Assembly (NCBI RefSeq): GCF_020523795.1
Contig: NZ_JAJALI010000001.1
Coordinates: forward strand, 806,001-870,000
Length of the DNA stretch: 64,000 bases
Direction of reading: 5' to 3'
Origin: Ancylobacter sp. Lp-2
Lineage (GTDB): Bacteria; Pseudomonadota; Alphaproteobacteria; Rhizobiales; Xanthobacteraceae
The notes under the pieces are model-generated. The model was not told the origin of the DNA and searched no databases. It saw only the letters and a list, made by a program, of their open reading frames with translations. A program made the position numbers and the translations under genes. Of this stretch, positions 1 through 64,000 are shown piece after piece; the first letter of the stretch is position 1; each line of letters opens with the position of its first letter.

Positions 1-446
1 CCGGCGTGAATGACGGCGCGGCGGCGCTGATCGTCGCCTCGGAAGCGGCGGCGAGGAAGCATGGCCTCACGCCGCTCGCCCGCATCCTCGGCGGGGCCAC
101 TGCCGGCGTGCCGCCTCGGGTGATGGGCATCGGCCCGGCGCCGGCGAGCCAGAAGCTGCTGGCTCGCCTCGGCCTCACGGCTGACCAGCTCGACGTCGTC
201 GAGCTCAACGAGGCCTTCGCCTCGCAGGGGCTCGCCACGCTGCGCCAGCTCGGCATCGCCGACGACGACCCGCGGGTGAACCGCAATGGCGGCGCCATCG
301 CGCTCGGCCATCCGCTCGGCATGTCCGGCGCCCGCATCACCGGCACCGCCGCGCTGGAACTCGGCGAGACCCGGGGCCGCCTCGCCCTCGCCACCATGTG
401 CATCGGCGTCGGGCAGGGAATCGCCATCGCGATCGAGCGGGTCTAG
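1..446 (+). CDS. pcaF: Thiolase, probable 3-oxoadipyl-CoA thiolase (5' end outside window)
   Basis: C-terminal 147 or so residues of a thiolase; the reading frame is open to the left edge, so the N-terminal catalytic Cys lies outside. Visible motifs are the GVNDGAAAL segment, ELNEAFASQ, the catalytic-base motif [10 protein letters not shown] and the second catalytic Cys in [10 protein letters not shown] near the end. The [19 protein letters not shown] block and the [15 protein letters not shown] ending are typical of PcaF/PaaJ thiolases, which cleave 3-oxoadipyl-CoA to succinyl-CoA and acetyl-CoA at the end of aromatic degradation. Without the rest of the gene or its upstream neighbours, an acetoacetyl-CoA thiolase cannot be excluded. 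Confidence 0.85.
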
Positions 447-561
447 CGCTCGGCCCAGGGAGAGCTTCCCTGGGATGGCGAGGCGCGCCGGTCGGACATG
501 CAGGCCGGGCGGCGCGCGAACGTCGTTCGCCGACCGCTGCCCGCAAGGCGGTGGGATCCCC

Positions 562-1590
562 CTAGAAACCCGGCGCGCCGGCTTCGCGATAGAACGTCCG
601 CAACTGGATCGCGTCCGTTTCGAACCAGTCGGCAAGCCATTGGTGATAGGCTTGGGGGAGCGCGGCGCGGGGCGCCTTCCCGGTCAGGCCGGCGGCGGTC
701 AGGTGGCCGGCCATCATGCCGGACATCAGGCCCTTCAGCACGCCGTGGGACGAGGTCGGGTCGAGCGTGGCAGCGGCATCGCCGACCATGAACCAGCCGG
801 GGCCTGCGGTCCGGCTGGCTATCCGCCACGTCACATCCGCTCCCCTCACAGGGCCGAGAGCGGCGAGATTGCGCAGCTCCTCCGGTGGCCCATCGCCGGC
901 CGTCGCGGCGGAGCCGAGGCGAACGCGGGTCCATTGATACACCCCCGGCCGTACGCGAGCCGTCCACGTCCAGCCCAGGGCGTTGCTGACCAGCAGCGGT
1001 GCGTCATCCCGCGCAGGACAGGAACCTTCGACATAGCCATAGCGCGCGATCAGCTGCGGCGAGCGGGGCGTGCTGTCGATGTCGAGAGCGCGGGCCAGCC
1101 ACCGTGCCGCGCCGGTCGCGTCTACGACGACATGGGAGGCGACGTCGCCGTCTTTCGTCCGTACGCCGCCGACATCGTTCCCGTTGGCCAGTAGCCCCGT
1201 TGGCGCGCAGCCCAGGCGGACATCGACACCCAGGGCCCTGGCGCGTTCAAGCAGCAGGGCATCGAAATCGGCCCGCCAGACCTGGAAACCCCTCCAGGGG
1301 GCCGCCGCGTCGCCGCCGAAGGCCTCGAAGCGCCGGACGCCGTCGGTTTCGATCCAGGTGCCGCAGTGCCGGGCGCCGGTGACCTGCGCGAGCCGATCGG
1401 CCACGCCGAGCTGGCCCAACAGGGGCTCGACGCCCGGATGAAGCGTTTCACCCGGCCGATGCCGCTCCTGCGGTTCGCGCTCGTACAGCCGGACCCGAAG
1501 GCCGCGCGCCGCGCAGGAGATCGCCGCCGCGCTGCCTGCCGGCCCGCCTCCGACGACGATTACGTCGGCATCGACTGGTCGGCCACCCAT
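562..1590 (-). CDS. LodB-like FAD-dependent oxidoreductase, partner of the adjacent LodA-like protein
   Basis: A 342-residue flavoprotein. The N-terminal Rossmann motif GGGPAGS is at about residues 14-20, a RPGETLHPGVEPLL block at about 45-60 is shared with the tryptophan-halogenase/LodB-type flavoproteins, and the second FAD contact VGDAAATLDPTSSHG is near residue 275. LodB/GoxB proteins are known to be needed for making the cysteine tryptophylquinone cofactor of LodA-type oxidases, and that role is inferred here from context. The ATG start lies inside the 3' end of the upstream gene (31-nt overlap) behind a GAGGGAG ribosome site, so the pair is translationally coupled. It might instead be an independent hydroxylase. 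Confidence 0.7.
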   Translation of the reverse strand: MGGRPVDADVIVVGGGPAGSAAAISCAARGLRVRLYEREPQERHRPGETLHPGVEPLLGQLGVADRLAQVTGARHCGTWIETDGVRRFEAFGGDAAAPWRGFQVWRADFDALLLERARALGVDVRLGCAPTGLLANGNDVGGVRTKDGDVASHVVVDATGAARWLARALDIDSTPRSPQLIARYGYVEGSCPARDDAPLLVSNALGWTWTARVRPGVYQWTRVRLGSAATAGDGPPEELRNLAALGPVRGADVTWRIASRTAGPGWFMVGDAAATLDPTSSHGVLKGLMSGMMAGHLTAAGLTGKAPRAALPQAYHQWLADWFETDAIQLRTFYREAGAPGF

Positions 1591-4058
1591 GAGGCTCCCT
1601 CGCGCTGGATGAGGGCCGTATTGCCGGAAACATAGGCCGTCGCCTGCTCGATGACCTCCACGTGGACGGTGTGCTGGTCATTCGGATCGACCGCCTGCTT
1701 GCCCCAGCGATAGACGTGGAACCGGTAGCGGCGCTGGCCGTCCAGCGTCGCTCCGGTGGCCTGCACGGCGTCCTTCAGGCCGGCATCGTCCGCGGCGGTC
1801 GCGCGGAAGGAAATGACTGCCCACTTCGCCTTGTCCCGCAGCACGTGGTTCACCGCCTCCTCGGCGCCGAAGCGCTCGACATATTCTGGATCGTGAATGC
1901 CGAGGGCCCAGTACATGGCCGCCATGGCGAGGACGCGCGCCTTGTACTCCACAGCGTCGACGCGGGCGGTCAGTGCGGCGGTCATGGTGCCGACCAGATC
2001 GATGTAGTCGACGCGGAAGGAGTTGGGGTAGGCGACAACGGGCTTGCCGTCGATGGAGATCAGGCGCGGGCCGCGTACGCCGTCCCACGGCAGGTACCGG
2101 CCATCGGCAAGCGGCGCGCTTCCGATTTCCTCGTCGGTGAGCGGCACGATGGTGGGATAGGGATAGGTCTCGCCGCCGATCAGCTTGTCCGGCGCGAAGG
2201 TCCGGGTCGAGTCCGGCGCCACTCCCGGCCAGTATGAGCCGAGCGCGGCGCACAGCTTGGCGTCCTCGATGAACGGCGAGCCCAGACCATAGCCGGCCAT
2301 GAACTTCTGCAGCGGCCGGTTCGGGTCGGAATAGAAAATGTTCTGGCTGGTGTCCCAGCCGGGGTCGAACAGTCCCGGCGAGCCATCCGGCAGGCCGGTC
2401 TTGCGAATCTCCCACGGACCGTTGGGCCTCTGCGCCGAACCCTGTCCCTCGCGCGGCTGGGTGACGATCGCGGTGATCGTCGTGTCGTCCAGGCTGAAGC
2501 CGGCCGGCAAGGTGACGTTCGCGGCGATGCGCGTCTGCGAAAGCGCGAGCGGATGCAGGGCCCAGAGCGCCTCGCGGATCGGCGCCGGAACCTCGGTACG
2601 CCACCAGACCATCAGATCGCGCTGGGTGACATTGGGAAAGAAATCGGGGAGCGCCACCATCGCGTAGGCCGGCTTCACCGCATCGATGCTCTCGGCGAGC
2701 TGCGGGCAGCTAGCCTCGATCCAGCCGTCGCCTACCCCGTCATAATAGTGCAGGGCCTCGTAGCCGCCGGCGGCGATGATGTCGTCCATGTCCGGGCGCA
2801 GATTGAGATTGTCGATCTGCCCGTTCGGCAGCACGCGATGGCGGATGTTGATGTATTCCGGCGCCGGGCGCTGGGTGTCGCGCGCCGCGTCGGCCATGTA
2901 GCGCGGCTCGGGCGGGTTTTCGCCCAGCGGTAGGATCTGCATCGCCGAGAGCTGGAGATTCAGCGGGTCGGACGTGTATTTCCCGTCGACGGGAAACGTC
3001 AGCACCCGGCCCTCATATTGCGCCTGCGTGACCAGCGGATTCGCGCGCGGCTCCAGCAGCCCGCTGCCGAAGCCGGCCCGCGTCGACAGCGAGCCAATCA
3101 TCTCGTCCTTGATCACGAACGGGAAGTTCTCAAGGTGCTCGCCGCGCCAGTTGTTCTTGAGTCCCTCAAGGTCGAGGAAGCGATGAAACTGGGCGAGACC
3201 GTCATTGCGCAAGTTGCGGTGCAGCTCGACGTCGAGATCGAGCCCGGAAATGCATTCGCTGCCGCTGAAAAGCTTGTGGACGGGTACCCAGAAGGCAAGC
3301 TTCTCGTCGCCCGGCTGGGGATCCTGCGGGCCGAACTCCGGCGTCGCCCCCTCCATTTCGACGGCAATATAGGGCGCGAAGCGTCGTGGCGTGACGCGAA
3401 AATCGAATGGCCGGGCCTCGTCGAGCGGGACGAAGCCACGCGCCTTGGCATCGTAGGAAGGCGCGAGCGTGCCGAGGCGGGCAATGCCGGAGCGCGAAAA
3501 GCAGAGCTCGGCATGGCGACCATGCACGGACATGGGCGCATTCTGGTACTGCGGCGTGAACACGACGATGCCGAGAGGGCGCCCGCCGGCGCGGTCGCGC
3601 AATTCCCGCAGCGTCGGGGGCCGCACGCCGTAGATGTAGTTCTCGACGGCTTCGATCTCCGTCAGGGTCGGGAAGCCGGCAAGTTCCCGTCCGGCGCGGT
3701 TGGCCACCACCGTCGGTGAAGCCAGCGCGTGATACAGCAGGCTTCTATCCGGGCTGCCGGGCTCGATCGCCCGTCCGCCCGCCAGTGAAAAGTCGCCGAA
3801 ACCCGGATAGTCGCGATTGATGTGCGTCAGCGGCTTGGCGAGTTCTGCCGCGAGGTCCTTCGCCCGGATGTCCAGCTCGCCACCCGTCGCCTCCAGGAGG
3901 AGGTCGCGCCATCCGAGCTCGTCGAGCCTTTCGACGGTCGCTTCGACGGCAGCGATCAGCGATGGGACCTCATGGGCGAATGCCGGCAAGGCGCGTGAAA
4001 CGGTGAACGCTCCAATACCCAGCGCGGTATAGCTCAGGAACTCTCTTCTTGTTGTCAC
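1560..4058 (-). CDS. LodA/GoxA-like (putative CTQ-dependent) oxidase with Tat signal
   Basis: An 832-residue protein. I chose the GTG start at 4058 because AAGGGAGG sits just upstream and it opens directly with a twin-arginine signal (TTRREFL, then a hydrophobic stretch ending near ALPAFAHE). The body resembles LodA-type amino-acid oxidases, which carry a cysteine tryptophylquinone: it has a large N-terminal domain (GIVVFTPQYQNAPM) and a C-terminal Cys/Trp segment KLCAALGSYWPGVAPDS (Cys about 603, Trp about 610). Which residues would form the quinone cannot be decided from sequence alone. The overlapping LodB-like flavoprotein supports the family call. Such enzymes oxidise primary amines of amino acids and release H2O2 and ammonia. 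The substrate is unknown, and the Tat signal is not what I expect for this family. Confidence 0.55.
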   Translation of the reverse strand: MTTRREFLSYTALGIGAFTVSRALPAFAHEVPSLIAAVEATVERLDELGWRDLLLEATGGELDIRAKDLAAELAKPLTHINRDYPGFGDFSLAGGRAIEPGSPDRSLLYHALASPTVVANRAGRELAGFPTLTEIEAVENYIYGVRPPTLRELRDRAGGRPLGIVVFTPQYQNAPMSVHGRHAELCFSRSGIARLGTLAPSYDAKARGFVPLDEARPFDFRVTPRRFAPYIAVEMEGATPEFGPQDPQPGDEKLAFWVPVHKLFSGSECISGLDLDVELHRNLRNDGLAQFHRFLDLEGLKNNWRGEHLENFPFVIKDEMIGSLSTRAGFGSGLLEPRANPLVTQAQYEGRVLTFPVDGKYTSDPLNLQLSAMQILPLGENPPEPRYMADAARDTQRPAPEYINIRHRVLPNGQIDNLNLRPDMDDIIAAGGYEALHYYDGVGDGWIEASCPQLAESIDAVKPAYAMVALPDFFPNVTQRDLMVWWRTEVPAPIREALWALHPLALSQTRIAANVTLPAGFSLDDTTITAIVTQPREGQGSAQRPNGPWEIRKTGLPDGSPGLFDPGWDTSQNIFYSDPNRPLQKFMAGYGLGSPFIEDAKLCAALGSYWPGVAPDSTRTFAPDKLIGGETYPYPTIVPLTDEEIGSAPLADGRYLPWDGVRGPRLISIDGKPVVAYPNSFRVDYIDLVGTMTAALTARVDAVEYKARVLAMAAMYWALGIHDPEYVERFGAEEAVNHVLRDKAKWAVISFRATAADDAGLKDAVQATGATLDGQRRYRFHVYRWGKQAVDPNDQHTVHVEVIEQATAYVSGNTALIQREGASWVADQSMPT

Positions 4059-4883
4059 GCCTGCCTCCCTTGTTCGATGTATTGTTTTATGACTGTCGGA
4101 TGCGAGATCCGGCGGGCCGTACTGCGCGTCGAGAGTGCGGGCGTCGGCGGCGGAACGGCTCGGGATCAAGCGAAAGCGGTTCGGCGGGCGGAGCGTCGGC
4201 TTCCATGAGCCGCTCGGCAGTGTCTGTCGCTCTGGGCGCCGACATCCTCGCACCGGAACAAGGTAAGGGTCGGCCTGCTCCGGATTGCGCCTTGGATATT
4301 ACCGGATCGGCGTTCCAAAAGCCATATGTCGGTACCTCTCCGAGGCTGACGACGGGCTTGCCATGGCGGTTGACGGGAGCTGGCATCCCGGATCGCCCTG
4401 TTCCAGCCGCCACTGCGCTGGCTCCCCGTGCTGAAATAGAATGCCGGCTTACGCCGCCGCCACGATCGGCGCCGCAGGAAATGATGGTAGCCACGCGACA
4501 AAATGAAGATGAGGAGGCGCCTGTTCCGCCAAAGCGGCAGGTTGCTGGATAGAAAGCACAACGTTGAGGATCCGCAAAAACCGTCCGCCATCACATGTAG
4601 CTTGGACGATTCATGCCATCATTTTCCCCTGCTCCCTGTCACTCCCCCTAAATAGAGGATGGCACTCCGGTATGGGGTGCTTATCATCTCTGGCCGGGGT
4701 GGGAGCGGCGGTTTGGCACCTTGGGAAGCCGCGCCTCATTGGGCGCGTGGCCAGCGGCGAGGTTGCAGACGCGTGTGTTGAGGCAGATTTTACAGTTGAT
4801 GTTTGGATATTGAGCAAATATCTAAAATATAGATCGATTATTTCTACGGAATTTGTCGTCTAGTTTGATACGGTGAATTTAGT
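4059..4883. other. Intergenic region, no supported gene
   Basis: About 820 bases between the divergent LodA-like gene and the small membrane-protein gene. Short open frames exist on both strands, but none has a recognisable domain, hydrophobic pattern or convincing ribosome site. The last 90 bases (about 4795-4883) are clearly richer in A and T than the rest and probably hold the promoter of the gene starting at 4884. Confidence 0.5.
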
Positions 4884-5390
4884 GTGTCAAATATAGTTCA
4901 CGTATTGCTTGCAAATTACCCGCTTACGTGCCTGGTTGTCGGGATGATGTTTTCTATTGTCGCGATTTTTCGTCATGCCGGGCCCGTCGATGCGTCTTTG
5001 ATCGTGGATCGGCTCATCGCCTGGCATGTGTTCTGGGCGATCGGCGTCTTCTACTTCGTCAACTTCGTGATGCACGGCCTGCTGGGCGAGATGGCCGCCG
5101 CCAATATCGGCTGGGCGGACAGCCCTTTCCAGTTCGAGGTGGCCACGGCAAGCCTGGGGTTCTCCGTCGTCGGCTTCATCGCGGCGTTCCGCAGTTTCGA
5201 TCTGCGCCTGGCCGCGATCGTCGGGCCCAGTTTCTTCATGTTGGGAGCGGCGGTCGTCCATCTCTCCGACATGGTGACAACCCGGAACTTCGCACCGGGC
5301 AATACCGGGGTCTTCTTCTACATGGACATCGTTATCCCGCTCGTCGGTCTCGGTCTGCTCTGGCTCCAGCATCGATCCGGAAAGACGTGA
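4884..5390 (+). CDS. Small integral membrane protein (DUF6790-like)
   Basis: A 168-residue protein with four to five hydrophobic segments (about residues 5-25, 45-65, 85-105, 110-130 and 145-162) and almost no soluble domain. The stretch HLSDMVTTRNFAPGNTGVFFYMDIVIP resembles a family of uncharacterised bacterial membrane proteins that I know as DUF6790; no biochemical role is established to my knowledge. The start is GTG, with no strong ribosome site visible. It converges on ureD, with only about 20 bases between the two stop codons. It stands alone, so context does not indicate a function. Confidence 0.6.
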   Translation: MSNIVHVLLANYPLTCLVVGMMFSIVAIFRHAGPVDASLIVDRLIAWHVFWAIGVFYFVNFVMHGLLGEMAAANIGWADSPFQFEVATASLGFSVVGFIAAFRSFDLRLAAIVGPSFFMLGAAVVHLSDMVTTRNFAPGNTGVFFYMDIVIPLVGLGLLWLQHRSGKT

Positions 5391-5411
5391 CGTGCACGGG
5401 GGGCTGGGCCG

Positions 5412-6257
5412 CTATTTCCGCCGCGGTGCGGGGGCGATACCGAAGCGGGTCGCGAAGACATGGGTGAAGGCGCTCTCCATTGCCCGCTGATAAGCGGCGC
5501 CGTCGGTTGCCAGCAGCCGCAGTCCCGCCCCGCAGCCTTCCGGTAGTAGGCTGGCGCCGGCAAGGCAGCCGGGGGCACCGCTGGCATCCTCCCACGCCGC
5601 GGCGTCCGCTGTTCCGGACCGCCGCAGCCACAGCGCGCTGCCCGCCACGCGCCGGCCGTGCAGCGGTCCGTCGGACCGGGCGAGATCGGTGCCGTCGACG
5701 CTTTGCCGGTCGCTGGCCACCAGAAGGCCGTCGCGCCGCATGTCGACCCGGTTGCGGTAGAAGAGCGGCGCCCCACCGGCGCCTTTTGGGTCATGCAGCA
5801 GCAGGGCGTCGGCGATGAGTGCTTCGGCATCGTCGATAAGATTGACCGCGACGCGGCTATCGACGGCGGCGCCGGGGAACAGGATCTGCGGATCCGGCGT
5901 ATAGGCGAGAAAGCCGCCGTTCTCGACCTCGATTTCCAGGCGTATGCGTGCCGGCCGACCGCGATCGCCCTGCACGATGGTCGAGGCCTGCGTCGTGAGA
6001 TGCAGCGCCGCGCCGGCGCCGACCCGCACCCGCATGGTGAGATCCTCGCCGGCATAGAGGCCGCCGGAGGAGGACTGCACATAGAGCGTGGCCACCTCCG
6101 GCCGCTCGGCGTCGAGCGCGAACAGCCGCGTCAGGTGGAAGGGATAGGTGACGAAGCGCCCGACGAGGCGGCTGGCCGGCCCGCGCCGCTCGACGGCGAT
6201 GTCGAGTTCGGGCCGCTTGCGGCGGGTGGTCGCCGGAGGGGCAAAGGGAGCGTTCAT
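5412..6257 (-). CDS. ureD: Urease accessory protein UreD
   Basis: A 281-residue UreD, the scaffold that binds apo-urease together with UreF and UreG during nickel delivery. Family signatures are [27 protein letters not shown] and [12 protein letters not shown]. The ATG overlaps the ureG stop as ATGA, so it is the last and coupled gene of the urease run ureE-F-AB-C-G-D. Length is normal for the family. Confidence 0.92.
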
Positions 6258-6898
6258 CGCCGGATCAACACCGCCTCGACGATAGCGTCGGCGACCGCCT
6301 CGACTTGGAGACCCGACCGGCAGGCGGTGGCGATGAGCGGCCGGCCGCCACGCACTGCGCGCGCTTCCTCCAGCATGAGGTCGAGATCGACCCCGACATG
6401 CGGCGCGAGGTCCACCTTGTTGATCACCAGCAGGTCGCATTGCAGCACGCCCGGCCCGCGCTTGCGCGGAATGTCCCCGCCGCCGGCGACGTCGATGACG
6501 AAGATCCACCAGTCGACGAGGTCGAGCGAGAAGGTCGAGGCGAGGTTGTCGCCGCCGGATTCGATGATGACGAGTTCGAGCCCGGGAAAGCGGGCGTCGA
6601 GTTCGTCGGCGGCCAGCATGTTGAGGGTCGGGTCCTCGCGGATCACCGTGTGCGGGCAGGCGCCCGCCTCCACCGCCAGCACCCGCGCCGGGTCGATGAC
6701 GCCGGAGCGACGCAGCCGCTCCGCGTCCTCGGCGGTGACGAGGTCGTTGGTGACGACGGCGATCGAGATGCCGCGGCGCTCCAGCACCGGCAGCAGCGCC
6801 TCGATGAGCGCGGTCTTGCCGGAGCCGACCGGGCCGCCGATGCCGATGCGGGCGGCATTGGCCGGCACGGCGTTGAGGATGGGAGACATCAGGCCCAT
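6254..6898 (-). CDS. ureG: Urease accessory GTPase UreG
   Basis: A 214-residue SIMIBI-class GTPase that drives nickel insertion into urease. The P-loop GGPVGSGKT is at residues 21-29, the nickel-binding Cys-Pro-His at 81-83 (EAGACPHT), the metal/switch block [12 protein letters not shown] follows, and the guanine-specificity motif is NKVD. It sits 4 bases after ureC and overlaps ureD. All expected catalytic features are present. Confidence 0.95.
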
Positions 6899-6902
6899 TT
6901 CG

Positions 6903-8612
6903 TCACCTCAGCATGTAGCGCTGCGTCAGCGGCAGCTTCGTCGCGGGTTCGCAGGTGGCCAGCACGCCATCGACATAGACGTCGAAGGTCGCGGGGTTCA
7001 CCTCGATGGCCGGCAGGGCGTCGTTGCGCAGCATGTCGGCCTTGGCGAGCGAGCGGGTGCCGCGCGCGGGCAGCAGCCGCTTGGTGAGGCCGAGCGTGCC
7101 GGCGAGGTTGTCCTCGATGGCGAAGGGATGGACGAAACAGGCCGACAGCGCCTTAGCCGCGCCGGCGAAGGCGCCCCATTGCGGGCGCAGCGCCAGCGGC
7201 TCGCAGGTCATCAGCGACGCCGCGCTGTCGCCCATCACCCCCCAGGCGATGAAGCCGCCCTTGATCACCAGCTCCGGCTTGATGCCGAAATAGGCCGGCC
7301 GCCACACCACGATGTCGGCCATCTTGCCGTCCTCCAGCGAGCCGACATGGGCGTCGATGCCGAAGGTGCGGGCGGCATTGATGGTGTATTTGGCGATGTA
7401 GCGGCGGATGCGCTCATTGTCGCCGAACGTCGCCTCCTCCGGCAGGCGGCCGCGCTGGTCCTTCATCTTGGAGGCCAACTGCCAGGTCCTGCAGATCACC
7501 TCGTGGATGCGCCCCATGCCCTGGCTGTCCGAGCCCAGCATGGAGATGGCGCCGATGTCGTGCAGGATGTCCTCGGCGGCGATGGTCTGCGGGCGGATGC
7601 GGCTCTCGGCGAAGGCCACGTCCTCCGGGATCGCCGGGTTGAGGTGGTGGCACACCATCGTCATGTCGAGATGTTCGTCGAAGGTGTTGACCGTGTAGGG
7701 ATTGGTCGGGTTGGTCGACGACGGCAGGCAGTGGGAGTAGCCGGCGACACGGATGATGTCCGGCGCATGGCCGCCGCCGGCGCCTTCCGTGTGGTACATG
7801 TGGATGGTGCGGCCGGCGATGGCGGCCATGGTGTCTTCCAGGAAGCCGCTTTCGTTCAGCGTGTCGGTGTGGATCTGCACCTGGAAGTCGAGATCGTCAG
7901 CCACCTTCAGGCAGGTGTCGATCGCCGCCGGCATCGAGCCCCAGTCCTCGTGCAGCTTCAGGCCGAGGGCTCCCGTGCGCATTTGCTCGACGAGGGACGC
8001 CGGGCGATGCGAGTTGCCGCGGCCGAGGAAGCCGAAATTGATCGGCCAGGCTTCGGAGGCCTGCAGCATCTTGCCGACATTGAACGGTCCGCCGCAGTCG
8101 ATGCCGACGGTGATCGGGCCGAGCGAGCCGCCGATCATGGTGGTGATGCCCGAGGAGATGGCGTGCTCGCAGAGTTGCGCGCTGTCGAAATGCACGTGGA
8201 CGTCGATGGCGCCGGCGGTGGCGATCATCCCTTCGCAGTCGCGCACCGTGGTGGCGGCGGAGACCAGCAGGCGCGGGTCGACGCCGTCCATGATCGCCGG
8301 GTTGCCGGCCTTGCCGAGGCCGACGATCCGGCCGTCCTTGATGCCGAGGTCGCCCTTGACGATGCCGAGCACCGCGTCGATCACCACGACGTTGCACAGG
8401 AGCATGTCGAGCGCGCCCTCGGCGCTGGTCAGGCCGGCGACGGTGCCCATGCCGTCTCGGAGTGTTTTGCCGCCGCCATGCAGGCACTCCTCGCCATAGA
8501 CGGCGTGGTCCTTCTCGACCACGGCGATCAGCGAGGTGTCGCCGAGGCGCACCCCGTCACCGGTGGTGGGGCCATACATGGCGGCGTAGTCGGCGCGGCT
8601 CATTCGGGCCAT
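6903..8612 (-). CDS. ureC: Urease alpha (catalytic) subunit
   Basis: A 569-residue catalytic subunit that hydrolyses urea to ammonia and carbamate at a di-nickel centre. All ligands expected by analogy with Klebsiella urease are present: His139 and His141 (DVHVHF), the lysine to be carbamylated, Lys219 (GLKLHEDWG), His221, His248, His274, flap Cys321 and His322 (VCHHL), Arg338 and Asp362. The start at 8612 follows a GAAGGACGAC site. The segment just after the first His pair departs from the usual sequence (HFDSAQLC and [15 protein letters not shown], where most ureases have HFICPQ and GGGTGPAxGT), placing it in a divergent lineage that pairs with a fused UreAB. Confidence 0.93.
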
Positions 8613-8631
8613 GATGTCGTCCTTCTTGTGT

Positions 8632-9324
8632 TCAGGCGCCGCGGAAGCCAGCGGCGCGGGCGCGGGCGAGCGCCGCCGGCGCGGCATCCGCTCCGGTCGG
8701 GCCCTCGGCGAGGCGGTTGAGGCCGCTCACTTCGCCGCGGCCGCCAAAGGCCACCAGCGCCACTTCCTTCGATTGGCCGGGCTCGAAGCGCACCGCCGTG
8801 CCGGCGGGGATGTCGAGCCGCATGCCGAAGGCGCCGGCGCGATCGAAGTCGAGCGCCTTGTTGGCCTCGAAGAAATGGAAATGGCTGCCGATCTGCACCG
8901 GCCGGTCGCCGGTGTTGACGACGGCGAGGCGGCCGGTGCGGCGCCCGGCGTTCAGCTCGATCTCGCCAGGCGCGGCGATGATCTCGCCCGGTACTCGTGC
9001 CTCCTCGGGGAGGATGTGGCCGGTGCGGATCGGCTCGTGCACGGTGACGAGCTTGGTGCCGTCGGGAAAGGTCGCCTCGACCTGCAGCATCGGCAGCAGG
9101 GCGGCGACGCCCTCCATCACGTCGTCGGTGGTGAGCAGGCTGGCGCCGAGCTCCATCATCTCGGCGACGCTGCGCCCGTCGCGGGCGCCTTCGAGGATCT
9201 CGTCGGCGATCAGCGCCGTCGCCTCGGGGGCGTTGAGCTTGCAGCCGCGGGCGCGGCGCTTCCGCGCCAGCTCGGCGGCGGAGAAGATGGTGAGGCGTTC
9301 ATATTCGGTGGGGGTCAGCAGCAT
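8632..9324 (-). CDS. ureAB: Urease gamma-beta fusion subunit
   Basis: A 230-residue fusion. Residues 1 to about 100 are the gamma subunit ([40 protein letters not shown]) and residues about 110-215 the beta subunit ([47 protein letters not shown]). Gamma and beta are separate in most bacteria and fused in some lineages such as Helicobacter. It lies between ureF and ureC, consistent with co-assembly into the apo-urease. Confidence 0.93.
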
Positions 9325-9333
9325 GGCGCAGCC

Positions 9334-10014
9334 TCAATTGGAGAACAGGCGCAGCGGCAGGCGGACCTGGCGCGCGGCGGCGATCTCGGCGAAGGGGGAG
9401 AAGCCGGTGGGGTCCTGATCGTCGGCGACCGGCTCGGCGGCGCAGCGGGCGACCGTGTCGAGCAGCCGCGGCATCAGCGCCTGGGCGCCGAGCGCGCCGA
9501 CGAGCCCCAGCCGCGTCGCAGCGGCGAGCCCGCCGGCGACCAACTGGTAGCCGGCGAGCGCGGTGGCCGCCGCCTCGTCCAGTCCCGAGGCGCGCCAGAG
9601 CAGCCCCTGCACGGCGGCCAGCGTGCCCGGTGCCTCGCCGGACAGGATGCGCCCGCGATAGGCGCCGGCGCCGGGGGTGCCGAGCCGGGCATGGGTGGCG
9701 AGCAGCGCCGCGCCGTTGCGGCGGGTTCCGGCCCGCAGCGATTCGCTGAAGGTGGAAAGGTCGAGGTCGCGGTCGAGCGCGGCGACGGCGTCGAGATCGT
9801 CGCCGGCCCGATGGCAGCGCGCCAGCGTCACCCGCTCGGCAGGGGCCCAGCGATGGCGGATCTGTTCGTCGAGGAAATCCGCGACGGCCTGCGCGTCTGG
9901 CCGGGCATCCCGCACGGCCGCAAGACCTTCCAGCCCCTGCGAGAAGGCGAAGCCGCCGCCGGGAAAGGTGGTGTCGCCGAAGCGCAGCGCCGCGAGCAGC
10001 GTGCCGAATTCCAC
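9334..10014 (-). CDS. ureF: Urease accessory protein UreF
   Basis: A 226-residue all-alpha protein that bridges UreD and UreG in the activation complex. The N-terminal FGDTTFPGGGFAFSQGLEG motif (family form FPxGxFxxSxGLE) and the AERVTLARCHRA segment identify it. It is separated from ureE by 3 bases and from ureAB by 9, so it is tightly co-transcribed. Confidence 0.9.
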   Translation of the reverse strand: MEFGTLLAALRFGDTTFPGGGFAFSQGLEGLAAVRDARPDAQAVADFLDEQIRHRWAPAERVTLARCHRAGDDLDAVAALDRDLDLSTFSESLRAGTRRNGAALLATHARLGTPGAGAYRGRILSGEAPGTLAAVQGLLWRASGLDEAAATALAGYQLVAGGLAAATRLGLVGALGAQALMPRLLDTVARCAAEPVADDQDPTGFSPFAEIAAARQVRLPLRLFSN

Positions 10015-10017
10015 GGC

Positions 10018-10509
10018 TCAGTGCCCCGCTTCCGCAGCCGGCACCATGACGCGACCTTCGGCGATCAGGTCGCGGATGCGGTCGAGATAGGCCTGGCGCG
10101 GTCCCTCCAGCGCGATCTCGACCTCCTCGCCGGCGAAGCGCACCTTCCAGTGCAGGTTGCCGGCGGCATAGCCGAGCTGCAGCGCGTCGGGCAGCGAGGC
10201 CGGGCGCAGGCGCAGCCAGGCCTGTTCCTGGGCGCGCAGCACGATGGCGCGGTGCGGCTCCAGCAGCAGGATCGCGCCGTCGAACAATTGCTCGCTGCGC
10301 GGCAGGGCGATCAGGCAGGTGGTGCCTCGGTCGGTGGTGACGCGCAGGCGGCGGCGGGTCATGTCGCGGGTTTCGAGCCGCACGGTTTCGACCTCGCCGT
10401 CCTCCTCCATATGGTGCAGCCGGTGGCCGAGATCGTGGTCGAGCCGCGATCCGACGATGGCGGCGACGAGAACCGCGTCTTCGGTGGGAACGGGGGCGGG
10501 AGCGCTCAT
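10018..10509 (-). CDS. ureE: Urease nickel metallochaperone UreE
   Basis: A 163-residue UreE-type nickel donor. The N-terminal peptide-binding domain contains RLRVTTDRGTTCLIALPRS, and the C-terminal metal-binding domain contains the conserved AAGNLHWKVRF, whose His is the dimer-interface nickel ligand in this family. There is no His-rich tail; it ends in EAGH. It is the first urease gene after amiE, with a 106-base gap that holds a strong palindrome. Confidence 0.85.
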   Translation of the reverse strand: MSAPAPVPTEDAVLVAAIVGSRLDHDLGHRLHHMEEDGEVETVRLETRDMTRRRLRVTTDRGTTCLIALPRSEQLFDGAILLLEPHRAIVLRAQEQAWLRLRPASLPDALQLGYAAGNLHWKVRFAGEEVEIALEGPRQAYLDRIRDLIAEGRVMVPAAEAGH

Positions 10510-10560
10510 CGGGGAACCTCGGATCGGGCCGGCGGGATGGGGCCGGCTGTCGGGAGGGAG

Positions 10561-10584
10561 CCGGCGCGCCTGCGGGCGCGCCGG
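10561..10584. repeat. Perfect intercistronic palindrome between amiE and ureE
   Basis: CCGGCGCGCC and GGCGCGCCGG flank a four-base loop, giving a perfect 10-bp stem. There is no T-run on either side, so it looks like an RNA-stabilising or partial-termination hairpin separating the amidase message from the urease message. Confidence 0.6.
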
Positions 10585-10615
10585 AGCGGGGAAGGGCGGC
10601 CGTCGGGCCGGTCGC

Positions 10616-11656
10616 TCAGCGGTGGCCGGTGGCGATCTTGGTGGGGATGCCCTCGATCGGGCAGTCCTCGACGCCGGGAGCGGAGCGGGTGATCGCCTCC
10701 ACCATGTCGCGCGTCGCCTCCGGGTCGTCGGCCCACTGCTTGTAGAACTGGAAGGGCAGGGCGCAGGTGCCGCGCGGGTCGTCGCCGGAATTGATCATGC
10801 CGGTATAGCCGCGGTGCAGCAGCTTGTAGAGGTGGTTCTGCGCCTGCCCCTTGCTGCGCGCCTCGCGGATCAGCGGCACGGAGAGCTGGGCGAACTGGAT
10901 GCCCATCTCCTCGGTGCCGCATTCGCCGAGGGTGCGTCCGTCGAAGCCGACGATCGCCGAATGGCCGAAATAGGTGTAGACGCCGTCAAAGCCGGCGGCA
11001 TTGGCCACCGCGACATAGACGTTGTTGGCCCAGGCCATCGCCTTGGCCATGACGATCTGCTGCTCCTTGGCCGGGTACATGTAGCCCTGGCAGCGCACGA
11101 TCAACTCGGCGCCCTTCATGGCGCAGTCGCGCCAGATCTCCGGGTAATTGCCGTCGTCGCAGATGATCAGGCTGATCTTCAGCCCCTTGGGGCCTTCCGA
11201 AACATAGGTGCAGTCGCCGGGATACCAGCCCTCGATCGGCACCCAGGGCATGATCTTGCGGTATTTCTGAACGATCTCGCCCTTGTCGTTCATCAGGATC
11301 AGCGTGTTGTAGGGCGCCTTGTTGGGGTGCTCCTCGTGCTGCTCGCCGGTGAGCGAGAACACGCCCCATACGCCGGCGGTGCGGCAGGCCTCGGCGAAGA
11401 TCTCGGTCTCCTCGCCGGGGATCTGCGAGGCGGTCGCGTACATCTCCTTGGAGTCGTACATGATGCCGTGGGTGGAGTACTCCGGGAAGATCACCAGATC
11501 CATGCCGGGCAGACCCTGCTTCATGCCGATCAGCATGTCGGCGATCTTGCGGGCGTTGGCCAGCACCTCCGCCTTGGTGTGCAGGCGCGACATCTTGTAG
11601 TTGACCACCGCGACGCCGACCGAATCCCGGCTCGAGGTAATGTCTCCGTGGTGCAT
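10616..11656 (-). CDS. amiE: Aliphatic amidase
   Basis: A 346-residue nitrilase-superfamily amidase, the same length as Pseudomonas aeruginosa AmiE and very similar to it. The catalytic triad falls at the same positions: Glu59 (FPEYS), Lys134 (KYRKIMPW) and Cys166 ([12 protein letters not shown]). It hydrolyses short-chain amides such as acetamide to carboxylate and ammonia in the cytoplasm. The start follows GGGAGACTAGCC. It lies 49 bases after the transporter ATPase gene and before ureE. Together with amiC and amiR upstream, this defines an amide-inducible operon that continues into urease. Confidence 0.95.
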
Positions 11657-11705
11657 GGCTAGTCTCCCTGGATGATCGTCCGATGGGGACGCTGTGGCGT
11701 GGCGG

Positions 11706-12410
11706 TCAGACGGCGATGTGCCGGTGGATGAGGTCGTCGGTCAGCTGGCCGATCGGCCCGGCGGCGACGGCGCGGCCCTTCTCCAGCATGGCGAAGTGGT
11801 GGCCGGCGGCGCGGGCGAAGGCGACGTTCTGCTCGACGAGGATGATGGTCAGCCCCTCCTCGGTATTGAGGCGGACGACGATGTTCTGGATCTCCTCGAC
11901 GATGTTGGGCTGGATGCCTTCGGTGGGTTCGTCGAGCAGCAGCACCGAGGGTTCGGCGGAGAGCGCTCGGGCGATGGCGAGCTGCTGCTGCTGGCCGCCG
12001 GACAGCACCCCGCCCGGGCGGTCGAGGTTCTGCATGAGGTAGGGAAACAGCTTCGGTACCAGCGGCGGGATGCCGCCGCGCGCGCGGCCGCGTCCGGTCG
12101 TCGCGAAGCCGCCCATCAGGATGTTCTCGCGGATCGAGAAGTCCGGGATGATCTGGCGTCCCTGCGGCACATAGGCGATGCCGGCGCGCGCCCGGCGGAA
12201 GGTCGGCTCGGCCGAGAGGTCGTGCCCGTCGAGGCGGATGTGGCCGGCCATCCGGTCGGTCAGCCCCATGATGGTCTTGAGCAGCGTGGTCTTGCCGGTG
12301 CCGTTGCGCCCGACGATGGCGGTGATCTGCCCGGTGGGAACCTGAAGGTTCAGTCCGTGCAGGATGTGGCTGCGGCCGTAGAAGCTGTCCACCTGGTCGA
12401 GGCTGAGCAT
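11706..12410 (-). CDS. urtE: ABC transporter ATPase, UrtE/LivF type
   Basis: A 234-residue ATPase. Walker A is [10 protein letters not shown], signature [15 protein letters not shown], Walker [24 protein letters not shown] after Walker B is typical of UrtE, the second ATPase of urea/amide importers in the branched-chain amino-acid family. The start overlaps the preceding urtD stop by one base. Substrate specificity is inferred from the neighbouring amidase and urease genes. Confidence 0.88.
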
Positions 12411-13186
12411 CACTGGATCCCCTTCGAGCCGAGATAGGCGGCCTTCACCTCCGCATTGGCCTCGATCTCGGCGACGCTGCCCTCGGCGAGGATGCGGCCG
12501 AGATGCATCACCGTGATGCGGGTAGCGATCTCCTTGACGAAGGCCATGTCGTGCTCGACCACGATCAGCGTGTGGCGCCCGCGCATGGCCTTGATGATCG
12601 CCGCGGTCTTCATCGTCTCCGCCTCGGTCATGCCGGCGGTGGGCTCGTCGAGCAGGATGAGCTTCGGGTCCTGCGCCATCAGCATGCCGAGCTCCAGCCA
12701 CTGGGTCTCGCCGTGGCTGAGGCTGCCGGCCTCGACCTCCTGCTTGGCATTGAGGCCGACGAGGTCGAGGATCTCCTCCACCCGCCGGGTCTGCTCCGGC
12801 GAGAAGCCGAGGCGCAGATTGGCGAAGACGCTCGGATTGCGGCAGGCCGCCACCTCGATGTTGCGACGCACGCCGAGGTCGCGGAACACGCTGGGGATCT
12901 GGAACTTGCGGCCGAGGCCGGCCTGGGCGATGCGGTGTTCCTCCAGCCCGGTGATCTCGGTGTCGCCGAGATAGACATGGCCGGCGGTCGGCCGGGTCTT
13001 GCCGGAGACGAGGTCCATCAGCGTGGTCTTTCCGGCGCCGTTGGCGCCGAGCAGCACCCGTAGCTCGCCGGCCTCGACGATGGTGGAGACGGTATCCACT
13101 GCGCGGAAGCCGGCGAAGTCGACGGTGAGCCCGTCAAGGGTGAGCGCCGCGCTGACGGCGGGGGTGCCGATCGGGGTCCGGGCCAT
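12410..13186 (-). CDS. urtD: ABC transporter ATPase, UrtD/LivG type
   Basis: A 258-residue ATPase with Walker A LGANGAGKTTLMDLV, the UrtD-style GKTRPTAGHVYLG and GLGRKFQIPSVF blocks, a shortened signature SLSHGETQWLELGMLM, and Walker B LILLDEPTAGM. The ATG at 13186 follows a GAGGAGCTGAGT site next to the urtC stop. It works with UrtE to energise the permease pair. Confidence 0.88.
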   Translation of the reverse strand: MARTPIGTPAVSAALTLDGLTVDFAGFRAVDTVSTIVEAGELRVLLGANGAGKTTLMDLVSGKTRPTAGHVYLGDTEITGLEEHRIAQAGLGRKFQIPSVFRDLGVRRNIEVAACRNPSVFANLRLGFSPEQTRRVEEILDLVGLNAKQEVEAGSLSHGETQWLELGMLMAQDPKLILLDEPTAGMTEAETMKTAAIIKAMRGRHTLIVVEHDMAFVKEIATRITVMHLGRILAEGSVAEIEANAEVKAAYLGSKGIQ

Positions 13187-13188
13187 AC

Positions 13189-14328
13189 TCAGCTCCTCTT
13201 CTCGGCAGGTTCGGCAAGCGAGGCTGCCGCCCCGCCGCGGCGGGCGACGATCCAGTCGCGCAGGCCGGTCGCGACCCCGGCGAGACCGCGCGGGAGGAAC
13301 AGCACGGCGAGGACGAAGGCGAGGCCGATGACCACGCGCCAGGCTTCCATCAGCGCTGGCGTCTCGGAGACCGTGGCCTCGATCATGTTGATGAGAATGG
13401 CGCCGATGCAGGCGCCGAGGATGGAGTTGCGCCCGCCGACCGCCGCCCACACCACCATGGTGATGGAGAAGGAGAGGTCCATGAAGGTGGGCGAGGCGAA
13501 TTCCGAGGCCATCACATAGAGGATGCCGGCATAGCCGGAGATGGCGGCGGAGACGCAGAAGAAGAACGCCTGGTAGCGCGGCACGTCGAAGCCGAGGAAG
13601 CGCGCCCGCCGGTCGTCGTCGCGAATGGCCTGCAGGATGAGGCCGGAGCGGGTCTCGACCAGCAGGCGCGTGCCGAGGAGCACCAGCGCGAGGCTGATGG
13701 CGATCAGGTAGTAGGTCTGCGGCATGTAGGGGTCGAACTCGACCCCGAGAACGGTGAGATAGCCGAGGTCGGTCAGGCCGTTGAAGCCGTTGGTCAGCGG
13801 CTGCGCCTGCACCAGCAGCAGCCGCATCAGCAGCACCACCGAGAGGGTGATGATCGAGATGAACACGCCGGAGATGCGCTTGCGGAACATGATCATGCCG
13901 AGCGCGAAGGCCACCAGCACCGGCAGCACGATGCCGGCGGCGATGCCGAACCAGACGCTCTGGAACGGGATCCAGAGGAACGAGCCCGGAGTGATGCAGC
14001 ACAGGTCGGTGGCGGCCCCGGGCTGGGCATTCCACAGCATGAAGTCAGGGATCGGCGTGTCCGAGCCCTGCGCCAGGCTGGTGGTGCTGGCCAGCTTCAG
14101 CGACATCGCGATGCCATAGGCGCCGAGGCCGAAGAACAGTCCCTGGCCGAGATTGAGGATGCCGGCATAGCCCCAGGACAGTGCGATGGCGACGCCGAGC
14201 ATGCCGAAGACGAGATATTTCGACAGGCGATTCAGCCAGAAGGCGTCGAACACCAGGGGCGCGAGCAGGATGAGGGCGATGAAGACGACATAGGCCGCCG
14301 TGTTGAGCCCGGATTTGGTGAGCCGCAT
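13189..14328 (-). CDS. urtC: ABC transporter permease, UrtC/LivM type
   Basis: A 379-residue polytopic permease. It carries the LivM/UrtC hallmark GILNLGQGLFFGLGAYG, an extended periplasmic region (PDFMLWN and CCITPGSFLWIPFQSVW at about 75-105) and the cytoplasmic loop AIRDDDRRARFLGFDV that contacts the ATPase. It is separated from urtD by 2 bases and from urtB by 1 base. Confidence 0.87.
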   Translation of the reverse strand: MRLTKSGLNTAAYVVFIALILLAPLVFDAFWLNRLSKYLVFGMLGVAIALSWGYAGILNLGQGLFFGLGAYGIAMSLKLASTTSLAQGSDTPIPDFMLWNAQPGAATDLCCITPGSFLWIPFQSVWFGIAAGIVLPVLVAFALGMIMFRKRISGVFISIITLSVVLLMRLLLVQAQPLTNGFNGLTDLGYLTVLGVEFDPYMPQTYYLIAISLALVLLGTRLLVETRSGLILQAIRDDDRRARFLGFDVPRYQAFFFCVSAAISGYAGILYVMASEFASPTFMDLSFSITMVVWAAVGGRNSILGACIGAILINMIEATVSETPALMEAWRVVIGLAFVLAVLFLPRGLAGVATGLRDWIVARRGGAAASLAEPAEKRS

Positions 14329-14329
14329 C

Positions 14330-15223
14330 TCAGCGTCCCCTGTAGGAAAACAGGCCCTTGGGCTTCCAGATGATCACCGCGATCACCACGGCGAAGATCA
14401 CGGCGCGAGCGATGATGTCGTTGCTGACCGCGGCGGCGAGGCCGTTGATCTGGCCGAGTATGGCGGCGGACAGGATCGAGCCCATCAGGCTGCCGACGCC
14501 GCCCATCACCACGACGAGGAAGCCGTCGACCACCATCGGCGTGCCCATGTCGGGGAACACCGTCTTGAAGCCAGCCATCAGCACGCCCGCCACCCCGGCG
14601 AGGCCGGAGCCATAGGCGAAGGCGAGGGCGTTGATCCGCCGGGTGTCGATGCCGCAGGCCGCCGCCATCTGCGGGTTGCGCATGATGGCGCGCAGCTGCA
14701 TGCCGATGGAGGTGCGGTACATCAGGAACCAGGTGAGGGCGGCGAGCAGCACCGACACCAGGATGATGAAGGAGCGGTAGACGCTGATCTCGGTGCCGGC
14801 CACGCTGAACACGCCGCCCAGCCAGGGTGGCAGGCTCACATTCTGCAGCCCCGGCCCGAGGCCGGCGATGGTGATGCCGAGGAAGGCGAAGCCGAAGGAC
14901 AGCCGCACCGCCTGCTGGATCAGGATTGCCACGCCCCAGGTGGCGAGCAACGTGTCGAGCAGCCGTCCGTACAGCCGCCGCACCACCAGGCGCTCGATGG
15001 CGAGCCCGATCGCCGCGGTGACCAGGAAGGCGATCGGCATTGCGGCGATGAGGCCGAGGCCGAGATAGAGGCTGGCCATGACGGCGGTGTAGGCGCCGAT
15101 CATCACCATCTCGCCATGCGCCATGTTGATGACGCCCATGGCGCCATAGGTGATGGCGAGGCCGAGCGCCACGAGCAGCAGCACCGAGGCGAGGCTGAGG
15201 CCGATGAAGATCGTGTCGACCAT
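14330..15223 (-). CDS. urtB: ABC transporter permease, UrtB/LivH type
   Basis: A 297-residue permease with the LivH/UrtB signature LGLAITYGAMGVINMAHGEMVMIGAYTA at its N terminus and the ATPase-coupling loop RAIMRNPQMAAACGIDTRRI. It lacks the long N-terminal extension of many UrtB proteins, so it is closer in size to LivH. It follows the binding-protein gene after a gap containing a 20-base palindrome. Confidence 0.87.
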   Translation of the reverse strand: MVDTIFIGLSLASVLLLVALGLAITYGAMGVINMAHGEMVMIGAYTAVMASLYLGLGLIAAMPIAFLVTAAIGLAIERLVVRRLYGRLLDTLLATWGVAILIQQAVRLSFGFAFLGITIAGLGPGLQNVSLPPWLGGVFSVAGTEISVYRSFIILVSVLLAALTWFLMYRTSIGMQLRAIMRNPQMAAACGIDTRRINALAFAYGSGLAGVAGVLMAGFKTVFPDMGTPMVVDGFLVVVMGGVGSLMGSILSAAILGQINGLAAAVSNDIIARAVIFAVVIAVIIWKPKGLFSYRGR

Positions 15224-15250
15224 GAAGCGGATGCTCCGTGTGCGGAGGAG

Positions 15251-15270
15251 GCCGGCCCGCGCGGGCCGGC
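15251..15270. repeat. Perfect 20-base palindrome between binding-protein and permease genes
   Basis: GCCGGCCCGC followed by GCGGGCCGGC, without a T-run. A hairpin in this position commonly protects the binding-protein message and lowers permease expression in ABC operons; that role is inferred here. Confidence 0.6.
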
Positions 15271-15294
15271 CCGGAAGGGCGGCGAGAGGCGCGA

Positions 15295-16548
15295 TCAGCC
15301 CTTCAGCTTCGCGGTGTCGAGGCCGGCGGGGGTGCAGAACAGGTTCTGCTGCGTCTCGCCATAGGCGACATAGGGCAGCGGGAAGACCGGCTCGGGATAG
15401 GCGTCGACGATCTTGCCCTGGCCGTCGGCCTGCCATTGGGCGATGCGCGGGGTGAGGGCGGTGTGGAGATTCTCCTTCTCCACCGTCACCTTGCCGCCCG
15501 GCGCGTCGAAGCTCTGTCCGCCGACCGCGGCCAGCACCGCTGCCGCGGAGGTGTCCTTGGCCTGCTCCACCGCCTTCTTCCAGAGATAGACCTGGAAATA
15601 GGAGGATTCGAGCGCGTGATGCGTCACCGCCTTGGGGTCGTTGACGAATTTGCGGTAGCGCTCGACGAAGGCCTTGTTGGCCGGGGTGTCGATCGCCTGG
15701 AAATAGGGGAAGGAGGTGTAGCTGCCCACCGCATATTCCGCGCCCATCGCCGCGATCTCGATCTCCGAGGTGACGGTGGCGCAGATCGGCAGCTTGTCGT
15801 GCGACAGGCCCTGGTTCTTGAACTCGCGGTAGAAGGCGATCACCGAGTCGCCCACCACGTTGGAGAGCACGACGTCGCAGCCGGAGCTCTTGATCTTGTT
15901 GACCATCGAGCCCCATTCGGAGTGGCCGAGCTCGAGATATTCGTCGGCTACCCACTCGCCGCCGTTCTTCTCGATCAGGATCTTGGAGACCTTCGCCATC
16001 TCGCGGGGGTAGATGTAGTTCGAGCCGACGATGAAGAACTTCTTCTTGCCCAGCGTCTTGATGATCCACGGGATGAAGTTCGACAGCTGCTGGTTCGGCA
16101 CGGCGCCGGTGTAGACGACGTTCTTCGAGCACTCGAAGCCTTCGTAGTAGGTCGGGTAGAACAGCGCCGCCTTGCGCTTCTCGAACACCGGCAGCACCGC
16201 CTTGCGGCTCGCCGAGGTGTAGCAGGCGAACACGGTCGGCAGCCGGTCCTGGATGACGAGCTTGGAGGCCTTCTCGTTGAAGGTCTTCGGGTCGGAGGCG
16301 CCGTCCTCGATCACGGCCTCGACCTGCTTGCCGAGCACGCCGCCGGCGGCGTTGATCTCGGCGATGGCCATGCGGGTGGCGTCGGTGAGCGAGCGCTCGA
16401 CGATCGACAGGCCGCCGGTCTGGGAGAACAGCACGCCGACCTTGATGGTATCGGCGGCGGCGGCGCGGGTCAGCAGCGCCGGGGTGGCGACCGCTCCGGC
16501 CGCGAGGGCGGCGGAGGTGGAGAGAAACTGGCGACGGTTCATCGACAT
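15295..16548 (-). CDS. urtA: Amide/urea ABC transporter substrate-binding protein, Tat signal
   Basis: A 417-residue periplasmic binding protein of the UrtA/FmdD/AmiC branch. It opens with a Tat signal (MNRRQFLSTSAALAAG, cleavage probably after TRAAAA), then IKVGVLFSQTGGLSIVERS, TRMAIAEINAAGGVLG and YPTYYEGFECSKNVVYTGA. It is related in sequence to the cytoplasmic AmiC encoded further upstream, which supports a shared ligand class (short amides or urea). AGAGGAATCCC precedes the ATG. It is the first gene after the attenuator at 16708-16780. Confidence 0.88.
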   Translation of the reverse strand: MSMNRRQFLSTSAALAAGAVATPALLTRAAAADTIKVGVLFSQTGGLSIVERSLTDATRMAIAEINAAGGVLGKQVEAVIEDGASDPKTFNEKASKLVIQDRLPTVFACYTSASRKAVLPVFEKRKAALFYPTYYEGFECSKNVVYTGAVPNQQLSNFIPWIIKTLGKKKFFIVGSNYIYPREMAKVSKILIEKNGGEWVADEYLELGHSEWGSMVNKIKSSGCDVVLSNVVGDSVIAFYREFKNQGLSHDKLPICATVTSEIEIAAMGAEYAVGSYTSFPYFQAIDTPANKAFVERYRKFVNDPKAVTHHALESSYFQVYLWKKAVEQAKDTSAAAVLAAVGGQSFDAPGGKVTVEKENLHTALTPRIAQWQADGQGKIVDAYPEPVFPLPYVAYGETQQNLFCTPAGLDTAKLKG

Positions 16549-16707
16549 GGGATTCCTCTGGGAGACGGGCTCGGGGACCGGAAGATTTGTGGGGGCGCGC
16601 GTCGTCGTTCGCGCAGCCCGGTAGGGGCGCGGCGTCTGGCGTGCGGCTCGGGGAGCCTCGAAATCTGCTCAGGAAGGGGGATGACGGCCCTGTCAGACCC
16701 CGAAAAC

Positions 16708-16745
16708 AAAAAACCCGGGACGCTCCCCTCGGGGAGCGGCTCGGG
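16708..16745 (-). terminator. Intrinsic terminator (attenuator) ahead of the transporter operon
   Basis: On the minus strand CGCTCCC-CGAG-GGGAGCG forms a perfect 7-bp stem with a tetraloop, extended by outer CCCG/CGGG pairing and followed by six T. It lies between amiR and urtA in the direction of transcription, about 160 bases before the urtA start, so it would stop transcripts entering the transporter-amidase-urease genes. Confidence 0.8.
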
Positions 16746-16780
16746 CTACCTAGCCAATGCGAACCGACAGCACTGTCTGG
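16744..16780 (-). promoter_or_regulatory. Candidate ANTAR (AmiR) target RNA, leader 1
   Basis: Two hairpins precede the terminator. The first (16764-16780) is a short stem GAC/GTC with flanking CC/GG and hexaloop AGTGCT, with A at loop position 1 and G at position 4, the rule for ANTAR-bound loops. The second (16744-16755) is GGC-TAGGTA-GCC, with G at position 4 but not A at position 1. Its 3' arm shares two bases with the outer terminator stem, as expected if AmiR binding blocks termination. Confidence 0.6.
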
Positions 16781-16829
16781 CTCGCGATGCTGAAAAAATC
16801 AGCAAGTTCAAAACTGAACACGAAATGAA

Positions 16830-17438
16830 CTAACCACTGTTCTTCGGGAAATGCAAGAGCTCGTTCGCGTTGATGATCGAGGTGGCGATCTCGTCCATCG
16901 AGGCGCGCTTCGACATCGCCTGCTGGCGGATCGTCTCATAGGCGGCTTCCTCGCCGATGCCGTGGATCGACATCAGGATCGCCTTGGCCTTCTGGATGCG
17001 CTGCATGCTGGAGAGGCGGCGCTCCAGCTTGTTCAGGCGCTTCTGCTGCTCCAGCCGGTCCTGCCAGAGCCCGCGCGCCAGCAGCAGGTTGGTCAGCACG
17101 CCGAAGGGACGGATCGGGCGGTCCATCGCCGCCAGCACGCCGATCTCGAACAGGATCTCCAGCGTGCTGGGATTCTCGTAGTCGACGATGGCGATGATGG
17201 CCGGTGGAATGCCGTCCATGCCGCGCGCCAGGCGGATGATGTCGGCGCGATGCTCATGGTCGATGGAGAGGAACAGCGTCGCCGTGCGCGCCGGGATCTC
17301 CTTCGGGATCGGCCACGCGGCCTCCGTGTGGCAGCCGATGCGGCGCAGATGGTCGATCAGCGTGCGTCCGTCGGCGTCGGGCGGGTGCACGACGAAGACC
17401 GGAAGTCCCTTCAGCGACTTGAGAGGGGGGATGGCCAT
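16830..17438 (-). CDS. amiR: AmiR-type ANTAR transcription antiterminator
   Basis: A 202-residue RNA-binding antiterminator, close to the length of P. aeruginosa AmiR. Residues 1 to about 125 form a degenerate receiver-like domain. A coiled coil follows (LEQQKRLNKLERRLSSMQ), and the C-terminal ANTAR domain is at about 145-200 (QRIQKAKAILMSIHGIGEEAAYE, with alternating QAMSKRASMDEIATSI). In the known system AmiC holds AmiR inactive until an amide binds, after which AmiR dimers bind leader RNA and prevent termination. It starts 4 bases after amiC, and two candidate RNA targets flank the pair. Confidence 0.92.
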   Translation of the reverse strand: MAIPPLKSLKGLPVFVVHPPDADGRTLIDHLRRIGCHTEAAWPIPKEIPARTATLFLSIDHEHRADIIRLARGMDGIPPAIIAIVDYENPSTLEILFEIGVLAAMDRPIRPFGVLTNLLLARGLWQDRLEQQKRLNKLERRLSSMQRIQKAKAILMSIHGIGEEAAYETIRQQAMSKRASMDEIATSIINANELLHFPKNSG

Positions 17439-17442
17439 GGCG

Positions 17443-18630
17443 TCAGTCGATCTTCGCCGGTTGCGGCACCAGCGACCAGTCGTCGAGCGCCGACGACACG
17501 AAATAGGGATCCGGCTTCATCCGCCGATGCGGATCCCAGACGATCTCGAAGCGCTTTTGCGCATCGACGCGGGCGACGCGTGGCCACAGGAAGGTGTGGT
17601 TGTTGGTCGGGTCCACGGCGACGCGCCCTTGCGGAGCCTCGAACTGTACCCGTCCGAGCGCCTCCACCACGGCGGCCGGTACCAGGCTGCGCGCCTGGTC
17701 GATGGCGGCGGCCACCAGGTGAACCTGGAAATAGGCGGCTTCCGCCGCCGCGGTGATCGGGATGTCCGCCCCGAACATGGCGCGGTAGGCGGCGAGGAAG
17801 CGCCGGTTGGGCTCGGTGTCCAGCGTGGCGAAATAGGGCGCGGCGGTGAAGTGGCCCTCGGCGGCGGCGGCGGACATTTCCGCCACCTCGGCCTCGCTGG
17901 TGGTCAGGCTGGCGATCGGCATGCGCGCCGGATCGAAGCCGGCCTGGCGATAGGCCTCGTAGAGCATGGCCGTGCCGGAGCCGACGACGTTGGAGAAGAT
18001 GACGTCCGGTGAGAAGCGGCGGATCTGGCGGATGGTGCGCTCGAAATCTTCGGGCTTGGGGTCGAGCGGCACATAGATCTCGTCGAGGATCTTGCCGCGC
18101 GATTCGGTCACCAGATCCGAGAAGATCCGGTTGGATTCGTAGGGGAATATGTAGTTGGACCCCACCAGCAGCATCCGCGAGCCATAATGTTCAAGGATGT
18201 GGCGCACTAGCGGCTGGGTGTTCTGGTTCGGCGTGGCGCCGGTATAGATGCAGTTCGGCGAGTATTCGAAGCCTTCGTAGAAGGTCGGGTAGGCGAGCAG
18301 CGCGTTGCGGGATTCCACGACCGGCAGCACCGCCTTGCGGGTGCTGGACATGTAGCAGCCGAACAGGATCTTCACCCCGGCTTCGTCCAGCAGGCGGGTA
18401 GCCTCCTGTCGGAACGTCTTGGGATTGGCCTGGCAGTCCTGTCCGACCGCGACGATCTCGCGCCCACCGATGCCGCCGGCGGCGTTGATCTCGCTGATGG
18501 CGAGGCGCGTCGCGAAGAGCTGGGTCCGCTCGGCCGCGGCGGTGATGCCGGTCTGAGAAAACAGCAGGCCGACGGGAAGGGGGCTGTCGCTCCAGCCAGT
18601 ATCATCATCCGACATTGCAGACATATCCAT
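17443..18630 (-). CDS. amiC: AmiC-type cytoplasmic amide sensor / negative regulator
   Basis: A 395-residue periplasmic-binding-protein fold without a signal peptide: the mature-type sequence PLPVGLLFSQTGITAAAERT begins within 20 residues of the start. Other shared blocks are AISEINAAGGIGG, SSTRKAVLPVVESRNALLAYPTF (split by loops) and YTGATPNQN. The absence of export and coupling to amiR identify it as the AmiC sensor that sequesters AmiR. I use the ATG at 18630; its GGGAG ribosome site is embedded in the 3' arm of the terminator hairpin just upstream. ATGs at 18624 and 18615 are alternatives. Confidence 0.88.
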   Translation of the reverse strand: MDMSAMSDDDTGWSDSPLPVGLLFSQTGITAAAERTQLFATRLAISEINAAGGIGGREIVAVGQDCQANPKTFRQEATRLLDEAGVKILFGCYMSSTRKAVLPVVESRNALLAYPTFYEGFEYSPNCIYTGATPNQNTQPLVRHILEHYGSRMLLVGSNYIFPYESNRIFSDLVTESRGKILDEIYVPLDPKPEDFERTIRQIRRFSPDVIFSNVVGSGTAMLYEAYRQAGFDPARMPIASLTTSEAEVAEMSAAAAEGHFTAAPYFATLDTEPNRRFLAAYRAMFGADIPITAAAEAAYFQVHLVAAAIDQARSLVPAAVVEALGRVQFEAPQGRVAVDPTNNHTFLWPRVARVDAQKRFEIVWDPHRRMKPDPYFVSSALDDWSLVPQPAKID

Positions 18631-18632
18631 GC

Positions 18633-18669
18633 AAAAAAGCTCCCGCTGCGTTCCCGCAGGCGAGAGCTT
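18633..18669 (-). terminator. Intrinsic terminator (attenuator) directly ahead of amiC
   Basis: On the minus strand a stem of about 14 bp (AAGCTCTCGC, one bulged C, TGCG) closes on a GGAA tetraloop and is followed by a T-run, ending 3 bases before the amiC ATG. The 3' arm contains GCGGGAG, the only ribosome site for that ATG, so the hairpin would block both transcription and initiation. Confidence 0.8.
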
Positions 18670-18671
18670 CC

Positions 18672-18703
18672 ACGCTCCTTGGCGCCGGCATCGGCACTGA
18701 TGC
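18672..18703 (-). promoter_or_regulatory. Candidate ANTAR (AmiR) target RNA, leader 2
   Basis: The first hairpin (18688-18703) is a perfect 5-bp stem GCATC/GATGC with hexaloop AGTGCC (A at position 1, G at position 4). It matches the AGTGCT loop of leader 1, and both are preceded by GCCAG. The second hairpin (18672-18685) is GCGC-CAAGGA-GCGT with G at position 4. The terminator at 18633-18669 follows 2 bases later. The arrangement implies AmiR controls its own operon. Confidence 0.65.
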
Positions 18704-18836
18704 TGGCCCTTGTTCGCGAAAAGGCTAGCGCGCGCTGCCGGCCATAGCAAGCCGTGAACTGCGCCCCCGGCGTCGGAGCGGCGCGGTCGCTTCCGCCGCT
18801 GCCGGTGCCGAGGGCGCTGCCGCGCGACGGCGGATG

Positions 18837-19805
18837 TCAGCCGGCGGAGGGCATTGTCGGGGGCGTCGTCGCGGGAGCCGTCGCCGACGGGACCGGGCGC
18901 GGTTGGCGTAGCGCGTCGGTCGCGTGGCGGACCGCCTCGGAGATCTGCAACAGCTGCTTGGCCAGCGGGCTGGTCCGGCGCCAGACCATGCCGATGGTGC
19001 GCGACGGTTCGGGCTCGCGGAAGCGGGCGATGGAAACGCCGGCCGAGCGCGTCTCCACCGGCACGGCCATTTCCGGTATCAGCGTGACGCCGATGCCGGC
19101 ATCGACCATCTGCACCAGCGTGGACAGGGAGCTGGCATCGAGGAAGTCGCGCGGCGGCGCGGCGCGCATGTCCACATTGCAGAAAGACAGCGCCTGGTCG
19201 CGGAAGCAGTGCCCCTCCTCCAGCAGCAGGAGCCGCATCTCGCGTACCGCCTCGGGATCGGGTACCGGCTTGCCTTCGTCCGCGCCCGGCCGCACCAGCA
19301 CGAAGCTTTCGGTGAACAGGGTGATCTCGGTCAGCGCGGGTTCGGAGACCGGCAGCGCGACGATGGCGGTGTCGAGCCGTCCCTCTTCCAGCTCCTGCAG
19401 CAGCCTCGGCGTCTGCGTCTCGCGCACGTGGATGTCGAGGCCCTTGTGCAGAAGGCTCAGTTTGCCGAGCAGCGTCGGCAGAAGATAGGGCGCCACCGTG
19501 GGGATGACGCCGATGCGCAGGCGTCCCACCAGCCGGTCGCGCGAGACGCGGGCGAGGTCGCCCAGCTCGTCGACCGAGCGCAGAATGTCGCGGACGCGCG
19601 GCGCGAACTCCTCGCCAAAGCCGGTGAGGCGGACCTGGCGGGCGCCGCGCTCGAACAGCTCGATGCCGACCTCCTCCTCCAATTCCTTGATCTGCATCGA
19701 CAAAGCCGGCTGCGAGATGCCGCAGGCTTCCGCCGCGCGGCGGAAGTGCCCGTGCCGCGCCAGGGCCTCGAAATAGCGGAGCTGCTTGAAGGTGAGGTTT
19801 TTCAT
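18837..19805 (-). CDS. oxyR: OxyR, peroxide-sensing LysR-family activator
   Basis: A 322-residue LysR regulator with an N-terminal helix-turn-helix (FKQLRYFEALARHGHFRRAAE, SQPALSMQIKELE). The redox pair of OxyR is present: Cys200 and Cys209 in EEGHCFRDQALSFCN, equivalent to Cys199/Cys208 of E. coli. It is divergently transcribed from katG across a 240-base region, the usual arrangement for H2O2-induced catalase control. The C-terminal 25 residues are a Pro/Thr/Ala-rich tail. Confidence 0.93.
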   Translation of the reverse strand: MKNLTFKQLRYFEALARHGHFRRAAEACGISQPALSMQIKELEEEVGIELFERGARQVRLTGFGEEFAPRVRDILRSVDELGDLARVSRDRLVGRLRIGVIPTVAPYLLPTLLGKLSLLHKGLDIHVRETQTPRLLQELEEGRLDTAIVALPVSEPALTEITLFTESFVLVRPGADEGKPVPDPEAVREMRLLLLEEGHCFRDQALSFCNVDMRAAPPRDFLDASSLSTLVQMVDAGIGVTLIPEMAVPVETRSAGVSIARFREPEPSRTIGMVWRRTSPLAKQLLQISEAVRHATDALRQPRPVPSATAPATTPPTMPSAG

Positions 19806-22223
<2,418 letters not shown>

Positions 22224-22594
22224 TCCTCTCCAATACCCTGCCCGCCGCCGAATTCCCGGTGGCGGGCAGGATCGGCTCGGATCCGTTCGGCCCTCGCGGG
22301 TGGCGGCCGAGCGGTCTGGCTGCAACGATGCGGCCGACGACAAGCGCATCCATGCGGCGCGCCCTTCGAAGAGAATGGCGGTTATGCCGCTTCGAGGAGG
22401 CGTTTGCCGGCGCCGGCATGCGTGCGGGGCCAAGCCGCCAGATCGGCGGCCCACCGACTTCATGTGACATTTTGCGAGTTTGCGGCGCCGCGCCGTCACC
22501 GACGCACCGAGCGGCGACAGGCCGGCCAGCGCCAGCACGGCCGCCAGCATTGGAAGCCGGCCGGCCGTTCCGCGCATCGCTCTCGCGACCGCCC
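22224..22594. other. Intergenic region with katG 3' hairpin
   Basis: CCTGCCCGCC (22237-22246) and GGCGGGCAGG (22261-22270) form a perfect 10-bp stem with a 14-base loop just after katG, a likely transcript end without a T-run. The remaining 320 bases hold no open frame with recognisable features. They separate katG from the convergent reductase operon. Confidence 0.55.
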
Positions 22595-23740
22595 TTACTG
22601 CGCCGCTCCTTTGCCGGGGCCCCGGTAGCGCGACAGCCAATAGGCATAGGGCGCCGGCAGGGTCGCCCAGGCCGGGCGGTCCTCACCGAGCGTCAGGGCG
22701 AGCTGATAGGGGTAGTGCGGATTGGCCAGATGGGCGCGGCCGATCATCACCACGTCCATCTGCCCATCGGCGACGGCGCGCTCGGCGTCCTCGGCGCCGT
22801 CGATGCACCAGGACGAGGCGACCGGCAGCTCGGCCTCGCGGCGCACGCGGCCGGCGACCGGCACCAGGAAGCCCGGCCCCCATGGCGTCCTGCCCTCGAT
22901 GGTCGAGAAGCCGATACTGACATTCAGCAGGTCGAGCCCGCCGTCGCGCATCTGCCGGGTCAGGCCGATCGCCTCCGCCAGCGTCTCCTCGTCGCGGCCG
23001 TCATATTCGATGACGCCGAAGCGCGCGGTCAGCGGCCGATTCTCCGGCCACACCGCCCGCACCGCGGCCAGCGTCTCCAGCAGGAACCGGCCGCGCCCGG
23101 CGGCATCGCCGCCATACTGGTCTGTGCGCTGGTTGGCGCCGCGCGAGAAGAAGCTCTGCGCCAGGTAGCCATGGGCGAAATGCAGCTCCAGCCACTCGAA
23201 GCCGGCGGCCAGGGCCCGGCGCGCGGCGGCGACGAAGTCGGCCTGCACCCGCGCGATGTCGTCGAGCGTCATCGCCCGCGGTACCTTGGACAGCCCGCCG
23301 CCGAAGGCGAGGGCCGAGGGCGCGAGGGTCGGCCATCCCAACGGATCGCTGTCGGGAATGTGGTCGTCGCCTTCCCAGGGGCGGTTGGCGCTGGCCTTGC
23401 GGCCGGCATGGGCGATCTGGATGCCCGGCACCGCCCCGGCGGCCTTGATGGCGCGGGCGATGCGCGCCATCCCTTCGATCTGCTCGTCGCGCCACAGGCC
23501 GGTGCAGCCCGGGGTGATCCGGCCTTCCGGCGACACGCCGGTGGCCTCGACGATCACCAGCCCGGCACCGCCGCGCGCCATGCCCGCATAATGTGCCTCG
23601 TGCCAGTCGGTCACGAAACCGTCCTCGGCGCTGTACTGGCACATGGGGGGTACCGCGATGCGGTTGCGCAGGGTGACGTCCTTCAGACGCAGCGGAGTAA
23701 ATAAAGCCGACATTCCTGGTTCTTTCACCTGATCGTTCAT
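22595..23740 (-). CDS. Old Yellow Enzyme family NADH:flavin oxidoreductase (XenA/NamA type)
   Basis: A 381-residue FMN ene-reductase that reduces activated C=C bonds, nitro groups or similar electrophiles with NAD(P)H. Class markers are Cys in VPPMCQYSA, IQIAHAGRKAS, the substrate-binding His pair in ELHFAHGYLAQSFFS, and the C-terminal phosphate-binding VMIGRAHLANP. The ATG at 23740 overlaps the upstream reductase stop (ATGA); an ATG at 23713 (MSALF) is an alternative giving 372 residues. It is the last gene of the operon SRPBCC-MDR-OYE. Confidence 0.9.
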   Translation of the reverse strand: MNDQVKEPGMSALFTPLRLKDVTLRNRIAVPPMCQYSAEDGFVTDWHEAHYAGMARGGAGLVIVEATGVSPEGRITPGCTGLWRDEQIEGMARIARAIKAAGAVPGIQIAHAGRKASANRPWEGDDHIPDSDPLGWPTLAPSALAFGGGLSKVPRAMTLDDIARVQADFVAAARRALAAGFEWLELHFAHGYLAQSFFSRGANQRTDQYGGDAAGRGRFLLETLAAVRAVWPENRPLTARFGVIEYDGRDEETLAEAIGLTRQMRDGGLDLLNVSIGFSTIEGRTPWGPGFLVPVAGRVRREAELPVASSWCIDGAEDAERAVADGQMDVVMIGRAHLANPHYPYQLALTLGEDRPAWATLPAPYAYWLSRYRGPGKGAAQ

Positions 23741-24744
23741 GTGAGACGAAGGATGGGTTTGCCGCTGAAGCGGCGCTGCCTGAGCGCCTCCAGCATCTGG
23801 GGCAGGGCATCGAAATCCCCAGCCACCAGAGTTTCGGGCTGAAGCCGGCCCGCCGCCACGTCGCCCAGTATCGACACACCGGCGGCGGTCAGCCGCCGCC
23901 AGGCGTCGTCGTCGCCGAACAGGTGCAAGGCGCCGAGCGCCACCTCGTGCATCGACAATGCCGGCCCGAAGGGCGGGCAGGGCCAGCTCTCCGGCCGGCC
24001 CTGGATGCAGACCAGATGGCCATTGGCCTCGAGGGCGGGAGCCAGCCGCGTCGCATGGTCGGCGGATATGCTGTCGATAACTGCGAAGAAGCGGCCGGCC
24101 TCCGCCGTCGGCCACGCCCCGTCGTCCGCCAGCGGGCCGGGCCGGCAATCGCCGGCGCCCAGCCGGCGCAGGCGTTCCCAATGGCGCGGGTGGCACAGGG
24201 CGGTGACGGTGAAGCCGCGTGCCACCGCCAATTGCACGAGATAGTTGCCCACCGCGCCGCCGGCACCGCTGACCAGCACCCGCGCGCCCGGTCGCGCCGG
24301 CAGTTTCTCCAGCGCCAGCCAGGCGGTCAGCGCCGGGCAAGGGATGCCGGCGGCGGTGGCGAAGTCCAGCGTCTCCGGCAGGCGCAGCAGCGCCCGCGCG
24401 GGGAGCGCCGTGTAGTCGGCGAAGCTGCCGGGCTTGTGCAGGTTCTGATGATAGGCGACGCGCTGGCCCAGCCAGCCGGACGGCAGGTCGTCGCCGACGG
24501 CGATCACCGTGCCGGCGCCGTCGACCCCCGGCACATGGCCGGCGTGCCAGCTCGGCGGCGGCGCGGCGAGCAGCTTCCAGTCGACCGGGTTGAGCCCGAT
24601 CGCCGCATTGCGCACCAGCGCCTCGCCGGCGCCGAGTTCCGGCATCTCGACCCTGTCGAGCGTGAGCTCGCCCGGAGCGCCGCCGCCGCGCCAGGTCCAG
24701 GCGCGATAACTGCAGTGCCCGCAGTCGTCATCCGGTGCCGTCAT
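23737..24744 (-). CDS. Zinc-independent medium-chain dehydrogenase/reductase (quinone oxidoreductase-like)
   Basis: A 335-residue MDR protein. The N-terminal GroES-like domain includes LNPVDWKLLAAP and HVPGVDGAGTVIAVG. The Rossmann half has VLVSGAGGAVGNYLVQLAVARG, an NADPH-type glycine motif. The catalytic zinc ligands of true alcohol dehydrogenases are missing, as in quinone oxidoreductases. It lies between the SRPBCC and Old Yellow Enzyme genes, suggesting joint processing of an electrophilic carbonyl or quinone substrate that I cannot name. Confidence 0.82.
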   Translation of the reverse strand: MTAPDDDCGHCSYRAWTWRGGGAPGELTLDRVEMPELGAGEALVRNAAIGLNPVDWKLLAAPPPSWHAGHVPGVDGAGTVIAVGDDLPSGWLGQRVAYHQNLHKPGSFADYTALPARALLRLPETLDFATAAGIPCPALTAWLALEKLPARPGARVLVSGAGGAVGNYLVQLAVARGFTVTALCHPRHWERLRRLGAGDCRPGPLADDGAWPTAEAGRFFAVIDSISADHATRLAPALEANGHLVCIQGRPESWPCPPFGPALSMHEVALGALHLFGDDDAWRRLTAAGVSILGDVAAGRLQPETLVAGDFDALPQMLEALRQRRFSGKPILRLT

Positions 24745-24801
24745 CGCGTGCCGCGCATCTCTTCTTCGTTCATCTGCCGCTGCCGGCTGCCACAGGCGGG
24801 C

Positions 24802-25308
24802 TCAGGCGCCATGGCGGGCGGCGGCGATCAGCCCGTCGAGCCAGTCCTGATGGCCGTTGATCATCGGGTTGGGCCGGGTGCGCGCCAGGTCCTGCGCCGG
24901 CTTGCCCTTCTGGCTCTCCTGCGTGAGCACGCGCAGGCGGCCCCCGGACAGTTCCTCGATCAGCCAGGCATGATGCACGTCGAGGCGGGTGTCTCCCTCG
25001 CCCGCCCAGCCATGCCAGGCGACGCGGCCCGGCTGTCCCGCCACCGGCGGCACATATTCCACCACTTCGGCCTCGACCGGGAAGCCGAAGGTCTCGAAAT
25101 AGAAGCGCGTGCCGGCGGCGAGCTCCGGTCCTCCGCCATCGTGAAAGCGGATATTCGCCGAGTTGGCGTAGTAGCTCGGCCATTGCGCGGCATGGCTCAG
25201 CAACGGCCAGACGTCGCGGGCCGTCAGCCCGGCCACGATCACTTCGTTCGAGGCGAAATTGTCGGTGAAACCGGGAGTGTACGCTTCCGGCCAGAGGATG
25301 TCGTTCAT
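24802..25308 (-). CDS. SRPBCC-fold (START/Bet v1-like) protein
   Basis: A 168-residue protein with the helix-grip pattern of SRPBCC polyketide-cyclase/START-type ligand binders (DNFASNEVIVAGLTARDVWPLLSHAAQWPSYY split over residues 15-47, then FHDGGGPELAAGTRFYFETFG). The ATG at 25308 begins the conserved part. It is the first gene of the operon with the MDR and OYE reductases and is divergent from a LysR gene that probably controls it. The ligand is unknown. Confidence 0.75.
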   Translation of the reverse strand: MNDILWPEAYTPGFTDNFASNEVIVAGLTARDVWPLLSHAAQWPSYYANSANIRFHDGGGPELAAGTRFYFETFGFPVEAEVVEYVPPVAGQPGRVAWHGWAGEGDTRLDVHHAWLIEELSGGRLRVLTQESQKGKPAQDLARTRPNPMINGHQDWLDGLIAAARHGA

Positions 25309-25358
25309 GTGCCGATGCCGTTCCGAATGCCGGCGAGGCGGGGCCGGGCGCTGTTGGA

Positions 25359-25369
25359 CAGTCCGACTG
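25359..25369. promoter_or_regulatory. Inverted repeat in the LysR/SRPBCC divergent region
   Basis: CAGTC-C-GACTG is a perfect short inverted repeat midway between the two divergent starts. It could be the LysR operator, but it is short enough to occur by chance. Confidence 0.3.
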
Positions 25370-25423
25370 ATGAGCGGTAATGAAACATAAGACAAATAGA
25401 TATGCCGGATCACACGCATAAGA

Positions 25424-26368
25424 ATGCGCGATATCAGAACGCTGGATCTCAACCTGCTGAAGGCGCTCGATGCGCTGCTCGACGAGCGGAGCGTGACGCG
25501 GGCCGCCGAGCGGCTCGGCCTGACGCAGCCGGCGGTGAGCGGCATGCTGACTCGCCTGCGCGAGAGCTTCGACGATCCGCTGTTCGTACGCACCCAGCGG
25601 GGCATCGTGCCGACCCTGCGGGCGACCGAACTGGCCGGGCCGGTCAAGCAGGTGCTCGGCGATGTTGAAACCCTGCTGCAGCCGTCGACCTTCGAGCCGT
25701 CGACCGCCGCGTTCACCCTGTCGCTGGCGGCGACGGATTATGCGTTACAGGCGGTGGTGGTGCCGTTTCTCGCCAAGTTGCGCCGGCGGGCACCGGGAGT
25801 GCGCGTGGCGGTGCGCCCGGTCGAGGACGAGCGCGTGCAGGCGCAGTTCGAGCGCGGCGATCTCGATCTCGCGCTGATGACGCCGGACACCGTGCTGCCG
25901 GATCTGCACGCCCGGCGCCTGTTCGACGAAACCTATGTCTGCGCCCTGCGCGCCGATCATCCCGCTGCCGCCGATCCCATCACCGTCGACCGCCTCTGCC
26001 AGCTCGACCACGCGCTGGTTTCGCTGACCGGAGAACGGTTCTGGGGCGTGACCGACGACGCACTGGCGAAGCTCGGGCGCCAGCGGCGGGTGGTGTTCAC
26101 CGTCACCAGCTTCCTGGTGCTCGCCTCGGTGCTGCGGACCACCGATCTCATCGCCGTGGTGCCGCGGCGTCTGGTCGGCGGCGTGGACGGTATCGTCATG
26201 CGCGAGCCGCCGGTCGACATTCCCGGCTTCACCAAGGTGGCGGCGTGGCACGACCGCAGCCACCGCGACCCCGGCCATCGCTGGGCGCGAGCCCTGCTGT
26301 TCGAGACCTGCGAGTGCCTGGAGGCTGGGGACGACGAGCTTGCGGGCGACTGGCGGCCGCGCCGATAA
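25424..26368 (+). CDS. LysR-family transcriptional regulator
   Basis: A 314-residue LysR protein of the NodD/NahR/LinR-like branch, recognised by RTLDLNLLKALDALLDERSVTRAAERLGLTQPAVS (split over residues 5-39) and DDPLFVRTQRGIVPT. The effector domain follows (FTLSLAATDYAL). It is divergent from the SRPBCC-MDR-OYE operon, its probable target. The inducer is unknown. Confidence 0.88.
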   Translation: MRDIRTLDLNLLKALDALLDERSVTRAAERLGLTQPAVSGMLTRLRESFDDPLFVRTQRGIVPTLRATELAGPVKQVLGDVETLLQPSTFEPSTAAFTLSLAATDYALQAVVVPFLAKLRRRAPGVRVAVRPVEDERVQAQFERGDLDLALMTPDTVLPDLHARRLFDETYVCALRADHPAAADPITVDRLCQLDHALVSLTGERFWGVTDDALAKLGRQRRVVFTVTSFLVLASVLRTTDLIAVVPRRLVGGVDGIVMREPPVDIPGFTKVAAWHDRSHRDPGHRWARALLFETCECLEAGDDELAGDWRPRR

Positions 26369-26394
26369 TTGCGATCGACAAAGCGGGCTTGGAC

Positions 26395-27972
26395 ATGCGC
26401 AACCGAAGAGACGTGGTGAAGCTTGGCCTCGGTACCGGCGCGGCCCTCGCTCTGGCGGGTCCGGCCGGCTCGGCCGTCGCCGTTTCGCCGGCGAGCGGGA
26501 CGGCGAGCGGCGATCTGTCGTTCGACCCCGCGGCTTTCACCGTGAAAACCGCGACCATCGCCACGGAAACCGGCGACCGGCATGTCGTCTACCGATTCTG
26601 GCGTGCGATTCCCTATGTTCGGCGCCCGGTGGATGTCGCCTATCAGAGCCTCAATGTCAGCCAGCCCATCGAGATCGACGGCAAGGCCGTGGAGACGGGC
26701 GCTGCGCTGATCCTGTTCAGCAATTCGATAGGCGGCTACATGCCGTCATCGGTTGCCACTGCCCAAGGCATCGGTGGCGGTGGCATGATGGGCGGCCCGC
26801 CACCCGGCATGGCTGGCGCGCCGCCCGGACTCGTGGAGGCGCCGAGCGGCAGCAACGCCATGCTCAGCCGCGGCCGCCGGGTGAGCAATGCCGAGCAGGC
26901 GCTGGCGGCGGGTTACGTGGTGGTGGAGCCCGGCGCGCGCGGCCGGACGCTGACCGATGCCGAGGGGGTCTTCTACGGCGTCGCGCCGGCCGCCATCGTC
27001 GATCTCAAGGCGGCGGTGCGTTATGTGCGCGCCAATCGCGGTCGCCTGCCCGGCGACACCGAGCGCATCGTCTCCTCCGGCACCAGCGCCGGCGGCGCGT
27101 TGTCGGCGCTGCTCGGCGCCTCCGGCGACAGCGGGCTCTATGCGGCCGATCTCGCCGCGCTGGGGGCGGCCGAGGCCAGCGATGCCATCTTCGCCGCCGG
27201 CGCCTGGTGCCCGATCGCCGATCTCGACCACGCCGACATGGCCTATGAATGGAACTGGGGCGGCAATCCGCTGGCCTCGGGCGCGCGGGTCGACCGCGAG
27301 GCTTCGCAGGCGCTGCGCACCGCCTTCGCCGATTACCAGGCCGGCCTCGGCCTGGAAGGACGCGACGGCTTCGGGCCGCTGACGGCGGAGACCTATGGCG
27401 CCTACCTGCTCGAGGCCTATCTGCTTCCTGCCGCCGGGCACTACCTCGCCGCGCTGCCGGAGGCGGAACGGGCCGCTTATCTGGCGGCGCATCCCGGCAT
27501 CGGCTGGCAGGACGGCGAGGCGCGTTTCGGTTGGGACGCTTTCCTCGCCCATGTCGGTCCGCGCAAGAAAGGGCTGCCGGCTTTCGATGCCTTCGATCTG
27601 TCCAGCGGGGAGAACAACCTGTTCGGCCTCGGCACCACCAAGGCCCGGCATTTCACCCCGTTCAGCCTGCGCCATGCCACCGGCGATGCGGCGGCCCAAC
27701 TCGACGCCGACCTGCCGGCGACGCTGCGCCGGATGAACCCGATGCCGTTCATCCTGGAGGCGCATCCCGGGCGTGCCCGGCACTGGTGGATCCGCGTCGG
27801 CGCCAAGGACAGCGACACCTCGCTGAGCGTGGTCGGCAACCTCGCCGCCGCGCTGGCCGCGCGTGGCGCCGAGGTCGATGCGCGCATGTATTGGGATGCC
27901 GGCCACGGCGCCAACGAGGGTGCCGGCGACTTCATGCGGTGGATCGCGTCGCTCGCCGACCCGGGCCGCTGA
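26395..27972 (+). CDS. Tannase-like (subtype B) serine esterase, Tat-exported
   Basis: A 525-residue alpha/beta-hydrolase. The start at 26395 opens with a twin-arginine signal (RNRRDVVKLGLGTG, then a hydrophobic stretch to about residue 35). The nucleophile elbow SSGTSAGGALSALLG and ADLDHADMAYEW resemble bacterial subtype B tannases, which hydrolyse galloyl esters; the C-terminal His is probably in DAGHGANEGAGDF. A Gly/Met/Pro-rich insertion (GGGMMGGPPPGMAGAPPG) lies at about residues 125-145 ahead of the elbow. It follows the LysR gene by 26 bases and is followed by an ABM protein and a TonB receptor gene. Substrate is inferred. Confidence 0.75.
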   Translation: MRNRRDVVKLGLGTGAALALAGPAGSAVAVSPASGTASGDLSFDPAAFTVKTATIATETGDRHVVYRFWRAIPYVRRPVDVAYQSLNVSQPIEIDGKAVETGAALILFSNSIGGYMPSSVATAQGIGGGGMMGGPPPGMAGAPPGLVEAPSGSNAMLSRGRRVSNAEQALAAGYVVVEPGARGRTLTDAEGVFYGVAPAAIVDLKAAVRYVRANRGRLPGDTERIVSSGTSAGGALSALLGASGDSGLYAADLAALGAAEASDAIFAAGAWCPIADLDHADMAYEWNWGGNPLASGARVDREASQALRTAFADYQAGLGLEGRDGFGPLTAETYGAYLLEAYLLPAAGHYLAALPEAERAAYLAAHPGIGWQDGEARFGWDAFLAHVGPRKKGLPAFDAFDLSSGENNLFGLGTTKARHFTPFSLRHATGDAAAQLDADLPATLRRMNPMPFILEAHPGRARHWWIRVGAKDSDTSLSVVGNLAAALAARGAEVDARMYWDAGHGANEGAGDFMRWIASLADPGR

Positions 27973-28117
27973 GGTTCCGAAACGCCGGGGCATCGAGGTT
28001 TGCGTCTGTCCGCGTGCGTTTTCTCCGCCGGGGCCGTTGACCGCCGGCCGAAGGACGGGGAAATGAGGGTCGGTTTGTCCTGCCCGGCGCTGCCGGGCGC
28101 CAAGAGTGGAGTGGAAC

Positions 28118-28420
28118 ATGATCGTCGAAGTGGCCGAGCTCACCATTAAGCCCGGCGATGAAGCCGCGTTCGAGGCCGGCGTGGCGAAGGCAGCGCCGCT
28201 GTTCCTCCGTTCCAAGGGCTGCCACGGCCTGACGCTGCAGAAGGTGGTGGAGACCCCGGCCGTGTACCGGCTGCGCGTCAACTGGGAGACGCTGGAGAAT
28301 CACATGGTGGATTTCCGCGGTTCCGAGGAGTTCCAGACGTGGCGTTCGCTGGTCGGTGGCTTCTTCGCCGCGCCGCCGGCGGTGACGCATGAGGACGAGG
28401 CCGCGCGCTACGGCGCCTGA
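28118..28420 (+). CDS. ABM-domain (antibiotic biosynthesis monooxygenase-like) protein
   Basis: A 100-residue dimeric ferredoxin-like protein: EVAELTIKPGDEAAFEAGVAKA, then GCHGLTLQKVVETPAVYRLRVNWETLENH, the pattern of small cofactor-free ABM monooxygenases or heme-degrading relatives. A GGAGTGGA site precedes the ATG at 28118. It stands between the tannase-like gene and the convergent TonB receptor. The function is not determined. Confidence 0.75.
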   Translation: MIVEVAELTIKPGDEAAFEAGVAKAAPLFLRSKGCHGLTLQKVVETPAVYRLRVNWETLENHMVDFRGSEEFQTWRSLVGGFFAAPPAVTHEDEAARYGA

Positions 28421-28508
28421 CGTGTTCGCGCCCGGTCGCCTCACGGCGGCCGGGTGATCTTCGCCCTCCCGGTAACCCGGCCGTCTCGCGAGGGCCGGCG
28501 TTTGCCGC

Positions 28509-30752
28509 CTACCAGTGATAGGCCAGCGTCGCCAGCACGCTGCGGCCGGCGCCGACGAAGCACTGATAGGCCGAGGCGCAGGCCGACACGTAATATTTGT
28601 CGGCAAGGTTCTGCGCGGTCAGCGAGAAGCGCCAGCCGTCGTCGGCGCCCGGCGTGCCGCCGAAATCGTAATGCAGCGCGGCGTCGAACAGCACCCGGTC
28701 GGGCACCACCATGGCGGCGGTGTTGGTCTGGTCGCCATAGGTCTCGCCGATATAGCGCGCGCCGCCACCCAGCGTCAGTCCGGCCAGCGTGCCGGTGCTC
28801 CAGGTGTAGTCGACCCAGGCCGAGGCGGCGTTGCGCGGCACGCCCACCGGCGTCTTGCCCTGCACGCCGGTGACGTTGCTCTGCGTCACCTCGGCGTCGG
28901 TATAGGCATAGGCCAGCGTCAGGTTGAGGCCGGGCAGCACCTCCGCCTTGCCGGAGAACTCGAAGCCGCGCGATTCCACCTCGCCGGTCTGGGTCTGGCA
29001 GGTGGCGCTGCTGCACAGGGTGAGCGCGGTGTTGGTGCTGGTGTGCTGGGTGTCGGTGGTCAGCACGTTCTGCTGGGTCAACTCGTAATAGGAAGCGGTG
29101 AACAGCCCGTTGAAGGTGGTCGGCTGGTACTTCACGCCGGCCTCGAACTGCCGCCCCGTGGTCGGCTCGAACGGCACGCCGCCATATCCCGTGCCCATCA
29201 CCGGGTCGAAGGAGGTCGCGTAGCTCACATAGGGCGCGATGCCGTTGTCGAACTGGTAGAGCAGGCCGCCGCGATAGGTGAAGGCAGTGTCGTCGCTGGA
29301 ATAGCTGACCTTGCTGCCGCTCGACAGCGTCGTCGTGGTGGTGTCGCCGGTCAGGTAGTCCTCGCGGATGCCGAGCAGCGCGTGCCAGTTGCCATAGCTG
29401 ATCTGGTCCTGCGCATAGCCGCCGAGCTGGGTGCGGTCGGCCGACTGGTTAGTGGTCAGCTTGGGCGAGGCGATGTTGCTCCACACCGGCGACAGGTAGT
29501 TCACATAGACCGTGCTGCCGGTGCCGTAGGTGGCGTCGGCGTCGTAGCGCTGCAGGTCGACGCCGAACAGCATCGTGTGGTCCAGCGGGCCGGTGGCGAA
29601 TTTCGCCTGCGCCTGGTTGTCGAGGGTCAGGCCCTCCAGCGATTCGATGTAGCGCGACGGCGAGAGGCCCATGCACAGATAGGCCTGCCCGCCGCAATTG
29701 GCCGCCGACGCCCAGACGCTGGACGTCGCCACCGCGGAGAGCGCCTTGAAGTCGGTGTCGAGCCACATGTAGCGGAAGTTCTGCCGCAGGGTCCAAACGT
29801 TGTCGACGTCGTGCTCGATGCGGTAGCCGAGGCTGGTCTGGGTGCGGTCGAAGCCGGAATAGGGGCTCTCATTGGGCGAGAAATTGCGCGGGATCTGCCC
29901 GTTCGGGTTGGCCTGCAAGGTGCCGAGCGCCGGCAGCCAGGTCGAGTAGTAGCTCTCCGGGTCGCGCTCATAGGTCGCCTGCAACTCGACGCGGGTGTTC
30001 TCCGTCGGCTTGAACGACACCATGGGGGCCACGAGGATGCGCTCGCCCTCCGAGCCGTTCACTTCGCTGTCGGTCAGCCGACCCAGCGCGATGAGGCGAT
30101 AGAGCGCCGAGCCGTCCGGCAGCAGCTTGCCGTTGAGGTCGACGCCGAGTTCGGCCTCGCCATAGCTACCGATGCCGGCGATGATCTCGTTCCTCGCATT
30201 GGCGTCCGGCCATTTGCTGACGAGGTCGATGCTGCCGCCCGGATTGGTCTGGCCGTAGACGGTCGACATCGGCCCGCGCACGATATCGATGCTTTGCAGC
30301 AGGTAGGGATCGATGCTCGGAACGGCGTAATTGAGCCCCTTGAACAGCCGCAGGCTGTCCCAGAACTGCACGTAGTTGGCGTTGCCGCCGAAGCCGCCGA
30401 AGCCACGCATGATGATGCTGTCATAGCGGTTGCCGGGACGGGCGTCGGAAATCACCCCGGCCTCGTAGCGCAGCGCCTCCTGCACGGTCTGCGAGCCCTG
30501 CACCTCGATCTGCTTGTCGGTGACGACGGAGATGGAGATCGGCGTCGTCTCAATCGGGGCATCGGTCTTGGTGGCGGCGGTGGTGCGGCGCGCCACGTAG
30601 CCTTCCGTCTTCTGCTGGTCGCCGGTGACCTCGATGGTGTCCAGCGTCACCGAGGTGTCGCCGCTCGATTGGGCGAGAACCGGAGAGGCTAGCGGCAGCA
30701 GGGTCAGCGTCAGGGCAAGCCCCGACGCCCGACGCAGGAGACGTGCCCGCAT
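28509..30752 (-). CDS. TonB-dependent siderophore-type outer-membrane receptor
   Basis: A 747-residue receptor. Signal peptide residues 1-27 (cleavage after SPVLAQ), TonB box region DTIEVTGD, plug domain 45-165 (TPISISVVTDKQIEVQGSQTVQEALRYEAGV in two blocks, IIMRGFGG, SIDIVRGPMSTVYGQTNPGGSIDLVSK) and a beta-barrel ending in the outer-membrane signature LATLAYHW. The plug is of the ferrichrome/ferripyoverdine class, so a ferric hydroxamate or similar chelate is the likely cargo. No siderophore genes adjoin it. Inverted repeats just upstream suggest metal-linked repression. Confidence 0.9.
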   Translation of the reverse strand: MRARLLRRASGLALTLTLLPLASPVLAQSSGDTSVTLDTIEVTGDQQKTEGYVARRTTAATKTDAPIETTPISISVVTDKQIEVQGSQTVQEALRYEAGVISDARPGNRYDSIIMRGFGGFGGNANYVQFWDSLRLFKGLNYAVPSIDPYLLQSIDIVRGPMSTVYGQTNPGGSIDLVSKWPDANARNEIIAGIGSYGEAELGVDLNGKLLPDGSALYRLIALGRLTDSEVNGSEGERILVAPMVSFKPTENTRVELQATYERDPESYYSTWLPALGTLQANPNGQIPRNFSPNESPYSGFDRTQTSLGYRIEHDVDNVWTLRQNFRYMWLDTDFKALSAVATSSVWASAANCGGQAYLCMGLSPSRYIESLEGLTLDNQAQAKFATGPLDHTMLFGVDLQRYDADATYGTGSTVYVNYLSPVWSNIASPKLTTNQSADRTQLGGYAQDQISYGNWHALLGIREDYLTGDTTTTTLSSGSKVSYSSDDTAFTYRGGLLYQFDNGIAPYVSYATSFDPVMGTGYGGVPFEPTTGRQFEAGVKYQPTTFNGLFTASYYELTQQNVLTTDTQHTSTNTALTLCSSATCQTQTGEVESRGFEFSGKAEVLPGLNLTLAYAYTDAEVTQSNVTGVQGKTPVGVPRNAASAWVDYTWSTGTLAGLTLGGGARYIGETYGDQTNTAAMVVPDRVLFDAALHYDFGGTPGADDGWRFSLTAQNLADKYYVSACASAYQCFVGAGRSVLATLAYHW

Positions 30753-30770
30753 TCAGAAATGTCCTTCAAT

Positions 30771-30797
30771 TTACGAAACGTAAGATAAAACTTACGT
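30771..30797. promoter_or_regulatory. Overlapping inverted repeats upstream of the TonB receptor gene
   Basis: TTACG-AAA-CGTAA (30771-30783) overlaps ACGTAAG-ATAAAA-CTTACGT (30778-30797), so the half-site CGTAA/TTACG occurs three times within 27 bases, 19 to 45 bases ahead of the receptor ATG. This is placed as an operator over the promoter. It does not match an E. coli-type Fur box that I recognise. Confidence 0.6.
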
Positions 30798-31550
30798 CTA
30801 ATAAGATTCAAAAGCGCAACGGTTCATGATTTCGTGAAATGACGAGTAATATTTGTTTTCCGTTAGTGTCAATGAATGCTGAAAAACTTGGAATTTTTAC
30901 AATTTCATGTGCTGTAAGTCAGAACCTTTCGCTATGTGTCGGGCGATTCAAATTTATTCGGCTGCGAAATAGCTTGGGCGGCCGAGGTCGAGAGCCGATC
31001 GGTGTCGGTCGCATCCAATCCAGCAGGGGGCGTTTGCACCCGCTGGATGCCGCCGCGTCGATGGTGGCGAATCGGACGAGCGAGCCGGGACGCCCGGCCG
31101 CCCCCCAGATGCTGTTGACGACGGGCACGCCGGGGGCGACCGATCGGCTCCGCGACCTGCCGGGTGGTAGCCTTTCTTCGGCAATGGCGTGATCCGCGCC
31201 TCGACGCCGTCGCGCCGGCCAATAGATCCACGCCGCGTCGGACCGATGCACGGCCGGCCAGCGCAGACGCCCTGCTCCCAGGCGATGTGGATGAGGATCG
31301 GCATCGAGGGCGGCAATCACCTCGTGGCGACCCGTACCGTGCGCCGCCACGGTGGCGACCTCCGCTTCCGGGAGGCGAGCATGCGAGGGGGCCGCCCGGC
31401 CGGTGATGATCGCCTGTCCTGCGCGACAAATTGGACAAGGCGCCTGGTGTTTCTCGACGGAGCGCGGGTGATCGCCACGCGCATGCAGACGCCGCCGGGG
31501 TCTCTCGCCGGCGTGGCGCTATCGACAGCCCGGTGGCCGGCCGCGGCCGG
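30798..31550. other. Intergenic region, no supported gene
   Basis: About 750 bases. The first 150 are A/T-rich and probably regulatory for the receptor gene. The rest is GC-rich with short overlapping open frames on both strands, none with a recognisable domain or good ribosome site. A CCGGCCGCGGCCGG palindrome near 31536-31550 next to the sdaA stop may end that transcript. Confidence 0.45.
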
Positions 31551-32942
<1,392 letters not shown>

Positions 32943-33170
32943 CGCCGACGCTCCTGATTGCGCACTCCGGGACGGAGAGATTCGCCGCCGTCCCGCTGCC
33001 AGATTAGCGGCAAGCGGCGCCGCGGCCATCGGCAAATGCGGCGTGCGGCTTGAAAGCGCGCGACAGGCCACCGGAGGGGTGCCGGCGTCCGCTATGAACG
33101 TCGCTCCCGCCGGCCGCGCCGTGCCCTTTGCGGTCGACACTCCGCCATTGCCAAGTCCGGCTCCGACAAA

Positions 33171-33198
33171 GCCGAAGCCGGAAACATCCGGCTTCGGC
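33171..33198 (-). terminator. Terminator hairpin after lon
   Basis: GCCGAAGCCGG and CCGGCTTCGGC form a perfect 11-bp stem around a six-base loop, 22 bases past the lon stop. On the minus strand it is followed by TTTG, a weak U-tract. Confidence 0.65.
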
Positions 33199-33219
33199 GG
33201 AGAGGGTGGCGGCCTGCTC

Positions 33220-35658
<2,439 letters not shown>

Positions 35659-35673
35659 GAACAAGGTCCCCCC

Positions 35674-36087
35674 TCAGGCCAGCTTGCGCAGCGCGACGAC
35701 GAGGCAGCCATTGACCATGCGGGGTCGGGCAACCTCATAGCGGCCGGGCGGCAGCGAGATTTGCCGCTCGAAGCGGCCTTGCGGCAATTCGAGGCGATGG
35801 ATGATGGCGGTACGCAGCTCCGGCGGCAGCAGGCGGTCGCCGGAAAGCACCAGCGTGCCGTTGCTGATCGTCACCTGGATGCGGTCGGGATCGACGCCCG
35901 GCAACGCCGCGAAGACGATGAGCTCGTGATCGGTTTCGATGAGGTCGACGGGCGGCTCCCAGTGAACCGCCCGGTTGCGCTGTGGCGCCGGGGCGGGCTG
36001 GAACATCTGGCCCCGCAGGCGCTCGGCCCGCGACACCATCGCAAGTGCCTCGGACCACATCCACAGTCGCGGATCGGAATTTCGCAT
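35674..36087 (-). CDS. Hsp20-family small heat-shock protein
   Basis: A 137-residue alpha-crystallin-type holdase. After a short N-terminal arm the ACD spans about residues 45-135 (PPVDLIETDHELIVFAALPGV, NGTLVLSGDR, GRFERQISLPPG). GRFERQISLP matches the conserved beta-strand region; the C-terminal I-x-I anchor is not evident. GGAGG precedes the ATG. It is first in an operon with lon; a candidate sigma-32 promoter lies upstream. Confidence 0.88.
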   Translation of the reverse strand: MRNSDPRLWMWSEALAMVSRAERLRGQMFQPAPAPQRNRAVHWEPPVDLIETDHELIVFAALPGVDPDRIQVTISNGTLVLSGDRLLPPELRTAIIHRLELPQGRFERQISLPPGRYEVARPRMVNGCLVVALRKLA

Positions 36088-36125
36088 GAATGCCTCCACG
36101 CGGCTCCCTGGGGAACCGTCCCACG

Positions 36126-36157
36126 CGCATATGGGAAGGCATGCCACATCTGCCAAC
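36126..36157 (-). promoter_or_regulatory. Candidate RpoH (sigma-32) promoter for hsp20-lon
   Basis: On the minus strand GTTG, 18 bases, then CCCATATGCG. The alphaproteobacterial RpoH consensus is CTTG-N17/18-CYTATNTNNG, so there is one mismatch in each element with correct spacing. It would start RNA about 30 bases before the hsp20 ATG. The rpoH gene is in the same window. Confidence 0.45.
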
Positions 36158-36242
36158 CGCCGTTTTCCGGCCGGGCGATGGACGCAGGGCAAACATGCAA
36201 GCCGCGCATCCCGGCGGGGAGGCGACCACCGGCGCCGGGGCG

Positions 36243-37628
36243 TCAGTGGCCGGTCAGGCGGTCGGCGAAGGCGGCGAGGCGGGAGGTGCGCGGCAGCCCC
36301 GCGGCCTCGCGCTGATCGGCGAGGCGGTACAGCTGGTACATGGAATGAACGCCGAGCCAGCGCAGCGGCTCGGGCTCCCATTGCCGCACCTGCCGGTTCA
36401 CCCAGGGCAGGCGGGTCAGCTCGGTGTCGCGGCCGAGCAGCAGGTCGCGCAGGGTGCGGCCGGACAGGTTCGAGCTGGAGACGCCGAGGCCGACATAGCC
36501 GCCGGCCCAGCCGATGCCGCTCTGTTGGTCGAAGCCGCAACTGGTGCACCAGTCGCGCGGCACGCCGAGCACGCCGCACCAGGCGTGGTCGAGGCGCAGC
36601 CCCCTTGTCTGCGGCAGCAGGGTGACGAGGATCTCGTGCAGCTTGTCGATGGTCGCCTGCTGGGTCTGTCCGCGCGTGTCGGTGCGGGAGCCGAAGCGGT
36701 AGGGCACGCCGCGCCCGCCCATGGCGATGCGGCCCTCGCGCGTGCGCTGGGCGTAGCAATAGGCATGCGCGCCGTCGCCGAGCACCTCGTAGCCGTCCCA
36801 GCCGATCTCCTTCCACAGCGCGTCCGGCAGCGGCTCGGTCACCACAATGGCGCTGTTCAGCGGCAGCCACAGCCGCTCGTGGCCGGGTAGCCCGGCGGTG
36901 AAGCCCTCGGTGGCGCGGACGATCTTTTCCGCCCGCACCGTACCCCGGTCGGTGGTGACCTTGCCCTTCTCGATCGAACGCACCGTGGTCTGCTCGTAGA
37001 TCGGCACGCCGAGCCGCACCACCGCCGCCGCCAGCCCCTGCACCAGCTTGGCTGGCTGGACGCGGGCGACGTCGCGCAGCACGAAGGCGCCTTGCGCATT
37101 GTGGATCGCGATGCGCGCCCGGGCCTCGCTGGCGCTCAAGAGGGCCAGCCGCTCGTCCGGCACGTCCCAGCGCCGGGCTTCCTTGTAGTCCGCCTGCGCG
37201 CGCTGCCATTGCGCCGGGTTGGTGGCGACGTTCATGTTATCGACGCGGCGGATGTCGGCGTCGATGCCCTCCTTCGCCGCTACAGTGATGACCTCGTCGA
37301 CGGTGCCGAGCATCGCCCGCTGCATGTCGATCACCGCGCCGCGCGAGGAGTTTCGCGCGTATCTCTCGCGCGACCAGCCGAAGCCGCCCGACAGCCAGCC
37401 GCCATTGCGGCCGGAAGCACCGAAGCCGGCGAATTCCTTCTCGACGAGGACGATGCGCAGCGAGGGCTCGGCCTGTTTCAGGTAATAGGCCGTCCACAGC
37501 CCGGTATAGCCGGCGCCGACGATGCAGATATCGGCTTCGACATCGCCGGGCAGCGGCGGGCGATATCCCGGCAGGCCGCCAATATCAGCATACCAGAACG
37601 AGACATTGCCGTTGACGCTGACATCCAT
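36243..37628 (-). CDS. DadA/PuuB-type FAD-dependent amine oxidoreductase
   Basis: A 461-residue flavoprotein of the D-amino-acid oxidase fold. The dinucleotide motif ICIVGAGYTGLWTAYYL is at about residues 33-50, then EKEFAGFGASGRNGGWLSG, which is characteristic of gamma-glutamylputrescine oxidases and relatives, and GWAGGYVGLGVSSSNLSGRTL near the C terminus. The start follows GCAGGAG. It probably oxidises a secondary or primary amine of an amino-acid or polyamine derivative. No polyamine genes adjoin it, so the substrate is open. Confidence 0.82.
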   Translation of the reverse strand: MDVSVNGNVSFWYADIGGLPGYRPPLPGDVEADICIVGAGYTGLWTAYYLKQAEPSLRIVLVEKEFAGFGASGRNGGWLSGGFGWSRERYARNSSRGAVIDMQRAMLGTVDEVITVAAKEGIDADIRRVDNMNVATNPAQWQRAQADYKEARRWDVPDERLALLSASEARARIAIHNAQGAFVLRDVARVQPAKLVQGLAAAVVRLGVPIYEQTTVRSIEKGKVTTDRGTVRAEKIVRATEGFTAGLPGHERLWLPLNSAIVVTEPLPDALWKEIGWDGYEVLGDGAHAYCYAQRTREGRIAMGGRGVPYRFGSRTDTRGQTQQATIDKLHEILVTLLPQTRGLRLDHAWCGVLGVPRDWCTSCGFDQQSGIGWAGGYVGLGVSSSNLSGRTLRDLLLGRDTELTRLPWVNRQVRQWEPEPLRWLGVHSMYQLYRLADQREAAGLPRTSRLAAFADRLTGH

Positions 37629-37782
37629 GCGAAGGCTCCTGCGGGCACTGACCCGGCCGCCTGCCATGGTGAGGCGACGGCCGCCGAGAAGTCGAGCCTG
37701 CGGAGCGACGTTCGACAGCAGAGTTTTCGGAAAAAGTGCGCGATGCGGGCCGCCGCCGGCCCGGCGCGGGTATGCCCTAAGG

Positions 37783-38215
37783 TCAGGCTGTCTGCCGCTC
37801 CCACCGCTCGCAGTCCAGCTTCGGCAGATGGATGGCGACGGCGTTGGCGTCGGCGTCGAGGTCGGGCAGCGCCTGAAAGACCGAGGGGCGGCAGCCGACG
37901 GCGCGGTAGGCCTCGACGGGCGTGCCGGTGAGATCGCGGATCTCGACGATCAGGCTGCGGCGTTCGCTTGCCGTGCCGGGGATGGTGCCGCCGGCCCATT
38001 TGCGCGAAATCGGCGTCGCAGGTCAGTCCCCGCTCGAAGGTCAGGGTCCGGCCCCTGGTGGCAACGGGTGAGCGCAGCAGCCGCGAGGCGAGCCGCCGCC
38101 AGCGGGAGGCGAGGCCGACGGGCGGGTTGACAACGGCCATGCGACCGGCGCCGGCCACCGGGCCGGCGCCCTCGACCCGCAGGCGGAACCGGAAGCTCCG
38201 ATAGGGATCGGTGCG
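37783..38215 (-). pseudogene. Contractile-tail tube protein remnant, frameshifted
   Basis: In-frame continuation of the sheath remnant upstream: RTDPYRSFRFRLRVEG is a tail-tube N terminus, and TLTFERGLTCDADFAQ a mid-section. At about 37998 one extra A (CGCAAATGG) shifts the frame. Reading on in the correct frame gives WAGGTIPGTASERRS, then IRDLTGTPVEAYRAVG and FQALPDLDADANAVAIH, ending at a TGA at 37783. The last block is the conserved C terminus of tube proteins of phage tails and injection systems. Part of the N-terminal half (about residues 165-195 of the joint frame) is degenerate. Confidence 0.7.
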
Positions 38216-38647
38216 TGGCGGCACCGGGGGAGACCCGGCCGCATACGGTTCCTCCACCGGGCCGCAGGCCTGGCGGATGGCGAGGGTGACGAACTCCGCC
38301 GGTTTCAGCGGCGCGAAGCCGACCAGCATGTTCACCACCCCGTCATTCATGTCGGCCCGCGTCGTCGTGGTGGCGTCGCAGGCGACGAAATAGGCCTCGT
38401 GCGGGCTGGCGCCCTGGAAGGCGCCTTGCTGGAACAGAGAGTGCAGGAAGGTCCCCACCGTCAGCCGCAGCTGCGCCCATAGCGGTTCGAAGTCGGCAGC
38501 GGAGAACACCCTGACGGGCTCGTTCACCGGTCCGCGGGGGAACCGGCCGACGATGGCGGCGATGGAGGTCGGCACGCCGAGGATGGCGCACGCGCCGCTC
38601 GCGATTTCGTCCACATAGACACCGGGATAGGCGGGTGGCTCCGGCAT
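38216..38647 (-). pseudogene. Contractile-tail sheath protein remnant, central domain deleted
   Basis: The ATG at 38647 starts a typical sheath N terminus (PAYPGVYVDEIASG, VPTSIAAIVGRFPRGPVNEP, FSAADFE). It joins in frame, at FEPLWAQLRLTVG, to a typical sheath C terminus (FLHSLFQQGAFQGASPHEAYF, DATTTTRADMNDGVVNMLVG, FAPLKPAEFVTL). Intact sheaths are several hundred residues, whereas only about 125 sheath residues remain here. The normal stop is lost, and the frame runs into the tube remnant. This is decay of a phage tail, tailocin or extracellular contractile injection system. Confidence 0.75.
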
Positions 38648-38993
38648 CTGCCCCTCGTCGAATGCCCACGGCGAGCATCGACGTTCTGCGCCGCCAGCGG
38701 CGTGACTCCCGGCACGTTCCTTGTGCCATGCAACGCGCCGTACCGGAATGGTTTTCGGCACCGCGAACCAGCTGCCGAAGCCGGAGGCCGGTGGAGGTTT
38801 CTCCGCGAGGCCCTCTTCGTTTCCACGAGAAGAGGATCGCGCCGCACATGTCCGATAGGCATTCGTCGGTCTCGACAGAACCTCCTCCGGCCGGTCTTAT
38901 GGTGTGGTGGATCACGGTTCGCCTCAGCGCGACCGATCCACATACCTTCGTCTGCGGCGGCGTTTGGCCGGCGATGTGCTGGATTGGAAGACG
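38648..38993. other. Intergenic region, no supported gene
   Basis: About 345 bases between the sheath remnant and the divergent export operon. No open frame here has recognisable content. The promoter of the following operon should lie in it, but I see no clear -35/-10 pair. Confidence 0.4.
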
Positions 38994-40061
38994 ATGAAAG
39001 CGCGAAAAGGCTGGATTCTGGCCATCATTGCCCTCCTGGCGATCGCGGCCGCCTACTATGGCTGGCGGTTCTATGCCGGGAGCGGTCTGCCCGCCGGCAT
39101 CGCCAGCGGCAATGGCCGGATCGAGGCAACCGAGATCGACGTGTCGACCAAGGCGGCCGGCCGCATCAAGGAAATCCTCGTCGACGAGGGCGATTTCGTC
39201 ACCGCCGGCCAGGTCCTGGCCCGCATGGACACCGTTCAGCTGCAGGCGCAGCGCCGGCAGGCGGAGGCGCAGCTCAAGCGCGCCCTGATCGGCGTGGACA
39301 CCGCCAAGAGCCTGGTGGAGCAGCGGGAGGCGGAGCACACCGCCGCCGCCGCCGTCATCACCCAGCGCGAGGCCGAGCTGGACGCGGCGGAGAAGCGTCT
39401 GGCGCGTTCCTCGCAATTGGTGCTGACCAATTCGGTGTCGCAGCAGACGCTCGACGACGACCGCGCCAGCGAGCAGAGCGCCAAGGCCGCCGTCGCTGCG
39501 GCCAAGGCCCAGCTTGCCGCGGCGGAGGCGGCGATCAGTTCGGCAAAGGCCGCGGTCGTCGACGCCGAGGCGGCGGTCGATGCGGCCCGCGCGGCGATCG
39601 AGAGCATCGAGGCCGATATCGACGACGCCACGCTGACCTCGCCGCGCGACGGACGCGTGCAGTATCGCGTCGCCCAGCCGGGGGAGGTGCTGTCGGCCGG
39701 CGGACGGGTGCTGAACCTCGTCGATCTCGAGGACGTCTACATGACCTTCTTCCTGCCGACGGCCCAGGCCGGGCGGGTGGCGATCGGCACGGAGGTGCGG
39801 CTGGTGCTGGATGCCGCGCCGCAATATGTGATTCCCGCCAAGGTGACCTTCGTGGCCGACGTCGCCCAGTTCACGCCGAAGACCGTCGAGACCGAGGAGG
39901 AGCGTCAGAAGCTGATGTTCCGCGTCAAGGCGAAGATCCCGCAGGAACTGCTGCGCAAATACGTCCAGTACGTGAAGACCGGGTTGCCCGGCATGGCCTA
40001 TGTCCGGCTCGACGCTAACGCCGCCTGGCCGGCCAGCCTGACCGGGAACCTGGTGCAATGA
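38994..40061 (+). CDS. HlyD-type membrane-fusion protein (YhiI/YbhG-like)
   Basis: A 355-residue periplasmic adaptor. One N-terminal membrane anchor ([18 protein letters not shown]), then the split biotinyl-lipoyl domain ([21 protein letters not shown] before and [19 protein letters not shown] after) flanking a long Ala/Glu-rich coiled-coil hairpin at about residues 95-205. GGAAG precedes the ATG at 38994. Its stop overlaps the ABC gene start (ATGA). It would link the inner-membrane ABC pump to an outer-membrane channel encoded elsewhere. Confidence 0.9.
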
Positions 40062-42892
40062 ACCCGCCCGCCGTGCCGCCGGAGCAGCATCCGGCGCCGC
40101 CGGTGGTAGGCCTCGCGCATGTCGGTCTCTCCTATGGCGCGACGCGTGCCCTCGACGACGTGACGCTCGATATTCCCGCCGGCATGATGATCGGCCTGAT
40201 CGGGCCGGACGGGGTCGGCAAGTCGAGCCTGCTGTCGCTGATCGCCGGCGCCCATGTGGTGCAGGAAGGCCGTGTCGAGGTGCTGGGAGGCGACATCGCC
40301 GACCAGGAGCACCGTCGCCGGACCTGCCCGCGCATCGCCTATATGCCGCAGGGCCTCGGCAAGAACCTCTACCCGACGCTGTCGGTATTCGAGAACGTCG
40401 ATTTCTTCGGCCGCCTGTTCGGTCAGGACCAGGAGGAGCGGCAGCGGCGGATCGCCGACCTGCTCGAGGCGACAGGGCTCGCGCCGTTCCCGGACCGTCC
40501 CGCCGGCAAGCTCTCCGGCGGCATGAAGCAGAAGGTCGGCTTGTGCTGCGCCCTCATCCACGACCCCGACCTGCTGATCCTCGATGAGCCGACCACCGGC
40601 GTCGACCCGCTGTCGCGCCGACAATTCTGGCAGCTGATCGACACCATCCGGCGCGACCGGCCGGGCATGAGCGTGATGGTGGCCACCGCCTATATGGAGG
40701 AGGCCCAGGGCTTCGACTGGCTGGTGGCGATGGATGCCGGACGCGTCCTCGCCACCGGCACCCCGGCCGAGCTGATGGAGCGCACCGGCACGCCCAATCT
40801 CGACGCCGCCTTCATCGCCTTGCTGCCGGAAGACAAGCGCCGTGGCCACAAAGAGGTGGTCATCCCGCCCCGTGCGGAAGGCGCGGGCGCGGACATCGCC
40901 ATCGAGGCCGAGCATCTCACCATGCGCTTCGGCGATTTCGTCGCCGTCGACAATGTCTCGTTCCGCATTCCGCGTGGGGAGATCTTCGGCTTCCTCGGCT
41001 CGAATGGCTGCGGCAAGACCACGACGATGAAGATGCTGACCGGCCTGCTGCCGGCCAGCGAGGGTATTGCGCGTTTGTTCGGTCGCGAGGTCGACCCCAA
41101 CGACATCGAGGTGCGCCGGCGGGTCGGCTATATGAGCCAGGCGTTCTCGCTCTATACCGAGCTGACCGTCCGGCAGAATCTCGACCTGCATGCGCGGCTG
41201 TTCCGGCTGGCGCCGGAGAGCATTCCGGCACGGATCGCCGAGATGGCGGAACGGTTCGGTCTCGAAGACATCATGGAGACGCTGCCGGACGCGCTGCCGC
41301 TCGGCATCCGGCAGCGTCTGTCGCTCGCCGTGGCGATGATCCATGCACCGGACATACTGATTCTCGACGAGCCTACCTCGGGAGTCGATCCGGTGGCGCG
41401 CGATGCCTTCTGGCAGATATTGTCCGACCTGTCGCGCAAGGACAGCGTCACCATCTTCGTCTCGACCCACTTCATGAACGAGGCCGAGCTCTGCGACCGG
41501 ATCTCGCTGATGCATGCGGGGCGCGTGCTGGTCAGCGACACGCCGGCGGCCATCGTCGAGCAGCGCGCGGCCCATTCGCTCGAAGAGGCGTTCATCGCCT
41601 ATCTCGAGGAGGCGATCAGCGAACGGGCGGGGGCCACGCCGGCCGCCGCCCCTGTCGCCGCCAGCCCTGCCGCCACCAGCCCTGCGGCTGTCGTCCCCGC
41701 TGCGGCCGCAGTTCCGCCCGTCGCGATGCCGGCCGCCACCGAGCCGCCGGCGGCGCCCCGCCGTTTCGATGCGCGCCGCATGTTCGCCTATACGCGGCGC
41801 GAGGCGCTGGAACTGCGTCGCGACCCCATTCGGGCGACGCTGGCCCTGCTCGGCACCGTGATCCTGATGTTCGTCGTCGGCTACGGCATCAACATGGATG
41901 TCGATAATCTGTCCTTCGCGGTGCTCGATCGCGACGACACCACCCTCAGCCAGGACTATGTGCAGCAGATCGCCGGCTCGCGCTATTTCATCGAGAAGGC
42001 GCCGATCGTCGACTATGCCGACATGGACCGGCGGATGCGTGACGGCGAACTCGCCCTGGCCATCGAGATCCCGCCGGGTTTCGGCCGCGACGTCGCGCGG
42101 GGCAACAAGACGGTGGAGATCGGCGCCTGGATCGACGGCGCGATGCCGTCCCGGGCGGAGACCGTGCGCGGCTATGTCCAAGGCATGCATTCAGCCTGGC
42201 TGACCCAGAAGGCCCGCGAGCTCTACGGCAACGCCGCCACCGTCGGCGATTTCCAGATCGCGCTGCGCTACCGCTACAATCCCAGCGTCCAGAGCCTGGT
42301 GGCCATCGTGCCGGCCATGCTGCCGCTGCTCCTGATGATGATTCCCGCCATGCTCGCCGTGCTCAGCGTGGTGCGGGAGAAGGAGCTGGGCTCCATCACC
42401 AATTTCTACGTGACCCCCGTCACCCGCTTCGAGTTCCTGGTCGGCAAGCAGCTTCCCTATGTCGCCCTCGCCATGCTGAATTTCGCGATGCTGGTGGCGT
42501 TCGCGGTCTTCATCTTCCGGGTGCCCTTTACGGGCAGTCTCCTCGCCTTGAGCCTGGCGGCACTGCTCTACGTCTTTGCCGCCACCGCGCTCGGGCTGCT
42601 GCTGTCGAGCTTCATGAACAGCCAGATCGCCGCGATCTTCGGCACGGCGCTGCTGACCCTTATTCCCGCCGTGAACTATTCCGGCATGATCGATCCGGTC
42701 ACCTCGCTGCAGGGCGCCGGGGCGTTTGTCGGCCAGATCTATCCGGCGACCTATTTCATGACCATCGCCCGCGGCACCTTCTCGAAGGGATTGGGTTTCG
42801 CGGAGCTGGCGGGTTCGTTCTTCCCTCTGCTGCTTGCGGGGCCGGTTCTGCTCGGCCTCGGCATTGCGCTTCTCAAGAAGCAGGCGAGCTGA
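40058..42892 (+). CDS. RbbA/YhiH-type fused ABC exporter (two ATPases plus ABC-2 permease)
   Basis: A 944-residue protein. ATPase 1: Walker [11 protein letters not shown] (about residues 48-57), signature [13 protein letters not shown], Walker [14 protein letters not shown]. ATPase 2: Walker [12 protein letters not shown], a degenerate signature [11 protein letters not shown], Walker [14 protein letters not shown]. An Ala/Pro-rich linker (about 528-565) leads to an ABC-2 permease half with one N-terminal helix, a large extracytoplasmic domain and five C-terminal helices. This architecture is known from RbbA/YhiH and drug or metabolite exporters. It is coupled to the HlyD gene before it and the second permease after it. 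Confidence 0.9.
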
Positions 42893-42894
42893 CG

Positions 42895-44007
42895 ATGCGC
42901 TTAGCCAACATCTTCCAGCTGGGCGTCAAGGAGCTGCGCGGGCTGGCGCGTGATCCCATGTTGCTGGTGTTGATCGTCTATTCCTTCACGGTGTCGATCT
43001 ACACCGCCTCCAGCGCCACGCCCGAGACGCTGAACCGAGCGGCGATCGCCATCGTCGACGAGGACCAGTCTCCCGTCTCCTCGCGCATCATCTCCGCGTT
43101 CTATCCGCCTTATTTCTCGGTTCCGAAACTTATCTCGCCCTCGGAGATGGATCGCCGGATGGATGCCGGGCTCGATACCTTCGCGCTCGACATTCCACCG
43201 AACTTCCAGCGCGACCTGCTGGCCGGTCGCTCGCCGACCATCCAGCTCAATGTCGATGCGACGCGCATGTCGCAGGCTTTTTCCGGCGGTGGCTACGTGC
43301 AGTCGATCGTCTCCGACGAGGTCAGCGAGTTCCTCAATCGTTACCGTGGCGCCAGCACAGTGCCGGTCGACCTCGCCCTGCGCGCCCGCTTCAACCAGCA
43401 GCTCAGCAAGGGCTGGTTCGGCTCGATCACCAACGTGATCTCGTCGATCACCATGCTGTCGATCATCCTCACGGGGGCGGCGCTGATCCGCGAGCGCGAG
43501 CACGGCACCATTGAGCACCTGCTCGTCATGCCGGTCAGGCCGACCGAGATCATGCTGAGCAAGATCTGGTCGATGGGGCTGGTGGTGCTGGTGGCGTCGG
43601 CCCTCTCGCTGACCTTCATCGTCCAGTGGGCGCTGAACGTGCCGATCAACGGGTCGGTGACGCTGTTCCTCGTCGGGACCGCCCTGCAGCTGTTCGCCAC
43701 CACCTCGATGGGCATCTTCCTCGCCACCATGGCGGGGACTATGCCGCAATTCGGTCTGCTGCTGATGCTGGTGCTGCTGCCGCTGCAGGTACTGTCCGGC
43801 GGTTCGACGCCGCGCGAGAGCATGCCGCAGATCATCCAGGACATCATGCTGGCGGCGCCGAATACGCATTTCGTCATGCTGGCGCAGTCGATCCTGTTCC
43901 GCGGAGCGGGGATCGATGTGGTCTGGCCGCAATTCCTGGCGCTCATCGCGATCGGCGGCGTGCTGTTCTTCCTGGCGCTGCGGCGGTTCCGGCGGTTCCT
44001 CCGGTAG
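42895..44007 (+). CDS. ABC-2 type permease (YhhJ/YbhS-like)
   Basis: A 370-residue membrane protein: N-terminal ELRGLARDPMLLVLIVYSF, an external domain (AAIAIVDEDQSPVSSRIISAF), then five or six helices including LIREREHGTIEHLLVMPV, the cytoplasmic coupling motif of this family. It begins 2 bases after the RbbA-like gene and completes the exporter as partner permease. The cargo is unknown. Confidence 0.9.
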   Translation: MRLANIFQLGVKELRGLARDPMLLVLIVYSFTVSIYTASSATPETLNRAAIAIVDEDQSPVSSRIISAFYPPYFSVPKLISPSEMDRRMDAGLDTFALDIPPNFQRDLLAGRSPTIQLNVDATRMSQAFSGGGYVQSIVSDEVSEFLNRYRGASTVPVDLALRARFNQQLSKGWFGSITNVISSITMLSIILTGAALIREREHGTIEHLLVMPVRPTEIMLSKIWSMGLVVLVASALSLTFIVQWALNVPINGSVTLFLVGTALQLFATTSMGIFLATMAGTMPQFGLLLMLVLLPLQVLSGGSTPRESMPQIIQDIMLAAPNTHFVMLAQSILFRGAGIDVVWPQFLALIAIGGVLFFLALRRFRRFLR

Positions 44008-44133
44008 CGAGAGGCCGGTGGAACCGAAATGCCGGCCACGCGTTCTCGCCCATGTCACTTCGTCGGGCCCCGCGCCGGAGGGCGCCTTGTCGTCTCTCTC
44101 CGCGCGGGTTCTGCATGATCCGGGGAGGCGCGC

Positions 44134-45021
44134 ATGGGCGATCTGGGCGGGCAATCGACAATTTCCTCGACATTTCTGGCGAAGGCCGCCAGGGCCGAGC
44201 CGCTGCTTGCGCGCGAGGAGGAGTTCGATCTCGCCCGCCGCTGGCGTGAACATCACGAAGAGCGGGCGCTGCATCGCCTCGTGCAGGCGCATATGCGCCT
44301 CGCCATTGCCGTCGCTCGCCGCTTCCGCCACTACGGACTGCCGATGGCCGATCTCGTCCAGGAAGGGCATGTCGGCCTGATGGAGGCGGCCGCCCGTTTC
44401 GAGGCGGCGCGCGATGTGCGCTTTTCCACCTATGCCACCTGGTGGATCCGCGCCGCCATCCAGGACTATGTGCTGCGCAACTGGTCGATCGTGCGCGGCG
44501 GCACCTCCTCCGGGCAGAAGGCCCTGTTCTTCAACCTGCGCCGGGTGCGCGCCCGGCTGGAGCGAACCGAGGGGTTCGAGGACGCCACGCGCGACGAGGT
44601 GCAGGCCGCGGTGGCGGCGGCGCTCGGCGTGCCCGCCGCCGAGGTGGCGCGCATGGATGCCCGGCTGGCCGCGCCCGACCTCTCCCTCAACGCGCCGCTG
44701 GTCGCCGGCGAGGAGGAAGGGACCGCGCGGCTCGACCAGTTGATGGCGGAGGACCCGTTGCCCGACGAGCAGGTGGCGGAGAGCATCGACGGCGAGCGGC
44801 GGCGACGCTGGCTATCCATGGCGCTGCACTCGCTGTCGGACCGCGAGATGCGCATCATCCGCGCCCGGCGCCTGGCGGAGGAGGGCGAGACGCTGGAGGT
44901 GCTGGGCGCACGGCTGGGCATTTCCAAGGAACGGGTGCGGCAGATCGAGAATCGCGCCATCGAGAAGCTGCGCGCGACATTGGTCCGGGATTCCGGCCTG
45001 CCGGTGGGGGCGTTCGCCTAG
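44134..45021 (+). CDS. rpoH: RNA polymerase sigma factor RpoH (sigma-32)
   Basis: A 295-residue sigma-70-family factor. Region 2 includes LPMADLVQEGHVGLMEAAARFE and VRFSTYATWWIRAAIQDYVLRNWS (two adjacent blocks). QKALFFNLRR is the RpoH box specific to sigma-32. Region 4 ends in EVLGARLGISKERVRQIENRA. GGGGAGG precedes the ATG. It directs heat- and stress-shock promoters. Alphaproteobacteria often carry two or more RpoH copies, and this one, 126 bases after the exporter operon, may be a secondary copy. Confidence 0.92.
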   Translation: MGDLGGQSTISSTFLAKAARAEPLLAREEEFDLARRWREHHEERALHRLVQAHMRLAIAVARRFRHYGLPMADLVQEGHVGLMEAAARFEAARDVRFSTYATWWIRAAIQDYVLRNWSIVRGGTSSGQKALFFNLRRVRARLERTEGFEDATRDEVQAAVAAALGVPAAEVARMDARLAAPDLSLNAPLVAGEEEGTARLDQLMAEDPLPDEQVAESIDGERRRRWLSMALHSLSDREMRIIRARRLAEEGETLEVLGARLGISKERVRQIENRAIEKLRATLVRDSGLPVGAFA

Positions 45022-45060
45022 GACGGCCGCGCACGGCGGATTGCCGCGCCCGGCGCGGCG

Positions 45061-46572
45061 TTATTCGGCGACGATCTTGACCAGATCGCCATATTTCAGC
45101 TTCGCGCCCTTCTCCAGCCCGTTGAGGATGAGGAAGCGCTCCAGCGGGCGGTCCGGCACGTCCATCTTCGCCGCCAGCGTGTCCGGTGTGTCGGTCAGGC
45201 CGACCTTGACGGTGCGGATGCGCAGCGGCCTCACCTTTTCCGCCTCCTCGATGGAGACGCGACGGAAGGTTTCCGCCGCCTCGCGGAATTGGCGGTCGAG
45301 ATCCGGAGTGAGGTCGCGGGCGGCGAAGATCAGCCGGTAGACGTCGCTGCCGAAGCGGATGGCGAACATGCGAAACGACCATTGCTCGCCGCGCGCCACC
45401 GCCGTGGCGGCCGGGAAGCCGTTCAGCACCAAGCTTTCCACCGAGGAGATCTCCACCCCCTCGATCCAGCCGGACGACAGGTATTGCGCCAGTGACTGAT
45501 CGCCGGTGACCCGCACCGCATCGAGGCGCAGCGCCTCGGCCCCCGACGTGTCGGCGCCCAGCACCGCCTGCGAGGTGTTCTCCAGCGTGAAGCCTTCCGG
45601 GGCGGTGAAGGTGAAGCCGAGCTTGGGATGGAAGAAACGGCGCCCGCGGATGAAGCCTTCCTTCGGGTCGTCGCCATAGACGAGGCCGTCAATGGCGGTG
45701 AGGTACTGCTTGGAATCGCGTTCGCCCGGCTTGTCCGGCGAGGCATATTCGCGGGCATTGGCCATGACGATGGAGATGCGCTCCGGCGTCGCCGGATGGG
45801 TGGCGAGGAAATCGGCGGTGTCGGTCGAGCTCTTGGTCATCGGGCTCGACGCGCGCAGCGTCTGCTGGCGGCCCATGGTGGTGAGGAAGCGCTCGGCACC
45901 ATAGGGATCGAAGCCGGCGCGGGCGCTGATGCCCACGCCGATGGCGTCGGCCTCCAGTTCCTGCTGCCGCGAGAAGCTCGCCAGCGACATGCGGCTCTTG
46001 GCCAGTGCCAGCGCGCCGAGATCGGGGTCGTTCACCACGTCGGAGATGACGCGGCTGACCAGCACCGCCTGCTTCACCTGGTCCTCGCGGATGGCGGCAT
46101 GGTTGGCGATGACATGCGCCATCTCATGCGCCAGCACCGAGGCGAGCTCGGCGTCGTCGTCGGCCAGCGCCAGCAGGCCGCGGGTGACGTAGATCGAGCC
46201 GTTCGGCAGGGCGAAGGCGTTGATGGCCGGCGAATTGAGGATGGTGACGCGGTATTTCTGGTCCGGCCGCTCGGAGGCGGCGACGAGGCGGGTCACCGTG
46301 TCCTGGATCATGCCCTGAAGCTTGGGGTCGTTATAGGCGCCGCCATAGGAGGCGACGAGCCGCTCGTGCTCCTTGCGCTGCGTCGGGGTCAGCGTGTCTT
46401 CGAAGGAAGGCGCGGCCGGCGTCGCCGCGATCGGCGGTGGCTCCTGCATGTTGGAGCAGGCGGAGACCGCGAGGCCGGCGCCGAGCAGGAGGGCGAACGC
46501 CAGCGCACGCCGCCACGCAGTGGCGGCACCGGGCCTCCGATCCTGTCGCTGCCGGCGCACTTGCTGGTTCAC
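45061..46572 (-). CDS. M48-family lipoprotein metalloprotease with LysM-like tail
   Basis: A 503-residue protein. I chose the GTG at 46572, with GAGGGGG just upstream and 17 bases past the preceding stop; a TTG at 46611 is possible. A lipoprotein signal ends in the lipobox AVSAC. The zinc protease motif is LAHEMAHVIANH, with the third ligand in QQELEADAIG, as in BepA/YfgC-type envelope proteases. The C terminus (VKVGLTDTPDTLAAKM to YGDLVKIVAE) is LysM-like and could hold it to peptidoglycan. Role: periplasmic quality control of outer-membrane proteins, inferred from the family. Confidence 0.88.
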   Translation of the reverse strand: MNQQVRRQRQDRRPGAATAWRRALAFALLLGAGLAVSACSNMQEPPPIAATPAAPSFEDTLTPTQRKEHERLVASYGGAYNDPKLQGMIQDTVTRLVAASERPDQKYRVTILNSPAINAFALPNGSIYVTRGLLALADDDAELASVLAHEMAHVIANHAAIREDQVKQAVLVSRVISDVVNDPDLGALALAKSRMSLASFSRQQELEADAIGVGISARAGFDPYGAERFLTTMGRQQTLRASSPMTKSSTDTADFLATHPATPERISIVMANAREYASPDKPGERDSKQYLTAIDGLVYGDDPKEGFIRGRRFFHPKLGFTFTAPEGFTLENTSQAVLGADTSGAEALRLDAVRVTGDQSLAQYLSSGWIEGVEISSVESLVLNGFPAATAVARGEQWSFRMFAIRFGSDVYRLIFAARDLTPDLDRQFREAAETFRRVSIEEAEKVRPLRIRTVKVGLTDTPDTLAAKMDVPDRPLERFLILNGLEKGAKLKYGDLVKIVAE

Positions 46573-46588
46573 TGCCCCCTCATTCCCG

Positions 46589-47446
46589 TCACGGCCCTGA
46601 GGCCTCCCCAACCTCGTCCACCTGCTCGGCCCAGCGCAGATCGATCACCGGTCCGTCGACGAGATCGACGGTACCGCGCAACGTGATCTCCCGGCCGGCA
46701 AGTCCCGCCGGAGCAAGGCCGCGCGCCGCTAGCGCTGATCGCACCGAACTGTCCACCTTCACCGTCGTGTCCTGCCGCCAGACTGGGCCGAAATTGAGAT
46801 AATCAACCTTCCGCGTGCTGCCAACCGTCCGTACGCGGCCGGTAACAACGGAAAAGTGACCGGCAGCCTGCGCCAGCGCTGCCGGCGGCTCGGCCTTCAG
46901 CGGCAATTGCGCCCAGACACCGAGGCGGGCAGCGCGGGCGGGACGCTCGGCGGCGAGCAGTCCCGGCATGCAGCCGAGATACCCGGCCTCCGGTCGCGCC
47001 ACGGCGATACCGCTTGCCAGTGCCGCTTCCTGCACCAGCCTACCGTCGGGCAGGCGGGCGAGGGCGGCAAGGCGGCCATAGCGATCCGGCGTCGCATCGG
47101 CGGTCGCCAGCGTGAGCGTGCGCCCGGCAACCAGCGTCTCCAGTGCCGCGCGCCGCGCCGGATCGGGCGCGGTGCCGATGTCGGCGAGCGCGGCGAGCCT
47201 TAGCGTGCGCCCGTCGGCGAGCGCGATGTCGCCATGCCCGTCGAGGCCGCGGGCCTCGACCGTGGTGTCGAACGCCGTCGGGCATTCGCCGGCACCGGCG
47301 GAAAATCCCGTCGAGGCAAGGCAGGCCAGAACAAGACACGTCACCGCAAGACACGCCGAACCGCCGCCGCGACGACGAAAACGCCTATTCCTCGGCCGTT
47401 GGCTGACAGAGCCATCGGTCGGCATGTCCGGTTCGTTCGGCGACAT
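46589..47446 (-). CDS. Thermonuclease (SNase)-like membrane-anchored protein
   Basis: A 285-residue protein with one hydrophobic N-terminal segment (ACLAVTCLVLACLASTGFSAG) and an SNase-like beta-barrel at about 60-180 (DGRTLRLAALADIG, DRYGRLAALARLPDGRLVQEAALASG). The DRYGR arginine is kept, but the canonical acidic/arginine pair after the first strand (usually R-x-x-GI-D-x-PE) is not evident, so nuclease activity is doubtful. An ATG at 47425 is an alternative start. It runs into the M48 protease gene. Confidence 0.65.
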   Translation of the reverse strand: MSPNEPDMPTDGSVSQRPRNRRFRRRGGGSACLAVTCLVLACLASTGFSAGAGECPTAFDTTVEARGLDGHGDIALADGRTLRLAALADIGTAPDPARRAALETLVAGRTLTLATADATPDRYGRLAALARLPDGRLVQEAALASGIAVARPEAGYLGCMPGLLAAERPARAARLGVWAQLPLKAEPPAALAQAAGHFSVVTGRVRTVGSTRKVDYLNFGPVWRQDTTVKVDSSVRSALAARGLAPAGLAGREITLRGTVDLVDGPVIDLRWAEQVDEVGEASGP

Positions 47447-47521
47447 AGGGCGTCCCGGCCACCATGGTTACCCGCCATGAGCATAACCGAAACAGCCGAC
47501 CCAGCCCAGATGAGTCGTGCG

Positions 47522-48406
47522 TCAGCTGCCCCGGTAGGTCGAATAGCTCCAGGGGGTCATGACGAGCGGCACATGGTAGTGGCCTTCGGGCTCGCCGATG
47601 GAAAAGCGGATCGGCACCCGGTCGAGGAAGGGGCGTTCGGGCAGCGCGAGGTCGCGTGCGGCGTAGTAGGGGCCGACATGGAAGACCAGCTCATAGGTGC
47701 CGATGCGCAGCGGCGCGCCGGCGAGCAGCGGCACATCGGTCCGTCCGTCGGTATTGGTGACCCGCTCGGCGAGCCGGGCGCGGGCGGAGGCGCCGATCTC
47801 GTAGAGTTCGACCTTCACCCCAGCGGCGGGACCTCCCTTATGGGTGTCGAGCACATGGGTGGACAGGCGGCCGGTGGTCGGCGGCGCGCCAGGGCCCTCG
47901 ACCCGCTCGACGAGCCGCAGGCGGGTGATATGACCGATCTCGGCGAGTGCCGCCGCGACCTCTTCGTCCGGCGTGTTGCCGAGGCGGCTTTCGAAGGCAT
48001 CGAGCACCGCGTCCCGCGTCTGCCGGCGGGCGCAGATCACGAAGGGAAAGCCGAAGCGGGCGCGATAGGCGGCGTTGAGCGCCTCGAAGCGGTCGAACTC
48101 GGCATCGGAGAGCCGGTCGAGCCCGAGCCCGGCCTGTTCGGACACCGACTCGGCGGTGATGGCGCCGGCCCGCGCCGCCTTGCCGGCGAGATCGGGATGG
48201 GCGGCGATGAGGGCGAGGCGCTCGGCCGCCGGGCGGGCCTCGACCGCCGCCATCAGCCCCTCATGCAGCGCGGCGAGGGTGGGAAAGGGGCGATGGTCGG
48301 CGGCGGTCTCGGCGACCCAAGGCGAATGCTCGAAGATGCCGTCGAGCGCGGCGACGAAGTCCGGCGCGTCCATGGCGTTGAGGGCGGCGAGCGTGATGGC
48401 GGCCAT
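47522..48406 (-). CDS. Bifunctional OHCU decarboxylase / 5-hydroxyisourate hydrolase
   Basis: A 294-residue fusion that does the last two steps of urate to S-allantoin. Residues 1 to about 165 are UraD (2-oxo-4-hydroxy-4-carboxy-5-ureidoimidazoline decarboxylase; catalytic His70 in [12 protein letters not shown]). Residues about 182-294 are UraH/PucM, a transthyretin-related hydrolase ([32 protein letters not shown] and the diagnostic C-terminal YRGS). The ATG at 48406 follows GAGGA. It is the last gene of the purine operon, 8 bases after guaD. Confidence 0.93.
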
Positions 48407-48414
48407 GGCGATCC

Positions 48415-49764
48415 TCAAGCGTGTGTCGGGTAGCGGAAGCGTTCGCCCGTGCGGTCGCGATCATAGACCGGCGCGCCGGCGACATAGGTGGTGCGTATGG
48501 CGCGGTCGTCGCCCAGCGTCATCAGCACGAAGACCAGTTCCTCGATGCTGCGGCAATAGTCGCTGCGGAAGGCGAGCAGCGGCGTCGCCTTCGGGTCGAG
48601 CACCACGATGTCGGCCTCGTAGCCGGGGGCGAGGCGGCCGAGCCGGTCGTCTAGGCAGAGCGCGCGGGCGCCGCCGAGCGTCGCGAGATAGAGGCCCTGC
48701 GCGGCGTCGAGCTTGTGGCCGGTCAAGGCCGCGACCTTGTAGGCCTCGTTGAGCGATTGCAGCTGCGACAGCGAGGTGCCGCCGCCGACATCGGTGCCGA
48801 GCCCGACCTTGACCGGGCGGCGGGGATCGACCGCCTCGAATAGCCGGAACAGGCCGGAGCCGAGGAACAGGTTCGAGGTCGGGCAATGGGCGAGGCCGGC
48901 GCCGGCCTGGTGGCAGGTGCAGAAGTCGCCCTCATGCAGGTGCACGGCATGGCCGAACATGGAGCGCGGTCCGACCAGACCGGCATGGGCGTAGACGTCG
49001 AGATAGGAGGCGCGCTCGGGGAACAGCTCGCGCACCCACTCGACCTCGCCGGGATTTTCGCAGAGATGTGTTTGCAAAAACAAGCCGTTAGCTTCACGTA
49101 GCAGGGCGCCGGCGGCGTCGAGCTGGGCGTCGGTGCTGGTCGGGGCGAAGCGGGGGGTGACGCAGTAGAGCTGCCGGCCGCGCCGGTGCCAGCGGGCGAT
49201 GAGCGCGGCGCTTTCGTCGAAGCCGCGCTGGGCGGTGTCGAGCAGCGGCGCCGGCGCGTTGCGGTCCATCAGCACCTTGCCGGCGATCATCCGGGTGTTG
49301 AAGCGCTCGGATTCGGCGAAGAAGGCGTCTACCGAATGGGGGTGTACGGTGCAGTAGACCATAGCGGTAGTGGTGCCGGCGCGCAGCAGCTCGCGCAGGA
49401 ACAGGCCGGCGACGCGCTCGGCATGGGCGGCGTCGGCGAAGCTCATCTCGGCGGGGAAGGTGTAGGTGTCGAGCCATTCCAGCAACTGCTCGCCGAAGGC
49501 GCCGATCATCTGCAGCTGCGGGTAGTGCACGTGGGCGTCGATGAAGCCGGGGACGATGAGGCCGGTGCGGTGATCGATGAGGCTGATGTCCGGCGAAAGG
49601 CCGGGTGCCAGCTCGGCATAGGGGCCGATGGCGGCGATGACGCCGTCCTCGATGACGATCAGCGCGTCCTCGATATGGTCGAGGCAGTCGCGCGACGGCG
49701 CGGCGAAGGGATCGGCCTTGAGGCTGAGAGCGGGGCCGCGAAGGGCGAGGCGCGTGCCGGTCAT
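48415..49764 (-). CDS. guaD: Guanine deaminase
   Basis: A 449-residue amidohydrolase that converts guanine to xanthine and ammonia. Metal-site motifs are [12 protein letters not shown], the His of [18 protein letters not shown] and the Asp of [22 protein letters not shown] and [14 protein letters not shown] are typical of GuaD. It overlaps the xanthine dehydrogenase stop by four bases, so its product passes straight to the enzyme encoded next to it. Confidence 0.93.
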
Positions 49765-52481
49765 ATAGTCTCCGCCGGCTCGGCCGGGATCAGGGCGTAG
49801 AGCTCGTCCGCCTTGAACGGGGTGGCGCGCAGCCGCACGCCGGTGGCGTCGAAAATGGCGTTGGCGAGCGCCGGCGCCACCGGATTGTACGGGCTCTCGC
49901 TCATCGACTTGGCGCCGAGCGGGCCGAGACTGTCATAGGTATCGGCAAAGAACACCTCGGTACGGGGCACATCGGCGAAAGTGGGGATGTGATAGCCGCG
50001 AAAGGTCGGGTTGGCGACGGCCCCCGCCGCGTCCACCAGCAGGTGCTCGTACAGCGCCGCGCCGATCGCCTGGGCGACGCCGCCCTCTATTTGGCCGCGG
50101 CACTGCATTGGGTTGACCACCGCGCCGGCATCGGCGGCATGCAGCGAGCGCAGCAGCTGGATCTCGCCGGAGCGGCGGTGCACCGCGACCTCGAAGCCCT
50201 GGACGTTGAAGGCGACCGAGCGGGGCGAGCCGTCGGCGCGGCCTTCCGCCTCCAGCGGGGCGAGATCGGCGAGCGGGATGCGGTTGGCACCGGCGACGAC
50301 ATGCCCGCCCTCGACGCGGCAGTGATCGGTGACGGTGCCGGCGCGGGCGGCGGCCCGGGCGAGGAGGAGCCCGAGCAGTTCCTGCGCGGCGCGCCTTGTG
50401 GCCTCGCCGGCGACCACCGTGCCGGTCGAGCCATAGGCGCCGGTATCATGAGCCACATGGTCGGTGTCGGACTGGCGGATGACGATGTCGGCGCCGGTGA
50501 CCCCCAGCACGGTGGCGGCGATCTGCCCGTGCACGGTGGTGGTGCCATTGCCGAATTCGGCGGTGCCGACCCTCAGCTCGAAGCGGCCTTCCGGGGTGAG
50601 CGCGATCCGGCTCATGCCGACATGGCCGCGCGGCGGCACGGTGTCGATCATCGACGCCGCCATGCCGCGCCCGACCAGCCAGTCCGGGCCCAAATCCGGC
50701 TTCGGCGGCTCCTTCAGCGCCGCCTCGACGCGATCGAGGCACTGGTCGAGGCCGTAGGAGCCGAACTCGACATCGTGCGGGTGGTCGTCATAGGCGAGCA
50801 GGCCGTCGCCGGGCACGATGACGTTGCGCCGCCGCAGCGCGAACGGATCGATGCCGAGCCGGTGCGCCACCTCGTCCATCGCCGATTCCACCGCGAAGAT
50901 GCTCTGGCTGAGGCCGTAGCCGCGAAAGGCGCCGCTCGGCGGGGTGTTGGTGTAGACGGCATAGCCGTCCACCCGCTTGTTGGCGCAGCGATACAGGGTC
51001 AGGCATTCATTGGCGCCGTGGAACAGCACCCCGGCGGCGTGATTGCCATAGGCGCCGGTGTTCGACACCACGTTGAGGCCGAGCGCGGTGAGAGTGCCGT
51101 CTCGCGTCGCCCCGACCGTCACCTCGATGGTCATCGGGTGGCGACAGGTGGAGGCGGCGAACTGCTCGGCGCGGGTATATTCCAGCTTCACCGGCCGGCC
51201 GGTCCGGAACACCGCCAGCGCCACGATGTCCTCGACCAACATCTCCTGCTTGCCGCCGAAGCCGCCGCCGACCCGCTCGGTGACCACGCGCACCTGCTCG
51301 CGCGGCAGGCCATACAGGTTGGCCAGCGCGTCGCGGGTGAGGAAGGGCGTCTGCGAGGAGGTGCGAATGACCAGCCGGCCCTCGGCATCGCGCCAGCCGA
51401 TGGCGCCGTGGGTCTCCAGATGCGCGTGCTGGACCCGCTGGGTGGCGTAGCGCGCGGTGAAGACGAGGTCGGCGCCGGCGAGGCCGTCGGCGAGCGAGCC
51501 GATCTCGCCATGCAGCTCGGCGACGATGTTGCGGGCGGGGTTGGCGATGCGGGAGGCGGCCGGCTTGTCATGTAGCACCGGCGCGCCGGGGGTCATCGCC
51601 TCCACCGGGTCGAACACGGCGGGCAACAGCTTGTATTCGACGCGGATCAGCGCGCAGGCGGCCTCCGCCGCCGCCTCGCTCTCGGCGACCACGGCGGCGA
51701 CGCGCTGGCCGACATGGCGGATCACCGGATCGAGCACGCGGGTGTCGTCGACATCGTCGGTGACGTGGTGGTGGCGGGCGGTGGAGAACAGCGCCTGTGG
51801 CGCGTCCTCATGGGTGAGCACCGCGACCACACCGGGCAAGGCGCGCGCGGCGGCGGCGTCGATGGCGACGATCCGCGCATGGGCGTGCGGCGCGCGCAGG
51901 ATCTTCATATGCGCGAGCCCGGCGAGCTCGCCCTCCGGCGCGACATCCATGGTGTAGCGGGCGCGGCCGGTGACGACGGCCGGGCCGGCGGGGGCCGGCA
52001 GGCTGCGGCCGAAGCCGGCCCCGGCGACGTCGGCCTCGACATGGGCGATGCCGTCCACCGCATCGGCGATGGCGCGGTAGCCGGTGCAGCGGCACAGATT
52101 GCCCTTCAGCGCCTGCGGCAGGTCGCGACGCTGCGCCTGGTCGAGCGCGGCGGCGGTCATCACCATGCCGGCGGTGCAGAAGCCGCACTGATAGCCCTGG
52201 GCGTCGAGGAAGGCCTGCTGCATCGGGTGGAACGCGCCGCCCTCCGCCAGCCCCTCGATGGTGGTGACGCGGGCGCCCTCGGCGCGGAAGGCGGGATAGA
52301 GGCAGGAATGCACCGGCCGCCCGTCGACATGCACGGTGCAGGCGCCGCAATCGCCGGCGTCGCAGCCCTTCTTGACGCCGAACCAGCCGAGCTCGCGCAG
52401 CAGGGTACGCAGGCACTGGCCGGGACGCGGCGCGACGGCGAACTCCCGGCCGTTGACGACGAGGTTCATGGGGAGATTCAC
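49761..52481 (-). CDS. Xanthine dehydrogenase, fused [2Fe-2S] and molybdenum subunits
   Basis: A 906-residue fusion. Residues 1 to about 150 are the iron-sulfur subunit: plant-type cluster Cys40, 45, 48, 60 and second cluster Cys99, 102, 130, 132. From about 165 the molybdopterin-binding subunit follows, with GGGFGGKQE, PSGAFRGYGLSQ and the catalytic-Glu region GAKSMSESPYN. FAD is supplied by the separate upstream gene, which it overlaps as ATGA. It oxidises hypoxanthine/xanthine to urate. Usually these subunits are separate (XdhA/XdhB or three chains), so this particular two-domain fusion is less common. Confidence 0.9.
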   Translation of the reverse strand: MNLPMNLVVNGREFAVAPRPGQCLRTLLRELGWFGVKKGCDAGDCGACTVHVDGRPVHSCLYPAFRAEGARVTTIEGLAEGGAFHPMQQAFLDAQGYQCGFCTAGMVMTAAALDQAQRRDLPQALKGNLCRCTGYRAIADAVDGIAHVEADVAGAGFGRSLPAPAGPAVVTGRARYTMDVAPEGELAGLAHMKILRAPHAHARIVAIDAAAARALPGVVAVLTHEDAPQALFSTARHHHVTDDVDDTRVLDPVIRHVGQRVAAVVAESEAAAEAACALIRVEYKLLPAVFDPVEAMTPGAPVLHDKPAASRIANPARNIVAELHGEIGSLADGLAGADLVFTARYATQRVQHAHLETHGAIGWRDAEGRLVIRTSSQTPFLTRDALANLYGLPREQVRVVTERVGGGFGGKQEMLVEDIVALAVFRTGRPVKLEYTRAEQFAASTCRHPMTIEVTVGATRDGTLTALGLNVVSNTGAYGNHAAGVLFHGANECLTLYRCANKRVDGYAVYTNTPPSGAFRGYGLSQSIFAVESAMDEVAHRLGIDPFALRRRNVIVPGDGLLAYDDHPHDVEFGSYGLDQCLDRVEAALKEPPKPDLGPDWLVGRGMAASMIDTVPPRGHVGMSRIALTPEGRFELRVGTAEFGNGTTTVHGQIAATVLGVTGADIVIRQSDTDHVAHDTGAYGSTGTVVAGEATRRAAQELLGLLLARAAARAGTVTDHCRVEGGHVVAGANRIPLADLAPLEAEGRADGSPRSVAFNVQGFEVAVHRRSGEIQLLRSLHAADAGAVVNPMQCRGQIEGGVAQAIGAALYEHLLVDAAGAVANPTFRGYHIPTFADVPRTEVFFADTYDSLGPLGAKSMSESPYNPVAPALANAIFDATGVRLRATPFKADELYALIPAEPAETI

Positions 52482-53302
52482 GGCGTGCCCTCCAGAAGCT
52501 CGGTGCGGATCTCCTCGGCGAACAGGCGGGTCATGTGGCGCCGCCAGTCGGGCCGTCCGTGGACGTCGTCATAATACAGCGCCTGCGGGATCGCGTCGGC
52601 GAGCCGGGCGTCGAGCGCGGCGCGGTCCGGCAGCACCGCGAAATCCAGCCGCATCGGCCGCCTTGTCGCCGCCGTCACCGTCAGCTGGAAGCTGCCGTCG
52701 CGGCCGAGTGTGCCGATCAGCAGCACGCCGGAGCGTCCGAGCGGGGTCAGCGAGGCCCGGCGGAAGGCGACGCGGCGGGCGAGCGCCGCCGCCGGCACTT
52801 CGAGGCCGCGCAGGCACTCGCCGGGCGCGAGCGCGGTGTCGCGCGGGCCGCGCACCAGCTCCGGCACCGACAGAAGCCGCTCGCCGCCCTCGGCGGTCCA
52901 GACGAGGCAGCGCGCATCGAGCGCGGTGGCGAGCGAGATCATCGGCCCGGCGGGCAGGCCGAGGCAGATATTGCCGCCCACCGTCGCCATGTTCCACACC
53001 TTGAACGAGGCGAGGAAGGCGCGGCAGCACTCACCGATCAGCGGTGCCGCCGTCCAGCCGGCCGGCGCCTCGAAGGCGTAGAGCTCGGCGATGGTGCAGG
53101 TGGCGGCGATGTCGAGCCCGCCGGGGCCGGCCGCCAGCGGCGTCCAGGCGAGGGCCGGCAGGTCGATCAGCCGGGTGAGCCCCGGCTGCGGCTCGGAAAA
53201 CAGGAAGGTGCCGCCGCCGAGGAAGGCGTCGCCGGGCCGGGGCTGGCCGATCTCGCCGCGCCGGCGCGGGCGCAGCACATCGGTGACGGTGTTGATGTCC
53301 AT
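52478..53302 (-). CDS. Xanthine dehydrogenase FAD-binding subunit
   Basis: A 274-residue CoxM/XdhB-type flavin subunit. The FAD motifs are FLGGGTFLFSEPQPGLTRLIDL (adjacent blocks), ATCTIAELYAFEAP and MATVGGNICLGLPAGPM. It passes electrons from the iron-sulfur clusters of the fused subunit to NAD+. It starts 12 bases after the uricase stop and overlaps the next gene. Confidence 0.9.
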   Translation of the reverse strand: MDINTVTDVLRPRRRGEIGQPRPGDAFLGGGTFLFSEPQPGLTRLIDLPALAWTPLAAGPGGLDIAATCTIAELYAFEAPAGWTAAPLIGECCRAFLASFKVWNMATVGGNICLGLPAGPMISLATALDARCLVWTAEGGERLLSVPELVRGPRDTALAPGECLRGLEVPAAALARRVAFRRASLTPLGRSGVLLIGTLGRDGSFQLTVTAATRRPMRLDFAVLPDRAALDARLADAIPQALYYDDVHGRPDWRRHMTRLFAEEIRTELLEGTP

Positions 53303-53314
53303 GGCGCCGCTGCC

Positions 53315-54154
53315 TCAGCCGCGGGCGATGGTGCACTCGATCTGGCCGTGCGGCTCATCGGTGGGGATGAACACCTGCCCGTCGAAAGCGCGGTCGAACG
53401 GCGACAGATCGATGGGCAGATAGTGCTTGTTCGGGCAGGCGATGCTGATCTCGGCGATCTCCGGCACCGCCGCCAGCACCGCCTCGCCCATGAGGTAGAG
53501 CGTGTTCTGCACGCCCGGGCTGTAGGTGGTGGCGAACACCTTCAGCGCCTCGGCGAGCACGGTGGCATTCGCCTGCGCATAGGAGGCCGGTGCCGCCGAC
53601 CAGCGCCAGCTGGCGTCCATGGCGGTGGCGAACAGGCGGTCGGCGGTCGGCTTCAGCGTGGTCGCCTCGTCGAACCAGTAGTCCTCCCAGCCGGAGGCGG
53701 TGGTCTTGAGGAAGGTGAAGCCGGCAATGCCGGAGGCGATCGTCGCGCCGTCGCGGGAGGCGCTGAGCGTCACGAAGGGGCGGCCATTGCCGTCGAGCAC
53801 GAAGGCGTGGTCGTGTGGGGCGCCGTCGACGGCGATGCGCGCCCATTTTGTCTCGCTGGCGGTGATCTCCACCGTGTCGACATGCTCGTAGCGGTCGAGG
53901 AAATACTGGGCGAGCACCCGGCAATAGTCCTCGTTGTCGAGGCCGACATGGTCGCGGGCGACGATGTTGACGATGTTCTTGATCGAATCGGTGGCGATGA
54001 CGCTGCGGTTGTCGCCTTCGGTATAGGCAGCGTCGAACGCGCCGGTGAGCATGCACTGGACCGTCAGCTCGCGCACCTCGTGGCGGGGCGTGTCGCGCTG
54101 GACGCGCATGATGCGCACGCGGCCCTTGCCGTAGCTGTTGCGGATCAGCGGCAT
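53315..54154 (-). CDS. Urate oxidase (uricase)
   Basis: A 279-residue cofactor-free uricase that oxidises urate to 5-hydroxyisourate and H2O2. It shows the family blocks NSYGKGRVRIMRV, the catalytic Lys/Thr region (YTEGDNRSVIATDSIKNIVNIVA in two parts), SGIAGFTFLKTTASG, VQNTLYLMGEAVL and CPNKHYLPIDLSPF. The ATG at 54154 follows AAGGGAG. Its product is used by the UraH domain at the end of the operon, and katG in the window could dispose of the peroxide. Confidence 0.94.
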   Translation of the reverse strand: MPLIRNSYGKGRVRIMRVQRDTPRHEVRELTVQCMLTGAFDAAYTEGDNRSVIATDSIKNIVNIVARDHVGLDNEDYCRVLAQYFLDRYEHVDTVEITASETKWARIAVDGAPHDHAFVLDGNGRPFVTLSASRDGATIASGIAGFTFLKTTASGWEDYWFDEATTLKPTADRLFATAMDASWRWSAAPASYAQANATVLAEALKVFATTYSPGVQNTLYLMGEAVLAAVPEIAEISIACPNKHYLPIDLSPFDRAFDGQVFIPTDEPHGQIECTIARG

Positions 54155-54332
54155 GTCGGTCTCCCTTGCTTCGGCCCCGGCACGGACGAAGCAATGCGCA
54201 TGCCGGTACCGTGCGGTCTCCTGCGTCGCGACGCACTGGGAGGCAGCTTTGGCGATTGCGGGCCTGCCCGCAATGCGCAAACGCAAAATGCCGCGGGAGG
54301 CGCGCTTATTTCTTCGGGAGCGGCGGTTGCCT

Positions 54333-54362
54333 CCGCCGGACGGCTGTCGGCTCGTCCGGCGG
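54333..54362. terminator. Hairpin between HPP-family gene and uricase
   Basis: CCGCCGGACG and CGTCCGGCGG form a perfect 10-bp stem around a 10-base loop just past the HPP-family stop codon. There is no T-run; it may end or process that message ahead of the purine operon. Confidence 0.5.
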
Positions 54363-54371
54363 ATGGCGGGA

Positions 54372-54860
54372 TCAGGGCGCCCTGAGCGGATAGGCGGTGC
54401 CGGTGAGCCGGTGGAACACGGCGGCGATCACTACCAGGCTGACCGAGCCGACCAGCACCGGCATCACCAGGAAGCTCCAGTTCGGGTCGGCGGCGAATAC
54501 CAGCAGCGGGTCGGCGCCGGCGGGCGGGTGGGTGACGCGCAACAGCGCCATCAGCGTGATGGCGAGGCCGACGGCGAGCGCCGCCGCCCACCACGTGCCG
54601 GGCAGCAGCATGTGCAGGGCGATGGCGACCGCGCTCGACAGCACATGGCCGCCGACCACGTTCATCGGCTGCGACAGCGGGCTGCCCGGCACCGAGAACA
54701 GCAGCACGCAGCTGGCGCCGAATGGCGCCATGAGCAGCGGCACGCCGGCATGCAGGCTGAAGGCGCCGGTGACGCCGATGGCGGCGAGGCCGCCCAGGCC
54801 GGCGAGCATGGCGATGCGCGGCCGGTGGGGCGGCTGATGACGGACGAAGAAATGACGCAT
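54372..54860 (-). CDS. HPP-family membrane protein
   Basis: A 162-residue protein with four hydrophobic segments and the diagnostic RVTHPPAGADPLL motif plus APFGASCVLLFS. HPP proteins are small membrane proteins, some linked to nitrite transport; no function is established here. It is upstream of uricase on the same strand, with a 218-base gap and a hairpin between, so co-regulation with purine degradation is possible but not shown. Confidence 0.85.
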   Translation of the reverse strand: MRHFFVRHQPPHRPRIAMLAGLGGLAAIGVTGAFSLHAGVPLLMAPFGASCVLLFSVPGSPLSQPMNVVGGHVLSSAVAIALHMLLPGTWWAAALAVGLAITLMALLRVTHPPAGADPLLVFAADPNWSFLVMPVLVGSVSLVVIAAVFHRLTGTAYPLRAP

Positions 54861-55165
54861 GATGTTTGCCCCGGTCGGGGCTCCTGACGTACGGGGCGCC
54901 CGGCCGCTCGGAGCCGGCGGGCCGCCCGGAATGCTCGGTGCGTGCGATCTCGTGGGGATCGACGATGACGCTGCCCCCCTTCTGCGGAGGAGGCACCGTC
55001 TCGTTTGCTTTCCTGGATCGGTACCGTTGCGGGCCGGTTACCGTCAAGTCCGGGGCAAATCACAGGCGCAACCAAGATCGGGTGGCGCGTGCCGGCGGAA
55101 AGGCGCAGAGGGGAGGGTGCCCCACATTCCGGGGCCGCCCGGTCCCTTGCTGGAGAGACGCCGCC

Positions 55166-55972
55166 ATGAACGCAGAACACCCGGCTTCCGCCCCCGTCGC
55201 GGCCCTCCGCGCGCCGTTCCGGCTCGATGGCCGGGTGGCGCTCGTCACCGGCTCGGCACGCGGGCTCGGCTTCGAGATGGCGAAGGCGCTGGCGCGGGCC
55301 GGCGCGCGGGTGGCGATCAACGGGCGCGACGCCGGGCGGCTCGCCGTGGCGGCGCAGGCGCTGGCCGCCACGACCGGCTGCGAGGTGGAGACGCTGGCCT
55401 TCGACGTCGCCGACCGCGCGGCGGCATCGGCGGCGGTGGAGGCCCTTCATGCGCGCCACGGCCGGCTGGACATCCTCGTCAACAATGTCGGCGCCCGCGA
55501 CCGGCGCGCGCTGCAGGACTTCACGGCCGAGGACGCCGAGCGGCTGCTCGCCACCGACCTCCTGGCGCCGATGCTGCTGGCGCGGCAGGCGGCCGGCTAC
55601 ATGGCGGCACAGGGGCACGGGCGGCTGATCACCGTCACCTCCATCGCCGGGCAGGTCGCCAACCGCAACGACCCGGTCTACACCGCCGCCAAGGCCGGGC
55701 TGACCGGGCTGATGCGGGCGCTGGCGGTGGACTATGCCCGCGACGGCGTGACCAGCAACGCCATCGCCCCCGGCATGTTCGCCACCGAGACCAATCAGGG
55801 GCTGGTCGACGACGCCGCCTTCTCCGCCTTCGTCGACGTCCGGGTACCGGCCGGGCGCTGGGGGCGGCCGCACGAGATCGGCGCGGCGGCGGTGTTCCTC
55901 GCCGCCGACGAGGCCTCCTTCGTCAACGGCCACGTGCTGGTGGTCGATGGCGGGCAGACCGTGCGCATGTAG
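55166..55972 (+). CDS. Short-chain dehydrogenase/reductase (classical SDR)
   Basis: A 268-residue SDR: cofactor motif TGSARGLG (about residues 29-36), NNVG, catalytic Ser in VTSIAGQVAN, YTAAK with Tyr/Lys, and the C-terminal GHVLVVDGGQTVRM. NGRDAGRL after the second strand suggests NADP(H). The overall form resembles gluconate 5-dehydrogenase or 3-oxoacyl-ACP reductase. GGAGAG precedes the ATG. A TenA-like gene follows after 74 bases. The substrate is not defined. Confidence 0.85.
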   Translation: MNAEHPASAPVAALRAPFRLDGRVALVTGSARGLGFEMAKALARAGARVAINGRDAGRLAVAAQALAATTGCEVETLAFDVADRAAASAAVEALHARHGRLDILVNNVGARDRRALQDFTAEDAERLLATDLLAPMLLARQAAGYMAAQGHGRLITVTSIAGQVANRNDPVYTAAKAGLTGLMRALAVDYARDGVTSNAIAPGMFATETNQGLVDDAAFSAFVDVRVPAGRWGRPHEIGAAAVFLAADEASFVNGHVLVVDGGQTVRM

Positions 55973-56046
55973 GATTGGCGCGCTCCCTCGACGTCGCGTC
56001 GCCGTCGCTCCATACAGCGGCGACGTGGATGACAGGAGGAGCCGAC

Positions 56047-56703
56047 ATGCTCGGATTCAGCGACCAGCTTCGCGACGACAACATCGAGAACTGGACGGCG
56101 TCGAAACATCACCGTTTCGTGGATGAGATCTTTCGCGGCGCAGTGACCGACGATGTCATGCGCCACTATCTCGTGCAGGACTACCAGTTCATCGACCGTT
56201 TCGTCGCGCTGATCGGCGCCGCCATCGCCACCGCCGACCGCTTCACCTCGCGGGTGCGCTTCTCGCAATTCGCCGCGATGATCACCAGCGACGAGAACAC
56301 CTATTTCCTGCGCGCCTTCGACCGGCTCGGCGTGCCGCAGGAGCAGCGGGACGCGCCGGTGCTGACGGCGCCGACCCGCGCCTTCCGGGAACTGATGGCG
56401 GAAGCGGCGCGCGAGCGCAGCTATGCCGGCTGCCTCGCCGTGCTCTGTGTCGCCGAGTGGCTGTATCTCGACTGGGCCGACCGGCCCGCAGCCCCGTTGC
56501 CGGACGACTTCCTGTATGCCGAGTGGATCACCTTGCACAACAATGATGGTTTCCGCGGCTTCGTGGCGTGGCTGCGCGGCGAGCTCGACCGCGCCGGTGC
56601 TGCCGCGGACGAAGAAAGCCGGCTGCGCGCCGCCGATCTATTCCGTCGCGCCGTTGCTTGCGAACGAGACTTCTTCGATCACGTCTACGATAGCGATAGG
56701 TGA
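56047..56703 (+). CDS. TenA/PqqC-fold thiaminase-II-like protein
   Basis: A 218-residue all-helical protein: WTASKHHRFVDEIFRGAV, HYLVQDYQFIDRFVALIG, and SYAGCLAVLCVAEWLYLDWA in the position of the TenA active-site helix, then FFDHVYD at the C terminus. TenA proteins hydrolyse aminopyrimidines for thiamine salvage; whether this belongs to the Cys-dependent or the Glu-dependent class is unclear. AGGAGG precedes the ATG at 56047. No thiamine gene is adjacent. Confidence 0.82.
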   Translation: MLGFSDQLRDDNIENWTASKHHRFVDEIFRGAVTDDVMRHYLVQDYQFIDRFVALIGAAIATADRFTSRVRFSQFAAMITSDENTYFLRAFDRLGVPQEQRDAPVLTAPTRAFRELMAEAARERSYAGCLAVLCVAEWLYLDWADRPAAPLPDDFLYAEWITLHNNDGFRGFVAWLRGELDRAGAAADEESRLRAADLFRRAVACERDFFDHVYDSDR

Positions 56704-57047
56704 GCGGCGACCGGCAATAAAATCATCTGCCGGGCGGCCTCGTTCCACGAAAAGAACGATTTTGTTCCAGAAACGTCGAAACAGTTTCGGAATTCCAGAA
56801 AGCGAGGCGGTGCAATAGTTCCGCGCCCTCAATGCATCGCGTGGAACCAGAATTTACCATCGGGTGCTACAATGACCGACAGGCGTGCAGAGGCTGGGGA
56901 TCAACTGCTGCGGGTGACGTTAGGCGAGTTCCAGGGTGAGTGCTGCGGGCGATATATTCGATCGTCGGGAAGGTTTTTCACGGCTTTGCTTGTTGACCTT
57001 TCATCCAGAGGTGTTACATCGAATCAAAGCTTTCGAGGAGAAATACG
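56704..57047. promoter_or_regulatory. mucR upstream region
   Basis: About 340 bases, richer in A/T than its surroundings, without a credible gene. A possible promoter is TTGACC at 56993-56998 and TACATC at 57015-57020 (16-base spacing), with a GAGGAG ribosome site before the ATG at 57048. MucR proteins commonly repress their own gene through T-rich sites, which this region could supply. Confidence 0.5.
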
Positions 57048-57515
57048 ATGTCTGGCACTGAAGATTCGTCGGTGGATTATCTCGGTCTCACGGCGGATGT
57101 GGTTGCCGCTTTCGTCGGCAACAATTCCGTCCCGGCGTCGGAGTTGCCTGACCTGATCGCGAAGGTGCACACCGCACTGCTTCGCCTCAACACCCCGGCC
57201 CCCGTCGTCGTGGAAGAAGTGCTGAAGCCGGCCATTCCGGTGAAGAAGTCGGTGACCCCGGAGTTCATCGTTTGCTTGGAGGACGGCTTGAAGTTCAAGT
57301 CGCTCAAGCGCCACCTGCGCACCAAGTACAACATGACCCCGGAAGAGTACCGGGCGAAGTGGGGCCTGCCGAACGACTACCCGATGGTCGCCCCGAGCTA
57401 TGCCGAGGCGCGTTCCAACCTCGCCAAGAAGATGGGCCTCGGCCAGCAGCGCAAGAAGCCGGCTCCGGCGGCGCCCGCCAAGCCGCGCGGCCGCGCCAAG
57501 AAGGTGGCGGCCTGA
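57048..57515 (+). CDS. mucR: MucR/Ros-family zinc-finger transcriptional regulator
   Basis: A 155-residue H-NS-like regulator of surface polysaccharide, motility and virulence genes in Hyphomicrobiales. An N-terminal oligomerisation helix ([20 protein letters not shown]) is followed by the zinc-finger DNA-binding domain [20 protein letters not shown] and [15 protein letters not shown], and a basic Ala/Pro/Lys tail ([12 protein letters not shown]) that could add non-specific DNA contacts. The residue after RHLRT is Lys where I recall His in many relatives. A terminator follows at 57653. Confidence 0.93.
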
Positions 57516-57652
57516 ACACGGCGACGGCCTGAGCGCGCCCTCCGGGCGTGCTCTCCGGCGCGGCGCTCGAACGGGCCCACGCTGTGTGGCTGGATGCCGC
57601 CCTGGCGGCGTACCGGCCCGGGCGTGAAGGGCCGAGCGAGACGATCCGAATG

Positions 57653-57686
57653 CAACGGCCGGGCGAGAGCCCGGCCGTTGCTTTTT
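57653..57686 (+). terminator. Intrinsic terminator downstream of mucR
   Basis: A perfect 12-bp stem, CAACGGCCGGGC against GCCCGGCCGTTG, closes on GAGA and is followed by CTTTTT. It lies 138 bases beyond the mucR stop and is the best terminator of the region. Confidence 0.85.
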
Positions 57687-57855
57687 GGGACGCCTTGGGA
57701 CCCCCGCTTTCGGTTTCTGTCTTTGATGGTCGCGGTGGGGCTCGATGTCGGGCCACTCGATGCCGGTCGCCGATGCCGGTTCCTCGGGTGCCTGCCCCGC
57801 GTTGGTTATGGTGGAGGCGGTTGCCCCAACCGGCTCGACCGGAAATGCGTGCCCC

Positions 57856-57909
57856 GACTTCTGATCCCGTACTACTGATCCGGACTTCTGGTCCCGAACT
57901 ACTGGCCCT
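57856..57909. repeat. Imperfect 27-base tandem duplication
   Basis: Two adjacent copies beginning GACTTCTG(A/G)TCCCG, about 22 of 27 positions identical. The second copy overlaps the stop codon of the minus-strand monooxygenase gene at 57899. Confidence 0.7.
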
Positions 57910-59134
57910 GGCTGGGGCTGACCGGCCGCACATGCTCCGGCCGGAAGCCGAGCCCGATCAGGCGGCCGGCGAGATGCGCGAGCAGCGGCCAGCGGGCGAT
58001 CGCCTTGAGGAAGCCGGGCGGCCCGCTGCGGTTGGCGCTCTTCGGCTTGTTCGGGTCGCGCCGCATCATCAGCTGGATCTTCTGCGTCGCCCAGGTGGGA
58101 AAGCGCCGGCGCGCCTCCACCGCCGCGAGATCGGCATCGGTTAGCCGCCCGGCCTTCAGCGGCGCTGCGAGGCGGTTGGCCGCCGCGACCGCGTCCTGGA
58201 TGGCGAGGTTCACCCCGACGCCGCCGATCGGCGACATGGCATGCGCGGCGTCGCCGATGCAGATCAGTCCCGGACGCCACCAGCGCGTGAGCCGGTCGAT
58301 GCGCACGCTGAGCAGGTGGATGTCGTCCCAGGAGGCGATCTCGCCGACCCGTTCCGCCGGCAGCGGCGAGATGGCGGCGACGGCGGCGCGGAACGCGTCG
58401 AGCCCCTGCGCCTTCACATCAGTGAAGCTGCCCTTGCGCACCACATAGCCGCATTGCCAGTAATCGCCGCGGTCGATGAGCACGAAACCTTGCCGCGGGC
58501 CGGCATGTGCCATCGCGGGCACCGGATCGTCGGGCCGGCGCGATAGCCGGAACCACAGGACGTCGCTGGGGTTGCCGAACTGCGTCACGTCGAGCCCGGC
58601 GAGGCCGCGCACCCGCGAGCCGCGCCCGTCGGCGCCGACGGTGAGCGTGGCACGGATCACCGTCTCGCCCTCGGGCGTGCGGATGACGAGGCCGTCGATC
58701 CGGCCGGCCTCCTCGACGAGGCCGGTCACCTCGGCGTTCATGATGAGACGGAATCCGGGATAGCGGCTCGCCTCGCGGGCGAGGAAGGCCAGGAAATCCC
58801 ATTGCGGCATGAAGGCGATGAAGCGCGAGCGCACCGGCAGCCGCGAGAAATCGGCGAGGGTGAGGTCGGCGCCGGCGATCTCGGCATGCAGGGTCGGCGC
58901 CCGCGTGTGCGGCAGCTCCAGCAGCGCCTCGGCGAGGCCGAGCTCGTGCATCACCTCCAGCGTCGAGGGATGGATGGTGTCGCCGCGAAAATCGCGCAGG
59001 AAATCGCCGTGCTTCTCCACCAGCGTGACCGCGAGCCCGGCGCGCGCCAGCAGCAGCGCCAGCATCAGGCCGGCGGGGCCGGCCCCGGCGATGACGCAGT
59101 CGGTGTCCGGGTCGTTGCGGTGGGGCGCGAGCAT
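57899..59134 (-). CDS. FAD-dependent aromatic-hydroxylase-type monooxygenase
   Basis: A 411-residue flavoprotein of the p-hydroxybenzoate-hydroxylase fold: CVIAGAGPAGLMLALLLARAG at the N terminus, the middle LTVGADGRGSRVR (DG motif) and GLICIGDAAHAMSPIGGVGVN (GD motif). FRGDTIHPSTLEVMHELGL is common in a subgroup annotated simply as FAD-dependent oxidoreductase. I start at the ATG 59134. It is divergent from hutC, which might repress it, though no histidine-pathway role is known for this enzyme. Confidence 0.82.
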   Translation of the reverse strand: MLAPHRNDPDTDCVIAGAGPAGLMLALLLARAGLAVTLVEKHGDFLRDFRGDTIHPSTLEVMHELGLAEALLELPHTRAPTLHAEIAGADLTLADFSRLPVRSRFIAFMPQWDFLAFLAREASRYPGFRLIMNAEVTGLVEEAGRIDGLVIRTPEGETVIRATLTVGADGRGSRVRGLAGLDVTQFGNPSDVLWFRLSRRPDDPVPAMAHAGPRQGFVLIDRGDYWQCGYVVRKGSFTDVKAQGLDAFRAAVAAISPLPAERVGEIASWDDIHLLSVRIDRLTRWWRPGLICIGDAAHAMSPIGGVGVNLAIQDAVAAANRLAAPLKAGRLTDADLAAVEARRRFPTWATQKIQLMMRRDPNKPKSANRSGPPGFLKAIARWPLLAHLAGRLIGLGFRPEHVRPVSPSQGQ

Positions 59135-59308
59135 GGCGATGGCACTCTGGCGGGCAGCGGGACGACATGAGCGGGGATGCCGCCGCGCCGTATGGCGCGA
59201 AGGCCGCTTATGCATTGGCAGGGGCGGCGCTCATGTCTACACATATGCATCAGGCCCGCGCGCGGGCAAGGTGCGGGGACGCGGAGCGTCTGGAGGAGTG
59301 GTTCGGGA

Positions 59309-60061
59309 GTGGCTGCCGGAGTGAGCGTTTCCGCCAAGGCCGTGGCGCCGGCCGAGCCGACCACGCTGCACCAGCGCATCCGCGCCGATCTCGAGGGCAA
59401 GATCCTCTCCGGCGAATGGAAGCCGGGGCATCGCATTCCCTTCGAGCACGAATTGATGGCGCATTATGGCTGCGCCCGCATGACGGTGAACAAGGTGATC
59501 GCCGGGCTGGTGGCGGCCGGGCTGATCGAGCGGCGCCGGCGGGCCGGCTCCTTCGTCATGGAGCCGCGCATCCAGTCGGCGGTGCTGGAGATTCCCGACC
59601 TCGCCAACGAGATCGCCGCGCGCGGCGAGACCTATGGCTACCGCCTGCTGTCGCGGCGGGTGCGTGGCGCCGGCGGCACCGATCCCGCCGAGAGCGGCAT
59701 GGCCGCCGGCGAGGGCGTGGTGGAACTGCGCTGCCTGCACCTCGCCAATGGCCGGCCGCTGGCGGTGGAGGACCGGCTGATCGCGCTTGCCGTGGTGCCG
59801 GAGGCGGCGGAGGTGGATTTCGCGCAGACCGCGCCGGGTTCCTGGCTGCTCGGCCATGTGCCGTGGACGGCGGCCGAGCACCGCATCTCGGCGCTGGGCG
59901 CCGGCACGCGCGAGGCCCGCGAGCTCGACGTCGCCAAGGGCACCCCCTGCCTGTGCCTGGAGCGGCGCACCTTCCGCGCCGAGCAGACCATCACCTATGC
60001 GCGCCAGCTGTTTCGCGGCGACGCCTACAACCTCGTCGCCAATTTCTCGCCCAAGGGGTGA
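59309..60061 (+). CDS. hutC: HutC, GntR-family histidine-utilisation repressor
   Basis: About 250 residues. GntR winged helix (LHQRIRADLEGKILSGEWKPGHRIPFEHEL in two parts, [30 protein letters not shown]) and a UTRA effector domain (VPWTAAEHRISA, LCLERRTFRAEQTITYARQL). The YGCARMTVNKV helix and the neighbouring hut genes identify HutC, which is released from DNA by urocanate. The GTG at 59309 has GGAGGAG upstream; a GTG at 59321 is also possible. It converges on hutD. Confidence 0.88.
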   Translation: MAAGVSVSAKAVAPAEPTTLHQRIRADLEGKILSGEWKPGHRIPFEHELMAHYGCARMTVNKVIAGLVAAGLIERRRRAGSFVMEPRIQSAVLEIPDLANEIAARGETYGYRLLSRRVRGAGGTDPAESGMAAGEGVVELRCLHLANGRPLAVEDRLIALAVVPEAAEVDFAQTAPGSWLLGHVPWTAAEHRISALGAGTREARELDVAKGTPCLCLERRTFRAEQTITYARQLFRGDAYNLVANFSPKG

Positions 60062-60085
60062 AGCGCGCGGCAGGTCGGGCGCCGC

Positions 60086-60697
60086 TCAGGCGCTCGCCGG
60101 TTGGAACCGGACCAGGAAGAATTCGGCGGGACCGTCGGGGAGGACAGTCGCTTCCCCGTCGAGAAAGGCGGCGTCGTCGCGGCCGAGCACCGTGTGCGTG
60201 TCGCCGGCGGCGAGGACGAGGCCGTCGCTGCGGCTGATCACCAGCGTCGTCGTCGCGCCCTCCGGCGCTATTCGCACCGGCTCGGCGGTGGCGAAGCGGG
60301 TGAGAAGATGGGCGAAGACGCCGCGCCGGCTCATCACATTGAGGTCGCGCACCGGGCCGCCGAGCAGCCGCGCGGACACACCGACATCGGCGGCAAAGGC
60401 CAAGGGCGGGCCGGCGCGGGTGACGAGGGCCTCGCCGGTTCCCGCGCTCTCACCCGTGCCCTCGATGGCGAGGGCGACCCCTTCGCCGTCGAGGATCGCC
60501 AGCGTGCGGTCGATGCCGGGGAAACGGGAGAACGGCCCGTCCTCCGCGACATCGGCCATGCTGACGCGCCAGTCGAACGCGCCGAGCCCGGCGTCCGGCG
60601 GGAACACCGCGATCTCGGTGGTCGAGCCGGCGCCGTTCTTCCAGCGCATCACGCGGTGATCGGTGGCGCGCAGCACCCGGATCATCGGGGAACCCAT
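60086..60697 (-). CDS. hutD: HutD-family protein
   Basis: A 203-residue bicupin-fold protein of the histidine-utilisation cluster: VMRWKNGAGSTTEIAVFP, DWRVSMADVAEDGPFSRFPGIDR, DLNVMSRRG. The family is thought to limit Hut flux, possibly by binding formiminoglutamate or a related intermediate; the mechanism is not settled. It begins 7 bases after hutU behind GAGG. Confidence 0.9.
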   Translation of the reverse strand: MGSPMIRVLRATDHRVMRWKNGAGSTTEIAVFPPDAGLGAFDWRVSMADVAEDGPFSRFPGIDRTLAILDGEGVALAIEGTGESAGTGEALVTRAGPPLAFAADVGVSARLLGGPVRDLNVMSRRGVFAHLLTRFATAEPVRIAPEGATTTLVISRSDGLVLAAGDTHTVLGRDDAAFLDGEATVLPDGPAEFFLVRFQPASA

Positions 60698-60704
60698 GGC
60701 GGCC

Positions 60705-62372
60705 TCAGCCGAGGATGCCGGGCAGGTCGAGCTGGTGCTCGCGCGCGCAGTCGATGGCGATCTGGTAGCCGGCATCGGCGTGGCGCATCACGCCGGTCGC
60801 CGGGTCGTTCCACAGCACGCGGGCGAGGCGGGCATCGGCATCCGCCGTGCCGTCGCAGCAGATCACCATGCCGGCATGCTGCGAGAAGCCCATGCCGACG
60901 CCGCCGCCATGGTGCAGCGACACCCAGGTGGCGCCGGAGGCGGTGTTGAGCAGGGCGTTGAGCAGCGGCCAGTCGGAGACGGCATCGGTGCCGTCCTGCA
61001 TCGCCTCGGTCTCGCGGTTGGGCGAGGCGACCGAGCCACTGTCGAGATGGTCGCGGCCGATGACGATGGGGGCCTTCAATTCGCCGGTGCGCACCATCTC
61101 GTTGAAGGCGAGGCCGAGCCGGTGGCGGTCGCCGAGGCCGACCCAGCAGATGCGCGCCGGCAGGCCCTGGAAGTGGATGCGCTCGCGCGCCATGTCCAGC
61201 CAGTTGTGCAGGTGGGCATTGTCGGGGATCAGCTCCTTCACCTTGGCGTCGGTCTTGTAGATGTCCTCCGGGTCGCCCGAGAGCGCCGCCCAGCGGAACG
61301 GGCCGATGCCGCGGCAGAACAGCGGACGGATATAGGCCGGCACGAAGCCGGGGAAGTCGAAGGCGTTGGCCACGCCCTCCTCCAGCGCCATCTGCCGGAT
61401 GTTGTTGCCGTAGTCGACGGTCGGGATGCCGGCATGGCAGAAGTCGAGCATCGCCTTCACATGCACCGCCATCGAGGCCTTGGCGGCCTTGGCGACGCCC
61501 TTGGGGTCGGCCTGCTTGCCGTTCTCCCACTGCTCCAGCGTCCAGCCGATCGGCAAATAACCGTTGACCGGGTCATGGGCGGAGGTCTGGTCGGTGACGA
61601 TGTCCGGCCTGATGCCGCGCTTCACCAGCTCGGGGAGGATCTCGGCGGCATTGCCGAGCAGGCCGACCGAGAGCGGCTTGCCCTCGGCGCAGGAGCGCTC
61701 GATCATCACCAGCGCCTCGTCGAGGCTGGTGGTCGAGGTGTCGAGATAGCCGGTGCGCAGGCGGAAATCGATGGAGGAGGGGCGGCACTCGATGGCGAGG
61801 CAGCTGGCTCCGGCCATGGTGGCGGCGAGCGGCTGGGCGCCGCCCATGCCGCCGAGGCCGCCGGTGAGGATCCACTTGCCCTTCAGCGAGCCGCCGAAAT
61901 GCTGGCGGCCCATCTCGACGAAGGTCTCGTAGGTGCCCTGCACGATGCCCTGGGCGCCGATATAGATCCAGGAGCCGGCCGTCATCTGGCCGTACATCAT
62001 GAGCCCCTTCTTATCGAGCTCGTTGAAGTGCTCCCAGGTGGCCCAGCGCGGCACCAAGTTGGAATTGGCGATCAGCACCCGCGGCGCGTCCTTGTGGGTG
62101 CGGAACACCCCGACCGGCTTGCCGGACTGCACCAAAAGCGTCTGGTCGGCGTCGAGCTTGCGCAGCGCGGTGACGATGCGGTCGAAGCTCTCCCAGTCGC
62201 GCGCCGCCCGGCCGATGCCGCCATAGACCACCAGCTCGCCGGGCTTCTCGGCGACGTCGGGGTCGAGATTGTTCATCAGCATGCGCAGCGGCGCCTCGGT
62301 GAGCCAGCTTTTCGCCGTGAGCTCGGTGCCGCGGGCGGCGCGGATGGTGCGGGAATTGTCGATGCGGGTCAT
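60705..62372 (-). CDS. hutU: Urocanate hydratase
   Basis: A 555-residue homodimeric enzyme that uses tightly bound NAD+ to convert urocanate to imidazolonepropionate, the second step of histidine degradation. It shows [33 protein letters not shown] (NAD site), [11 protein letters not shown] and [17 protein letters not shown], with the catalytic Cys earlier in [10 protein letters not shown]. The ATG overlaps the hutG stop (ATGA) and has GGGAGCC upstream. Confidence 0.97.
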
Positions 62373-63196
62373 GAACGGGCTCCCTGCGAGCGGGCAAAGG
62401 CGAGGCACGCCTCGAAGATGGCGACGAGGGCGGAACGGACGGGGGCGGCGTAGGCGGGATCATAAGGCGCCGGCCAATTGTCCGGGCCGACGGGTCCGGC
62501 CGGATCCGGCATGTAGGTGCGGCAGGCCAGCTCCATTTGCACCGCATGCACGCCGCGTTCCGGCGCGCCGTAGTGGCGGGTGATGTAGCCGCCCTTGAAG
62601 CGGCCATTGCTGACGCGCGAGAAGGCGGTGGCGTCGCAGATCGCCTCGACGGCGGCCTGCAGCGCCGGCGCGCAGCTGGCGCCCGAATTGGTGCCGATGT
62701 TGAAATTCGGCAGCGTGCCCTCGAACAGGCGCGGGATCACCGAGCGGATCGAGTGGCAATCATACAGCACCACCGCGCCGTGGATCGCGCGGGCATGCTC
62801 GATCTCCGCCGACAGGGCGGCGTGATAGGGATCGAAATAGGCCGCGCGGCGGGCGGCGACGTCCGGGCCCTTGCCGGGCTGGTAGAGCGGCTCGCCGTCG
62901 AAGCTGGTGGTCGGGCACAGTTCGGTGGTCGCCTGCCCGGGATAGAGCGAGACGCCGGAGGGGTCGCGATTGACGTCGATGGCGGTGCGGGAGACCGAGG
63001 TACGCACCACGCTGGCGCCCATGCCGGCGGCGAAGTCGTAGAGAAGCTCGATCCACCAGTCGCAATCCTTGCGGGCGAGCCAGGGCGAGACGAGCTCGCC
63101 GGCGATATCGTCCGGGAGGTCGGTGCCGGTATGCGGCAACGAGACCACCAGCGGCGCCGTACCGCGAATGACAGAGAGGAAGTCGGGGTGGGTCAT
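62369..63196 (-). CDS. hutG: N-formylglutamate deformylase
   Basis: A 275-residue metal-dependent amidohydrolase that releases formate from N-formyl-L-glutamate, the end of the five-step formylglutamate branch of histidine degradation. Motifs are [40 protein letters not shown] and [10 protein letters not shown]. It starts 5 bases after hutH. Its presence implies a HutF (formiminoglutamate deiminase) encoded outside the window. Confidence 0.93.
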
Positions 63197-63201
63197 GCCG
63201 C

Positions 63202-64000
63202 TTACTCCCCGCTGATGGCCGGCAGCAGGCCGGCGGCCAGCGCGGCGACGGCGCCGGAGCGGATGAGCGCGTTCGCCGCCTCCATGTCGGGGGCGAAATA
63301 GCGGTCGTCGTCGAGATGCGGCACCTCGGCGCGCAGGGTGGCGCGCACCGTCTCCAGCACCGGCGAGGAGGCGAGTGGCTGATGGAAATCGCAGCCCTGC
63401 GCGCCGGCCAGCAATTCGATGCCGATCACCGCCACCGCGTTCTCCACCATGCCCAATAGCCGGCGGGCGCCGTGCGCGGCCATGGAGACGTGGTCTTCCT
63501 GGTTCGCCGAGGTGGGGATGGAATCGACGCTGGCCGGATAGGCCTTCTGCTTGTTCTCGGAGACGAGGGCGGCCGCCGTCACCTGCGGGATCATGAAGCC
63601 GGAGTTGAGGCCGGGCTTGGGGGTGAGGAAGGCCGGCATGCCCGACAGTGCCGGGTCGACCAGCATGGCGATGCGCCGCTCGGCGAGCGAGCCGATTTCG
63701 CACACCGCCAGCGCGATCATGTCGGCGGCGAAAGCCACCGGCTCGGCGTGGAAATTGCCGCCGGACAGCGCGACGCCGTCCTCGGCGAAGATCAGCGGGT
63801 TGTCGGAGACGCCGTTGGCCTCGGTCTCCAGCGTGGTGGCCGCCTGTCTGAGCACGTCGAGCGCCGCGCCCATCACCTGCGGCTGGCAGCGCAGGCAATA
63901 GGGATCCTGCACCCGCTCGTCGCCGACGAGATGCGAGGCGCGGATCGCCGAGTCCTGCATCAGCCGGCGCAGCGCCTCGGCGGTCTCGATCTGGCCCTTA
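63202..64000 (-). CDS. hutH: Histidine ammonia-lyase (5' end outside window)
   Basis: C-terminal 265 or so residues of the lyase that converts histidine to urocanate and ammonia; the frame is open to the right edge. Visible motifs: [52 protein letters not shown] and [12 protein letters not shown]. The MIO-forming Ala-Ser-Gly is further upstream, off the window. It is first of hutH-G-U-D in this view. Confidence 0.96.

Follow-up and report, generated by a model that had tools for sequence, protein, structure and literature searches.

ANTAR-mediated antitermination is widespread in nitrogen metabolism. As far as the available excerpts describe it, the amiEBCRS operon of Pseudomonas aeruginosa resembles the locus studied here in its sensor and antiterminator families, its amidase and an attenuation leader before the structural genes (PMC5259723, PMC9045362): a single leader precedes amiE, and amiC and amiR lie later in the same operon, which AmiR switches on. 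With the regulators inside this antiterminated operon (PMC5259723), positive feedback as such has a precedent. In the Enterococcus faecalis eut locus, excerpts report four attenuators served by EutV, like here several ANTAR dual-hexaloop elements in one locus whose second hairpin (P2) overlaps the terminator; the eut core AGCAANGRRGCUY resembles P2 of our leader 1 (PMC3369931, PMC5821096). EutV, however, is a phosphorylated response regulator, whereas AmiR is freed by AmiC. Sensor-controlled release of an ANTAR protein and leader antitermination are likewise described, in the portion of the source available, for Bradyrhizobium NasST (nos and nas genes), which instead responds to nitrate and serves another regulon (PMC6759348). 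Precedents exist both for ANTAR attenuators in series and for ANTAR operons that include their own regulators.

How does the present locus compare? The window, a 64-kb stretch of the Ancylobacter sp. Lp-2 genome, carries the features collected in Table 1. Unlike in P. aeruginosa, the regulators come first, behind an attenuator of their own (leader 1), and a second attenuator (leader 2) gates transporter, amidase and urease genes. We consider it very probable that these are two separately promoted ANTAR-type attenuators under the same AmiC/AmiR pair. The host is a soil bacterium.

Table 1. Features of the amiC-amiR region and the genes behind it (positions in the 64-kb window).
Feature	Position	Strand	Basis or remark
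Leader 1 promoter-like sequence, TTGCTA-N17-TAGCCT	18722..18750 (-35 18745-18750, -10 18722-18727)	-	sequence
Leader 1 P1 hairpin, GCAUC-AGUGCC-GAUGC, hexaloop with A1 and G4	18688..18703	-	pattern, fold, R1 model
Leader 1 P2 hairpin, GAGC-GUGGAA-GCUC, G4, without A1	18664..18677	-	overlaps terminator 5′ arm
Leader 1 intrinsic terminator, T6 run	18633..18668	-	fold
amiC, cytoplasmic amide sensor	17443..18624	-	Pfam Peripla_BP_5; top PDB match 1PEA AmiC, E 4.6e-107
amiR, AmiR_N + ANTAR antiterminator	16830..17438	-	Pfam; PDB 1QO0 chain D, E 4.8e-22
Leader 2 promoter-like sequence, TTGCAT-N17-TTAGTT	16828..16856	-	overlaps amiR stop codon
Leader 2 small upstream hairpin P0 (TGCTGA/TCAGCA)	16788..16804	-	sequence and fold
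Leader 2 P1 hairpin, GAC-AGUGCU-GUC core, hexaloop with A1 and G4	16759..16785	-	pattern, fold, alignment, R1
Leader 2 P2 hairpin, GGC-UAGGUA-GCC, G4, without A1	16744..16755	-	overlaps terminator 5′ arm
Leader 2 intrinsic terminator, T6 run	16708..16747	-	fold, alignment
P3, third hexaloop hairpin 3′ of leader 2 terminator; core GAC-AGGGCC-GUC (16683-16694), A1 and G4	16677..16701	-	conservation in relatives
urtA-like binding protein gene	15295..16548	-	Pfam; NCBIfam UrtA 410.1 bits (cut-off 492.75); alignment to 8HIC
urtB, urtC, urtD, urtE, transporter permeases and ATPases	11706..15238	-	NCBIfam
amiE, aliphatic amidase	10616..11656	-	NCBIfam PRK13286, 692.5 bits; PDB 2PLQ, E 2.4e-190
ureE, ureF, fused ureAB, ureC, ureG, ureD	5412..10509	-	NCBIfam and Pfam

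The regulators qualify as an AmiC/AmiR pair in that an AmiC-fold sensor, without a signal peptide by eye, adjoins a protein combining AmiR_N and ANTAR domains; the start of amiC is ambiguous (ATG at 18630, 18624 or 18615). Tyr and Met of AmiR align with the residues of EutV (6WSH) corresponding to Tyr164 and Met172, suggesting that the side chains with which EutV contacts G4 and the loop are kept. The binding protein behind leader 2 can only be called UrtA-like: it scores below the curated cut-off, and among five UrtA residues at which mutation abolished or strongly reduced urea binding, as stated in the excerpt of the source (PMC10392092), Trp120 is replaced by Tyr, Gln144 by Tyr and Asn246 by Val, with Ser122 and Tyr190 retained (8HIC numbering, mapped in this analysis). 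It hence lacks the combination of urea-binding residues and supra-threshold score that we took to define UrtABCDE. Part of the urea-type pocket is lost, the altered pocket being partly AmiC-like. UrtB, UrtC and UrtE exceed their NCBIfam cut-offs, UrtD was scored in a form lacking its N-terminus, and the order urtB-urtC-urtD-urtE is the same on plasmid NZ_CP083241.1.

Both leaders contain two hairpins with six-base loops (P1 and P2), each with G at position 4 (G4), and in both P2 overlaps the 5′ arm of the terminator. A sequence-only reading of this DNA had placed the two terminators and two A1/G4 hexaloops at these positions; its further remark that both loops follow GCCAG is true at this locus but not conserved in relatives. 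Unless P2 is held, folding prefers the terminator, which is better than the P1+P2 form by 11.0 kcal/mol in leader 1 and 7.2 kcal/mol in leader 2. The P1-P2 linker measures ~10 nt in leader 1. In leader 2 it is ~10 nt counting the top three P1 pairs alone and ~3 nt with the whole stem paired, the latter shorter than the 5–12 nt given for E. faecalis ANTAR hairpins in the part of the source available (PMC3369931), unless outer P1 pairs open. Stems resembling P0 were seen by eye in L004, L005 and L007. Neither leader terminator came up in a generic scan for terminators and promoters, probably owing to the interruptions in both stems.

Is this architecture conserved? Our leader 2 set comprises 37 loci, in all of which leader 2 directly follows amiR and is itself followed by amiE (24/37), urtA (11/37) or ureE (2/37), in support of the proposed second gate before transporter, amidase and urease genes. 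The set leaves out L080, L081 and L082 (leader not found), the duplicates L002, L034 and L035, L074 (whose frame runs off), and the distant AmiR loci L011-L033, L049-L056 and L058-L063; the alignment (n = 34) additionally omits the near-copies L047, L068 and L070. G4 of both hairpins and the closing C-G pair of P1 are invariant in 34/34 aligned sequences, and the stems covary (0.398 versus 0.191 in shuffled alignments; 0/500 shuffles reach the observed value). Since loops of leader 2 P1 and of P3 were assigned with the G4 rule in view, the letter-by-position control and the unbiased P3 test are the more reliable ones. Under a fixed dual-hairpin rule, G4 is common to both loops in 33/37 loci, this one included, compared with at most 14/37 for any other letter and position and 3/37 for G4 on the antisense strand. 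Energy alone, with no letter constraint, picks the assigned P1 loop in 32/37 loci and disagrees in L039, L065, L073, L075 and L078. The P2 loop has seven bases in three loci (L008, L009, L036), and distant relatives break G4 in P2 with AACAAA (L052, L053, L055), AAAAAA (L011, L019, L020, L022), AGCAGC (L056) or AAUUAA (L086).

A1, by comparison, is present in P1 in 31/37 loci and in P2 in just 8/34 six-base loops; in neither Lp-2 leader do both hairpins carry it, P1 having A1 and P2 lacking it. This departs from the published ANTAR-target consensus and had been regarded as a weak point, a concern that does not hold: A1 of P2 varies among relatives and G4 does not. We treated A1 as non-essential because it makes no specific contact according to the excerpt of the EutV structure paper (PMC8934654). 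A P2 without A1 is normal for this leader family, its constant being G4, as the EutV structure would suggest.

Both leaders are recovered by a covariance model, R1, trained on leader 2 alone: searched at E up to 1, the window contains just two matches, leader 2 (53.3 bits, E 9.1e-12) and leader 1 (25.9 bits, E 9e-5), which supports the ANTAR-target identity of both. Rfam returned no match at the gathering threshold, and relaxing the limit to E 10 brought up nothing relevant. Genome-wide, where scoring covered just 150 of the 7917 first-look candidates, leader 1 was not among the R1 matches listed. A match is present in 31/32 AmiR-bearing genomes. G536, the genome of L074, has an R1 match. Outside the AmiR group, R1 leaders precede genes resembling nirB, nitrate reductase and a nitrate-binding protein (by eye), as expected of ANTAR targets, and for about half of the phylum-wide matches no nitrogen gene can be recognised downstream. 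Scores around 18.3 bits occur by chance, since one such match falls inside a gene of L115. A 23.3-bit match in the Lp-2 genome itself (C22:556432), preceding a dehydrogenase-like frame, was likewise taken as chance.

With a separate promoter-like sequence for each leader, the two gates look parallel rather than serial. The sequence-only reading had called them serial, which is doubtful in that leader 2 seems to have a promoter of its own, probably TTGCAT-N17-TTAGTT. The motif TTGNNN-N17-YTAR occurs at this position in 29/37 loci and in 0/37 at each of five offset controls; it overlaps the amiR stop codon, so its conservation may be partly coding. This overlap is what speaks for a single long transcript that starts at the amiC promoter and passes two serial gates, with no promoter at leader 2. 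We regard such a transcript as rather unlikely, not only in view of the offset controls but also because the motif remains downstream of a shifted amiR stop in L005, L046 and L047, and separate promoters serve three of the four attenuator regions of the E. faecalis eut locus, according to the available part of the source (PMC5821096). For leader 1, TTGCTA-N17-TAGCCT is the putative promoter; by eye, leader 1 of L004, L005 and L007 is preceded by the same TTG-N17-TAG spacing.

The attenuator before amiC is found in 15/57 AmiR loci on the tree, spread over five separate AmiR clades (absence was judged by pattern and, except in 16 loci, by inspecting the sequence; the L048 stretch lacks amiC). 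Loop assignments were again made with the G4 rule in view, and the letter-by-position control is weaker, with G4 in 9/15 loci and the runner-up in 6/15; the P2 loop of L006 has five bases. R1 finds pre-amiC elements in 6/14 other loci that have one by pattern (50 loci searched) and misses 8/15 known by pattern. Could leader 1 simply terminate a transcript arriving from upstream, for instance from the LysR gene, and carry its hexaloop by chance, leaving leader 2 as the true AmiR target and amiC-amiR constitutive? Its terminator nearly reaches the amiC start codon, and many relatives, namely Bradyrhizobium-like loci and the sister Ancylobacter group, show no such element. Yet a model trained without leader 1 detects it at the E-value given above, the element recurs in five clades, it is retained (35.0 bits) in the plasmid-borne copy of A. 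polymorphus, where the upstream gene is different, and a promoter-like sequence lies immediately upstream; we thus deem this explanation very unlikely. The attenuator proposed before amiC-amiR has comparative support, and the lack of hexaloop conservation in orthologous leaders that would have counted against the proposal was not observed, leader 2 being kept in 37 loci and the pre-amiC element in the 15 mentioned. That the leaders answer to another ANTAR protein, NasT-like or a second AmiR, is highly improbable: three ANTAR genes in the genome and a loop rule common to published ANTAR targets would allow it, but leader 2 directly follows amiR throughout the set, nearly all amiR-bearing genomes have an R1 match, and amiE, which AmiR controls in P. 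aeruginosa, is among the genes gated here.

For two separately promoted attenuators under AmiC/AmiR, we envisage the following sequence of events. Without inducer, AmiC would hold AmiR and the terminator would outcompete the P1+P2 form in both leaders, a trickle of read-through alone supplying the two proteins. A short-chain amide binding to AmiC would free AmiR, a dimer of which may bind the nascent RNA at the G4 of each hexaloop and hold P2 in its folded state, such that no terminator forms. Read-through of leader 1 would yield more amiC-amiR, a positive feedback on sensor and effector together, and read-through of leader 2 would open the urt-amiE-ure unit; the leader 2 terminator would also block read-through arriving from amiC-amiR.

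Beyond the leader 2 terminator, a G4 hexaloop (P3) is present in 26/37 loci. Within the window alone its 12-base pattern is unremarkable, occurring in 19/100 shuffles. A pairing of P1 with P3 was rejected, since the two stems fail to match in L037, and the region beyond P3 was inspected by eye for a second terminator or fourth hexaloop. On the read-through mRNA, P3 might offer AmiR an extra contact. The excerpts of the E. faecalis eut literature make no mention of a third hexaloop after a terminator; in them, EutX is a separate RNA that acts as a sponge through an EutV site with no terminator, unlike P3, which lies in cis. Elsewhere in the Lp-2 genome, the same paired hexaloops occur, as a third candidate target, in front of a CbbQ/VWA chaperone gene pair that is usually near amiR in relatives (for L128, whose contig begins right before the gene, the stretch tested was not its upstream region). 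It is possible, though we lean against it, that the AmiR regulon comprises three operons (its own genes, the amide-urea unit and, in trans, the CbbQ/VWA pair) and that P3 tunes the positive feedback as a sponge or holding site built into the mRNA. P3 would then be made solely once termination is overcome, a cis version of the EutX sponge. Cross-talk is possible, as AmiR shares this genome with another AmiR and with an ANTAR protein of the response-regulator type; behind NasT-like and NasS-like genes, no dual-hexaloop attenuator was found by script or by eye.

Taken together, a sensor-antiterminator pair behind its own attenuator emerges as a recurrent design in five AmiR clades of Hyphomicrobiales. 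To this, the Lp-2 locus contributes two features that lend themselves to testing: the hexaloop beyond the terminator, third in its leader, and the paired hexaloops of the same type at a chaperone operon. With the layout split as it is, feedback and output can be taken apart by experiment.

How are the two attenuators of this locus built? On the minus strand, the window carries, in this order, leader 1 (the attenuator before amiC), amiC, amiR, leader 2 (the attenuator between amiR and urtA), urtA-urtE, amiE, ureE, ureF, fused ureAB, ureC, ureG and ureD; the ureAB product is a single 230-residue protein joining the gamma and beta subunits of urease. NCBIfam identifies the amidase as AmiE at 692.5 bits (PDB match 2PLQ), AmiC matches P. 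aeruginosa AmiC (PDB 1PEA), and AmiR, whose nearest relatives are from Ancylobacter species, matches PDB 1QO0 chain D. Upstream of leader 1, a LysR gene (OxyR-like by eye) diverges from a catalase-peroxidase-type gene; this pair seems unrelated to leader 1. Both leaders contain two hexaloop hairpins, P1 and P2, each with G at loop position 4 (G4), and in both the 3′ arm of P2 is shared with the 5′ arm of the terminator. Folding favours the terminator form in both leaders, its advantage over the P1+P2 form being 11.0 kcal/mol (leader 1) and 7.2 kcal/mol (leader 2), whilst an RNA ending just past P2 is predicted to fold into both hairpins. In leader 2, such an RNA gains one extra inner pair per loop, and the free RNA would therefore have tetraloops there. 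As modelled, and within an analysis that rests on sequence inference throughout, this folding pattern is the one to be expected of a protein-dependent antiterminator.

Coordinates of features at the ami-urt-ure locus and of related loci (G000, own genome; C11 and C22, its contigs)
Feature	Location	Remark
Fused ureAB	window 8632-9324	
urtA-like gene	window 15295-16548	
P3	window 16683-16694	GAC-AGGGCC-GUC, downstream of leader-2 terminator
Leader 1, covariance match	window 18633-18710	
LysR and catalase-peroxidase-type genes	window 18837-22223	
Covariance match before CbbQ	C11:663245-663321 (L106:5246-5322)	loops AGGGCC and AUGGAA
Second amiC-amiR region	L108:4380-12197 (G000:C22)	
Complete ami-urt-ure cluster, A. 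polymorphus ZM13	L115, NZ_CP083241.1 8034-40627	plasmid-borne

The hexaloops of leader 2 proved to be conserved in orthologous leaders, here 37 loci of one AmiR group, the window's among them. In a MAFFT alignment of 34 of these, G4 of P1 and G4 of P2 are invariant, as are the C-G pair that closes P1 and, in P2, the GGC/GCC; a 7-base P2 loop occurs in three of the 37 (L008, L009, L036). Across the P1 and terminator stems, 84.1% of cells are paired as compared to 71.8% upon shuffling and at most 51.6% when the stems are slid, and covariation reaches 0.398 versus 0.191 (0/500 shuffles), with pairs changed on both sides being a less telling statistic (37/500 shuffles). Energy alone, without the letter rule, picked the assigned P1 loop in 32/37 loci. 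When any two hairpins at ANTAR-like spacing were both required to carry one chosen letter at one chosen loop position, G4 was found in 33/37 loci, the best other choice in 14/37, and G4 on the antisense strand in 3/37. Among the assigned loops, G4 is present in 37/37 P1 and 34/34 P2 hexaloops, and A at position 1 (A1) in 31/37 and 8/34, respectively. The missing A1 in P2, which the sequence-only reading had regarded as a weak point, is hence normal for this group. Against the G4 rule stand more distant AmiR relatives, with P2 loops AACAAA (L052, L053, L055), AAAAAA (L011, L019, L020, L022) and AGCAGC (L056).

The attenuator proposed before amiC is likewise supported. At E up to 1, R1, a covariance model built from leader 2 alone, matches the 64-kb window in two places, namely leader 2 itself and leader 1 (25.9 bits, E 9e-5). 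Among 50 other loci, R1 matches before amiC in L004, L005, L065, L069, L077 and L079, and a pattern search added elements that R1 had missed in L006, L007 and L010 as well as in Aminobacter (L012, L018, L019, L020, L022), bringing the total to 15 loci including the window's. P2 has a six-base loop with G4 in 14 of the 15 (five-base in L006), and all 15 allow a reading of P1 that has A1 and G4, with loops chosen by eye and a one-base bulge required in L010, L012, L018, L065 and L069; in the letter control, G4 is found in nine of these loci and the next best choice in six. On the AmiR tree (57 loci), the pre-amiC trait takes five changes, at least four of them forced by supported branches, and the element was therefore gained or lost several times. 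By pattern search and in the printed sequence, it was not seen in Bradyrhizobium-like loci or the sister Ancylobacter group. An R1 match directly before a gene resembling an AmiC-type sensor was observed in a genome from another family of the phylum (L092, genome G849); given this match, pre-sensor attenuators may extend past Hyphomicrobiales.

Do the two leaders act in series? Both attenuators are supported, and the serial arrangement suggested earlier probably does not apply: the amiR end carries a promoter-like motif, TTGNNN-N17-YTAR, in 29/37 loci, as compared to 0/37 at each of five offset controls. Coding constraint is a confounder here, as the −10 coincides with the amiR stop codon in most loci; L005, L046 and L047 retain the motif despite a displaced stop codon. 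Leader 1 is preceded by a similarly spaced promoter-like sequence. The leaders are thus likely parallel, each with its own putative promoter. Serial ANTAR attenuators have been described in E. faecalis eut, with promoters at three of four regions (PMC5821096, PMC3369931), the AmiR-activated operon of P. aeruginosa includes amiC and amiR (PMC5259723), and urea transporters are named among the matches of a published ANTAR search (PMC3369931); the kind of system is therefore known. The 100-nt ami leader of P. aeruginosa has also been described as an sRNA, AmiL (PMC9045362). The literature searched yielded no description of a dedicated attenuator ahead of amiC-amiR, a hexaloop past the terminator, or regulation of CbbQ/VWA by an ANTAR protein.

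The last of these concerns an R1 match in the own genome (37.1 bits), ~159 kb from amiR and directly before genes for a CbbQ_C/AAA_5 (CbbQ/NorQ-type AAA+) protein and a VWA protein, a pair that is a candidate third operon with an ANTAR-like leader. CbbQ is matched in 30 of 32 AmiR-bearing genomes, and in 26 of the 30 it shares a contig with amiR and is no more than 20 kb away (exceptions G000, G095, G178, G402). A strict paired-hexaloop rule finds A1/G4 before CbbQ in 11/30 loci, nine of them from Ancylobacter and so non-independent, and seven needing a one-base P2 bulge; the other 15 letter choices give 0/30 each, shuffles a mean of 0.27 and a maximum of 3 (200 shuffles), and control regions 0, 0 and 1 of 30. 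R1 matches at E up to 0.001 in L120, L121, L126 and L128, the last two beyond the 11, such that 13/30 loci have a candidate leader by either route and 17 are misses; several of these leaders are without a clear U-run. A. polymorphus plasmid pB carries the complete amiC-amiR-urt-amiE-ure cluster and, next after it, CbbQ/VWA genes in convergent orientation, with R1 leaders before amiC (35.0 bits), after amiR (64.8) and before CbbQ (29.1). A plasmid operon combining amiE, amiC and amiR with CbbQ-family and NorD-like genes has been described independently (PMC13209695). In the AmiR tree, the window's version groups with Chelatococcus and not with the other Ancylobacter group; together with the plasmid copy, this suggests that the ami-urt-ure cluster may have spread horizontally.

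Among 398 genomes of the phylum, at least 21, the own included, have an R1 match at E up to 0.01, with the E-values being rough and the regulon lists incomplete because these searches scored part of the candidates. By eye, the match precedes recognisable nitrogen genes (nirB-like, nitrate reductase-like, nitrate-binding-like, urtA-like, permease, nitrilase, AmiC-like sensor) in about half of the other 20; those without may be chance. The own genome also has a second amiC-amiR pair, behind which lie urt-like genes and one for an FmdA acetamidase/formamidase; its amiC2 is preceded by a G4 hexaloop P2 (GGC-AAAGGC-GCC) and a terminator, with a possible P1 far upstream.

Absent from the sequence-only reading was P3, a third hexaloop hairpin. 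By eye, a G4 hexaloop occupies its place in 26/37 loci, the window's among them, and 25 of these also have A1; one is also visible in L047, outside this count, and none was found in L008, L009, L010, L036, L038, L041, L043, L044, L066 or L073. With loop letters left free, the best downstream hexaloop has A1 and G4 in 19/37 loci (shuffles: mean 1.19, maximum 5, 300 shuffles); the window's own P3 was outscored by another register and so is not counted among the 19. Stems of at least six pairs with loops of 4, 5, 6, 7 and 8 bases occur there in 13, 4, 13, 5 and 15 of the 37 loci, that is, without an excess of hexaloops as such, and support for P3 resides in the loop letters. Stem covariation is 0.383 versus 0.160 (0/500) in 23 aligned copies chosen for having P3. 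P3 is made only after read-through and therefore is no help to the same polymerase; by analogy with EutX (PMC5821096), our guess is that it might serve as a sponge or holding site. Text searches of the main articles turned up no mention of a third or additional hairpin, or of anything downstream of the terminator, in PMC3369931, and none of a third or additional stem in PMC8164766; a library search likewise brought up no paper with a third hairpin.

What lies behind leader 2? By tblastn, the downstream gene is amiE in 24 of the 37 loci and urtA in 11, starting 54 to 557 nt past the T-run, with short frames only in the 557-nt gap of L009. In the remaining two, L010 and L042, Pfam identifies the first long frame as UreE, and in Shinella amiC, amiR and ureE follow directly in succession, making urease genes plausible members of the AmiR regulon. 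The window's 'urtA' product scores under the UrtA cut-off. Mutation of any of five Prochlorococcus UrtA residues abolished or strongly reduced urea binding (PMC10392092); aligned to 8HIC, the window's protein keeps Ser122 and Tyr190, and has Trp120 changed to Tyr, Gln144 to Tyr and Asn246 to Val, with two of the three replacements, Tyr and Val, matching AmiC. We infer that this urtA-like protein could be a short-chain amide binder and, with its pocket so altered, the transporter may carry short-chain amides.
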